Assembly: GCF_000165425.1 (NCBI RefSeq)
Contig: NW_001798972.1
Location: 125,368 to 189,367, forward strand
Reading direction: 5' to 3'
DNA length: 64,000 nucleotides
Source: Paramecium tetraurelia
Taxonomy: Eukaryota > Ciliophora > Oligohymenophorea > Peniculida > Parameciidae
Below, in pieces: positions 1-64,000 of the stretch. The notes below the pieces were generated by a model that saw only the letters and a list, made by a program, of their open reading frames with translations, searched no databases and was not told the origin of the DNA. A program made the position numbers and the translations under genes. Numbering within the stretch: position 1 is the stretch's first letter; every line of letters starts with the position of its first letter.

Positions 1-1
1 T

Positions 2-886
2 GATTTAGATTCTAAAGAATTTTTAAAAGATTTTAGGATTTCCAATATTAAAACAAATTTTTATCAATATTTATTAGACCGGATTCAAGATAAGACGTTT
101 CAATTTCAAGTGAAAGTTGTACACATTTCAAAAAAGAAATATGTAATAGATTGCATAATGAATAAATTAATTGAATTGAATATATCATTAAAATTTTCAG
201 AAGTCTAATTAGAGAAGGAGTATTAAAATAATTATTCCTATCTCAAGCTGTTAAAAAAGATTAAAATGATAGACAAATAACTCTACTATAATGAAATCCA
301 AAAACACATTATATAATAGTCATACTACTTAAAAAATGTAACAATAGATTAAGTTGAGTAACTAACTCTTTCTAAGTTGCGGGCTTTTATCAATTTTATA
401 TTGAAGAAAAATCCTACAAAGGTCTTATTTCACCTGCAGCAGTTTAATACAATTTTGCCCCTAGTCTTTACTTTGATTAGTTGTCTAAAAAAATTATATT
501 AAATTAAGGAAATTCATTTTATAGAATTGAACTAAAACGAAATCAACTTTATTCTAATTGGAAGAGAGAAAAAAAAACTCCCTGAAACGAGAGTGGAAAT
601 TTGCAAAAAAATAATCAATCATATTGTGGATTAGGTTGGGTTGTATGAATGTGTTTTTTATATAACCTAATTTAATTGTACTTTAGTAAATATGTAATTT
701 AAAATCGAATCAACTCCTTAGTAAAATTATTAAATAAATATTATAATAGCTCATTTGAATGATTTTAACCAGAATCAGATCTTGATAAATTAATGTATTT
801 AATCCAATCAATTTTCATATACCTTAAGCCATCTTATACAATTTTTTATTATATAATGCTTTAGACTTATAACATTTAAGTGCTGA
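2..886 (+). CDS. Unknown protein, 5' end outside the window
   Basis: Open for 294 codons from the first complete codon in the ciliate code, ending at TGA 884-886. The visible part is lysine/isoleucine/glutamine-rich and mostly predicted helical, with no domain I recognise. There is no intron with canonical borders in the visible part. The balanced use of D, E, K and L codons suggests real coding rather than a shadow frame, and I found no better frame on the other strand. The start lies upstream of the window, so length and function cannot be judged. Confidence 0.55.
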
Positions 887-1549
887 AACAACAATTTTAA
901 TTTACTCGCTGAATTATATTTCCTAAGCAAATATTTTAGCACTAATTTGAAATTTATTTAATATAAATGGCCTTCCCTTTATTCATTTATTAAATCTATG
1001 AGAAGACACATTAAATGCAGGAAAATAATATTTATATTATTTATATTAACACTACTCTTCTTTAGATTTCTGATAAACCCAGGTGAAAGTGTGTTGTGCT
1101 ATTTCAAATCCTACCTATTACGCATATATCTTTTATATATATATAATAGTTATATGCGTATAGATTGAATTACCAAAAGAAAAATAATGGTTTATTTAAC
1201 AATTTATAATAATAATTATTAAATTAATTAATAGGAGTTAATTATAATAATTTCTATATAACTTTAAGTATGTGAAATTCAAATTGGATTCAAAAATTCT
1301 TAAACTCAAGGAACAATCTCAAACTTAGATTAACCAATTTAGTTGATGTCATATATTCTATTATTTGTTTGTTTTATCAGATTCCTATGTTTAGCAAATG
1401 TCTTACAAGAAGACATAAAAAAAAACGAATTTCTTAAATTCTTAAGAAATACGAAATGGATCGAAAAAAACAAATCCTCATGGTCAATTGGATATTTAGA
1501 ATAGGAAACCATTTTTAATTTTTTAAATCAATATCTACATATATGTACA
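887..1549. other. Intergenic, AT-rich, with an inverted repeat
   Basis: This is the gap between the end of the partial gene and the 3' end of the first PCD-like gene. It holds a perfect 10-bp inverted repeat (see the repeat entry) and a 39-codon plus-strand frame at 967-1086 that I do not trust. The first part of a longer plus-strand frame starts at 1346 but runs antisense through the next gene. Nothing else is supported. Confidence 0.5.
1119..1160. repeat. Perfect 10-bp inverted repeat
   Basis: TACGCATATA at 1119-1128 is matched by its exact reverse complement at 1151-1160, around a 22-nt AT loop. It lies between genes. It could fold as a hairpin, but the loop is long and the region AT-rich, so chance is possible. 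The GC-containing core (ACGC/GCGT) makes it less trivial than the surrounding TA runs. Confidence 0.5.
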
Positions 1550-2123
1550 TCATAAGAAGTTCACAGATTTGTCAATTACTTGGTTAAGTTCTTGACTCTT
1601 TTAATAATTGTGATTCCACTATTGGATAAGGTTTTCAACGTGGATGTTGCAATTATCAAAAATAGAATTGCTATGATTCTATTGAATGATCTAAGATATA
1701 TGATCAGATGTGTAGGCCAGTAGTACGTCCTTGAATGTTACACCTTTGACCTCATTGGTTATGAGATCAATTGTGACAAGTCCATTCTTGTTGAACCATT
1801 TAGGATAATCTACAATTTTTTATAATAATTACGTTTCATCTACTCAGCTATTTGAGAAACCTATGCCATAAAACTGAAAGAATCTTAAAAAGACTGAAAC
1901 TAGTATTTACGAACTAAACTACTGACATTCTAACTATATTTATAAGGTTTACAAGAGTCCAATTCGAGTTCAACTCATGAATGCTAAGAATTTGGTTAAC
2001 TTCATCAGCATTCAATTTTGTGAACTTCTTAGTGGGTACATCCGAAAAATCCTTCAACAAATACTTCAAACCAAGCAGGTTAGCTGTAGTTCTTGTATTG
2101 TTAGAAGTGAAATTCCTATACAT
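1550..2123 (-). CDS. PCD/DCoH-like protein, copy 1
   Basis: A 175-residue protein of the pterin-4a-carbinolamine dehydratase family, which recycles the tetrahydropterin cofactor of aromatic amino acid hydroxylases. Three exons are joined by two 23-nt GT-AG introns (1900-1922 and 1810-1832), and the sum is exactly 176 codons. Visible features are the N-terminal helix with NWTL (about residues 50-55), the F-x-S-F strand, SFMAQVSQIAEQMKHYPKWF at about 72-91, and a C-terminal extension of about 45 residues beyond the usual 100-110. In the family the core reads HHP followed later by THD; here it reads HYP and TNE, so two of the three catalytic histidines are replaced. Fold assignment is firm; activity is doubtful. 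A paralogue lies at 4649-5022. Confidence 0.8.
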
Positions 2124-2505
2124 AGATATTAATAATGCTAAAACGATTTTCTTTAATTGGATTTAAATTAACTTAAAGTATGCAATTAATTGAATAATTT
2201 GTCATCATATTATACCTTAAGTTAATAAAATAAAATATTTTGATTTTATTAGATCTTCTAACCAAGTTGATAAATTGAATAATTCTGAATTTTTAAAATA
2301 AAAAAATATTAATAGCAATTTATCCTTTTAGATCAATAAAATACGTCACCTGTGCTTTTCACCTCTAATTTCGAAGAGGATAAATAATAACCATTTATTT
2401 CAAAAAAAAGATTACACAAATTTGGAATTGTTCTAATAATAAAAATAATTATTATAAATTTAATTATTATCATATATATTTTTATATATTTTATAAATAT
2501 CGAAA
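2124..2505. other. Intergenic between PCD copy 1 and the LRRC45-like gene
   Basis: AT-rich spacer upstream of PCD copy 1 and downstream of the LRRC45-like gene, both read leftward. The PCD reading frame stays open upstream of 2123 but has no further ATG. I see no other gene, RNA or repeat. Confidence 0.5.
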
Positions 2506-4333
2506 TCATCCTAATTAGAGATTTAGCCTACAAGTTTCAATGACTGCATTTTATACTTTTCCTTGGACAATATGACATAGCTTTTCATATTCAGCCCTTA
2601 ATTTAATGTTATTCCCTTCTTGATTACTCATAAGTCGTTCTAATTCTAATATTCTCTAATGTTATAACTATAAGTTGGTTTTGTGTAAAGCGTATTGTCT
2701 TTCTTATAATATTCTTCTTTATTAAATATCATCCATTCCTCTATCTAAAATAGTATATCAATTACCTTTCTAAATGTTTAAGATGAAAAATGTTTCGTCT
2801 ATTTTCCTGATTAAATTATCAATATGATGATCTAAAACAATATTATTGTTTATTAGTTTCTCTTATTTAATGCTTCTTTTGCTGATTTATAGATGTGTTT
2901 GATGAACCTTTTCCCTTTCTTATTATATTTATTCCTCAATTAATTATCTATCTCTGGTCAAATTTGTTTCTAATCTTTACATATCATCCTGGATAGATTG
3001 GCTTTCATTTTCAGCTCTCTTTTTTATTGATTAAGAAATACTTTCAAAGTCTATTAGGATTCCATCTCCCTTTTTTTTAGCAATTCGATTTAATGATTAT
3101 ATTTGGCTTTTTCTTCAATTAGAAGCCTACCTTCAACAGCCTTGACATTCTCATCATGATCCAATCTCATTTTTAAGAAGAACTCTTTCATCCTTAACAA
3201 TTATTAGTTGTATTAATCATTAGCTTTCATTAATGAATTGAATTTGCTCTAAATGCCATCCAATCTAGGTTACCAATTTGCAGTAATCTAATCAATTTAT
3301 AACTAAATAAGTTTAATTTAATATAAACCTTATTGTCATGTCTGATTTGGGATAACTCATGCATATATTCATTTTCTAATGCTAATACATGCTTATTTTT
3401 GGCGACATATTCATTCATCACTTCTTATTATCTGTAATCGCTAGCCTTGCCTAGTTCATCAAATTAGCGTTTAACTTAAGTATATTCTGCCTCAATGATA
3501 GATTTCCTTGTAACTTCCTCTTCAAAGTGCCTTTTAGCCATACTGACAGCTTGTTCTTTAGATAGTATCTCTTATCTTAAGGCATTCATCCTATTAGAGA
3601 GTTCTTCATTCATTAATCTGTTTTATCGCAATTCTTAATCAATTTATTCTTTCAATTAAGCAACTCTAATTGCATCATTTTTTTTGACTGCTCTTTCAGG
3701 TGGGTTTGTTGTGGCAGCAGTTTTTGGTATAGTTTTAACAGGCTAATATGTAATTCTCTATGATTCTTTGATTCCTGTTGAGTTTTTGGCCATCAAATCA
3801 GTTGATCTATTCTATTCAATCCTTTCTCTGATTTATGTTGCTAATCCTTCTGGTATCTTATTGCAAGAGACGTCTAAAAATTTTAAATTTCTATTGCCAT
3901 TTAGTCCTTCTAACAAATATTGAGCTCCTTTTTCTCCAATTTCATTCCATTTTAAATTCAACGATTATAATGATGTATTCTGCTTTAACATTTAACATAT
4001 TCTAGCACAATGATCAGCTTGGATTCTATTGTTTTTTAGGTCAACTAATTGTAATTGATATGAGGGATTCATTAATAAATCGCACAATGCACTAACACCT
4101 CCACCTATGGCATTCCATTCAGCAATCAATGTTCTTGCATCAGGACTTATCGAACGACAAATGCGTTCAAATCCTCTTCCATTTATATTACATCCTCTGA
4201 GTTCAATGTTTATAAATTGAGTATTTTGGGCTAAAAATTAGGCCACAACCACACAGCCTTCTTCATTTAGTATTTAATCAGATAATATTAGATTTGGAGC
4301 CTTCTGTGCTTCTAAAGCTTTCTAGAGCTTCAT
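2506..4333 (-). CDS. LRRC45: LRRC45-like leucine-rich repeat and coiled-coil protein
   Basis: A 585-residue protein. Residues about 1-200 form ribonuclease-inhibitor-type leucine-rich repeats (for example LQLVDLKNNRI, LQSLNLKWNEIGEKGA, LKFLDVSCNKIP). The rest, from about residue 230, is a long charged coiled coil. Order, length and repeat wording match LRRC45, which in animals sits at centrioles and ciliary basal bodies and helps link centrosomes and start ciliogenesis; a basal-body role here is inference. Three introns give an exact codon sum. The first (3303-3328, 26 nt) starts GTT rather than GTA, the second (23 nt) ends AAG, and the third (21 nt) is GTA...TAG. The start is the first in-frame ATG before the repeats. 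Confidence 0.8.
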
Positions 4334-4648
4334 GGATTCAAATTTAAAATTAGTAGTTAATAAATGAATTATCGAGTATAAATAATATAATTACTTATAT
4401 TAGAAATCAATATCATAAATTATTATATAATTTTGTTATATCATACTATTTGTAATTATAATTTTTATCATAATATATAAAGTATCTAATAAGAAAACTA
4501 AATATCAATTTGTGATAATTAAACAATATATTCCTTTAAAAGTTCAAAATAGAATTTCTTCGGTTTTAGAGAAGTTTTAGTTTCTAGTATTTAGTATCTG
4601 AGAATCCACAACCTTGGGACTGTCACAAACAAATGAATTTATTAATTA
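4334..4648. other. Intergenic between the LRRC45-like gene and PCD copy 2
   Basis: AT-rich spacer between the start of the LRRC45-like gene and the stop of PCD copy 2. Six-frame reading shows only short frames. No signal is supported. Confidence 0.5.
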
Positions 4649-5022
4649 TCATCGAGATATGAGTAATTCATCTATATTTTTGATTTCCATTGCCTATTAA
4701 TCTACTGTAAAACCCAAGAGAATGTCCTTTACTGAAATACCTGAACAGTCGTTGATAGTCATCTCCACATTGATTACATTTTCCTTTTAGATCCATTTTG
4801 GATAATCTAATAGATATTTAGAATAAATAGAATATGATGCATATCTTCAGCAACTGCTGAAATAGATTCCGTGAATGCAAATGTCTCTTTAAATGAATTA
4901 AACTTAAATTCTTTCTTAATTTTTGTTGTGTCCTTTGTTGGATGCCATTAGAGGGAGTGAATTTCAAGTGCTGATGCAATTTCTTCTGAATTCAATTTTA
5001 GTTGCTTAAATTGATGAAACAT
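4649..5022 (-). CDS. PCD/DCoH-like protein, copy 2, with AT-AG intron
   Basis: Second PCD-family gene, 114 residues if spliced, close to the normal family length. Exon 1 gives LNSEEIASALEIH, a conserved LQWHP, EFKFNSFKETFAF and AVAEDMHH. Exon 2 gives YPKW, then MTINDCSGIS and VKDILLGFT. The two parts are in different frames and join only if 29 nt (4807-4835) are removed. This falls at the same codon and phase as the second intron of copy 1, but the intron begins AT, not GT. Changing its first base A to G would restore a normal GTA start. Unspliced, translation would stop about 25 codons on. As in copy 1 the core reads HYP, and the later THD reads IND. This could be a pseudogene, a non-canonical intron or a sequence error. 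Confidence 0.7.
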
Positions 5023-5206
5023 CTTTGAAGTCTCTCACAAATATTTTTAAGGAATTGATTATAGCTAAATTTTGGTATTTATTTAAATGACGACCCTAAT
5101 TCTAGAATCGCAAAGAACCTATCAAATGTTTATTAATACGAACCATATTAATTTTAACGCAATGTTATGATAAGTTTTTATTTTTTTATAATAATCAAGG
5201 AATGCT

Positions 5207-6585
5207 TCAATTGCCCATAGGATTTGGTATCTTATTTGGATCGAAATTCATTGGATATTGTTGATTTGGCATAGTTTGGCCAGGGTAGAATGCAGGTGGT
5301 TATTATTAGCCTGGAGGTGGTACCTAATTTGGCTAAGGAGGGGGTTATTAGCCAGGAGGAACATTAGGATAAGGCTGATTGATAGGAGGTAAATTTGGAT
5401 ATTATTGGCCTAGTGGTAAAGTCTATGCTTATTGATTTGGTGGCATTTGATTATTTGGATAGCCACCCTATGCTTAATTGTTAGGATAGTTTTAAGGTTA
5501 ACCTCCTTGATAATTAGGAGGTTATTAATTATTAGGATTTGGTGCTTAATTTTGATTTGGGTACCCTTAAGGATTATTTTACATAGTTTAGGCATAATTT
5601 GGATATCCTTATTGATTAGGTTATTAGTTTGGTGGTGGATTTGGTGGATATCCTGGTGGTTGATTTGGTGGATAATTAGGTGGTTGATTTGGTGGATAGT
5701 TTGGTTGTTGATTTGGTGGATAACCAGGTGGTTAATTTGGAGGATAATTCGGTGGTTAATTTGGAGGATAACCAGGGGGTTGATTTGGAGGATAATTAGG
5801 TGGTTAATTTGGTGGATAATTTGGAGGTTGATAGGGTGGGTATCCTTATTATGGATTTGGTTAATATCCTTATTATGGATTAGGTGGGTAGTTAGGCATA
5901 TAGCCTTACTGGGGATATTTTTATTATTGATTCTATGGATATCCTTAAGTTCCTTAGTAGCCTGGTTATGAATAAGGTGGTGGTTAGGGATATTATATTT
6001 ATTATGGATAATTGGGAGGTTACTAATATGGCATTTGTTAATTGTATGGTTATTGATAATAAGGAGCTCCTGGAGGTTGCATTGGTATCACATTATTTTA
6101 TTGATAATATTATGGGTTTGAAGGGATTTAAGCTTAAGGTTAATATTTTGAATCAGCAAACCATTCAAACGCAATGTATAGCTATCCAGCTGATTTTCCC
6201 TGAGTTGTTAAATATTATTTAAATTACTTTGTAACTTAAGTTGATCCATTCAGCTGGTTTAGGAACATCTACCAAATACGGTTAAATGGCTATGGAACAT
6301 TCTCCAACTAAATCATCTTCAGTTACTTCATCAGCATCCCAAATTTGGATATCCACTAGGTACTCATTTGTACGTCTAAAGCTTAGGGATTGATTCCATG
6401 AAGGATGCTTTCCTGTTTATATGAATATATCTGGTACCAGCATCTGTATGTTCTCTTGTCCTTTGTCTTTAATTGCCCAGAGTGACCTTGCAATAAGGAT
6501 CCATTTTGCCAAGGAATTCAGTGTCGTGAGTTAGTTTTGCTTTGAGGGGTTTGACAATTAAGGTGCCAGAACCGACTAATGACAT
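5207..6585 (-). CDS. C2-domain protein with P/Q/N/Y-rich tail
   Basis: A 441-residue protein. Residues 1 to about 145 form one C2 domain, a calcium or phospholipid-binding membrane-targeting module: it starts GTLIVKPLKAKLTHD, has GKMDPYCKVTLG and HPSWNQSLSF, then DIQIWDADEVTEDDLVGE with the acidic loops. The remaining ~295 residues are low complexity, built from PPNYPPNQ, PPGYPPNQ and QQGYPPN units. This architecture is common in ciliates and plants. Two introns (25 nt ending CAG, 28 nt ending CAG) give an exact sum of 442 codons. A long antisense frame rich in Trp and Ile is only the shadow of the tail. A role in membrane traffic or calcium-triggered secretion is inference. Confidence 0.85.
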
Positions 6586-6607
6586 TTTAATATTTTTATA
6601 TTTGTGA

Positions 6608-8561
6608 ATGTCTAAGAAATCTAATTTGGGTAAGGCTCTACAGAGACAACAATAAAGGAAAATGAATGAAGGAGCAGCAAAAGTTCAGAATCAAGGATAG
6701 TTCTTTCATGATGGGAAGGTTGTGAAGGAGGAGTATCAAATATAATAAGAGAACTTGTAATCGATAATTGATTAGAATCCATTGAATGAATATTTGTAGA
6801 TGGCAGAGATGGCAAATATCAAATATTAAGCAGAGAAGAAATCAGATGTGGTGGTAAATGAGTAGCAGAAATAAGTAAGATAAAAGTGGATAATTTTTAG
6901 TTAGTGATAAATGTAAATGCAATAAGAAAGGGACAATTACCAAATTCATCGGTGTATGATTATTAGAAGAACCAATTGTTGGTTGACTTACAAATACCAA
7001 GAAGACCTAGATGGGATGAGAAGACTACAGTTGAGTAATTGAGGTTGATGGAGAACGAGAATTTTTTAAAGTGGAGAAAGGAATTGGCAAAGTTCGAAGA
7101 GGAACATTATTAGATCTAATTGACTCCTTATGAGAAGAATATTGAAGTTTGGAAGTAATTGTGGAGAGTGGTAGAGAAAGCAGATATTTTGGTTTAAGTG
7201 GTGGATGGAAGAGACATCCTATTCTATCATTGCAACGATCTGACTAAATACGTGCATGAGGAATAAAATAGAGTTTACAGAAAGAATCAAACAAAGATCA
7301 ATTTTCTATTGATAAACAAAAGCGATTTGATTACTGATAAAATAAGAGAGGAATGGTCTGCCTTTTTGAATTCAAAGAATTTGAATCACATGTTCTTTAG
7401 TGCCAAATTGGAATAAGAGAAAATTGATAAGGAAGAATAAGTGTAAGATGCAACTAATATCCTAATTTAATAAGAGGAACCTAAAATCGAAGAAAACTTA
7501 GAAGCATTCATTAATACACCAAGAATAGCAGACAGAAGGATATTGTTATCAGAGTTGAAATCATTGGTGTAAAAGATTAGGAAGTAAAGATAAGAGAATG
7601 TGGAACCAACTAAAGTCATTGAATAGGATGATCATGATATATAACATGATGAGAATACAGTCATTATTGGAATGGTTGGATATCCCAATGTGGGTAAGAG
7701 TTCAGTTATTAATGCAATATGTAATAAGAAATTAGTTGGAGTTGCAGCAAGACCTGGAAAAACAAAGCATTTTTAGACAATTCCATTGGAAAAATATCTA
7801 TTAGTATTTATATTTATTCTAATTTAAGCTATGTGATTGTCCAGGTTTGATCTTCCCCAATGCTTCATCCTCTAGAGCTGAAATGGTCTGTAATGGTGTG
7901 TTACCAATTGACAACATCAAAGATTATTTAAGTCCAATGGATTTGTTGGCTGAAAGAATTCCTAAAATCGTTTTTGAGAAACTGTATGGAATCAACCTAC
8001 AAGAATTCAAACTTATCGATGCTTCTACTGTGCTCTCTACTTATAGTTAGAAAAGAGGATTCATGACAGGCAGAGGATTGCCAGATGAAGCCAAAGCAGC
8101 CAAATTAATGTTAAAAGACTTCATTAATGGTAAATTACTATTTGTGAAATTGCCTCCAAGTTATCAAGGTGACGCATTGTGGTAATCCAATCCCTTAGAG
8201 GATTTAGAGAACCTAATTCAATAACAATAATAACAGCAAAATCAGTTAAATGACGATGCCAATATTGATAATCAATTCGAAAATCAGTTGATTCAAGAGA
8301 AGAAAATCACGAATGAAGAGATACTCGAGATATTCACTCAAGAGAATTTAGCTCAATTGATGGAAGGGAAGAAGGTCCATGGCATCAAATTAACAAAGGA
8401 ACAGAGGAGAGAGATAAAGCACAATTTCTAAAGAGGTATTATGTATTTTTAACAACATTTTAGGTGATCCTATTGACATAAAAAAATATCTTAATTTACA
8501 ATAAAATTAAAAGGAAACTTTATATAAAACATACATTCAAGGCAAAAGAGGACAAATATGA
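6608..8561 (+). CDS. LSG1: LSG1-type ribosome-export GTPase
   Basis: A 624-residue cytoplasmic GTPase of the YlqF/LSG1 family, which releases the export adaptor NMD3 from the pre-60S ribosome. The N-terminus MSKKSNLGKAL and the following FLKWRKEL, LTPYEKNIEVWKQLWRVVEK match LSG1. The G motifs are circularly permuted as expected: G4 LINKSD (about 7300) precedes G1 GYPNVGKSS (about 7678), and G3 LCDCPG comes last. Three introns (26, 25 and 28 nt) sum to whole codons; the second ends AAG. The reading starts 22 bp beyond the divergent C2 gene start and ends 38 bp from the convergent Rab stop. Confidence 0.92.
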
Positions 8562-8599
8562 GAAATATTGTGATTAGTAAAAACTCAATATTAATATAT

Positions 8600-9306
8600 T
8601 CAACAACACTTTTCTTTGTCCTTTTTGTTATCGTCTGCTTGTGGGCCAATTTTCTAGCCTGGAGTTTGTTGACTTCTCTAGGGTCTTTGAAATGTATTAA
8701 TAATATAGTTACCCCTAACCTTTCTGTCCTTGAGAATCCTTTTTCACAATCAGTTTCTTTGCAAGTTAAATGAAAGCTTTGGATACTTAATCGGCAGTCT
8801 TAGCACTTGCTTCCATATGCCCCATCTTTCTTATGGCTGCATAATCTAGAGCCTTTTGCGTGGTGACACTGACATAGTAATATCATAATCTTACGCTTTG
8901 TCTTCGATATCGCTCTTGTTTCCCAACAACAGTAACTCTACATTCTTCTCCGCATATGAATCTACCTCATTAATCCAAAATCTATCAATATCTTCAAACG
9001 ATGCAAGTGAGGACACATCATAGACCATCACAATCCCATCAGCACCCTTCCTTCAAATTCATCACATACCTTGTAATATGCACTGGTTATTGTTCGGAAC
9101 CTTTCCTGTCCCGCTGTGTCCCAGATTTACAACTTTACTTTCTTCCCGTCAATCTCTAAAGTCTTAAATCTGAAGTCCACTCCAATGGTAGTTAAATAGG
9201 AATCACTAAAAGTGTCATCTGAAAATCGCAATAGCAAGGACGACTTCCCCACTCCTGAGTTGCCCACAATCACCAACTTAAACAAATAGTCATACTCCTT
9301 AATCAT
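8600..9306 (-). CDS. Rab-family small GTPase (Rab1/8-like)
   Basis: A 209-residue Rab, a membrane-traffic switch. It has the P-loop GNSGVGKSS, switch [37 protein letters not shown] and MEASAK, and ends KEKCC, a double-cysteine prenylation site. [15 protein letters not shown] and [10 protein letters not shown] are closest to Rab1/Rab8 types, but a precise class needs phylogeny. Three introns (23, 26 and 28 nt) are needed to bring all motifs into one frame; the first and third end AAG. Exact sum 210 codons. Confidence 0.93.
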
Positions 9307-9715
9307 TAGATATAATAAATATTTAAATAATTACATCACAGAAGTCATCAGTATATATAATTCATTCCACATTAATTCATACAATTTTAAACTACATTAA
9401 CACTTAATCGATTAATAATAACCAAATTCCCCACTAGTTAGGATCCTAAAATTCTACATACTAGTTTATGATTATTCAATCCTTTCTGATTATTCCAATT
9501 CTATTTTTACCTATATCCTCTAAAAACTACTTTGAATTAAGAACCCTTATGTTCAAACATATCTTGTTCGACTCAGTATTCCATAAACATTATAGATCTC
9601 AGAAATTTATGCTGCTTATAATCAGAAAATTTATAATAGAATTATACACCCTCATACTGATGAATCTGCAATAGACATTGATTTGAAAAATGAAATTCAT
9701 ATTTAATTATAGCAA
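9307..9715. other. Divergent intergenic region with a doubtful small ORF
   Basis: Space between the divergent Rab and sorting-receptor genes, so probably holds both promoters. A plus-strand frame at 9468-9686, rich in Leu/Ile/Phe, is open for about 72 codons. It has no recognisable motif and may be chance. Confidence 0.4.
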
Positions 9716-11197
9716 ATGTAATTTATTCTCTTTTTTGTCTGTATTATTGCATTAGTCGATTGTGAAATGAAGGTTCTCAGACCCGCTGATTTGGTGGATC
9801 GCTTAGGGTCTAAAATATAAATTGCATTACCTAATTTTGGGTTTGAGCTCATTTATATGATATATTAGTGTGATTCCATTTGGACATAGACTAATGGGAT
9901 ATGTTGATATGGCTGAACCCCAAGATGGATGTAGTGCACTTCAATTGGCTTAAGGAAGTCAATTTATTTTGATGGAAAGAGGAAATTGTTCATTAGTCTC
10001 TAAAGTCATGAATGCCGAGAGAGCTGGGTACTCATTAGCCATAATTGGCAATGATAATGAACGTCCCTTAGATTCTGATTTGGTTATGGAAGATGATGGT
10101 CAGGGATACTTAGTATTACTTTGATACTATAAAATAGGTGAATATTCCATCAATCATAATTTCATAAAGGGATTTTTTTATTATGAGGGATTACGTTAAA
10201 AGTCTGGGAGTGGTTGAGGTTTCCGATGAGAAGGTTTTTACCTTAGTCAAATTTGATGTTGAAAAAAAGTCAAGAGTAGATGTAACATTTAGTTTGGACG
10301 TAAGTGACAGGGATTCATTCAGAGTAGTTGATGAATTCTCTGAATATTATGATCTCTTAAAATAGGAGGATGTTGGTTATAAGATTGTTTATTAAATCTT
10401 GGCTGGCAACACTATTGGCAAAGATATAGAATATTAAATTGATGCAGATAATTGCATTTGTTCAAGAAGGTATTGTGCAATCGATCCAGATGGGAAAGGA
10501 GTAGCATCGGGAAGAAACATAGTGGAAGAAGTTCTTAGATAAAGTTGCATCTTTCAAAATGATGGAAAAGAATATTTTCTATACATGGTAAACTTTTCTA
10601 TTCTAATTTAGAATGCATTTAATTTTAAATGTACTTATGCTCAAGCTTATAATTTATGTGGAAATAAGATAATAAACACTCTTAAATTGTCTGCAGATAA
10701 GATTAATAACTGCATAGAGGAGTCTTTTAAGGATATTTATGATCATAGTGTAACCAAGAATTATACGAATGCTTATAATATAATTTTGGAGTAGCAACTA
10801 CATTAAGCTGACTTTGCTGGTATGGTTGGCATACCATCAGTGGCTGTGAACTCAGTGGTTTACAAGGGGTAATTAACAGGCAAGGGAATTTTCGGTGAAA
10901 TTTGCAATAGTAATTGTTTACAATTTATTGAGAGGTTTTATTACTCCTCCTTCGGTTTGCAAATCTGAAGTGGATAACTATTAGCAATTCTAGTATGAGG
11001 GTTAGCATTATCTATTTTGGGTGATGCTGGTTGTTTCTATTCTGATCGCAATTTTCATTATCGTGTTGTACTTCTTGTTCAAGAAGTTCGTGCTTAGAGA
11101 TAGTGTGGAGGTGACTCAGGTTTAGGTTAATGAGATGGTGAGTCAGTACATTAAATTTAATGAGGGGAAAGGACAGCAGAAACAAAATTCTTTTTGA
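9716..11197 (+). CDS. Vacuolar sorting receptor (VSR)-type membrane protein
   Basis: A 459-residue type-I membrane protein. It has a signal peptide (MQFILFFVCIIALVDC), then a protease-associated (PA) domain with MERGNCSLVSKVMNAERAGY at about residues 85-110. A cysteine-rich luminal region follows, with CICSRRYCAID, a CTYAQAYNLC segment and IPSVAVNSVVYKG. Near the C-terminus is one membrane segment (VMLVVSILIAIFIIVLYFLF) with a short basic tail. PA plus this Cys pattern is the plant/alveolate VSR family, which carries soluble proteins from Golgi to lysosome-like compartments or dense-core granules. Four introns (28, 25, 24 and 25 nt) sum to exactly 460 codons. The cargo is not predictable. Confidence 0.85.
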
Positions 11198-11279
11198 GAT
11201 ATTGATGTGATTATATTAATTAAATGAAATGGAACACAGAGTTGAACATTAATTAAATAAATATATATATATAGTAATA

Positions 11280-13997
11280 ATGATCTTCTAACTCCGTTAC
11301 AATACTAAATTATCTGAATCTTTAAACAATAGCAAGGATTACTACTCAATGCAAAATACCAAGTGGGTTGCTCCGAGACCAAATTAACATCGACTTGAAC
11401 ACTTGCAATTCACTCAAAGGAATAAACCTCGTGCGAAATAGTACCCGCAAGAAATGCTTTTATGTCTTGTTTCGAAGGGACTTGTTCCCATCGAGAAATA
11501 GAGGATGGCAAATCTTTAATCTCACGATAACTCATGTAATTACAAGGATGTCACTTCTGAAATCAAACAAGACAACCACCCTTACTATGCTTCTAAACTC
11601 AATCCTTCAATGTCTGAAGTCGAACGATGTAACTAAATTAAATAACCTCATAGAAAATAAAAAAGTATTACCTCCACTTTAGTTTATAGCTGTCCGTCCT
11701 TAAATAAGGACTCAATCCAAAGACAAAGATCCCATCGAAACCTCCACCTCCAAAAGTTGTAAATTAGTGAGTCCAATGATCAATCGCAGCGATCAGAAGA
11801 AAAATGTGAAACGCTCAGAATCCAAAGATAACAATGACAAAATTGGCAGAACCTCCTCAACACCCTTCATTCACAAAACCATGCAAAATGAAAATTTGAC
11901 CAGTCGATCCGGATCACCCAATCAAAGATCCAGTTCAAAAAAAACTAAAACCTAAAAGTTAAACATACAACCAAAATTGACTCAAATAAATGAGAGGAGG
12001 TATACTCAGAACCACCAAGAGACTCAAGTCTAATAAACATAAGCCAATTAAAAAATGGCCGAGTCCACCGAGAAGAAATTACAAGTCAAGAGAAAGAAAA
12101 GACAACTATAAACAACACAATAACAACAAATCTTATAACAACAAAATTCTTAAAAGGATAAACTTAATCAAAAACACACCTCTTATCGTTGCTTTATAAA
12201 CAAAATCAATTTCTCCAATAATCAATGCATTTAGTCTCCATTGAAGATGGATGTCCCTGCTTATTACTTTTATGTGGGCAAGGGCAACAATGGAAGTCTG
12301 TTAAAGAATCTCTTCAGATAAAGGTGGTGGTGGCAGGAAGTAGATTCGTTGGATTTAAATAAAGTGAACATGTCTTGGACTTAATTGAAACAAAATGCTT
12401 GTATTGAGTGTTTGCCCACTTTTAACATGCCTACCAATGATACTAATTATAACAACGACTCCTTTATTCAGAGCATTGAGGACACTGTGGTCGAATCTAG
12501 TGATTCTGAGTTGGATATCCATGTCAAGCCTAGATCCGTGCCTGTTCTGAGCATCAATTAGTAATTGAGACAGTCTATTCAATCCAAGAAAAAGTTGCAA
12601 ATCTCTAATTTGAACCAATTAAAGAGGATCTTTAATCAAGTCGATTTGCATAAAATTCTCAACTATATGGAAGAAAATAATTAGTGGGATTCCCAGGTTG
12701 TATTCAGTGATTGCACTGAGAAACTGCTTATGTCTATTAAAGGAGTAAAATATTTACCTAATCGCTTAGTTATAGACCACCATCCAGTAGGAGAGTAAGA
12801 ATTACAAGATGCACAATCATATGCAAGACAATTGGCATTTGGGGAATAAGAAGGCACTCTTCTATAATATGAGGAATTACTTCAAAATCATAAAGGAAGA
12901 TTACACTAAGTATATTCCTATCACCTTTCACATCTAAAAGGGAATGACTGATGCTGAGTACTTCAAATTTGTTGATTACTACAATAAAAGACAAGAGGAA
13001 ATTAAAGAACTCGAACGTAAGTTATAATTAGAATATCGAAGAGATAAAAGACCGAAGCCTATTAGTCTTTGGATAGTGAAGCCAGGTGAATGCACCAACA
13101 GAGGAAATGGGATTACTGTCTGTCAAGATTTATAAGAAATCAACAAAATCTTAAATGAGGAATAGCCTGATGGTCGTCAAAGAACCTACATTGTCTAATA
13201 GTACATCGATAATCCATTCTTGTACAACAAGAGGAAATTTGACATCAGGTGCTACATGCTCTTGACCTCTTAGAATGGAATCTTTAAAGGGTACTGGTAT
13301 TAGGAAGGTTATATTCGAACATCATCGAAGGAGTTTACAACCAAGTGTTTGAATAAATACATTCACTTAACTAATGATGCTGTTCAATCAAAAGATGAGG
13401 ATTACGGAAAGTTTGAGTTTGGCAATAAGATCTCCTTTCTCGAATATTAAAGATATCTTGATACTTATCATCCTTAGTCTAAATTCAATTTTTTCATTGA
13501 CATTTACCCGAAGATGAAAAATGTTGCCTTGGATCTCATGAAGGCCTCCTACGGTAAAATAGATCCATAGAGAAGATCAAATAGTTTTGAAGTACATTAT
13601 AGTCGTTATGCTTAGCTATTTGGATTGGATTTTATGATCGATGATAATTTTAAGCTTTGGCTCATTGAAGCAAACACAAATCCATGTCTGGAATTGTCCT
13701 GTCCTCTTTTGAGCAGAATCATCCCTGCCATGGTTGAGAACTTATTTCGGTATTTCCCCTATTATTAACTCTGTTAGAATTGCAATCGATCCCATTTTCC
13801 CCCCTCCCTATTTTGAAGAGTGGCCTCAAAATAAAAAGTTATTCATTCCCGATAATGTACTTGAAAACAATCGATTTGAACTTATTTTTGACGAATTAAT
13901 AGAGAAGAAGACTATGATCAATCTGTACAGAGACAGCAAAGTAGAATAAGATTGTTTCAAAATTGAGGAAGAAGAAGAGGAAGAAGAGAAAGATTGA
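11280..13997 (+). CDS. Tubulin-tyrosine-ligase-like (TTLL) enzyme
   Basis: An 879-residue TTLL-family ligase, which adds glutamate or glycine to tubulin tails. The first ~310 residues are basic and low complexity. Core motifs include YYFYVGKGNN, RWWW, WTQLKQN, SLWIVKPGECTNRGNGI (ATP grasp), DIRCYMLL, NKYIHLTNDA and LWLIEANTNPCLE. The C-terminus ends in an acidic run (EIEEEEEEEE-type). Three introns (25, 25 and 28 nt) give exactly 880 codons. KPG...NRGNGI and the R.WWW block resemble the TTLL3/8/10 glycylase side of the family, but glycylase versus glutamylase cannot be settled by eye. Probable site: cilia or cortical microtubules. Confidence 0.9.
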
Positions 13998-14162
13998 CAC
14001 TTTAATGTAATTATTATTTAAATATTAAATATTACATCCTATCAAATTCCTATGAACTGCAGTGTTCTCACTGAATCTATAGTCATAACTACATTTACAT
14101 TTAAAATATGTATTTTATATTATCAATTCTAATATTAATAATTAAGTTGTTAAATAACTAAA

Positions 14163-15318
14163 ATGCAGTTAAATAATTAAATGGATGCAATATTCTAGTA
14201 AGAGAAGGAATAGATTCTCGCAGAATTTGAATCGAAACTACGCCGACTACAGTTACCAGTTCAAAACAAATAATATCAAGATGGAAGCGAGTATTTTGGA
14301 GAACTCAATAATGACCTCAGATGGGGTTAGGGAGTTTACTACTATTACACTGGAGACGTATATGCTGGACAATGGGCTAATGATTTATTTGATGGAGATG
14401 GAACCTACATATTTGCATCAGGAGAAAGATACCAAGGTCAATTGAAGGAGGGTAAGAAACATGGCTTTGGTACCTACTACTATCTGAACGGAAATAGTTA
14501 TACAGGCAATTGGGCTAACGATAAGAAGCAGGGAAGGGGAGTCTATGTGTATGCATAAACTAACGAAAAATATGATGGCGAATGGAATAATGGATTAAGG
14601 TAAGGTTATGGTACATTTACATATCAATGTGGAGTGTATGATGGCGAGTTTATTAACAATGTTAAAGAAGGCAAGGGGGTTTTAAAGTATAAAAGTGGAG
14701 CCATCTTAGATGGGGAGTGGAAGAAGGATAAAGTAGAAGGGGAAGGAAAATTAACATTGCCAAATGGAGACTACTATAAAGGTACTTGGGTAGGTAGTCA
14801 TATGAATGGTTACGGAAGATACCAATATTAAAGTGGAGGATACTATGAAGGATGGTGGAAACAAGACTTATTTCATGGAGAAGGAATGTTGACTTATGAA
14901 AATGGTGATATTTATAGAGGAGAATTTTAGAATGGTTTAAAACATGGAAAAGGAATATACTTACATTAAAATGGTGATCAATTTGAGGGCGAATTTAAAA
15001 ATGATATGAGAGATGGAACAGGAGTATTGAGGATGAAGAATGGAGACAGGTATGAAGGAGAATGGTCGAATTCACTTAAGGAAGGAAAGGGCACATACTA
15101 TTACTCAAATGGGGATAGATTCGAAGTATTTATATAAATGAATTTAGGGTAATTTTGTGGGTGGAAAGAGATCTGGTCATGGAGTTTTTTATTGGCCAGA
15201 GAAATCATCAGTAAGTGGGTTTTGGATAGATGACACCATGAATGGACAAGGAGTCTTAATGAAAGATAATGGAGATAAATTGTAAGCCCTTTTTAAAAAT
15301 AATAAATTAGTTGCATGA
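14163..15318 (+). CDS. MORN-repeat protein, about 14 repeats
   Basis: A 377-residue protein. After a ~45-residue N-terminal helix it is almost entirely MORN repeats, recognisable as [F/Y]xGxW or [F/Y]xGEF...GxG. I count about 14, for example VYAGQW, RYQGQL, KYDGEW, YYKGTW, IYRGEF and RFEGNF. MORN proteins act as rods or scaffolds at membranes and cytoskeleton (radial spokes, junctions, cortex). One 22-nt intron sits in the 13th repeat, and the codon sum is exact. Its stop lies 49 bp from that of the convergent membrane-protein gene. Confidence 0.93.
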
Positions 15319-15367
15319 ATTTGATTATTATTACAATATACTATACTATTATTTATATAAATATATA

Positions 15368-17440
15368 TCATCCCTAATCTGATGGAAATTGATTTATTCT
15401 ATCATCTTCACATGAAATTATCTGATCTTTTAAAGCGATTTCTTTTTCTAATATTTCAGACAAATCTTAACCAAGCAATTATAATAATCGTTAATTTAAA
15501 TTAATTAATTGATATTGCCCTTTCATTTCCTATTTCTGAATTTATTGATATGAATTCACTAAGTCGGTAAATTACTTAAATAACGCAAATTCTTAAGAAT
15601 TTGTATCAATATCTCCAATGATAATCCTAAATTCATAATGAGAATTACTTTGTCCGTCTTCTCATCTATGAATCTTAGTACAAGGCAATTATTGGTTTTT
15701 AACTGAAATTGAAAATATCAATTTGATTGTTATCTAAGAGTAATTTTTTGAATTTTTGTATTTCATGTAATTATTTGAGAATATATTATATATCTAACTC
15801 TTTGTTTACTTGATTGCTAAAATAGATAACTAAGAATTACATAGCCTTTTCCACAACAATTCCGTCATCATTTTTCAAACAATCAAATTGTAAGAATGAT
15901 GCAATAATCATCCTTAAGCCTATCTCGACCTTATATTTTTTTTTCACATATTAACAAAATTAATCAAAGTATTTGGAGACTTAATTTTTCATCTGAGTCA
16001 TCATAGGTTTATCAGGAACTGTTTAATTAGTAATAAGGTTGTTCTTTTAAATATTCTAAATCTCATATTACTCATTGTCAATCCCTTCCTATTAATGATA
16101 AGCACTAATTACATTTTATTTATCAATATTTAAACAAATATCTGGAGATTGGCCTATAGAGTCAATTTTTTTATTTGAACACCTTTTTTAGGTTCCTTAT
16201 TTTTATTTAGATTTCATTACACTGTTAGATATATTTCTCAAATTTTATTTTTTCAAACTCATATCAAATTCATATAGATCATTTGCCATTTGAATCTTTA
16301 GATGTTCTCTATTATAAATCGATACAAAAATCCCCACAATCACTATCATAAACTAAGTGAACCCTCCTAAATAACTTAGCAATTCATCTAATCTCATAAA
16401 ATCTCTTTATATGGTATATTTGTAAGGACTTCTACTAAAATAAAAGGCTCCGTAATAATTTGGAGTCAATTAATTAATAGAAATCTACTCTCTTTAATCT
16501 CCATATTCTCTATAAGGGAAGGTTTCCATTTCTATGTCTGGGTACATCAATATGCCCTTATCTGAGCTGATTTCTTTAAATCTAAAGAAGATATCGGATT
16601 GGATGAACATACTATTTGGAACAAATGAATAAAAGGTGTCTGTGGATAAAAATGGTTAAATGTAGTCTTTCGGTTTTTGTGCATTGATGAGCTAATTAAA
16701 AATAATTTTATATCGATTACATAGTTTATTTAATAGAGTTAAAACCTAAAGCTCCCAGCACTCTAAGTTGCCTCTTTAACTTGTTCAGGAGATTTACAAG
16801 TCGGTTTCCAAGAGAATGTACTTTCAGAATTGTTTACGCAATTCTTCACAGAAAATTTTAAAAAGTAGTAATCCGTACCTAGATTATAATTTTGGATCTT
16901 ACTTGCCCAAGTACCACCAATTGTGAGATTCAATGCATTTTCATTATTTAGATTTGGACATAAAAAATTAGATATATTTAATTTGTTATATTGCTCTTCA
17001 AAGCTAATATTGTATTTTTCAAATATGCTTGCGAAATGACTTTACGTACATTATACTAAATCTATGTATTATGATGGATATTTGTATTAAGTTCCATTAT
17101 CATACCTATGGTAATGCCTTTGTTCGATAGTGATATTGAAAAAGGGATTATTTATGAAGTCTGATTGTTCGATTTAAATTGCAAACATAAATATAGATGG
17201 ATCTAATTTTAGTAGTTGTGGATTATCTTCATAAATTAATGATTCATTTGAAGTCACGGTTGTCATGCTAAAAAAGCTTAAGATATTTGAGTAAAAGAAG
17301 CTAATAATAGTGGCTGTCATGCACATAGACAAAAATCCACCAAAACTTGTTTTGTACTTCTCCCTTTATCTAAAACTCAAATTTATGGATTAACCAAAAA
17401 TATCCACTGATCTAAGAATTTCTTAAATTTAAGTTATCAT
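15368..17440 (-). CDS. Ciliate-type two-TM membrane protein
   Basis: A 673-residue membrane protein. The N-terminus IQEILRSVDIFGQSINLSF and KYKTSFGGFLS precede a first membrane segment. Then comes a ~330-residue extracellular/luminal loop with conserved cysteines (a QCTQSHF segment, FLCPNL, FSVKNC, WKPTCKSP) and many N-glycosylation sites. A second membrane segment (TQFMIVIVGIFVSIYN) follows at about residues 400-415, then a long cytosolic tail. This layout is a large ciliate family of unknown function. Two introns (29 and 22 nt) give an exact sum of 674 codons. The ATG is 42 bp upstream of the next gene's stop. Confidence 0.8.
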
Positions 17441-17482
17441 AATTATTATTCAAATTCACATTATATGATATTGTTTTAATAT

Positions 17483-19360
17483 TCAGAAATCTTTTAATTT
17501 ATTAACAATCCTTTAAGAAGAATTCTCAGACTTGGCTGCATTAAGAAAAGAAACTATCTTCGTGTTTTAGGGGTAATTCATTTATTCCCAAATATACCCT
17601 ACTTCATTGAAACCACAATTATGAAAGGTAAATAAGCTCACCAATTCGTCTATCAGGCTAAACTTTTAAAAACACATACTTCTAATGGGTTCCTAGTGTT
17701 CTATAAAATATTGGTGCCACAAGTACGGGTGCCATTTGAAAGTGTTGGAAAGACCAAATTACAAATTAGCACTGATATTGATTAAAGACCTTGGGAAACA
17801 TGTTAAAGTCGCCATTGAGATGTCTTTGTATTTCAAATGAATATTCTTCTTGAACCCTTCGAGTATTTTTGATAGTTTATTATTTCCAGAACTCCAAAGT
17901 TTGAGTTCCATTGATGCTACTTAATAAAATTTTGAATTATGAACTCCAAAATTAATTTTTGATAGTAACATTCTGAAGAAATTTCATGGTTTATACTTCA
18001 TCTGTTGTTTATTCATATTACGATAATACCAAGCCTCCCAACAAGAATTGCTGTTCTTTTCTTTCTGGAAGATTATAAAGTCGAGCGTATTTATTGTAAA
18101 AGACATAATTTTGAGGGTACTTTTAATCACTTACTTATTACTATTCTTATCCGTAATTTATAAACTGAAAATATGAAATTCTGTTACTTCTTCAAGTATA
18201 AGTTGGTTTTACTATTAAGTAAAATACTATTTATTTTAATAAAAGAAATCCCAAATCCCAGGAGTTTAGAATGATCTGATCATTTCAAATAGTTTATCCT
18301 TTTCACTTTGATCATATTGAGATATTTTATCTATAAATAGTGAACAAAATGAAGTAATATTGGTTTTTTAATTGAAATCACGTGATGAAAGCAATTCCTT
18401 TAAGGCATTGAAATGTAAATCCCAATTAAATTTAACTATATCACTTTTATCTAGTTTATTTGCAATTCTCAGGATTGTAATATACTATTACACTTTTATA
18501 ATTAATGATATTTATTACTTGCTAGTTATGTCATACCATTTTTGTAGGTTGCGATTGAGTGTTCGAATTCTTGTACTGTTTTATGTAAGAAAGATTAATC
18601 AAAGGCGGTGCCTAAATGATGATATGCACAAAAAATATCGCCATAACTATGAGTTGGAAATTTCTTTATTTGTGTTGCAATATATTCAAAAAGCTCAGGA
18701 AATGCATACAATGGTTTTTAATGCAGGGTGTGAAGCTCAGCAAAATATCTAAATTAAATTTTGTTCTACAATTAACCTAAAGCATTTAAGTAAAATTTAG
18801 ACTTAAGATTACTTTATATTTAATTAATTTAGCACTAAAATCAATTAATGATCATATTCTGTTAAATTAAACTTTTTAGTCAAAGCCCTTAGTAATCTAA
18901 CAAATTGTTCTCCAGGAATACTTTAGTTGATTTTAATGTGTGTTAAAATTTGATCTTGGAATTTATTTGTATCACTTCTTAGTAGAGTTAAATTGTAATA
19001 GGTGTCGCATAAGACATTTATTGGATATTGCAATAAATTATCGGCTTTCTTTGCCAAAAATTATCGAACGGGTTCCAAATTACTATCTTAACCCAGATGA
19101 TCAAAAATATGAGAAAATGAGTCTAGACCACATTGTAGTCCTAAAATTGGGTTAATAAATAACTAACCATAATTATCCAATTGGGAATGGGATTGAGGGA
19201 GTCTCTCCAGAATTTCCTAGTACTCTCTTGATTTGATTGCCTTATCAATGTTACGATTGACATATTTAAATTCCTTGATACTTGAGGACAATCTACTAAG
19301 CATTGTATTGATGTCTTTGAGTTGAACACAGAAAGGTCTTTTGGATATAAATTATAACAT
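17483..19360 (-). CDS. Unknown 587-residue protein, possible mitochondrial leader
   Basis: Five exons (introns 27, 28, 35 and 24 nt, reading leftward) join into exactly 588 codons. The N-terminus MLQFISKRPFCVQ is basic and amphipathic, as in mitochondrial leaders. The rest is helical, with segments such as LPQSHSQLDNY, FVRLLRALTKKFNL and FEYIATQIKKFPTHSYGDI that recall FAST/pentatricopeptide-like helical arrays, but I cannot assign a family. An apparently convincing plus-strand frame at 18321-18840 is its shadow. Two of the introns begin GTT, and one of 35 nt is long for this window, so exact borders are less sure. Start is 12 bp from a divergent gene. Confidence 0.7.
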
Positions 19361-19372
19361 TTTTATTATTTA

Positions 19373-20028
19373 ATGTTTTATAACCTCCCGAGAACTCCAT
19401 ATATAAAGACAAGAGTATAACCTAGGGTTTTATACAGTGGATTTGAAAAGTACAAGTAAGCCTCTATATCAGCGCAAAGATAGTGAAGGTTCAAAATACT
19501 TTTGAATATTACCATTACTTATAGAAGAAAAAAGAGTATTCTGACTAGTAGAATGAATTGCTGGAAGGATTGAAACTGGGGAATGAGGACATGAAGAAGT
19601 TATCCTATTCAGTAAAATGTTTTGGAGTGAGTAACAAGGAAGGAAAATTTGGTGTTCAGAGCCAGCGTAAATTTATGGGTGGGTCCTTCGAATCTCATCC
19701 CACCTATGAGGTGAATGTTTAAAGTGAAAGAATATCATATCCTTTCAAGTCAAAACGCCTAATTACCAGCCGAAGGTAATTAAGAGACAAATAGAAACCC
19801 CTCTCCGAAATCATTAAATTACCAGAGAGACCCGAAACAGTTAGAACAGAACTCGCCTCAAACGTCGATAAAATAGTTAAGAAATCGCGCTTAAAGTTTA
19901 AACAATAACATTCTCAACCGTAGCCCGAGATAGTATTCGAGAAAGGAAAAGCTAAGTATCAATCTTATAGTCGTCTCCTCTCAGAGGCCCATAGTCATGA
20001 AAGTTTTTATAAAATTCTCAGTCCTTGA
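19373..20028 (+). CDS. Unknown basic protein, 210 residues
   Basis: Two exons and one 23-nt GTA...CAG intron give exactly 211 codons. The protein starts MFYNLPRTPYIKTRVQPRVL, then has a charged helical part (HYLQKKKEYSDQQNELL) and a basic C-terminal half rich in R, K, S and P. There is no signal peptide or membrane segment. I recognise no family. Its codons use more GC (cgc, gcc, ccg) than neighbours. The start codon lies only 12 bp from that of the divergent gene at 17483-19360. Confidence 0.7.
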
Positions 20029-20119
20029 TATAAATATCTTTTATTTATTTTAAGTTGATCATTATTTATATTAAACTATCATTATTTTTTATACATCAAT
20101 GATACAACCAACTATTAAC

Positions 20120-21052
20120 TCAAATAGTATATGATCGTAATTGCTTATCATAGAATGAAGATGTCACTATTAGATTATTATACCAATCCATAGCATAAGC
20201 AAGAGAAGTATGCTCTTTAAATTCCTAAAGTGTTGAAACTATGATATAATATATTGAAAATTACCTTATTTGTTGTTAATTTCAATTAATTCGTATTTAT
20301 GCTCTTAAAATAGTCCATTCAAATATAGATTTCCTCTTTTTATGATTCTCCATATTCCTCCTTCTCTTTTGTATTCTTCAAATGGAAAGTTGGGTTATCT
20401 TTTATCAAAGATCCGAATATAGCCATCAAACGATCCTGTAATTAAGTTATGCTCTCCATCGTTTAGTAAGTAGGTGATTCCTTAAGAATGTGATCTTGTT
20501 GTAGCATATATATAAATACTTTTTGTCTTTTCTCAATAATCCGATTCTTGCATCGTAATAATTGAGACAAGCATCATCACTTCCACTATAAAATAGATCT
20601 TAATTTGTATTATCTAAAAGTGTGCACCAGACTGAATATTCATGAGATTTTTATTAATAAATAATCTGCCCTTCTTTTTGTAAAATCACCTCACCATTAT
20701 CTCCTCCCAATAATAAACTTTGTTGAGCATTGCAATCTAGATATAATAATTTAATGTCTTAAAAACATTCCACAAAGGATTGCTTGTTTACTAAATGAAA
20801 TTAATTATCCTTAATATCAACTGTCCAGACATCTCCTTTCCAAGTACAAAGTGAAATTTAATTATTGATGATTTTAAAATGAAGTATGCCATCACAATCC
20901 AATTTATTTACGATATTTAAGTTTTTGTTTAACAATAACAACACTCCAGTTTTAGTATCATCATTAATGAAATCATAAGTGGACACTACTATGTTATTTT
21001 CATCTATAATGGAAATACAATCAGGACAATAATCTAAAAGTATATTATTCAT
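20120..21052 (-). CDS. DPH7: DPH7-like diphthine methylesterase, WD40
   Basis: A 293-residue WD40 protein. DPH7 (WDR85) removes the methyl group from methylated diphthine on elongation factor 2 during diphthamide synthesis. Family marks are the N-terminal DYCPDCI, SVWCTLLDN, FYSGSDDACLNYYDARIG, LITGSFDGYIRIFDKR and the C-terminal HTSLAYAMDW...IVTSSFYDKQLRSYTI, matching the DPH7 ending with CSFYD. Two introns (25 nt ending AAG, 26 nt) give an exact sum. The protein acts in the cytosol. The next gene leftward is convergent, 91 bp away. Confidence 0.88.
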
Positions 21053-21489
21053 AAAGTATAAATTAAATAAAACAAAATATTCATATATTTAATAACAGAA
21101 AATCAAAAATGATATTATATTAATGCCTTATAGTTACTCAAATCAAGTATTATGTATTAATTAGTAATTCTAATTGATGTTAAATGTACATTAATATATT
21201 ATTTAATTCGCAATTGTTTACTAATTCAATATGTGTTCACCTTATATTTCTTATGTGATGTATTAATTAAGTATATTTTCTTTATATTAGAATTACTTTG
21301 GATAAGTGATTAAATCAGGTTTAGAATTCACTACAAGATCATTTCTGGTAATTTTTTAAATAATTGATCTGTTTTGGACTCTTGATTGCTTTCAGAGTCA
21401 GTTGCAGTTTTGCAATAACTCCTATAGTTCTTATTATTTGCTACTCATACTTTAGTAATAAATTATTGATTTGGTTATTAATTAAAATA
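21053..21489. other. Divergent intergenic region
   Basis: AT-rich space between the DPH7-like gene (read leftward) and the small gene at 21490 (read rightward). Likely promoters for both. I see no further gene or repeat. Confidence 0.5.
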
Positions 21490-21813
21490 ATGGAAATTTA
21501 GTTCACAGACGAGAAATTCGAATATCATTTTAGCGATTAGATATATGATAATTTAAGAGTTAATGAGGACCCTTCAAAAGTAAAGGAATATTTCATCAAC
21601 TTAATGAGTGATGTTATAAAAGATAAGGAAGTAAAAATTGAGCAATTGAGTAATCCAAATGAGTATGTGGCATAAGTGGGGAATGGTGACTGTTACTTAA
21701 TAGAAGAAAATAGAATTTATAAATGCAATTCATTTTAAGCCCTGAAATCAAAATATTTGCAAAACTGTTCAACAGCTTTAAGTAATTTGATTGATCTAAC
21801 CTTAAATAAGTGA
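21490..21813 (+). CDS. Small acidic protein, 107 residues, unknown
   Basis: Single exon from ATG to TGA. It starts MEIQFTDEKFEYHFSDQIYD, has an acidic middle and two cysteines (GDCYLIEE, YKCNSF). No signal peptide or membrane helix. I do not recognise a family. It is flanked by long AT-rich gaps on both sides, which supports its being a free-standing gene rather than an exon of another. Confidence 0.65.
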
Positions 21814-22170
21814 GAAATAGTTAAATATTTTATAAATTTATTTAAAATTTCTTATTTATTATTAGAATACTTCATTAACTCACATTTGATCACTTTATGT
21901 CATCTTTAAATAATAGAAGTATGTAAATGAGGTTATGATTCCATTAAAGTCAAATTTTGGATTCATTAAATTTAATTTTCAATAAACACACATTACTATA
22001 TTGAAAAGTTTACAAAGTTAATTGATTTAATAATCTAAACACTTTTTCTTCATGAATATATTTTATATTAAATAATCCTCATTTAAAGTGATTTAATTTA
22101 TTTAATTTTTGAAAATAAAATATCAATAAAAATCATGCATAATTGCATAAATAATAATACTTATTTATCA
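21814..22170. other. Convergent intergenic region
   Basis: Very AT-rich gap between the stops of the 107-residue gene and the S1/P1 nuclease gene. It holds only short frames, and I see nothing supported. Confidence 0.5.
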
Positions 22171-23168
22171 TCATTCACTTACTGAAAGGTTAGCCTCATT
22201 TTGTAAAATTTGATCATAGATTTCTATTAATTTGCTTCCTAACCTATATCCTCCGACAATCAAGTTTTCTTCGCAAAATGCAATGGCCTGTTTTTCATAA
22301 TCGCTGCTGTAGCTATTTGATGCAGCTACCATTGGGTATACAAATTATTGGGCCTATCTGAAGCCAAGATAAGTCCAAACAGAGGGATTTCTATTTTTTT
22401 TTTCAAATGAATTATTACGTCATATCATAATTGCTGTATTTTGATATAGGAAACTTCTTCATCAAATCCTTTGACCATTTGTCTAAATACTCACTATCAG
22501 ATTAACTTAAAGGCCTTGCCAGAAAGCTATTATTAGGAGCAAAGGTGAGAGCCCCAGAATCCCAGAAAGAATGAAAGTTCATCAGTGTTCCATTTTATAA
22601 CTAGCTAATACATAAATATAAATACTTAGATATTCAAAAAGTTGCCACCTGCATCTCCGTCAGGATAGCTATTATTATACAAAGAAGTATCATGTAAAGG
22701 TTGATGAATATCACCAATCACATGCAATAATACTCTCAACATCTATGCTTTAAAAACTGTATGTCGATTTCTAGAAGTTTTGGAGTTAGTTAAAACTGCC
22801 ACTGCTTGATTTATAGCATATATAGAATTGATATTTCGACTTTCATCTTCAATCTTTATCAATAATCTAAGAAATAGACTAAAACCATACCCATCAGGAT
22901 TGATTGGTCTATCAGTATAATGCCAACTGAATAGAAATTCAGTTCCAGTTTCTTTTATATCATCTAACCATACAGCTGCCTCAGCAAAGGTATTGGATTT
23001 ACCATCTGTAAGGGAATTGAAGTCTTAAACTAGTGAGTCTGCCCAAGCTAAGACATCTGGTCTATTATCCCTAAGATAATTCTTTGCAATTTGGGCTGTC
23101 ATCATATGACCGACTTCCCACCAACAATAGACAAAAGAAGTGAGATAACAGAGAACCAATCCTTTCAT
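22171..23168 (-). CDS. S1/P1-type zinc nuclease, secreted
   Basis: A 314-residue S1/P1 nuclease, a three-zinc enzyme that cuts single-stranded DNA/RNA and removes 3'-phosphates, secreted or lysosomal. The signal peptide MKGLVLCYLTSFVYC is followed at once by WWEVGHMMTAQIA, where the mature N-terminal Trp and the His are zinc ligands. Other ligands appear in AAVWLDDIK, FSWHYTD, HVIGDIHQPLH and MNFHSFWDSGAL. GGYRLG near the end matches the family's G-x-RLA region. Two introns (25 and 28 nt) give exactly 315 codons. All expected metal-binding segments are present, so activity is likely. It could be digestive or take part in DNA turnover. Confidence 0.93.
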
Positions 23169-23223
23169 TAATATGATTATTAAATACTCAAAATTTAGTA
23201 AGTTAATACCTCATATTTTATAA

Positions 23224-24477
23224 TCAAAGTTTCTTAATATAATTACTTTTTTATTGAGATTTGCTTTAATTTTATTTATTCCTGGACGACTTTTATAATT
23301 TATCCAAATCATATAATTTAGTGGATCTCAAATTTCCAATTGTGGTTTAAGTCTACATACTTTCTTATCTAAATTTAGGAGATTAACAAATTGGAGTGTT
23401 CTAGTGCTTCTCTTAGTCTATCTTCTTCATTAATATTCTATTTTGATTATCATTTAATTTTTTATTTGTTGTATCAGATAAAACTCTTTCATCCATTACT
23501 GTTGGATTGAAAGATACCAATTGATTTGTGGGAACTAAATAAGTGGAGTCAGTTTTCTATGGTGAAGGTGATTAATCTTCAACTTATTCTTCAAATATTG
23601 ATGGATCACTAAATTAATCCAATAACTATTAATAAGTTGGTCTTTTGTCAGGTATAAAACTAACACAGGCTAAGATTAGCTTTTCCAATTTTTCTATTAA
23701 AATTATAAGTAATTCTTACTATTTATATGAAATTGGGTAAATAAATTAATATATTTATCGAATTTTTCAGTCAAACAACATTTCTCATAATTATAAATTT
23801 CTGCTTCATACGGAGTTACTTCAGTGAATATTGCTATCATAATTAATCCAAAATTAAATATAGTGGCTTTTTCATTATTGAATGTTTTTTAATCATTCAT
23901 TCTTAAGCATTTCATCACTTCTGGTGCGAAATACCAATCTTCACACTTCAAATCTCCAGATAGTATACGCTAATAATCCCCTTGTTATGAAAGCAGTTGT
24001 TGATAGACTATTCTCACTTAATCTCCAAAAAGTAGTAATTTTGATAGACAAAATTAGCATGTGTCAGCTTTATATGAATCTAAATAGCTTAATGTTTTTA
24101 GGATATCCACACTAAATTTTTGTACATTTATTTGATATACATTTTTCAAGTGTTTTTCTGTATAATCTAATGTTAAATGAATTTTGTGAAATGTTGAGCA
24201 CAATTACGATTCTACTTCATGTTCAATTTTGTTTATTCTAACTAAATTGTACTAAAATGATAAGAATATACATTACTTATTCCTAGTTCAACTTTTAGAA
24301 TTCATCATACATTTTCTTTGCTTCATCCTCCTACACCATGAATGTCCGTAAACATTAATATTTATCTTAACAGTTCTTAAATACTTTAATTGGTCCATAT
24401 TAAGGATGATTGAGTTGTTTAACCATTACCCATTGATTTGAATGAATAATTTAAGGTTTTAATTCTGTGTTACCCAT
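23224..24477 (-). CDS. Protein pseudokinase, possibly N-myristoylated
   Basis: A 400-residue kinase-like protein starting MGNTELKPQ, so it could be N-myristoylated at Gly2. The N-lobe has QWVMVKQLNHPQYGPIKVF without a clear glycine loop. The usual HRD is missing; a GDLKCEDWYFAPEVMKCL segment at about residues 195-215 has an APE-like motif but no DFG. The C-lobe has ATIFNFGLIMIAIFT and PDKRPTYQQLLDQF. The last ~110 residues are polar. It belongs to a Paramecium-type degenerate kinase family and is unlikely to be catalytic. Two introns (25 and 26 nt) give exactly 401 codons. The frame extends upstream of MGNT in phase, but MGNT is the better start. Confidence 0.8.
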
Positions 24478-25052
24478 AAATTTGAAAAATATTCTGTTAA
24501 ATAAAAATTTATATATAATATGAACTTTACATAAATAATAACATCCTTCATTAGATCTTTCTTGATTTAAATTTTCAAGTCTTAAATTCATAAAAGAAAT
24601 AGTACCTTCGATTATTTTACATAATAAAGAATTCAACAATTTTCTACCATGAAACATCATTTAGGATTTGAGAATTTGAGAGTACAAAAAAGTGAATTTC
24701 TGTATTGATTATCTACAATTTTCTATTATAAGTTGTTTATGTTAGTGAAACCAACTATAAATACTATGTAATAGGACGAATATACTATATGTAGTATGAT
24801 CTTAAATTATAAGAAAACTAAAAATAATATTAGGATATTTAATAATTAGAAATATATAGTTAGAGTTAGAAATTATAGATGAGATATGCTTCTATAATTG
24901 ATATTTTAATGACGTTATCTATTATATTTTCTATTTAATGAATATAAGAAAGAGGATAGGAGCTTATTCATATGAAATCAAATTGATCTTTTCATTTAAA
25001 TCTAATTGTTTGGAAAAATATTTATATAAATAGAGTCAACAGTTCTATCCAT
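24478..25052. other. Intergenic, AT-rich
   Basis: Spacer between the pseudokinase start and the stop of the next leftward gene. An in-phase extension of the pseudokinase frame (to about 24660) is present but looks non-coding. No RNA gene or repeat is evident. Confidence 0.45.
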
Positions 25053-25746
25053 TCAAATGTTCGAAAATGGTTTGACTCCATAAATGTTTCTGATTTAGAC
25101 ACTTAATCTCTTTTGTTAAGTTAAAGGCAGAGATTTCTCTGGAGAATCATTCTAGGATAACTTAGTACATGATATATGTCCTTGACTGAAATTTCTATGT
25201 ACTCTATTAAAGAGAGGTTGAGAAATAATTAATGATTTATTAAAAGAAAATAATTTTAAGAGTGGTTTCTATGGTTATTTAGACTTTTGAATAATGAAGT
25301 TCGGTATTTTCTTTAGAGATCCTCTTTTATTATTATCAGAAATTTTGATGGTTTCTTATCTTGGTCTAATTCCTAGCAATATCTTTAGGACTTTTGTATG
25401 ATCCTTTAAGCCTGCTTTAGAATGAGGCATAAATACTTTTTAATGCTGAATTATATTTTACAGTGGGTATTAGTCTTTTTAATTTATCGAAAACTAGCTT
25501 TCCTAATTTCTAATTTCTATGCATGGGTATTTCTATTTTGATTTATTGCATCCACTTTTTTGAATAGTTTTCATCTCCAAATATAGAGGCTCTGGCAGAC
25601 TTTTGTCTAAATCTCGAGACATGAAAAGAGGAGTCGCATTTATACTTCAATTATTGTAAATATCTATGAGATTTAAAACTTGTCTAATGCAATCTTTCAG
25701 TCTATTCAGACAATAAAATAAAGGATTTAGAGTTTAATTTGAGCAT
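25053..25746 (-). CDS. Unknown basic Ser/Lys-rich protein, 223 residues
   Basis: Two exons joined by a 22-nt intron (GTA...AAG, in the stretch encoding NSALK|TGLKDHTK) give exactly 224 codons. The protein is strongly basic: RFRQKSARASIFGDENYSKK in the first half, and KRGSLKKIPNF, KSKQPQKP and NDSPEKSLPLT in the second. It looks disordered and phosphorylatable, with no membrane segment. I recognise no family. The intron choice rests on exon quality; other choices keep a frame open but give poorer protein. Confidence 0.6.
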
Positions 25747-25814
25747 GGTTTGTTTTATAAATATAAATTGGATAATATTATAATATTTTCTCATTAATAT
25801 TATATGTTGTAATA

Positions 25815-28800
25815 TCATTGATCTTTTAAAGTTATTATAAACTTTGGATAAATCCGATTTCCCTTGATGTAATAATAATCTCCTTCTCTGAAATTATTTT
25901 CAGAATGATCACTTATTAAAAATTATTACTTCAATTCTTAAACTAAGCCTAGTAAAACCTAGACCACAATTATTTGTTTTTCTCCTTTCTAAGACTCGCA
26001 ATAATTATCTTTAATATAGGCCACTGTTTTGCCACATTTTACATAAGGTCCTGTATGCTACACATAATTATAATATGATTTACATGATCAAAAGATAACG
26101 ACAAAGTAACCCTTCCAATCTCCTCTTGAGCACAATCCTTTTTATACCCAAAGAGCATCAATTCCTCATTCTAGTTTTTCAATTTACTTTTTGTTGATTG
26201 ATATTTTGCCCATATATCATAATTCTGTACCAACTATATAGTTTTAATATCCAAAAATGGAAAAGCTTATCTAACCACTTCTAGATCTGGTTGTAATTCG
26301 TCAAAGTAATATAAACTTTAATAGCTAGAAGGATTCCAATCTTATGGGATTTATTGTAGAAACTCCACAACTTCCAAAATTAATTATTGGCTCTTCTCAA
26401 AAGATTTAATTTAAATTGATTAATTTTAGTTGAATTCCCCTTCGATTTTTAGAGCATTATTGTTCAGGTAATTCAAAAAACTAAAGTATATTTGGTCATT
26501 AGTAGAAGGTAAGATGATTTCAAAAGTAATTAGATGCTTTTCTATAATGTTCTAAATGGCTTACTTTACTTTCTCAATTTGGTTCTACTTAGCTTATTCA
26601 ATATCTTGGACTTAATTGATAAATGCTTTTGCTCTACAATAAATCTGATTATTAGGGTTGGGAGTATCTTGAAGTGTTTCTACAGTTTATTTTTATTTTA
26701 AGAATTCATGTATAAATTAAAAATATTTGTCAGTTTTGATTTCTCTTCTTAATCTTCTTTTGTATTTTGTGTCTTAGTTAATTTAATACATCTCATCTTT
26801 AGATTTGAACAAAATCAAATACTTTTTTAAAAATACTGTGAATTGGTATTTTTTCATCTAAATTCTTTCATTGATATATTAACTCAGGATATCATCAGCT
26901 TATTCATTTCCAATTTAATATAATCCATCTTTTTATTTGAGTATTTTAACCTAGCCACTGGCATGATCTAGGATTGTTCCTTTATTTATATCAATAGTAT
27001 GAGTCCCAGGTTAATAAGAGCAAGGGAATTTTAACATGAGTTCATTTTTTTTATTGTCTGCCTTATAACTTTAATAAGCAACTTCAATTTGTTCGTTAAT
27101 CATGGCATCATCATAATCATTATATTATCTTCCGTCTGACCATTGCCATTAGAAATCCTAATAAGTGTCTCGCATTGAAGTAACCAAAGAATTAATCAAT
27201 TCCTATTCATAAAGTGGTTTGAGTTTGAGGTTATCAATAAAAATTGTTAGTTATTAAAATTTGGTTTAATCTGAACACATAAATACTTGTAATAATTTTG
27301 GGAAGATATCCTTTACATCTTCAATCAACACTCCAATTTATTTAAAAGGTAGTTTTTATTTTTGGCAATATTAAAAATATTCTCTAATACCTATAATATT
27401 TGAATGCACCTTATCCTCTTTTTAAAATATTATTTTTTAATCTACATTTAGTTTACTATTGAATTTTATGAAGACTTCGCACATTAAATTGGTCTCAAAA
27501 TTAACCTCCTTTGTTAAAAATTTAATGAATTAATTTTTAGAATCTTGTTTTTTTATTTCAAACTATTTCATATCTCCTGAATCTGTGGGTGTCTAATACT
27601 CATTAAAATTGAACAGCAATTCAAATATCTATTAATCACTTGCTATTTGAATCTCTTTTTGACAATTACGATATAAATATTTTGCTTCCATCTTGCTAAT
27701 TCCTATGGGTATTTCTAATAATTAATTATCCAAAATCTTTTCATATTTTGCAAATATCTCCAAAACTGCCATATTTTTAGTTGGACATTCTAAATAAATA
27801 ATTTCACCACTCTATGACAACTTAATTGAGAGTATTTCTTATGATTGTTGAACTATCTTATTTTTGTAATCCTGGCAGATTTATAAAGCATACAATTTAG
27901 ATTTTGGTTTATAGGATAAAAGAGATAATTACTTCTTGCTATCCAATAAGTTTAGCATTTAATTTAAATGATTTGAGTGTATAATACAAATTATTTTGTT
28001 ATTTTCAACATGCACTAAAGCAAAATACTTTTGTTAGAATTACTCAATTGTCAGTTCTAATTAATTAAGTTCATTCATCTACAAATTATAAACTTGAAGT
28101 TTTGACAAAGTTTGGTTTAATACTTATTCCAAAGTTATTATATCATTATTTAGGACTCGATTAAAATAAACCAAAACTTCAATATTTTACATTTTTATAT
28201 CATTGATAGACAATATGTATTATTGTTAAGTAACATCCATAAATAGTTTTTTTAAGATCTGCTTTTTTTGTTCAATTCCAATTTAATCAAAATAATAAGT
28301 GAGTGTTTAATCCACTTTAAGGTACAGTGATGATGATTTCAGTTATTTTAAATGTATATTAACTTAGGCAACAAACTATTTTATCTACTAGATGGAGTTA
28401 TTCAATTTAATTCCCTATTTGCAATGCTTAAAATTAATATTGGAATTAGTGATTAATGGCAACTTACAAATATAGTTTTCAAAATTTAATTTATCCTAGA
28501 GATTTAATTTAAATATTTTAGAGGCTCTATCTTAAATTTCTTGCTAAAATTACTAATCTACATTGTAATAATCATCATACTACTCAATTTCTATATATGC
28601 TAATTTTAAAAAACTAGAAATATCAAATCTATTATATCCAACCTTGATATTAATGTTTTTGTGCTATTTTACAATTTCTGACACTATCTCTTTTAATTCT
28701 ATTCTAGTACATTTTGGTTTTTTTATAGAGAATACAAAAGTGTGAATATTAAAATTATCTTAGATGAAACCATTTAATAGGACTTGTTTCTATAGAATAA

Positions 28801-29449
28801 GAGGATCTTATTATTATTGCTGCATATTTTGATTGAAATTTAAAATGAATACCAATCTTTTTAAACATATTACCTAGTCATGAGGTTCTTTAATTTCCCC
28901 AATAAGCAAATTTTCTTGGTTTGTATCAAAAATCTTTGCCAATTTATCTAGAGATTTCCATAAAAAACCAATTTTAGAGGCTTTTTCTATTTAATTTTTG
29001 CAAAATACAGAAAATACTACAGAGCTTTGTATTTACATATTGATATGATTTAAAAGGATTTATTAGTTTGCATTGAGTTTTTAATTGGTTCTATATTCAC
29101 TTAAAGTCCAATCCGGATAAATTTTAATTTAGGACAATTAAGCTTTTTAATAGAAATGATTCTTCATAAGATTGTGAATAGCAATAAATTTCAATTTTTT
29201 CGATATTCCAATAGCTTAATTGAAATTTTACTATTGCCATTATGGATCCTACTACAGTTAATTCTGAAAATCCAAGTGAAAGATGTCATTTTGATCAACG
29301 ATCAAATTTCGATTTTGGATCAAGGCATTTTATTTTTGACCATCATATTCTAAAATGATTTCTCCTTAAAGCTTCTCCAAGATCTCCAATATGCTTTACT
29401 TTTAATCATTTTAATCTAGATTGATTTTCAATTTGATTATGTTATTCAT
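25815..29449 (-). CDS. WWE-domain PARP-like protein with degenerate catalytic core
   Basis: A 1202-residue protein. Residues 1 to about 760 have no domain I can name. A WWE domain follows (DFQWQWSDGRQYNDYDDAMI, then IEVAYQSYK and HTIDINKG; about 27000-27170), a module that binds iso-ADP-ribose. The C-terminus aligns with PARP catalytic domains: QNYDIWAKYQSTKSKL, ELMLFGYKKDCAQEEI, HTGPYVKCGKTVAYIKDNYC, QIIVVQVLLG and NRIYPKFIITL. Where active PARPs have LFHGT, this has LFGYK, so the NAD-binding His is absent. One 26-nt intron near the C-terminus makes the sum exact. WWE plus PARP resembles the PARP12/14/TIPARP group. Catalysis is doubtful; ADP-ribose binding is plausible inference. Confidence 0.75.
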
Positions 29450-29786
29450 TTTATTTATTGTATAAAAATATTTAAACTTTATAATCACAAAATAGTTCTT
29501 GAGAAAATTTGAAATTTTACAAATCTATTTAAAATAAATTGTGATAATGAAATGGCAATAAATGGCCTTATTTTAAGAGTTAAACAAGCAATTTGATTAC
29601 ACTTTTTTTTATTAAATTCAGTTCATTATTATATATGTTCTTAGTAAAATATATCATTTAAAGTTGTGAAGACGTAAATTAAATTGAGATATTGAAATCA
29701 GACTTTGGTTGATAATAAATTATTTATTTTTTATTACTCCTGATTAATAAGAACGATTAAAAATACATTATACATAAAATAATTTA
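29450..29786. other. Divergent intergenic region
   Basis: Space between the starts of the WWE-PARP-like gene and the first giant PAS membrane gene. AT-rich with oligo-T runs; presumably holds both promoters. No gene seen. Confidence 0.5.
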
Positions 29787-32700
29787 ATGAGAATAACTTT
29801 AATTGACAATTTAACAATTATTGCCCATTCCCAACATTAGAATTAAGCCGGAAATACAATGGTAAGTGTTATTCTCATAATCCCATATATTTAATATTTG
29901 TCTCTTCTACTCCCATCTCATGGATGGTCATATTGGAATTATAGTGATGGCTATTTATCATTCATTTAAAAGGCTTGCTCTTATTTTACAATAACTCCTT
30001 TTTTTGAATTTCAAAACAACTTCATCTATTACCCTTTTACAATTTTTAGTTTAATAATTATGGTAGGACTCATTTTATATTTGAGTGTTTTTCCTTTAGA
30101 AATGGAATCTGAAAACAAGAAAGTCAAATATTAAGAAGGCAGAACGAGTACTTTATGCACAGTAATTTTATTCACAATCCAAACTCTCTAAATCCCATGC
30201 TATAAGTTTTATATTTAATAAATTATTGAGGCATAGTAAAAAAACCTTTAGAATCAATTAATTATTAACATAATTTCGATTATATTGTACTGCTTGTATA
30301 TTTTTATGAGTGAATACTTTTTGAGGTAATATTCATTTACACCTTACCACCCGATGTAATAGAAATTTACACGATTAAGGGTTTCTCAGATTCTCATTAA
30401 TTTGATTGCAATAGTCTTAACTTTGGAAAAGGAGTCTAGATTATATAATTTGATCGGCCTTCTCATGTTGCATTCAATATTTATTTTAAAAATGCTCAAT
30501 CATTTATACTATAAACCTGAGGCTCCCCATAAAAATATGATCCATTTTGAAGCCTCCTTTACATTAGAGTCATTAGCCATATTAATAACTGTGAATGTTT
30601 TCTCGGAAAATTAAATCTTTCCTGAAGAACAGATTGGAATTTATATAATGTTCATTTTTAGTTTGTCCACAATTTTAGGAAATTTGCTATTTAATTTCTT
30701 ATTGTAATTGAATTTTGATCCAAAGACCAAATAGCTCTATCAGATTTACAAGTTGTATTCTTATATTGGTAATATCACAACAAATTCAATAACCACCTAT
30801 AATCTCATCATATATTAGTTAATAAACGACAAGGATTTTTAAAAATTTCAATAGAAGGTAATTATGAATCAGAAGAGCACAAAAATGCAAGATTATTATA
30901 AATTAGGATTGTATATCATTACTGAAATTTTTATCGATTTAAAAGAAGGATAGAAGAGTGAGCTTGAAGAGCTACAGTTGTTATTTGTGTCGTATTTAGC
31001 CTTGATTAGAAATAAGCCATTGATAGGTTATGTGGAGTTTAAGAAATTTGAATCTAATTAAAACATAAAGAAGTCCTATTATTTTTAGTTAATGAAAAGT
31101 AGAATTGATAAGCATTTATAAAAGAAAATAACGGCAATACAATAAATATATGAGAAAGAGCAATAATATATGAAGAATGTTACATAAGAAAAAAGTGTAA
31201 GTCCTGCAGAATTGTATGAATATTCTCAAATTGAGGAGAAGTTTCAAGGAAAAGTATCTGACTTAATATAACTTAAAATTTCTATTTGGGAAAGTTAGAT
31301 AAATGGTTGCAAATCTATTTATGAATTTGAAGATAATGCAGTTAAATTAAGTAAATAAATAATATCATGTATTTTTTTTCTTAGAAGTTAAACAATTAAT
31401 GTAATATAAGAAGAGTACATAAAAAATTGTGATAATATTTTAAAATTAAAAATATGTTCAATGTTCCATAGTTTTGTGTTGAATGATTATTATAGTGCAT
31501 ATTTGTGTGAATAGAAAATACAAGACATAATGAAAATAGAAACAACATAGGAGTAAAATGTGATAACACGATCCAATATTTTGAAGGATGAAACCATATT
31601 GATAATCATAAGTATAGTTAAACAATTGGGTTAAGTTTTAAATTTGAACAAAAGTTAAATTGCTAATTATTTTGGATATTCAAATTCAGAATTCCAGTAG
31701 ATTGCTAACATTAAAGAACTCATGCCATAATATTTTGGAAACCAACACGATTAATTCCTATAAACCTATATCTAGGAAGCAAGGACAGATTTAGCATTTA
31801 AGGAGACCTTAACGTTTGCTTAGGGTAAAAATGGATTCCTAATACCTCAGTATTTGAATGTTTATAATAATTTCGACATCAATGATGATTTTACTTTAAT
31901 AGGAAGTCTTACAAAGGAAAAGGAAGTTCATAATTATCTTATTTTTGATGAATATGGTAAATGTATAGGAATCACCTAACAATTAAGTAAATTGCTTGTA
32001 CCGCAAGATAATCTAGAATATTTTTTGGAAAATATTGATTCATTTTATGTTTATATGTTTTTGCCTCATATTCATATATACATGAATGATATCTTGAATA
32101 ACTCTAATAATAATGATGGTGCAATTCAATAAAAGTCTGTATTGCTGTATGTATTTTAAGACTTCATTGGTCTCTAGAAGATGCATTAAGCCATACTTAA
32201 TTCATATTAATAGGGGTCTTAAAAGTATGTAGAATAGACAAGGGTATTTTCACAATTTGAATAGATGAATTCGTTAATCACTAGTCCTCGAAATGGCAAT
32301 ATGAAGAGACTCATTTCAGAAGCTAAGCCTTCTAATCCATTGGAAGAGGTCAAGAATTTAGAACAAAGTAGTTTAGACTTCTTTAAAATTGGTTCGTAAT
32401 AAAAGCCGACTATAATGGGCACTTAATAGAATGCAAATTCAATAAAAGAAAACGAAATAATCGATTTTTTGAATGCTATTGAAGTAATTATAAATTAAAT
32501 TTGATAGGTATTGCAAAAGACAATCTATTTTTGTACTGCAAAAATCTAATTAAATATTTTGGGTAGGAAGGAAAATAAATAACATTACTTTATTTTGGAG
32601 TTATCTGAATTTGTAGATAAATCAAATCAATAAGATGAGGAAAAGAAATAAATGAGAAGACAAAATCTGCCTATTCGCAGGGCAGCCAAAAGACATACAA

Positions 32701-34988
32701 GCCAAAAGCAAAGTTATATTCAACAATTCTAGACGATTCCTAAGAGTCCTGATTATCATATGGATTCTTCATTGATGAGTCCTGTTGGTTCAGTTTTACA
32801 AAAGAAAAGTTTTCTTGATAAATCTCCAGTTAATAATTAGATTTTACATTACGTAAGCGAACGACGGTTAAATTTGATGGGTTCTTTAGGATAAGCTGAT
32901 TCTTAGAGTTTTAGTGAAGAAGTATTTAGCAATGAAATACAATAAGTGTTGCAGCATTAGAATGAGTACAAATCAAATCATGGAGTAGGAATACTTAAGT
33001 CTCAATCATCAACGAAATCTGGTAATTCAGGATTAACTGCGATAGAAATAGTTAATAAATTTAAGACCAAAACTTCTTTAATATCAAGTCTTGCAATTAT
33101 TTCATTAATAAAATTGGTCGTTCTTATTTTATTTATCATCTTTATGATTATTAACATAACACAAGTAAACGTTTTTAATGAATCAGTAGCAAAATTTATA
33201 ACAGATATCAACTTACCTATAAATTTAAACAAATACTTTTTAAATTTGTTCACTTACTCCTGGATCACCTCTTTAATGCTTAATGACATTTTAAATGCAA
33301 GTCAATTTATCAATAATTAAATGTACTTCCAGAGTCAAAATATGGAAACGACCTTCATAAATTTGACCAAAATGTATACCAATTTCATTTCATTAGAAGA
33401 AAATGGATATTTGGACAACCTGAATATTACTCATTTAGACAATACAGTTTATGTTGAAAATGTAGACTTCACTGATTATATTTATTATCTTGAAGCTATA
33501 GGATATAGACTCTTGCATTTTGAATCAAACTCTATTTATTTATCAAATCTACTAAAATATCGACTCAATTTTGGCAATATAATCCAAAATAATTTTTAAA
33601 TAATTCAGTCGTTAGGATCATATTATAGTGATTAATAGGATGGCAAGATATTATTGTTATTTAATTAGATTCTTGCTGAAATAATTATAATTGGATTAAT
33701 CATATTTAGTTAGTTGTATTTTTGGAGAAGGATTGAACAATATTGTTAGAAAATATTATTACTCTCCAATAGATTGACTGAAAGTGGAGCAGAAAATTAA
33801 ATAATTAAATTTAGATTAGTCGCGTAAATCATGAAGCAAACTTTTGGAGAATTGGGATTTAAATAGCAGAATTGTTATAAATTATGCTATACAGATATGC
33901 TATAGAGTAAAAAAGGATTTAAATAACATAGATCAAAGATTCAGTCAATTTTAATAAAGTCTAAAAAGGCTAAACAACAAGAAATCTAAACCAAGAAACC
34001 TGGTTCTTCTACTATTCCTTTAAATTCCAGGATCTCGAATGTGTAGATTAACATAATATTTAAACTAATTTATGTAATGATAAACATATCATTTGTCTGC
34101 TTTTTCTTCTTAGGAGATTATTTGTTGTATAAGGACCAATCATTAAAATTGAATCCTGCGTATGGGTTGGCTATGGATTATATTTAATTTTAAATAGGTT
34201 TTGAAAATACTATCACTGTTGCTCTTATGATCAAATCTGAATAACAGATTTATAGTGTAATGAGTGAAGTAATCTAGAATGAGTTTCTTGTTCTTAGTAA
34301 TACGAATATATAGTATAATGTTACATCCGTTCTAACATAAGTCTATAGCTTTAATCATTCGGATTTGAATTCAATTTATTAAAAGATCATAGATTACGAT
34401 ATTATCAATGGTGAAGATGAAACATACATACTGACAATATACAACAATGATTTCTGTTTGGTCTTTGATGACTAAGAGATTCCATTTTGCAATAAGAACT
34501 TATCGCCATAATAGTTTAGATCAGAATATGGTACATATGACAGTAGGGATAACAATTCTTAATATTTAAAATCTGGGATTGTTGGAATAGTAAGCAAGAT
34601 GGATACATTTTTGATGTAATATTATGAGTTTGAGTACTAAACAGGGTCATTGGATCCTGATTTTGTTAAACTAAATTAGCAATTGAATAGTTAGGATTTT
34701 ACTAATATAATAGTTCAACATTATTTAGATACATACTTAGGTTTTGAAGAGTTTTTTAATAATATTCAAGAGTCTATAATAAATCTCATCACATCACAAT
34801 AGAATACATAAGACTTATATTAATTTTTAATAGGGATATTCCTCCTAATCTTTTTGATTGTAGCGGGGGGACTCATGATAATTAAGGTCAATTTAAGATT
34901 AATTCATCTAAGACTATTGATTACTTTGTTGCCAGTTGAAATAATGTTGGATATCTATACAATATCCTTGCTAAAAATCTTGTAATGA
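29787..34988 (+). CDS. Giant polytopic membrane protein with PAS-like region, copy A
   Basis: A 1725-residue protein with one 24-nt intron (about 32485-32508, containing an in-frame TGA). The N-terminal ~330 residues have about eight to ten membrane segments, starting after MRITLIDNLTII and GWSYWNYSDG. A helical region with TPR-like periodicity follows. At about residues 590-690 a PAS-like segment has IANYFGYSNSEF. After a linker, a membrane helix (LIKLVVLILFIIFMIINITQ) opens a second membrane block with several helices and extracellular loops, ending LRLLITLLPVEI...SLLKILQ. The layout recalls the tiny-macrocysts TmcB/TmcC family expanded in ciliates. A sensory role is inference. A paralogue lies at 38637-44034. 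Confidence 0.78.
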
Positions 34989-35070
34989 ATGTATATATAT
35001 ATATATATTTTTGTTGTTTAATTTGAATAACAATGTAATTATACTTCAATAAATTATTAATATATTAAAA

Positions 35071-36726
35071 ATGTTCCTTTATTTTCTCCTGATTTGCCAG
35101 AGTATGGAATTAGAATTCAGTTTTCTGAATGACACAGAGTAACAAATGACTAATGTTATAATGAATGCTGAATAGTAATCATTTATCAAAAGATTGGATG
35201 ATTTAGGAAAGATTTTGTAAATTTTTGTTTAATACATTTTTAGGTCTGTGAATTTTCAAAGCGAAGATGAATCGAGTCAATTTTGTTCAACATTTTATTA
35301 AGGAGTAACTATTCATCAATCTCCATCTGGATTTATATCATTAGTACACGAATTAGCAAAGAAGGATATTGATGAATTAAGTGATGACGATTTGTATAGG
35401 GGATATAATGAAAAGCTATCCGCCTATGCTGTGAATCCAGAAGGAATAAGCATAATATCTTCAAAAGGGAGAGTTTATTTTATAGACACAAATTCAAAGA
35501 ATTTATCTATTATCAATTAAACACTGCCATTATCTAATGATAATTAATAGACTACTCAATTGATATTTGATGAAAAATCAAGATATTTCTATGCTTTTTT
35601 AAATGACAATAATTAGGTTGTCAAGTATTAGTTTCTTAATAATGAAATCCAACATAAACCAGTTAGTGGATGGACAAAGCCGAACGATAAATTCAGAGTT
35701 ATAGCTAGTAATGGAATATTATACTCTGCCTAAGAGTCATAAGGTCTATTCATATATGAAATTTAATAGCATGGTTTTAGGTTAATAACAACTATTACTG
35801 CTAAAGATTTGTATGATTCTGACTCTGACTAATTCAAAATTGTGGATGTTGCAGTTTCTGATGATAAATTGTACATTTTAGATCATTATCATGGAATTAC
35901 ACAATTTTAAATACGTTCTACTAATATGACTTTTGTTAAAAATGGAAAGTTGGGATTGATTAAATATTCAGATTGCAAATCATTTTCAGTAAGAGGATCA
36001 ACCATCATTTTGATTTAAAATTACTAATCAAATTCAGAGATAATTGAGTTATTCATATAGGGAGATGATTATGTAGAAATGCGAAAAATTTACACAAAAA
36101 GTCAATTGAGAAGAGCAGATATTCTAGATGATGATTTTGCAATAGTTCGTGGTCTTCATGATCATAAAATCATGCTTATTTAGATGCCTGATTAATATCT
36201 TGATCAAGATGCAAAACGATTGTAAATTTAAATATCAATAAAATAGAGACAATTATTTCTTCAGTGGAAATCTTTTGGGGGTGAATAAATTCGGTAATAC
36301 AAATGACACTCTTTTTGCCATTTCCCCTCATGGATTCTATATCTTTGTTTACAGAGCATATCCAACTATAATCATCTGCAATAGCAATGATATTGACTCA
36401 GGACTCTATTCAGCAAATGTAATTAAATTATTATATTGTAAAAGGTGTCAATCAAGAGTACTGATTGTGACAAGAAAACAGATAAGACAAATTCACTTCA
36501 ATATTGTATTACCAACCATGTCTACAATTTCGAAATTAAAAAACCCTTGCTTTCACCAGAATAATAATAATATACTATATATCTGACCATTATCCTGATA
36601 TCTATTATCCTTTTGTTGATTGGATGTATATTATTTCATTGCAGAAGCTATCAAATAAAATTGGAAACTTTGGAGAGATCAAAAAAAAAAAGAAACTTTA
36701 GACCTCCCAGTAAATCGGAAGCATGA
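35071..36726 (+). CDS. Type-I membrane protein with repeat-rich luminal domain
   Basis: A 525-residue protein with signal peptide MFLYFLLICQS. The large luminal domain has repeated strand-like units (AYAVNPEGISIISSKGRVYF, FRVIASNGILYSAQES, DVAVSDDKLYILDHYHGIT), suggesting a beta-propeller. A single membrane helix (TIYLTIILISIILLLIGCIL) lies at about residues 475-495, then a basic tail of about 30 residues ending KSEA. Three introns (27, 25 and 26 nt; the last ends AAG) give exactly 526 codons. I cannot name a family. It follows copy A of the giant membrane protein by 82 bp on the same strand. Confidence 0.75.
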
Positions 36727-36856
36727 TGTGATAAAAATAATAAAATATTTAATTATGTAATTCAGAAAAATTTTTTAATTTTCAACTCTTTCCAAGTAAT
36801 TAATTTAAGACACTGAGAGATATTACTATCTCAATCAATAGTCGACTCGTAATCAA

Positions 36857-38587
36857 ATGTCTTTTGAATAATTTCAACAACACAAGCAAAATTATTTTAA
36901 TACATTACTCACTTGTGATCTTAAATAAATTAGTAATTGGAGAATGCTCATTTAAAATCTATTCAGGATTGAGACAGAACCCAACGATCTTATGAAGTAA
37001 ATCATTAACAGATATTCAGAATTGTTTGGGATCGAAGACTTGCTTAAAATTAATAATTACAAATTAACTTAATTATTAATTAATCATCACAATATTTACG
37101 ATGTTCCAATCAATTTATTAAAATGTGATGGTATTGCCTAAATAATTGAACAATATGAACTTTCCCTTACTGTGTATCGAAATGTTTAGTTGAACAAGCT
37201 TTTCAAACATTTAATACTGTGCTAAAAACTCAATTTGCAAGTCATTCCCATTCACACATTCAATTTAGTTCATTACAATATTGAATAATCCTAGGAACTC
37301 GAATTCTTAAATGAATTGGTCCTATATCAAAGATCCAAAAGGGCGTAAACCAATAAACTACCTAATGAAACTTGGAATCTAGTCTTCAACCGCATTCTCT
37401 CCTCAAGACTCGATGAATCACGTCTTTTGTACACTTGCTAATTACTATAATAATTTGCACATTAAAAAATCAACATCAAATTTGATCTGATGAATTTGCT
37501 TAAGCATGTTATTGATGAATTTAGAATGCTCCAAAAAAGAGAAGCCACATTATTGGAACTTATTCGAACAATCAATATTTTAAAGGCTAATAAGTATGAT
37601 ATTGCAGAGTTAAAAGAACTTCGCAAAATCTGTGCTAAAGAACCTTAATTGCAAGGAGATAAAGAATATGATTTATATATGAATCTTGAACATTAAACTT
37701 AGAGTATAGAATTAATTGACAATCAAAATTTAAATGCCTACCTAACTGAAATTCTTTTAGGTGATGTGTAGAAACTTGGAGAAATTCAAAAGGCTGATTT
37801 AAGAGAGAAGATTTTAAATAAATTATAAACAGAAACTGATGAAAATTCTTTAAAGAAAATCATAGTAGTTAGTAGATAATTATGGCCAACTGAAATTTCC
37901 ATTGTTTAAAGATGTGCTAAATAGATTAGACATCTACTAGCAAACAATGATTAAACAAAAGAAATGATTTCCTTAGCAATAAATTCTTTGTATGAGTTCA
38001 AAAGAATACAATATCCTTTTTTAGACGATTAACTCATCAATTATTTAGCTTGCATTGATGACTTATACATAAATCCATAAGAAATCAGTGTACTTTTATA
38101 TTATATTTGTTTATCTTTACCAAAGCTTACAAAAAAAGAACTAAAACGTGATAATTAAAGAGAATACCCAATTAATGAAAACCTAAGTAAGATCTTGATT
38201 AATTTATTGCCTGTGATAAAAAAAATGTGTTCAAAAAATGCTCTAAGATTAAAAGTAATATATACTCTTACAGATTGTATTTGTAAATACAAAGAGTAGT
38301 TAGTTGATGTTGACTTGAAATTTTTATTTGAAAAGATAGAGTTTAATCTAGTGAAGGAATTGGAGTTAAAACAACAATGTAGAGTAGCAGTAGAATAAAA
38401 GGATATATAATTTTTGCACGAAAGATTTAGATATTTGAAAGTTGGATCTAGAAAATTATCAAGATTCTTTGATGATGCAAAATCAAATTACTTTGGGGCT
38501 CTATAAAAATTGTTGCAAAGATAAAGAGTGTATTTGAGAATGAGACAATCTAGAGGAAAATCAATTAGAGCACAAAGATCCTTTTGA
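36857..38587 (+). CDS. Intronless helical protein, 576 residues, unknown
   Basis: One uninterrupted exon of 577 codons including the stop, unusual here for a gene of this length. The protein begins MSFEQFQQHKQNYFNTLL and is helical throughout, with short leucine-rich helices (QLINYLACIDDLYINPQEIS, LRLKVIYTLTDCICKYKEQL) that suggest a repeat-type array. The C-terminus is very basic (QRQRVYLRMRQSRGKSIRAQ). No signal peptide is obvious. It might be a mitochondrial or RNA-associated helical-repeat protein, as the basic end and array style hint, but no family motif is visible. Stop is 49 bp from the convergent giant gene. Confidence 0.7.
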
Positions 38588-38636
38588 TATAATGAATATA
38601 TATATATATATGAATAACAAGCATAGATACTAATTT

Positions 38637-41600
38637 TCATTACAATTTCTTTAGTAATGATAACGTATGTTGCTCTGTCAGTACTTCTATCGGCAAATTG
38701 GTTAAAATTAATCTTAACTAAATTAGTCTTTAATTTGTTCTATATATCCAGCAGCCATAAAATACAAGATACATCAACAATAGCATCAATCCAGTTACTA
38801 AATAATAAGTGTATAACGAATTTAGATCATTTTAAGTAATACTTATTACAGCTTTCATTAATGTATCTATGAATAAGTTTGTTCCATCTGTAGTATCTAA
38901 AAAATGTTCGATCAAAGTGTTTGTAAACTCTCTTGTATTAAAAAGATCTAATACGACATTTAAGTCTGGAAAGTAATCAGCTTAGTTGGTTTCATAATAA
39001 TAATTTTATTTGAAAAAGGAATCCAATCTACTGACAACTCCCTAAATTCCTTTGCTTAAGTAATCTCTATTATCATCTAAACGCGTTGGAGTTCCATATA
39101 TTTCATAAAAATTAGTAGTATTATCATAATTGCAAAACGGGATGTCACTACTTAACAACTCGCAAAAATCATTAGAATATAACAATAATAGTACTTGTTC
39201 ATCTTCTTACGTAATCTTGTTAGATTCTATAATATTTTCATAAATTTATGTAATATTTTCAAAATAATTTGAATAAAGTGAGATGAAGATTTTAATGATT
39301 ACTCTTTAGTCCCTAAAAGTTTCCATTTCTTTATCTGTGTAAAATTCTAGTTCAACCAATTTGTTATATAAAATGGGTTAAGTTTTTGTGATGAAGGCTG
39401 TGCTAACAACTATATCCAATTGCGAAGTAAAACGAATAAAGCCCAGAGTTAATTATTATGTAGGTAGTAAATCATTTTATTATTTCTTAAATACTAGAAA
39501 ACCTCCTAATAGATAAAATAAGAAGATAAGACAAGTTATGATTATTATAATGGTTGCACTCCATAAAGTAGTATTAGGGTTGTTAATTTTAGAATTGAGT
39601 ACTACGTTTAGGTTTTTTTTATAATTTTTCCTATCTTCTATAATGTGATTCAACTTTATAGATTACATTCCAACCTAAGATAATTGATACTCTTTAAGTA
39701 CTCTAGATTATGTTTGCATTGCCTCGATCCCAATCTAATTCAAAGGAAAGAAAAGTAGTTTATAATAATTTTACTTTTTCCACCCATATTTTCCAGATAA
39801 TTGCTTTAATGTTTCTGTGACTGCTGTGAATCTTGTTATCATATCTTATGCCTAATTTATTTATAGCCTGCCAACTAAGATCAATATTTATTAACTATAT
39901 TATTCTATTTATCTCCAATAGGTTAATTAGCAATTTAGTATTAAGACCAATAAAATTATTTCTATTATGATTTATGTCTAGAATTCTTCTAACTAATTTT
40001 ATTGTTATCTAAAGAACAATTCATTAAGGGAATCTATTAATTGAAAATTCATATCCACAACATTTTTTAAATTATATCGAAGCATCAATAAATTGTCTAT
40101 GTAATTTCGATCAATTAATTAGATCAGTGTCTACATGTTATAATTGAGAGCTTGAAACAAAGTATCAGCCACATTAGAAATGATATTGATAAAATAAGTA
40201 TATGTAACATTCTCGTTACTCTAATACAGAAAATCCAAATTGATTTAGCTCAGCATTCCTGATTATTCTATTCCAATAAAGGTATCATACATATTCCTTA
40301 AATTAGAGAACATAACAGAAGCTAAGTCTTTCATCTCAGAGATGGTTTAAGTAATCAAAAAATCACTACTCTCAATAATACCAAGAGTGTTAAAAACTAA
40401 ACTCCATGTATAAGTGAAAACTTTAAAAAAATACCTATTAAACAGGGTTGGCCCATTAATATTTGAGAGTGTTAATTAAGTTTAATTGTTGTATGATTAT
40501 ATCTTCAATAAATGTGCTATTATATATGCAAGGACTATCATTATAATAATAATATTGATAGACACCAAAACTCTTAGACTATTTGTCATTTCAGTCTTCG
40601 ATTAAAATTTCTTGATTGTCGACATGGCAGAAATCCCAGAGGTTCCAGAAGTAATGCTTGATTTTGATTTTTTAGCTTCTCTATCTATTTCTTCATTTTT
40701 TTAATTTAATTTATTTTTCTGTAATATTTCAATAAGATTATTGCTCTTTTAATTTTGATCTTTACTGTTGCTTTTGACTTTTGACGAATCAGCCATTTCG
40801 ATATCATTACCTATTTCTTCATTTCCAATTTCTAGTTAATTTTAAATATCCATAAAGTCTTTATCTATCAATTCCTACATATGTTATTACTTTGAAGATG
40901 GACTGATGAAATTGATTCTTTGAGATAAAGGGCCATAACTGATACTATCTCTTGCTGACTCCATTCCCATTAAATCCATGTAATTTTATTATACATAATT
41001 CTTACCCTCAAACTTGTTCAAAAGTCTTTAAATTCCAGGTTAGAATTACTTGGAAATATTAGGTGTAACTTCTTCTTTGTCTACATTCATAGTTCCCAAG
41101 TTGCTTTCACTTAGATCTTAAGCACCAGGCATGGTTTTAGCCTTGTTAGTTGTCTATATCGAAATAGTATGCTAATTATTCATAAGGGAATCATTAGTCT
41201 TAAAAAACTCATCAGCCTTCCTCATATCATTTATTTCTAAAATGAAGTAACTTTTCCTATTCTCCTTTTTTCCAATTATTTTATACACTGCATTAATCTT
41301 AGCAACATATTATTGTTTAGGTTTAGTCTAAAAATATACAATTATAATTTACTTCTAAAACTTATAATGAATTCATTATTTAGTTATTGAATGCAATACT
41401 ATAAATTGTTAATGCTTATAGGAGTGAAACTCCTTTTAACTTTTTATTCTCACTTAAAGATTACCCAAGTTATTAGTATATTTGAATATCAGCCTTTTCT
41501 TTCTCGATTGAAGCAAAGGAGGCTCGAGATTTAAATAAGCTACTATCATTGATAAATGAGTTTTATTTAGATGAATAAGCTAATTTAGCAGACATCTCAT

Positions 41601-44034
41601 ATAAATCCTTGTTATTGTTATACTTCCAGATCTTATAAAACTTGTCTTACTAAATATAGATGGAATCCTTTCCATATGAATTTTTTAACTCATTCAATAT
41701 ATCCGTCATGTTGGGGAGCATAAAAAAAGCATTTAATTGTCTCAAATTTTCATGTAATATTCTATATGATTAATCTTTAGAATCAATAATTGTTGAATAA
41801 AAATTCTCAGTCATTCCAATTACAAATCCATCTTCATTAAATAGTAGATAATCTGATGATTTTTTTACTTATGATAGACAACCAATCAAAACATAGTCAT
41901 CCAGTTCACTAAAATTATTATCCAATTTAAGTTGATACGAAATTATCATGCCATCCTTTGATTATCCAAATACTTAATTGTAATCATCAAAGAATTGAGA
42001 CTTTGCAGTTTACAAATAATTTAATAATAATTTATCATGCTTTTCTGCAAAATAACTAGGCATAATCCCTGATATATTGTCTATTTGGGCAAACTCCTAT
42101 TCACTATAATCAAAAAACTAAGCTATCATCTTTTTATCTTGATTGATTATCTTGCCTCTATTCTTAACCAAACTTAACATCAGAATTACTGCTCTTTCTT
42201 AAATGAATGATAGATTGGTTATCGTATCTTCTTAAAGTGTATGTTCAATGTTATAAATTTCGCTAATAGCAGTTTCACATATTTGAGTACTATAATAATC
42301 ATTCATAATGGCACTACAGAAAATGGAGACCAATTTCAAATCCTGTACATTATTAGAAATAGACAAATGATCCAGATTCTTAATATCTATTGAACAATAT
42401 TAGTTAATTTAACTAGCTAAATTAAAGATCTTTTTGCTTTAATTTATAGCTAATCGTTCTAATTCATAAATATTATTAAACCCTTTAATTTACCTGTTCC
42501 AAAAATTGATCTTATCATTTAATAACTCTATAATGCTAGGAATGAATTTATCTTAAAATTATAGAGCTTCAAAGATTGATTAAATACTTAATTGTCGTTC
42601 AGTCATAGCAACCTTTTATTATCCATATAATTATTAATTAGTTTATTATTGATTTTTGATTAGATTTTAAAGGTAAACGCTCATTTGATCTCGAATGGAA
42701 ACAAAGTAAAAAGATTGAATTTATTATTTGCTTTGATACCGTTTTAATTCAACATAAGCTAAGAGTGGCTTTCTGCAGAATTAAGCCACATAACTTATAT
42801 ACAAGAGTTGCAATTCTTCATAAGCTGTTCTTGGGTCTAACTATGCTCTTTCTAATTCTGTATTTAGGATACAGAAGATAGTTTGATGAGTTCTTTAAAT
42901 CTGGTTGTAATCTGTCTTATAATTCTACTTTAACCAATGTTTCTAACAAACCACCTTATGACCCTTCCAATATTGGTAAAGTTCAAAGAATTCTTTGCTT
43001 CTTTGGTAATCAGAAGTTATTAAATATTTGAAATGCATTTCTTAGGTGTAATGTATGCAAGTGAAAGGTGTTACTTCATAATCAAAGACTGATAAGCATT
43101 TCATGATGTAAAATTAGTTACTTAAATGAAATGTCATGGGACACAATAGCATGAGCACATAAATAAGTTGGTCCTCTTAGAAAAGTTGTTCATTATTAGT
43201 TAAGATGTTTATACTTAAAATAATTAGGGTTGCAATTAGAGTAAAATTCAAGGAGAATTGCAATTGATTAACAAAGGGAATGGAAGGCTTCATGAAATAG
43301 GATTCTACTAATCTCAAAATTATGTCTAGGAATATGATTACTATTTGAATATATTAGACGATTGTATCAGAATCAACTAAGTACAATATTGCAATTAAAA
43401 TCGAGAGACAGTATTAAATTGATTGAAGTCCATTAAACTTCTACTATAAATAATTAAAAGGCACGAATGTGTAAGCCCTCAAAAAATATTGTTGCAAAAA
43501 TACAAATATTGAGAATATAAATAGTGTTACTAGACTCAAAATACTTTTCACATTAAAAATTGTCAACTCTTAATTAAAATTGGTTCTTCCTATCATGATG
43601 AAAGGAATTAATAGGAATATGATTGGCAACTGAAATATAGTAGTACTGAGCATAAAGAAATAGAAAATGAGTTTTCTAAGCGAATAATGTTAAAGAGGAT
43701 TGATATCATCTAGTATTCCCAGGATCACTAAGATAATGATAATCGTAATAAAGGTGAGCAGAAGTAAAGCGACAAAGCCAAATGCAATATCTCCAAAGTT
43801 AAAATTAGATTCAAAACCAAAAGGAATAATCAAGGAGGCTTGAGCAAGTTTTGATAAGAGGTAAAAGTGCCCATTGCTGTATTTCCATAAATTCCAACCA
43901 CTAATAGGCAACATAATTGAAAGGTATTAAAGATTGGTAATGAAAGCAATCAAGATAATCCAAAAGTCAGATGGTTGGGTATTATGAGTTAAATGGGCTA
44001 AGCATGACAACTATTCAAATACTATAAATTTCAT
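38637..44034 (-). CDS. Giant polytopic membrane protein with PAS-like region, copy B
   Basis: Paralogue of the gene at 29787-34988 on the opposite strand. It starts MKFIVFEQLSCLAHLTHN, followed by a membrane segment and SGWNLWKYSNGHFYLL, which aligns with GWSYWNYSDGYLSF of copy A. It ends NQRLIQLRLILTNLPIEV...SLLKKLQ, which aligns with the end of copy A. Between lie the membrane block, a helical region and a second membrane block. The span is not a multiple of three, so at least one intron is present; I did not resolve all introns, and the length is about 1780 residues. Function is unknown; a membrane-bound sensor is inference. Confidence 0.7.
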
Positions 44035-44292
44035 AATAATAATGATAATTTATCAAAGCAAAACAATTTTTATATAAATTGAAGTCGTATAATTTTATTT
44101 ATTAAAATTTCTTGAGAAGAGGCAATATTTGGAATATTTAATATTTCGTTTTGCAAATTAATTTAATTATGAAAGTACATTCAGAGTAGCAACTCAAAAA
44201 AATAAGGGAATAATAATAGTAAAATACCAAGTTCTTATTTTATATATTAATAAAATTTAATAAATTAATTATTTTATATATGAATAACATTT

Positions 44293-45507
44293 TCACTCTT
44301 TTGAAAAAATAGTTAAATTCAATGTTTCTTCACTTAATGATACACTTGGTTCATGGAGATCGTTATTAGAACCCATTTCAAGGATTTTTTGTTCAATAAA
44401 ACAACCATTTTCGTCTTGGATTATTACCTGTAAGCAACCAAAAGTATCGTGATTTCTTGGGTCTCTTAACTCATATTCCAAGTCAAATGGGAAGTTTATT
44501 TCTGTAAAGAACTTTTCGAATCTATCCGATTAAGTTTCCGTGAATATAAAGTTATTTGATATTATCGCTCTTAATTTAAGTGTTATTTGTCTCTTCTCTT
44601 ACGATGAGTATTCATGCACTTTACCTCCTGTCACACCTGCCGTATTATAATACTTATTAACATCTTTTGGATTACAATAGATATTTAACTGAGTTTATTA
44701 TTTACCAAACTTTTAAGCTGGAGCATATATGTCTTTGTATTAATCCACAAAATATACAATTTCACCAGGGAATGGGAATTGTTAGGTTGGCTTTAGTAAT
44801 ACATTCAAAATTCTTTTATACTAGGCCTTTTGATCATCATAATCAGGAAGGGAGTCTTTTTTAGCAATTTGTGCAGTTTCTGCTTTTAGTAAACCAGCCT
44901 GCTTATCTATGATTTAATAGGAGGCCAAAAATTTTGAATTTTATTGCTAATATAATTCAGATACCTTAATCAAAATGGATTTCTTGGCTGGAAAAATGAT
45001 AATAGAATTTTAGAGATTTAAATCTTCTAAAATTTACTCCGCTCTATTTATAAAGGTCTTTGTTTTGCTTATTTCCCAAAAGTCAACGGTAACAGAGAAT
45101 TCCTACTATTCTTACCAATTGTCTAGAACAGCTTTATCAATTAATTGTTTCACATCTTATTTTGTATACAATCCTAATTAAATTGCGATGTCTTTAGGAT
45201 CATTTGCTTTGTTTTTTTACAACTCAGCTATTTTATCCTTATGTATTAGTTGATCATAACTGGATATACCTGCATTGAAGTATTGATTATCAAAATATGA
45301 TGCTTCTTCAATATCCATCACAAAATAATTTACAGGTTTCTCTTGGCTGCTTTGGCAATAGAATTCCTCTGGATCCTTTTCAGGATCGCAAAATGTGCAG
45401 AATGATCGATAAAAGCATTTGTGAGTTTAGCAAATTGAAAAGACTTCTTAATCTAAATCCTCGTGATGATTATCAATCTAAATTTTATTTCCTTTATGTA
45501 TGATCAT
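44293..45507 (-). CDS. Unknown 404-residue protein with N-terminal Cys/His cluster
   Basis: Single exon of exactly 405 codons. The N-terminus MIIHKGNKIQIDNHHEDLDQ leads to a Cys/His cluster (ICQTHKCFYRSFCTFC, then FYCQ) at about residues 25-60 that could bind one or two zinc ions, B-box-like. The middle is helical (KDKIAELQKNKANDPKDIAI, VKQLIDKAVLDNW). A C-terminal beta-like part includes LKPTQQFPFPGEIVYFVDQY and ends NLTIFSKE. I do not recognise the family. The start is 20 bp from the divergent trichocyst-protein start. Confidence 0.72.
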
Positions 45508-45527
45508 ATTCGTTTTTATTATTATTA

Positions 45528-46680
45528 ATGAAAGTTATTGTTTTCATCACTCTTTTGGTATGTGTTTTCGGCCAACAACCTGAAATGTTAGAGTAAATTG
45601 CACAGAACAGTTTCGGCAGATAAATATTGTAAACAATTCAATTAGAACTCACACAAGAGTAAACTCATATTAAATAGCATTAGAAATGCAGCAAGATAAA
45701 TCTACACCATGTTAAACAAATTGTTTTATGATCTCAGAGATGAAGATGCTCGTTCAAGCAAAGCTAATGGAGAGAGACAAGCATAATGTTCTGATCAATT
45801 TGCATTAATCAATTCAATCTAAGAAAAAGCAGTTGTTGCCAAGGCTGATTATGAAAGACAAATACCAGGAAAATAAGAAGAATTAGCAAATAAAGTGGCT
45901 CAAGTTGAATAAAAAAATGCTGAGATCCAAAGAAATGATTAATTATATGTTAACCTTTCAGAACAAAGAAGAAAAGAGCATGAAACTTATGAACGTAAGA
46001 GAGATGAACTTATTGGTTTGATCAATGGTTTAAAATAAGCATAACAAATTATAAGACAATTGCAAACTCCTCATCCTGGAGGTGCTCTTGTTCAATTAAA
46101 AGAACATCATGAATAATTAAGTATCTAATTCATTCTATCTAAGTAAAATCATATGCTGCCAATTCAGAATTCAAAAGTATGGCATCATTGTTGATGGAAT
46201 TATGTACAGATGCTAAAATCCATTCTGATAATGACAATGTTTAAGTTATTGTAGATATTATCAATGACTTAATTGAAAGCATTTACGATGTCTAAAAGAG
46301 AGAAATGTATGCAGAAGATTGGGCAGAGAAGTTCTTCTAATAGGATTTGTATTTATTATCATTCAAAAATTAGACTGCGACTCTCCAAAGAAAATGTTAG
46401 ATTGTAAGGTCAAATCGCAGATGATCAAGCTGCTGCTGAATTTGCTCAATAGAGATTAGAGGATCTCCAATAATAGGCTCTCCTTCAATAAATTATTTAT
46501 GATAACAAAGAAGTGGAGAGAAAGTCTTTTGAGGTTGCTTGCAAGGAGGATAACAATGCTGCTGAGTAGGCCAGAGTCTCAAGAAATGAACAAATACAAA
46601 TTGTACTTCAGTTGTTGGAATTATTTGAAAACAATTTCAATGATAGAACTAGAGCAGCACTTCTTCAAATTGTTGTATGA
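45528..46680 (+). CDS. Trichocyst matrix protein (TMP)
   Basis: A 359-residue secretory protein with signal peptide MKVIVFITLLVCVFGQ. The body is almost wholly coiled coil (FYDLRDEDARSSKANGERQA, EEKAVVAKADYERQ-type, QLYVNLSEQRRKEHETYERK). TMPs are processed and crystallise in trichocysts, the defensive extrusive organelles of Paramecium, where they drive the calcium-triggered expansion. A QCSDQ cysteine and the GALVQLKEHHE segment fit the family. Three introns (25, 23 and 25 nt) give exactly 360 codons. The first intron also has a 19-nt alternative, less likely. The family is multigenic, so which TMP this is cannot be told by eye. Confidence 0.85.
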
Positions 46681-46716
46681 AACAATATAAAAGTTAAAAA
46701 ACATATATTATATAAA

Positions 46717-47109
46717 TCAAGATAAAGTTTATGATTCTAACATTATACCTTTCCTTGATTTTTTCTCAAAGAAAGTTGTTGTCCTGCAAAATGATACTTT
46801 TTTTGAGCTACTTGCTGAACTGCCACCTGAGCCATGAGATTTTGCAGTTGCTTATTTTAAAATTCCTTTCCCATTACTAAATCTTTTTTTCTCTGATGAC
46901 TGAGAATCTTCACTTTCCAAATTGTCTAGCACTTCATATTCAAAAACGCTATCCAATACTATATACGAGGGAATTTCCACAATTTCTAATTATTTTCCAA
47001 TAATATTTTTCACAATTGGACTATTTATTACTATTTTCTTTGACACTTCGCTTGAAATATTAGTATTAAGTGTCTCCATATCCATTTTATTCATACAGCA
47101 AGATCCCAT
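46717..47109 (-). CDS. Small MGSCC protein, probable lipid anchor
   Basis: Single exon of 131 codons. The N-terminus MGSCCMNK combines a myristoylatable Gly2 with Cys4/Cys5 for palmitoylation, a classic dual membrane anchor. The rest is acidic then Ser/Lys-rich (ESEDSQSSEKKRFSNGKG, SHGSGGSSASSSKK), likely disordered and phosphorylated. No fold is recognisable. Its stop lies 37 bp from the convergent trichocyst-protein stop. Confidence 0.72.
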
Positions 47110-47195
47110 TTTACAAAATATTACAATTTTATAAATTAAAATATTATATTGGAACTTCTTTTTATGGAAGAAGGAAATTATCTCATTATCTTATT

Positions 47196-47642
47196 ATGTT
47201 AGTTTTTCAAACTTTAAAACACCCTTACTTTTTAAATGCTTTTAAGAGTCATTTCTCATACAGTCCTATCTTTATTTTAGAAAATCGATTAAACAGTTGT
47301 CAAAAAATAGAAAATTATATTCACTTAATCATCTTGAGTTGTGAAGATTGTAAAAAACAGTATTAGTAAATTCAATAACATAACTTATATATAAGTTTCA
47401 ATTTTAATGAATTTAACACAAACAAAACTATTTCGTATTGTGGCTATTCCTTTCAGAATTTCATTCCTAAAACCTAAGTCATAAATGTAACTCTGATAAG
47501 TTCAAAATATAATCACTTAAGACAAAGGACAAATCTACATTTTAGAAATGATCTATCGTTTATATTGTAAAATTTACTATTAATATTTTAATAATAAACT
47601 TATTTTATAAGATTAATATTGGAATTAAACCTATTTTTGTGA
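47196..47642 (+). CDS. Doubtful 148-residue ORF
   Basis: An uninterrupted plus-strand frame in the 660-bp gap between the MGSCC gene and the coiled-coil gene. It begins MLVFQTLKHPYFLN and has three cysteines, but is rich in Phe/Leu/Ile/Tyr/Asn as chance frames here are. No motif. I list it only because the gap is otherwise unexplained. Confidence 0.25.
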
Positions 47643-47771
47643 GTATATAATAAAATTTATAATTTTACTTACAGAAAAGTGAAGAACTACAGAACCTTTT
47701 ATAATATTAATATATGCAAATATTATCAGTGTATGATCTTAGAACTTTATTTAAGATTGGACAAGCTTTTT

Positions 47772-49483
47772 TCAAGTTGACTGACTCTTAAGCTATTACT
47801 TATAAATATGCTTTTTACTTTAACACTTTTTCATCAGCTTAACTTACATTTACAAGACTTTAATCAAGATTTTCAGAATCCTTTTTTAGTTTTCTCTGGA
47901 GCTCTTGTTGAGCTTTTCGAATTAATTCATTAGAGACTTTTTCTAAAGATTTTTGTTCATTTAATTATTGAGATGATTTAATCAGCGACTTGAATCGTAA
48001 ATCCTTCAATCTTTCTTGTCTTTAATAATTTTCAATTAAATCCTGTTGTTTTAATTTCATCCTCTCCTGTTTTAAGGATTTCTAGTAATCTAATTCTTCT
48101 TTTCTTTTCAGACTATAATCTTCAAGAAGCTAAAATTTCTTTTACAAACTATCGACTCTATCAAATTACTAAGACTTAATATTCTTAAGACTTTTTTCAA
48201 TCTTTCTCCTTCTTAATTTTTCATCTTTTAGTTTGTTTTGTTCTTCTCTCTCTTTTGATTATTTTAAGGCTAAGCTATAGAGTAATAATACCTTTAAGAT
48301 CTTCTTCTTTGCTTGCTAATTTTTGAACAATAGACTAAACCAAGGATTCTTCCTTTTACATAGTTCTTAATTTGTATTGCTTTAATTTTTCTTCATGCAA
48401 GAACTCCTAAGAGTAAGACGCTCTAATTTGGATTCCCAAATTTATTTTTCTTTATTTAATGAGGTTTCTGCCCATTTTTATTGAATTTAAGTCATAGTTT
48501 ATGCCATTTACTAATTATATTGTCTGTCTTGCAAGGTTTTCCTTAATTATATTTACAATCTTCTTTCTTAATACTTTCTCTCTTATTCATCCAACTCTTT
48601 TTTATGTGAGATTTCGTCTTGTTCTAATTTCTTTCGTCTAGTATTATTTAATAATTTACATCTTTTCTTCTTTTTCTGCCTACCTTTTTCTGTCTTCCAG
48701 CAATTTGATTTATTTTTCTCTTTCTTTTTATTTAATTTCATTAACTTTTTTCTAAGAAGCCTACTTCATTTCTTTTTTCTTTCTTGCCTTCTAAATTGAG
48801 ATTTTAAATTTTAACTCCTCAATTTTTTTCTCTCTTTCAATCATATCTTGATGTAGTTTTTATCTTCTTTTTTCATTATTCAGTTGATGTTACACTTCTT
48901 TAGCCTTAATTTATAAGGATTTCTTATATTTAGCAATTTCCTTTTCCAACTATTATTCTAATACCAATATTGGATCGTCTTCATCGAAAGATAAATAAGA
49001 GGCATCCTTATCTTCTTTATCGATGCTACTCATTTTTTTATTGTAAGTTTCAATTAAATCATTAACCAATCTTTTGTTAAATGAAATAGGTACTCCTCAT
49101 CTCTCTGATAACTCTTTTCTAAATGCAAATTAGTAATATTTTTTTATTTCTTTATTATTATCTTCCTCACCTTACTAATTTCCTACAAGGCACCTAGAAT
49201 CTATTTCAGTTTTACCTTCCGTCTTCTTCATGTAGTGATCAAATCGCATCTTTTACACATTTTCAGAAATGCCAGCTTCAGCAAAATCTTCTAATTGTCT
49301 TCATATATAAATGCTCAACTGATACTTGAATTAAAATATATTTGGATCATAACCCAAAGCCAAGCATGCTTCTCGAGTCTTAGGTGAATCCGGTTTGATT
49401 GTAAAGGCCTTTCTAGTGTGTTAAAACACAATGCCTCTTCTAGTATTTCGATGAGTTTAGTCGAGTAAGGTTTCTAAATTCAT
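47772..49483 (-). CDS. Coiled-coil protein with in-frame TGA and a frame jump
   Basis: A long, very charged coiled-coil protein of perhaps 540 residues. Exon 1 starts MNLETLLDQTHRNTRRG and joins over a 27-nt intron (49299-49325, ending AAG) to EDFAEAGISENVQKMRF. Codon 120 is TGA (49097-49099), yet the same frame continues as clearly coding GVPISFNKRLVNDLIETYNK. A 22-nt intron follows. Near 48416-48423 the reading must shift by one base, from KEKQIWESKLE to SYSQEFLHEEKLKQYK, with no intron to explain it. The remainder (LRRRKIEKSLKNIKS, FKSLIKSSQQLNEQ) reads well. The 3' end is uncertain. Either a decaying gene, a sequence error, or an unusual decoding case. It may be a ciliary coiled-coil protein. 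Confidence 0.55.
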
Positions 49484-49515
49484 GTTTAATTATTATTTAT
49501 TTTTATTTTTTTTAA

Positions 49516-51072
49516 TCAATCCAATCCAGGAACAGGGAATTGAGAACTGAATGATACAACATCTTTTTTGAGTTTTTGGATATCAGGATGTTGGTCACCA
49601 TTCTTTGCCAACCAATCTTTGAAATCTTGTACTTTTGGTCCAGCTTCTCCCTTCACCTTTTGAGCTATAGCCACACCTCTATCAATGAAATCAGCTATTT
49701 ATGCAAATTCATCTTAATTAACTCCTCTGGATGTCATAGGTACTGATCTATTCATAGAATTATTGACTCTTACCCCATTCTCAATCCATTTGGTACCAAA
49801 GCTGACTTATCCTTTGGAACAGTATTCTTATTTACAGAAATATTGACTGCTTATAAAATGGATTCCACTCTTGCACCATCAATTGATTTAGGCTTTAAAT
49901 TGACCAATACCAAGTGATTGTCAGTTCCTCCTGAAACCAAAGAAAAGTCTTAGAATAAATTAAAATGAATACTTCTCTTCAATAATTCATCTGCCAATTT
50001 CTTGCTGTTCAATAGAACACTCATTTAATAGCTCTTAAATTCAGGGGTTTTAGCCTCTTCCAACGCCACAGCTATACTTGTTATAGTATGGAAATGGGGT
50101 CCTCCTTACAATCCAGGAAATACAGCTTGGTCAATTTTTGATTTAAGATCATAATTGATAGGTTTGCCATTCTTGTCGACTTCCTTTTGACCAACTCTAT
50201 AGAAAATAAGACTTCCTCTTGGTCCTCTCATTCTAAAAGTTGATATTAAAATAGATACGATTTGTGAGTAGTGGTCATAACGACATCTGCATATGGGAAT
50301 GGACTTGGTAATTATTCAGCTGCCATCATGCCTGCTGTATGTGAAATATCAGCTAATAAATATGCTTTGACACTATCGCAAATTTTTCTGATGGCTTGAA
50401 AATCTATAATTCTTGCATAAGCAGATGCTCCTGCAACTATCAATTTGGGTCTGAATGCTTTTGCCAGGACTTCCATTTATTCATAATCTATAAGTTCTGT
50501 TTCCTAAATAGATTTCTTTATTGTTTCTTACTTCATTTAATCTGTAAGGCATAACCTCAAAGTAACTGGAAACAGCAGAGACCTTTTTGGTTTCAGTCTG
50601 ATATCCATGTGACAAGTGACCTCCATGTGGAAGATCCAAACTCAATATTCTATCTTTAGGAGCCAACAATCCTGTGTAGATTGCAAAATTGGCAGGAGCC
50701 CCAGACAACATTTAAACATTGACACCCCATTCATTAGAATTCAAATTAAATGCATTTAGAGCTCTTTATTAACAAAGCAATTCCACTTTATCGTACACTT
50801 GTGTTCCTCCATAATATCTGGCTCCAGGATAACCTATTGATATTAGTGTACTTTTAAATACCTTCTGCGTATTTGGTAGACATCACAGAGCCCAAAGCTT
50901 CCAAGACTGCCTTCGAGCTGTGATTTTCAGATGGAATCAAGTTGATACTCTCTCTTTGTCTTTTGATTTCTTCTTAAATAAGGCCAAATATTGTGGGATC
51001 AGCCTAATTTAAGGTTAATCTCTGTCTTGGAACCAATCTGGAGAAACGATACACTGAGGTATATAATTACAT
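49516..51072 (-). CDS. SHMT: Serine hydroxymethyltransferase, probably mitochondrial
   Basis: A 482-residue PLP enzyme that interconverts serine and glycine with transfer of a one-carbon unit to tetrahydrofolate. Motifs are [74 protein letters not shown] and THKSMRGPRG with the PLP lysine. Further on are [15 protein letters not shown] and MTSRGV. The N-terminus [18 protein letters not shown] looks like a mitochondrial leader. Four introns (28, 28, 26 and 26 nt) give exactly 483 codons. All key residues are present. Confidence 0.95.
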
Positions 51073-51238
51073 TAATAATAATTTACAACGTGACGAATTA
51101 ATATTAAATTATATTTTGGATTGCAATTCCCTATAATAAAACTATTCACTTATAAAAAATCAATGGTTGGTCTGCATTTGTAATAATAAAATTGATTATA
51201 TCTTATTTACTTAATCATTATTCCTCATATTAATGATT

Positions 51239-52218
51239 TCACTATTCCATCTATTCAAGTTCCTCCTTGTTAATAAATGCATATTATAGAGAGGGTCGAT
51301 ATCCATCTAATTATTCCCATTTGAATCTGGGAATCTTGAAAATGGGCTAGCAGGATTTCTCTATGATAATTTATATGATCCTCTTAGTCTTCCATGCCAA
51401 ATCGTTGGCTTTGATTCTGGCACACTCTTCAACTTACAAGCAATCCATTATTAATTCTTTGGCATACTGGGGAATTCCATTGATGTTAATCTAAATCTGT
51501 TGAGCAACATAATTAAGCATTTCTTTTTCGAGTTGATCACTCTTCTTCGCTTTCCAAGGGTAATGTTGAGTGACCATAAAAAACAAAAGGACTCCCAAAC
51601 TCCAGATGTCATTTGCATATGGATCATATTGAGATCTATATTATAAGGGAATTATTACAATAATTTAGTTTATGGACTCATGTACATGGGAGTTCCTACA
51701 TATGTCCTTGAAGTGGTTTATTCATCATTTAGGAGTCTGGCAAATCCGAAATCGATTACTTTGATTTCTAATTTAGGTTTTGTACGAATCAAAATGTTTG
51801 AAGGCTTGATGTCTCTATGAACAATATGCATGTCATGTAGGAAACTGATTCCTGAAGCAATTTAATAAAATATCTGTAAGGCATCATCTTCTTGAATTTT
51901 GCCTTTCTTCTCGATGTAAGAATTGAGATCTAAAGAGTCTTTAAAACATTCCATTACGATATTATTGAAATTAGCACATTAGTAGAAATCCTTGTACCTT
52001 ATGAGATATTTGGATCCATTTTCCCCATCTTAATAAGGGATGCTCCTCATAGATTCGACTTCTTATCTGAAGATTTTATTGTCCAATCCAAGTTCCTGCT
52101 TGCTCATCTGTTTGACGGCCACCATTTCATTTGTGAAAGTATCAATTGCAGTGTACACAGTTCCATACATACCACTTCCCAACTTTTACTTCAAGTTTAT
52201 TTGATATCTGCTATTCAT
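51239..52218 (-). CDS. Serine/threonine protein kinase
   Basis: A 318-residue kinase with a short N-terminus. It has the glycine loop [19 protein letters not shown] (catalytic Lys), [22 protein letters not shown] and [13 protein letters not shown]. The activation segment ends GTPMYMSPQ rather than APE. All catalytic residues are present. A 23-nt intron after the activation segment makes the sum exact at 319 codons. DFGFARLL and LLFFMVT recall ULK/NIMA or calcium-regulated kinase groups, but the group needs alignment. The C-terminal tail of ~50 residues has no domain. It is divergent from the large LRR gene, 146 bp away. Confidence 0.9.
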
Positions 52219-52364
52219 TTTTAATATTAAACATATCACAGAGAATTGGGAGATGATTTCTTTTTATTTATTTATTTAATTCAGTGTATTTTGATTAACT
52301 TCGGAGTATTAACTGTGTCCCTGTTATAATATTGATTATTATATAATAATGTAAATAATAATTA

Positions 52365-55300
52365 ATGAGTGTCATACAAATTACTGCACCACAAACCTAG
52401 AATAATTTTAGATGGCTGATCTAAAAGCTGATTATGAAAATGAATCGAGAGTCAGACAGGAACTCAGAAGAAGCTGCCTATCGTATTAACAGAGGGGCTT
52501 TGACTTGCTTCACGACTTTGTGTAACACCTTAAGCATAAACAATCGAGTGATGTATTCCTTTTGAAATTCTCAATAGCGAAGTCAATTTATCTGGTTGTA
52601 ATATTAATGTTTACTACGCCATTGAAATCAGTGGATTGATACAAAAAAACAAGAATATTTAGATTTTGAACTTGGGCGACTGTAAAATTAATTCATTCGG
52701 TTTGAGTTGCATATTCAAGGCTGTAATTTTTCCTCCTTATCCCAGATGATTGATCACACAGGTCTCAAAATATTGAATCTATTCAACAATCAAGCATTTA
52801 CTACCTAAGTTGTCTAAGACTTTTGCAGATACGTGTTGGGAGGCAAAAACTTCTTGCAAGAAATCAATCTATCGCATTGCAATATTGAGAACTCATTGTT
52901 AGCCTAAATAATGGATAAAACTCATAATTTAAGCTCTTTAAGGTACTAAATAATTTATAATATCAAGACGACTGAAATTATCCTTGATGAATCTGAACTA
53001 CGAAGGAATAATCGCTCTATCCAGTATGATGTTGAATTACACTGGAAAATTGAGTTTGGATTATTTGGACATCTCCTACAATCAAATTAAAAATGATGGA
53101 ATTGCATTACTGGCAAGAGCATTATTCATGTCAGTCAGACTGATCAAGATTAAGTCCCTCAATCTCAATGGCAATCAGATTACTCAAACTGACTAATTAG
53201 AACAAATCATACTTAAAATTTAACTAGAGGAACTATATCTTTCTCATAATAAAATTGTAGAATTTTAAAATCAACATGTCCTAACATTAAAATTGTTAAA
53301 AATAGATTTGTCCCACAATAGAATTGAAGAAATACCAAACAATTTCTTCTTAAATGTAATGTATCTAAACCTATCCAACAATTTGATTGACACTGAAGGG
53401 GCCTATCAGATAAGTCAAGTACTATGTTGCAACATAGTTTAATGGGCTTATCTAGATTTAAGTACAATTAATTAATTCTCAGTAATAACAAAATTAAAAC
53501 TAAGGGTTTTATATCAATAGTTTATGCTTTGATTGAGAATATCTCTCTGATTAGTTTATCAGTGTCTAAAAATCAAATAGATGGTGAGGGTATCTTGGTT
53601 TATGTGTTTAATCATGAACAAATAAGATTGCAGTATTTAGATGTTTCATTAAATCAATTGAGGTATGATATTGTATACACATTGATTTCAATGATGAAAG
53701 AGTCAAGATTAAAGACTCTCCTATTGTCTTAATTAATAATTGATGATAATGAAATTTAAAGTGGAAAGCAGGATTGTTTCGAAATTAAATGTACAAACTT
53801 AAGAGAATTGGATTTCAGTTTTAATCCTCACATTATGTATCCAGTTCTAGAATCATTAAGTAACTAATACAATAGACTTGAATATTTGAATCTAAACTCA
53901 TGTCAACTGAATGAACCCATATTGATTGAGAGATTGAGTCAGCTAATAGAAAAGACCTACACTTTGACAACCCTATTAATAGCTCATAATAACTTAGGCG
54001 ATTTAAATTTATCCTCTTTCGAATTCTTAAACAGTGCTTTATCTAAGAATTCAACTTTAATTAACTTAGATATTTCAAGCAATAAATTAAAGAATGCAAT
54101 CTTACTACTTATAAATGGCATATCAAATTGTTGTTCTTTGAAAGTATTGAATATCAGCAATAATTTAATTGATGAAAATGAGGTGATAGTCAGAAAATTA
54201 CCACTGTTATTCAAAAATAGAAATTTATAATATGTAGATATGTCCAAAAATTGGATACATGGTTAAACTCTGTTCAGTATCAAAGCCATTATATAAAAGA
54301 TGCATTTGTCGTTTCCATAATTGTTATTGTCTAATCTCAAACTTACAGCCGACGACCTATTGATAATCTCTGATATTATATCGGATATCTACTCTTTTAA
54401 GATACTAGACATCAGCATGAATTAATCAATTGATTATATGAATAATTTCACTGCCCTATAAGATAATTAAACAATTAGTTCACTCACAATAAATAAAATG
54501 TAATGTCGCTTAGAGTCCTATTAAAATTTATAATAAGTATTGAAAAGAAATAAGCACTCTTTAAAACTCATTGAAATTTCCAACACTCTCATATCTCATA
54601 ATTATCTATACACTTTATTGTAAGGTATGAAATATACGAAATCTTTGACCTCCTTGATTTTGGAATATTAGGTAATAGAAAGTTATGCCCTTCTAAATTC
54701 ATTTCATGAATTGATTTAGATTAATACATTAAGGAATCTAGAATATCTAATTATCCAAAAGTCGACCTTGTCAATTGATTTTTTCTAGATTTTGAAGGAA
54801 ATCTTAAGACAATCCAATAAACTCATAGAATTGGATGTGAGCGAAAATAGGATTAATAAGCATAAATTTGAAATCTTATGTCAAGGGATTACTTTAAATA
54901 ATAGTTTGTAAATACTGAACATTGCAAATATCAAACTGAATGATTAAAAGTGTTAAATGTTAATTTAATCACTACTCAATAATAAGACTATCAAATAGAT
55001 TGATTTATCAAGAAATAACATTACTCAATAAAGTTACTACCATTTCTTTACTGTATTCAAAAATAATATCACACAAATTGAGAAGCTAAAATTCTCTAAA
55101 ACAAAGAAGAAAGCTCAAATTAAGATATATCCCGATTATAAATTTGATTTTTTTATTAATTTTCATAGGTAAGAACCAAGTTCATTATTATTTTTTAACT
55201 TAACTACACTAGACCTATCTAGAGTAAAGTATCAACAGGCTAATCTAGAATTGATTATAAACAGAATTAAGCCAGATTCAATATTATAAAATGTTACTAA

Positions 55301-57237
55301 GCTCTAGTTTAATGAATGTCAATTCCAGGATTCTCATTGTGAACAGCTTCAACAATTACTATAGAATTAATTGAAACTAAAGGAATTGTCTCTGGATAAA
55401 AACAATATAACTTCAGATGGATTTTATAAGATATTTAATATTATACTATAAAATAAAAGCCAATTGGAAAAATTAACAATATCCAAGTACAAATATTATT
55501 AAACCTTATAGCAATTAAATTGAAAATACAATCTTGCAGTTTAATTGTGAATAAAAATTATCGTTTTTCAAACTGCTTATCATCGATAATAATAAAGCTC
55601 TTGGATCTCAAGATCTATTGCTATTTTTAAAAAATAATAAAGGCTTGTATATCTATAACACTTGGAGCTAAATCTCAGAGGAACTAGCAATTTAAATAAT
55701 AGAATCCTACATACTTTACAGTGTGAATTATCATATAAAGAATACTCCTGATTATCTGAAAAATCTAATAATTAGGGATGCTAATTTGACAGATAATTTT
55801 CTTATTTGGTTTGGGACTAAGTATTTTAATTTTTAATAATTGGAGTGCATTGACTTTTCTGGTAGTACTAAATTTAGTACAAGTGTTGGGAAAATGCATA
55901 TGTACATAAGCATGATCAATGAATAATTTATGGAATACAATTTAATTTCTGGAAAGATAGACAATCAGTAAAGGATTATTAATATTTTTGATGATGGGAT
56001 ATTGTATTATCTATTGATTAAACTCAAAATGTACATACTAAAAAGAAACAACAGCATGAAATGGATAATTTAAATAATTAACAAAAAGTTATATCAGTAT
56101 ACAGATTTCAAATTAAGTAGTTCACTTTATAAATTTCTAAGGTAAAACAAAGTTTACATTCGAACTTATTGTGTAATCTAGTTAATTCTGGTGCCAATCT
56201 AGGCAATATTGAGTGTGATTTTAGCATTCTATTATGATTACAATATCGACCCGAGAGAATTGAAAATGGATTGCAAATATTAGAATCCATGTTACTTTTC
56301 TACTTATAATGAATATGCAATATTGATAAGTTTGATATATTTTCTGTTGGTTCTATACACTTAAGTGTTAAACTTGTATGTGGCAGTGAAAATTAGAGTA
56401 AAAGCAGTGCCAGATTATTGCATAAGAACATTTGAAGAAAAGAAGTTTTAAATTTATAAATACCCTCACAAATAAGAACTATTTTAGTTTTTCATTCTGT
56501 TGTTCATATCAGCAGATTACTACTTTGAATTTTAGGTGATTGGCTTATGTGTAAGCTTTATTGATTATTTATAAGACAACAACTTAATGAGAGAATTGCA
56601 ATATAAGTTTTTTGTTCAACTCTTTGTGCTGTCTTCAGTTGCTATAACAAAGTTCATCATAGTGATATACACCAATTACATCAACATGTATAATTTAATG
56701 AAAAATTTGGATGCTGATTAGGCAACGTTATTTTCATACATTTGGAAGATGAGTGAAAATAATTATGTTCTAGAGAATATTCTAAGGTAATATTGTCCAT
56801 AAATTGGAATTCAAGTCAAAAATCATCTATTAAACAGCAGATAAATTTAAGAATTGATCTAAGCTCTACTAATCGATTTGCCGTCTTTCATATGTATTAG
56901 CACATTTTATTCCCTTTCAACTTAATACTATGAATCCTAGTTTACATCTCACATTATACCTTCAGCATACTTTTTATTTATGATTGCTAATTTGAGAGTC
57001 TTAGTTGGATTCTTCTTTCACCTCAACATTGCACTTACAACACGACCTCCTTAGGTGAATGGGTTTGATTTGAATTAAACTCTCTTGTAAAGAAAATACC
57101 AATCATTCTAAAAAGAATGTGAGAAGCAGCCATATGAAACGTGTGAACCCCAAGAGGATGCAAGATTGATGAGTACTTTGATGAAATACAGAAGTGAGAA
57201 GCAAATAATTGTAGCATTAAATAAGAAAGAAAATTGA
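52365..57237 (+). CDS. Giant LRR protein with C-terminal multipass membrane domain
   Basis: About 1583 residues. From about residue 60 to beyond 1000 run many leucine-rich repeats of the ribonuclease-inhibitor type (LSLDYLDISYNQIKNDGIAL, LINLDISSNKLKNAILL, KLKELSLDKNNITSDGF). The last ~380 residues hold about six or seven membrane helices (LILVPIQAILSVILAFYY, YAILISLIYFLLVLYTQVL, FFVQLFVLSSVAITKFIIVI) and end EKQIIVALNKKEN. There is no clear signal peptide. Five introns (25, 23, 25, 23 and 25 nt) give an exact sum. The fourth (53482-53504) removes codons that themselves read like repeat consensus (NNKIKTK), so that junction is open. LRRs joined to a multipass module suggest a receptor, but this is inference. 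Confidence 0.75.
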
Positions 57238-57294
57238 ATATAAGATTGCATTCCTTTTATTTATATCAATTGGATTTATGTATCCTAAGATCTA

Positions 57295-58465
57295 TCAATT
57301 CGAAAGAAACTTTTTATAAGTGTCAGCATTTCTTCTAAGTATATCTTCAACTGGACCTAACAATCTCAAAAATGAATTGCTATCTAAATACACAACTACA
57401 CAATCAGTCTACATTTTGATATTATATCTACTTCCGCTTTTATTGTAGCTTATCTAGGCATCTTATGAATTAATGCCAATTCACCAAAATAATCCCCTGT
57501 TTGATAACGCAAGACTTCTTCCTATTATCCATTATTATCTTTAAATGCCGCCAAACTTCCTTCAGCAACCATGTAAAATTTATCTCCTTCTTCCCCTTCC
57601 TAAATGATCACTTGTCCTTCCAAGTATGAATGCTCCTTCAGACCATCACAAATTTGTGTCTTTTCATAGGCGTCCATTGATTATAATAACTCAACTTTAG
57701 AAAGTACCTCTTCATATTGTTGTCTCTTTTTCATAGTAGCATCTTTCACTATGTTATTGAAAGTGCTTCTGTCCAATGCAAAGAGAACCGAATCAACTTT
57801 TGCTTAGATTGAGGCTGCCCTAGGAGAATTATAGAGAAGAGATAATTCTCCGAACATATCACCTGACTTGTATTGCTTAAGGAATTTCGGTTCTTCATCT
57901 GTTGGTTTCATTCTCCTAAAGCAATCCAGTTCACCAGAAAATACTATGTAAAGTTCAGCTCCATCTTCTCCCTGATTGATTACCCAGTCATCCTTTGTGA
58001 AATGCTTTTCTTCCATGGCATTTACAACAATCTCTTATTCATGCTAGCCCAGTGCCTAAAACATAAACACTTTCATTAGTTTCTCCAATATTTATTACTT
58101 CTATTCTTCTGTTTTTGGTATCACTCTTGGTATGAAGTTCTCCTTCTTGTTGTGGATACCGAAGACTTCAGCACTTACAGAACTTCTGAACGCTTTTGAA
58201 TTTTTTGGTGGCAATGGCAATTCTTCAATTTCTTCATTGTCATCTTGATCAGATGATAAATTATATTCGACTGCAGTATTTAGATGCTGAGTCATACTGG
58301 AGTTATTTTTAAGTTATTCAAGGTATTGGATCATCCATTCAATCTGATGTAACATATGTAATTTACATAATTTTCAGGTTATGATTTAAACAGTTCATAT
58401 ACCATCTTCTGCAATACATCATTTACTTTTTCCTTATACCTTGCTATTCGTTCCTTATTATTCAT
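57295..58465 (-). CDS. PKAR: cAMP-dependent protein kinase regulatory subunit
   Basis: A 374-residue PKA-R. The N-terminus (VNDVLQKMVYELFKSQPENY, WMIQYLEQL) fits an RII-type docking/dimerisation domain. The inhibitor segment is FRSSVSAEVFG, with Ser at the phospho-acceptor position and Phe where Arg(P-3) is usual. Two cyclic-nucleotide domains follow, with phosphate-binding cassettes FGELSLLYNSPRAAS and FGELALIHKMPRQAT; both keep the Glu and Arg that bind cAMP. The C-terminus is LDSNSFLRLLGPVEDILRRN. Two 23-nt introns give exactly 375 codons. In Paramecium, PKA affects ciliary beat. Confidence 0.95.
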
Positions 58466-58877
58466 AATTATAAATTATGTTTTTGATTTATTATTTATTC
58501 GTTTCTGTAACTTAAATTTAAATCGCTCAATAAACTAGTATTTTAAAAACATAGTATAAACAACAAAATTGTTAGACCAAATACTAACATTTAAATGTGG
58601 TTTTCATCTGTATATCAGTAGTCATAACACAGTGGTTTCGTTTAGTCACACATGGATTAATTTGAATATATCGACGTTTTGAATGCGGGTTGAAAGACTT
58701 ATGATTTTAATATTGAATAGTATATAAATGGTATAATAATTGAACCTTCAATTAAATAATTAATAATATATATAATGAGCAATAAATAAGATGAGTCGAT
58801 AATAAAATTGATACCATTTACGTATTATGACATAGTTTATTAAATTATTTTAAAATCAATTATTATTAATAAATTCC
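58466..58877. other. Divergent intergenic region
   Basis: AT-rich space between the starts of PKA-R and the ABC transporter. It is among the longest divergent gaps in the window. I see no further gene. Confidence 0.5.
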
Positions 58878-61800
58878 ATGGACTTGCCTTCCTAATTTAA
58901 TCTTGAACTTCAACCAGTCAGCAATCAACAATTACCGCTTTTATAAAATTCTGAAGAAGAAAACCATGGGGAAAAGAGGTCCCTATTAACCTTGCTGTTC
59001 TTCTTGGATGTTTATCCAATGATGAAAGTATTGACAAACTTGATAATCTAGCAATCTCAACAAGTCTCCCTTGAAAGCGATTGCATCAAAGAGCTAAGAT
59101 TTGCGAAACGATCTCTTAAAATGCATGAGTAGTTTTCTTCCTATCTATAAAAGGATGGGAAGCTTATTAAATAGCTTTTATTATTCTTTATGTGTAATAT
59201 TCTATGTCATAATAGCTCCGCTTCTAAAGGTTATCCTAATTCTGTTAATATTAACATTGGGATAGCTTTGCATGCCTTTATTAATAAAAACTGTTATTGA
59301 CTTTATTAAGAGTGAAAATAGAGATGAAAATGATGCAATCTATTTGATTTTGGCCATTTTATTTCTCAGAATATTGAACATATTTTCCCAAGCTCATTCT
59401 AGAAGGATGATAGTATAATTTCAATGACATTAATAGCTTTGTGTAGGTTATGACGCCATGTCGGTAGTTAGTGTGGAAATAATGAGAAAGTGTTTGCGAG
59501 TTTCATTGTTAAGTACTACTGAATGGTCAAGCGGAGAAATAACAAATTTAATATAAGTAGATGCTCAGAAACTAATCCTAATTACAAGTTACATTTCTAG
59601 TGTATTAATGATACCTATACAATTAGGTATTTAATAATATGTTATATCCATTTAGGAATCAGTTTATATTTAATGTATAGTATGATAGGTCTGTCATTTT
59701 TGATTGGATGTACAATCATATTGATAATGATACTATTTAATATCTTTACAGGGAAGTAGATCGTGAAATCACAACGCAAATTATTGAAGGATAAAGATGA
59801 AAGAACAAAAATAGCCAATGAGATATTCTCATAAATTAAATTTATCAAAATTAATGCATTAGAAGAACACTTTTTGGTCAAAATAAATCAAGCAAGGGAG
59901 AAGGAGATAAGCAGCATCAAAAATAGACTCTATTACTCTGCAATTAATATATTTTCTGTATGGTTGACACCTTAGTTAATTTTGAGTATGACCTTTGGTT
60001 TATATGTGTATTTGGGGCATTAATTGAATCCCAGCACTACTTTTGCTATCATAAGCTTATTTTAGATTCTGCAACAACCTTTGCTTCAATTACCTATAGC
60101 TATTAATTCATTGATAGAAGCCAATCTTTCATTAAAAAGAATATCTAAATTTCTGGCTACAAATGATCTGATGACTAATTGCATACACACATCAGAGTTC
60201 AGAGATCCAACAGCAGCAGTTGACTTTTAGAATGGAATATTCTATTGGAACAAATTAATTAATAATTCAGTTGAATTAAATGGAAATTAGGAGGATCAGA
60301 ATGAAGGAGCAGATAATGTGAAGGAAAGATTCTAAGCACAATAAATAGAGTAGCCAATATTGAAAAATATCAATTTGAGAATAGAACCTGGAAAGTTTGT
60401 TTCGATAATTGGAGATGTAGGCTCTGGCAAGACTTCTTTCTTATAGGCACTTTTAGGAGAGATGATATACATTGAAGGGTATGGATAGCCGAAAATAAGA
60501 TTAAATGGGAAAATAGCATATGTTAGTTAGAAACCTTGGATACAAAATGCATCTGTTAAGGATAATATAATCTTTGGTAAATAATTTAATTAACAATAAT
60601 ATGACAATGCCATCTATTATTCTTGTTTAACTTAAGATTTGTAGATTTTAATTAATGGAGATTAAACTATGATAGGAGAAAAGGGAATCAATTTATCAGG
60701 AGGACAAAAAGCAAGAATCAGTTTGGCCAGGGCTATTTATAGTGATTCTGATATCATTCTTTTGGATGATCCATTAAGTGCTGTTGATGCTCATGTTGGG
60801 AATTTCATCATGAAAGAATGTTTATTAAGCAAATTAAAATCAACTACTAGAATTCTGATCACTCATGCTTTAAATTATTGTAAATATACAGATTATATTT
60901 ACCTATTTGAAAAGGGAGAAGTGATTGAGCAAGGTGCTTATAGAAGTATGCTCAAAAGTTAAAAGTTTTAGGAAATTAAAACAAAGTTTAACAATAATTA
61001 TAATGAAGATTTAGAAGATTCCCTATTGATTTCCAATCCATTAGAAAGTCTAGTGAAGCATACTAAATCTGAAAATAATAACAATATTAGTACCATTAGT
61101 ACTATCACTCAATTGAATTAATCTTAGTAAGATGAAGTGGATGATCTTATGATATTAGAAGAGAGATAGAAAGGTAACATTAATTATGAAGTCTTCTTGT
61201 AATATTTTGCTCATAATGGAGGTTGTCTAAGTTTCTCCTTAGTGATGATGATTATGGTTGTCTGGGTATTTTGTTACTTAGGTTCTAGCATATGGATTTC
61301 AAAGTGGGCTGCTTTGTCATCTACTGATGAAGAATTTTCAAGAAACACATTGTACTTTTCAATCTATTTCACTTTTGGCTTTATGCAGGCTTTCTTTGCC
61401 TTTCTTAGAGCCGTTACAATTATTCATTAATCAATTAAATCAGCTTAAATAGTCCACACCAAAATGATGAACACATTGATTTATGCTCCTCAATGTTCAT
61501 TTTTCGAAAGGGTACCTTAAGGTAGGATTATGAATAGACTCACTAAGGATATTAATTCATTGGATACTGAAATCTATTGGAATATCAGTTGGCTCTATAC
61601 TAAAGTCAGTCAATTGATTAGTAATACTTTTCTAAATGTATATGCAAGTACCTACCTTATAATACTTCCTATTTTGGGATTCTTCCTCATATGTTTCAAA
61701 ATGAACAGACTCTATATGAAAGCCTCCAGAGAACTTCAAAGACTAGAATTAATCAGTAAAAGCCCAATTCTAAGTTATTTCACTGAAACCTTATCAGGAT

Positions 61801-62958
61801 TATCTACAATCAGGGCTTATTAACAAACTAATGAATTTCTCTACAATTTTTCAAGAAAAATAGACACCAATAAAAAAATATATTACAAATAGGTTGAATC
61901 AAATGCATGGTTTTTATAAATCTTAGGATTGTCTAGTCTGATTGTAAACATCTCAGCTATTGTTTATTGCATCTATTACACTCAAAACCCAGCATTTGCA
62001 GGACTTCTAATGACATATGCCTCCAATATAGACATAAACATTCTTCAAACAGTTGAATCTTTAAGCCTATTAGAAAATGGCATTATTTCCTTTGAACGAT
62101 GTTTAGCATACACAAAGTAACATTAATATCTTATCATTAAGTGTAAAATCAGAGAAAAGAAATGAAAATAATGTCAGAGTGTAAAATTGGCCAAGACTTG
62201 GTGAAATCCAATTTGCTAACTTCTCTGTCTAATATCGTTCGAACCTCCCTCCTGCATTAACCAATTTAAATTTCAAAATTGATACCAAGGAAAAAATTGG
62301 AGTTGTTGGTAGAACTGGAGCTGGCAAATCATCCATCACCTTGAGTCTTTTAAGGATCTTAGAATCCTTAGAAGGACAAATACTAATTGATGGTGTTGAT
62401 ATTTCAACTTTATCCCTTAAGCAATTAAGGGAATCAATCACAATCATCTTACAAGATGCTGTAATATTCAATGCTACCATAAAAGAAAATCTAGATCCTT
62501 TAAGTCAAAGATCAAATGAAGAAATTTTAACCGCCATTAATTAATGTTGTTTGAATAGGTTAATCAGTAATAGGGATGGGCTAATGACTAAAATTTCAGA
62601 AGGTGGAGACAATCTAAGTGCTGGTGAAAAATAATTAATTTGTATCGCTAGAGCTATATTAAAAAAAACAAAAATTGTGATTATCGATGAAGCCACTGCA
62701 AACATTGATGTAGACACAGAACATAAGATTTAATAAGTTATTTAATCCGCATTTCAAAATTGCACTGTACTAACTATTGCTCATCGTATAAATACAATAT
62801 TACATTGTGATAAGTATTAAATTTACTATTAATCTAGAATTATAGTTATTGATAAAGGGTAGTTGAAAGAATATGGATTCACCCAAGAATTATTAAACGA
62901 TAAGAATTCTACATTCTATTCGATATATTAAGAAGCACTATAAAATGAAGCTCACTGA
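58878..62958 (+). CDS. Full-length ABCC/MRP-type ABC transporter
   Basis: A 1317-residue ABC exporter, two membrane domains and two nucleotide-binding domains (NBD). The N-terminal HGEKRSLLTLLFFLDVYP precedes membrane domain 1. NBD1 has Walker A GDVGSGKTS, LSGGQKARISLARAIY, Walker B IILLDDPLSAVDAHV and LITHAL. NBD2 has GRTGAGKSS, the divergent signature LSAGEKQLICIARAIL, IVIIDEATANID and TIAHRI. The second membrane domain includes RIMNRLTKDINSLD. Five introns (25, 24, 29, 25 and 24 nt) give an exact sum. The last (62814-62837) is a multiple of three and has no in-frame TGA, so retention would insert eight residues. Substrate unknown: organic anions, drugs or glutathione conjugates in the family. 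Confidence 0.93.
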
Positions 62959-63340
62959 TCATTGATTCAAAAAAATTAATGAAGATTATTATTCCTTTAT
63001 TGTTTATATTCAAAATAAAACCAATATTTAAATTTCAAAATACTAAAATTATCATTAAAAATTTATCATCTTTTTCTAATCCAAATTTTTTAGATTTTTC
63101 ACTGGAAATTTTTCAAAATATTCGGATACCTATTTTAAGGATGAAAATAGCTCCTATGAAAATTAAGTGTTATCTGTATTTGTTTATATAAAAAGAAAAA
63201 TTTCTTAAAAGTAGACCACAGTGTCATAACAAGTAATTTGTTATTGATTTTTTTTTTTTAATAAGTATTAATTTAAAAAGCATAAGCTTGATCGTAAAAC
63301 TGGAGATTTTATCTGGTTATATATTTCGGATAATACACAT
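62959..63340. other. 3' spacer with uncertain content
   Basis: Very AT-rich stretch after the ABC transporter. A plus-strand frame at 62979-63191 is Ile/Phe/Lys-rich and looks like chance. The minus-strand frame of the next gene remains open well into this stretch, so that gene may end here rather than at 63340. Confidence 0.35.
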
Positions 63341-64000
63341 TAAGATTCTATCTTCTTAATTTCTTCATTCAAATAATCAATACTAACTTCCATTAATACA
63401 TCTTTTTCACTTATTTTCATTATTTATCCATTTAAGTATAGGTATTATTTTGCTTTTAATATTTTTAGGTCCTCTAAACAAGATATTTCACAAATTCTCA
63501 AAAAATATTCTGATATAATTTTCTCGTTAGAGTGACTTGCTTATTGTAGTTTTTATAAAGCGTGCTAGATTGTAGCAAGAAAACAAGACACATACAATAT
63601 CACATCCATTTAGCCTTCAAATTATCTTATCATTTTTAAAACCTTAGGACAATCGTTATCTCTAGGAGAATTCATTGAACTAGGAGGTAATTCCATATAC
63701 TGAAAATTGGGTTGGCCAATATACTACTGATTTTAATTATTTTATTAATATTATTGTTATGATTATTATTATTATTACTAATATTGTTTTTGTTATAAAT
63801 ATTATTACTATTACTATTATTACTATTATTGCTATTATTATTACTATTATTGCTATTAGTATTATTGTTATTGTTATTGTTATTGTTATTGTTATTGTTA
63901 TTGTTATTGTTATTGTTATTGTTACTAGTGTTATTATGACTGTTATTAAAAATATTATTGTTATTAGTTTTATGAGTATTATTATTAGTTTTACTAAATT
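63340..64000 (-). CDS. Poly-glutamine protein, 5' end outside window
   Basis: Reading leftward from the window edge, the frame starts in a long glutamine-rich tract, then continues QQYIGQPNFQYMELPPSSMN and a helical domain (QHALQKLQQASHSNEKIISE, LYLNGQIMKISEKDVLMEVS, DYLNEEIKKIES). The tract is encoded by CAA, TAA and TAG codons. The stop is not certain: the frame stays open beyond 63340, and an intron may intervene. Phe/Leu-rich helices with PPSSMNSP upstream might be a regulatory or RNA-associated protein; no family is recognised. Confidence 0.55.
63716..63990. repeat. Trinucleotide-type tract encoding poly-Q
   Basis: On the plus strand the tract is a run of ATT/GTT/ACT-type triplets, including about ten uninterrupted GTTATT units around 63864-63920. 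On the minus strand, in the frame of the adjoining domain, this reads CAA/TAA/TAG, that is Gln-Gln in the ciliate code. The other two frames would give poly-Asn or poly-Ile, so the choice rests on the downstream domain. Confidence 0.75.

Follow-up and report, generated by a model that had tools for sequence, protein, structure and literature searches.

A probable relic intron with AT-AG ends in a putative duplicate pseudogene of the PCD family of Paramecium tetraurelia

Paramecium introns are tiny, with a size range of about 20-34 nt and GTA and TAG as canonical splice sites (PMC11334263, in excerpt), and ciliate introns satisfy the GT-AG rule (PMC5014332, in excerpt). AT-AG introns are described from the human transcriptome, where they are rare, arose from GT-AG introns and in some cases involve A-to-I editing; U12-like AT-AG cases appear in the same passages of PMC4176328. 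The U11/U12 snRNP is given as absent from the ciliates considered in the relevant part of PMC12862383, which connects this with their lack of AT-AC introns, and the text of PMC2846911, on U12 intron losses, does not mention Paramecium or ciliates. A literature search for the phrase 'AT-AG introns' together with splicing gave no match; none of the papers found on AT-AG, AT-AC and GC-AG splice sites was about ciliates, judged by title; and the sole match for Paramecium and pterin dehydratase concerns fish pigment genes. Recent and older genome duplications are described for the Paramecium aurelia complex (excerpts of PMC11334263 and PMC3091696), and the latter excerpt describes how sister copies decay gradually and cites a figure of at least 1500 for recent pseudogenes among the P. 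tetraurelia annotations.

The window analysed here is a stretch of 64,000 nt of the P. tetraurelia genome (contig C19) that carries a tandem pair of pterin-4a-carbinolamine dehydratase (PCD) genes, copy 1 and copy 2. Copy 2 contains a 29-nt segment with AT-AG ends at the place of a family intron. We consider it highly probable, at roughly 0.9, that copy 2 is a decayed duplicate, or pseudogene, most likely from the latest genome duplication visible, and that the segment is a relic intron that stays unspliced. Copy 2 resembles post-duplication Paramecium pseudogenes in having an intact collinear sister, several lesions and more amino-acid changes than that sister; we found no difference from them, the splice-donor change being one lesion of copy 2. 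With the tiny GTA...TAG introns of Paramecium the segment shares length, position, phase, the TAG end and homology to canonical sister introns, but it differs in its first base. The human introns described in PMC4176328 (in excerpt) likewise have AT-AG ends that go back to a GT-AG intron, but these have RNA support, whereas copy 2 has five further disruptive differences.

The 29-nt segment and the PCD family intron

On the minus strand, the segment reads ATATTCTATTTATTCTAAATATCTATTAG, opening with ATATTC and closing with TATTAG. The exon edges are ...GAAGATATGCATC / ATTATCCAAAATGG..., and their phase-1 join gives ...AEDMHHYPKWIQ...; without the 29 nt, copy 2 therefore reads ...MHHYPKW..., with the HHYPKW motif intact. 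Both the TAG acceptor and the length fall within what is seen in spliceosomal introns of Paramecium (about 20-34 nt), whereas the donor triplet is ATA (4835-4833) instead of GT(A).

The family was surveyed with the Pfam PF01329 profile across the genome to which the window belongs (69 Mb, 231 contigs), and 22 exon-level matches were obtained. Intron sites were chosen by eye from a scan for GTA...TAG, each choice restoring the HxPxW motif. At 16 of the 16 other sites placed in this way (14 genes from 12 loci, copy 1, and a copy-1-like gene on contig C81), the homologous intron is GTA...TAG, 21-29 nt long, at an identical codon and phase; copy 2 alone among the placed sites has A at the first intron position. 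The only ones of the 22 matches that are unrepresented among the intron sites are copy 2 itself and a match on C36 (L014, 25.3 bits), which was excluded from the 16 as its three-frame translations contain no recognisable homologous site. The original prediction had placed the segment at the codon and phase of the copy 1 intron and had noted an A where G is expected; the comparison bears out the first, and the second holds against every other placed site. Since copy 1 and its C81 counterpart lie outside the 22 matches, the search may have overlooked further divergent members of the family.

In all, the count for the genome is at least 17 PCD genes or remnants. Tandem PCD pairs are also found at L018 (C193:84000-87000) and L019 (C204:103000-106000), one pair per contig. 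The first intron of copy 1 is apparently 19 nt long (GTAAACCTTATAAATATAG; window 2123-1833, minus strand), slightly under the usual 20-34 nt.

The restoration of a reading frame is weak evidence by itself: the interval 4760-4900 contains 17 AT..AG pairs of 15-60 nt, that of 4807..4835 included, which join the same two frames. GT-AG and GC-AG pairs of 15-60 nt never join the frames in this interval, also when the ORF-length filter is dropped. The identity of the 29 nt as an intron rests instead on its position and on its likeness to the 29-nt intron of the sister gene (GTAATTAATTCATTCTAACTATTTAATAG), with which it is identical at 21 of 29 bases.

Internal eliminated sequences, which are germline DNA, have TA at both ends, and their shortest length class spans 29 nt. 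The segment has the right size to be one that was left in the somatic genome, but the sister gene carries a canonical intron at precisely this site, and we regard such an origin as exceedingly unlikely. A retained element of 29 nt was also rejected on its ends, as no placement bounded by TA on both sides has the ends 4807..4835; the 8 frame-joining TA-bounded segments of 20-60 nt have lengths of 20, 23, 35, 44 or 53 nt.

Table 1. Coordinates of PCD copy 2 features and of the copy 1 comparator intron (window positions)
Feature	Position	Strand	Basis or remark
Copy 1 comparator intron, GTA...TAG, same codon and phase	1810..1832	-	Sequence comparison
25-nt deletion junction 4529/4528 vs L017; normal C-terminus and stop codon gone	4522..4537	-	Alignment
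Net 2-nt insertion, then TGA 4546-4544 in old frame	4542..4561	-	Alignment
Stretch with net 30-nt insertion vs L017, L009 and L010; in-frame TGA 4651-4649	4630..4678	-	Alignment
Exon 2 remnant, to premature TGA 4651-4649	4649..4806	-	Alignment
Probable relic of conserved phase-1 PCD intron	4807..4835	-	A for G at first base, TAG kept; aligned to L017 intron
Donor first base, A for G	4835	-	G at 16/16 placed homologous sites
Exon 1 remnant of copy 2	4836..5063	-	Alignment to L017, L009 and L010
A-run with one extra A vs L017, L009 and L010; exon 1 frameshift	4993..5002	-	Alignment
Net 35-nt loss vs L017; family ATGTA start gone	5064..5088	-	Placement varies between alignments

The sister gene and the lesions of copy 2

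Searched as DNA, copy 2 matched, after itself, contigs C28 (76%), C54 (73%) and C81 (72%), and 3 further short pieces on the same contigs (73-77%). The C28 gene, L017, has a 175-aa frame without interruption, gene models being begun at the ATGTA motif. Window positions 2457-9361 are collinear with C28 123660-130615 at 82.6% identity over about 7 kb, and C28 collinear blocks, with gaps between them, span -2346 to 29180 in window coordinates. L017 is hence an intact gene inside a collinear block, as in the case of a genome-duplication pseudogene and its sister. Blocks of C54 and C81 are also collinear with the window, in opposite orientation and at 65-76%. Judged at this locus, the collinearity of C28 compared with that of C54 and C81 is as expected after two genome duplications, one recent and one older, and copy 2 and L017 look like genome-duplication sisters.

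The copy-1-like gene lies on C19 (window 1561-2123) and C81 (71575-72257) as collinear counterparts. A tblastn search for it on stretches of C28 (30 kb) and C54 (20 kb) gave only cross-matches to copy-2-type genes and hits at chance level, with E above 1. The tandem PCD pair may have been reciprocally lost after the recent duplication, with copy 1 kept by C19 and copy 2 by C28.

The lesions were read from alignments with L017 as reference, in one of them with L009 and L010 alongside. Compared with L017, copy 2 has six disruptive differences including the donor change, and net indels of 25-35 nt account for three of the six (Table 1), and its disabling lesions are absent from all three relatives. 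The exon 1 region still matches the profile (G000:C19:130177-130365, window 4810-4998; 41.2 bits, cut-off 26). An ATG further upstream, at 5146, shares the frame of exon 1 until the frameshift, and the ATG at 5022 is in the frame of the ORF only because of the 1-nt frameshift downstream of it. From 5022, the unspliced frame stops after 87 aa, in agreement with the early end that was predicted for retention of the segment, and covers PF01329 positions 2-63 with 44 bits (cut-off 26). Removal of the 29 nt joins the frames as predicted, but only locally, giving an ORF that runs from ATG 5022 to the TGA inside the insertion and covers positions 2-89 of 91 with 67.9 bits (cut-off 26; L017 scores 85.3 bits). 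The expectation of a full family-length protein was not upheld, as this ORF has 114 aa and not the 175 of L017, because of the lesions in the start region, the frame, the insertion and the end.

The A at 4835 could in principle be an assembly or sequencing error for a true G. Only a single base would have to be wrong, and the assembly holds no second copy of the locus as a check, the relatives having diverged to 72-77%. However, the segment and the sister intron disagree at 8 of 29 positions, the net indels of 25-35 nt among the other lesions are not accounted for by base-calling errors, and the gene would be broken even with G, all of which makes such an error highly unlikely.

The stretch that contains the net 30-nt insertion includes TA-bounded segments of 26, 28, 30 and 32 nt, sizes at which the shortest internal eliminated sequences are found. 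One of the left ends, TATAGATG, resembles the end consensus of these elements, and the insertion could be internal eliminated sequence DNA left in the somatic genome.

Selective constraint on copy 2

Amino-acid changes were polarised with L009 = L010 as outgroup. In the 74 residues round the intron, 12 private changes fall to copy 2 and 1 to L017, with 6 unresolved (two-sided binomial P = 0.0034). Over 435 trimmed coding columns, the branch of copy 2 has 9, 9 and 13 changes at the first, second and third codon positions and that of L017 has 5, 1 and 15, with 12 that could not be polarised. The excess lies at positions 1 and 2 (18 in copy 2 vs 6 in L017, P = 0.023), whereas third positions are similar (13 vs 15), and the two distributions differ with a Fisher P of 0.049. 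The untrimmed alignment has a more neutral look (17, 21 and 20 in copy 2; 7, 3 and 19 in L017), but it takes in badly aligned ends and the trimmed columns are therefore preferred.

In a gap-free alignment, copy 2 is changed at 2 of the 9 columns that are invariant in 15 other genes; invariant columns are undercounted near the alignment end, where two genes are off by one residue. Copy 2 has FTE for the conserved FMG, and I for a T invariant in the 15 others. The column count is not decisive alone, because copy 1, which is apparently intact, also breaks 2 of the 9 (E to K and K to Q).

The relaxed protein constraint indicated by the 12 vs 1 changes is opposed by the pairwise Ka/Ks of the core, which is 0.10 for copy 2 and L017 even with the Ka of copy 2 inflated by about five out-of-register codons. 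This is hardly above the values of the intact pairs (0.074 for L009/L010 and 0.078 for L018/L019), which means that the copy 2 core stayed under constraint over a large part of its past; the corresponding Ks values are 1.33, 0.51 and 0.24. By a hand estimate in which third positions are taken as neutral, the unconstrained share of the branch since the duplication is about 0.4 or less, a rough figure because third positions approach saturation. On this estimate, copy 2 is neither clearly just dying nor dead since the duplication. The original prediction had offered a fresh splice-site loss in an incipient pseudogene. Loss of the splice site in a pseudogene is supported by the other five lesions and by the larger number of amino-acid changes in copy 2 than in its sister; the freshness of the loss is at best weakly supported, as the low Ka/Ks favours it but the six lesions and the surplus of amino-acid changes oppose it.

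Splicing of the segment and the history of copy 2

A working non-canonical intron was another option of the original prediction. Here the U2 spliceosome would excise the 29 nt and yield a core-only PCD of 114 aa from ATG 5022 to the new TGA. The spliced ORF does cover nearly the whole domain, the TAG end and the length of the sister intron are kept, and the low Ka/Ks would fit a gene still in use. Human transcripts include rare AT-AG introns of GT-AG origin (PMC4176328, in excerpt), so that AT-AG ends are in themselves no bar to splicing. Nevertheless, start and stop would both have to be new and the splice site exceptional at the same time, in a gene that is broken elsewhere anyway and in an organism whose canonical splice sites are GTA/TAG (PMC11334263, in excerpt). 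The change of FMG to FTE, the replacement of the invariant T by I and the excess of amino-acid changes also argue against it.

The splicing machinery gives no support for a minor-spliceosome route. As positive controls, U2 and U6 were detected in the genome with 4 and 3 matches, respectively, that exceed the cut-off. No candidate for U12 RNA reached E <= 1 (42 scored out of 6227), and U6atac gave 2 matches of 19.9 and 19.2 bits, below the cut-off of 33 (46 of 3254 candidates scored). This search covered U12 and U6atac among the minor-spliceosome RNAs and is a limited control. The segment also lacks the AT-AC ends of a U12-type intron, as it ends in TAG. Given the other lesions and the lack of U12 and U6atac RNAs above threshold, a functional rare intron is very unlikely, and that copy 2 is still transcribed, with the U2 spliceosome removing the segment to give a core-only PCD with new start and stop, is hardly to be expected.

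The reading of copy 2 as a decayed duplicate implies the following history. The ancestral copy 2 would have carried the phase-1 GTA...TAG intron of the family. Once copy 2 was dispensable, the frameshift, the indels, the stop codons and the replacement of G by A at the start of the intron would have accumulated, and the spliceosome most likely no longer excises the 29 nt. Retention shifts the frame and leads to an early TGA, and any copy 2 transcript would thus be a frame-shifted target of nonsense-mediated decay, as is expected for such intron-retaining transcripts (excerpts of PMC5485702 and PMC11334263). We infer the lack of splicing and of function in copy 2, and likewise the order of its lesions.

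Copy 2 thus looks like a case of ordinary gene decay after genome duplication. It illustrates that what passes for a non-canonical intron, because its excision repairs a frame, can be an intron relic in a duplicate gene that is broken at several points, and that comparison with the genome-duplication sister resolves most of the question from genomic sequence alone. The C19 and C28 loci, in turn, may be a small example of reciprocal loss in a tandem gene pair.
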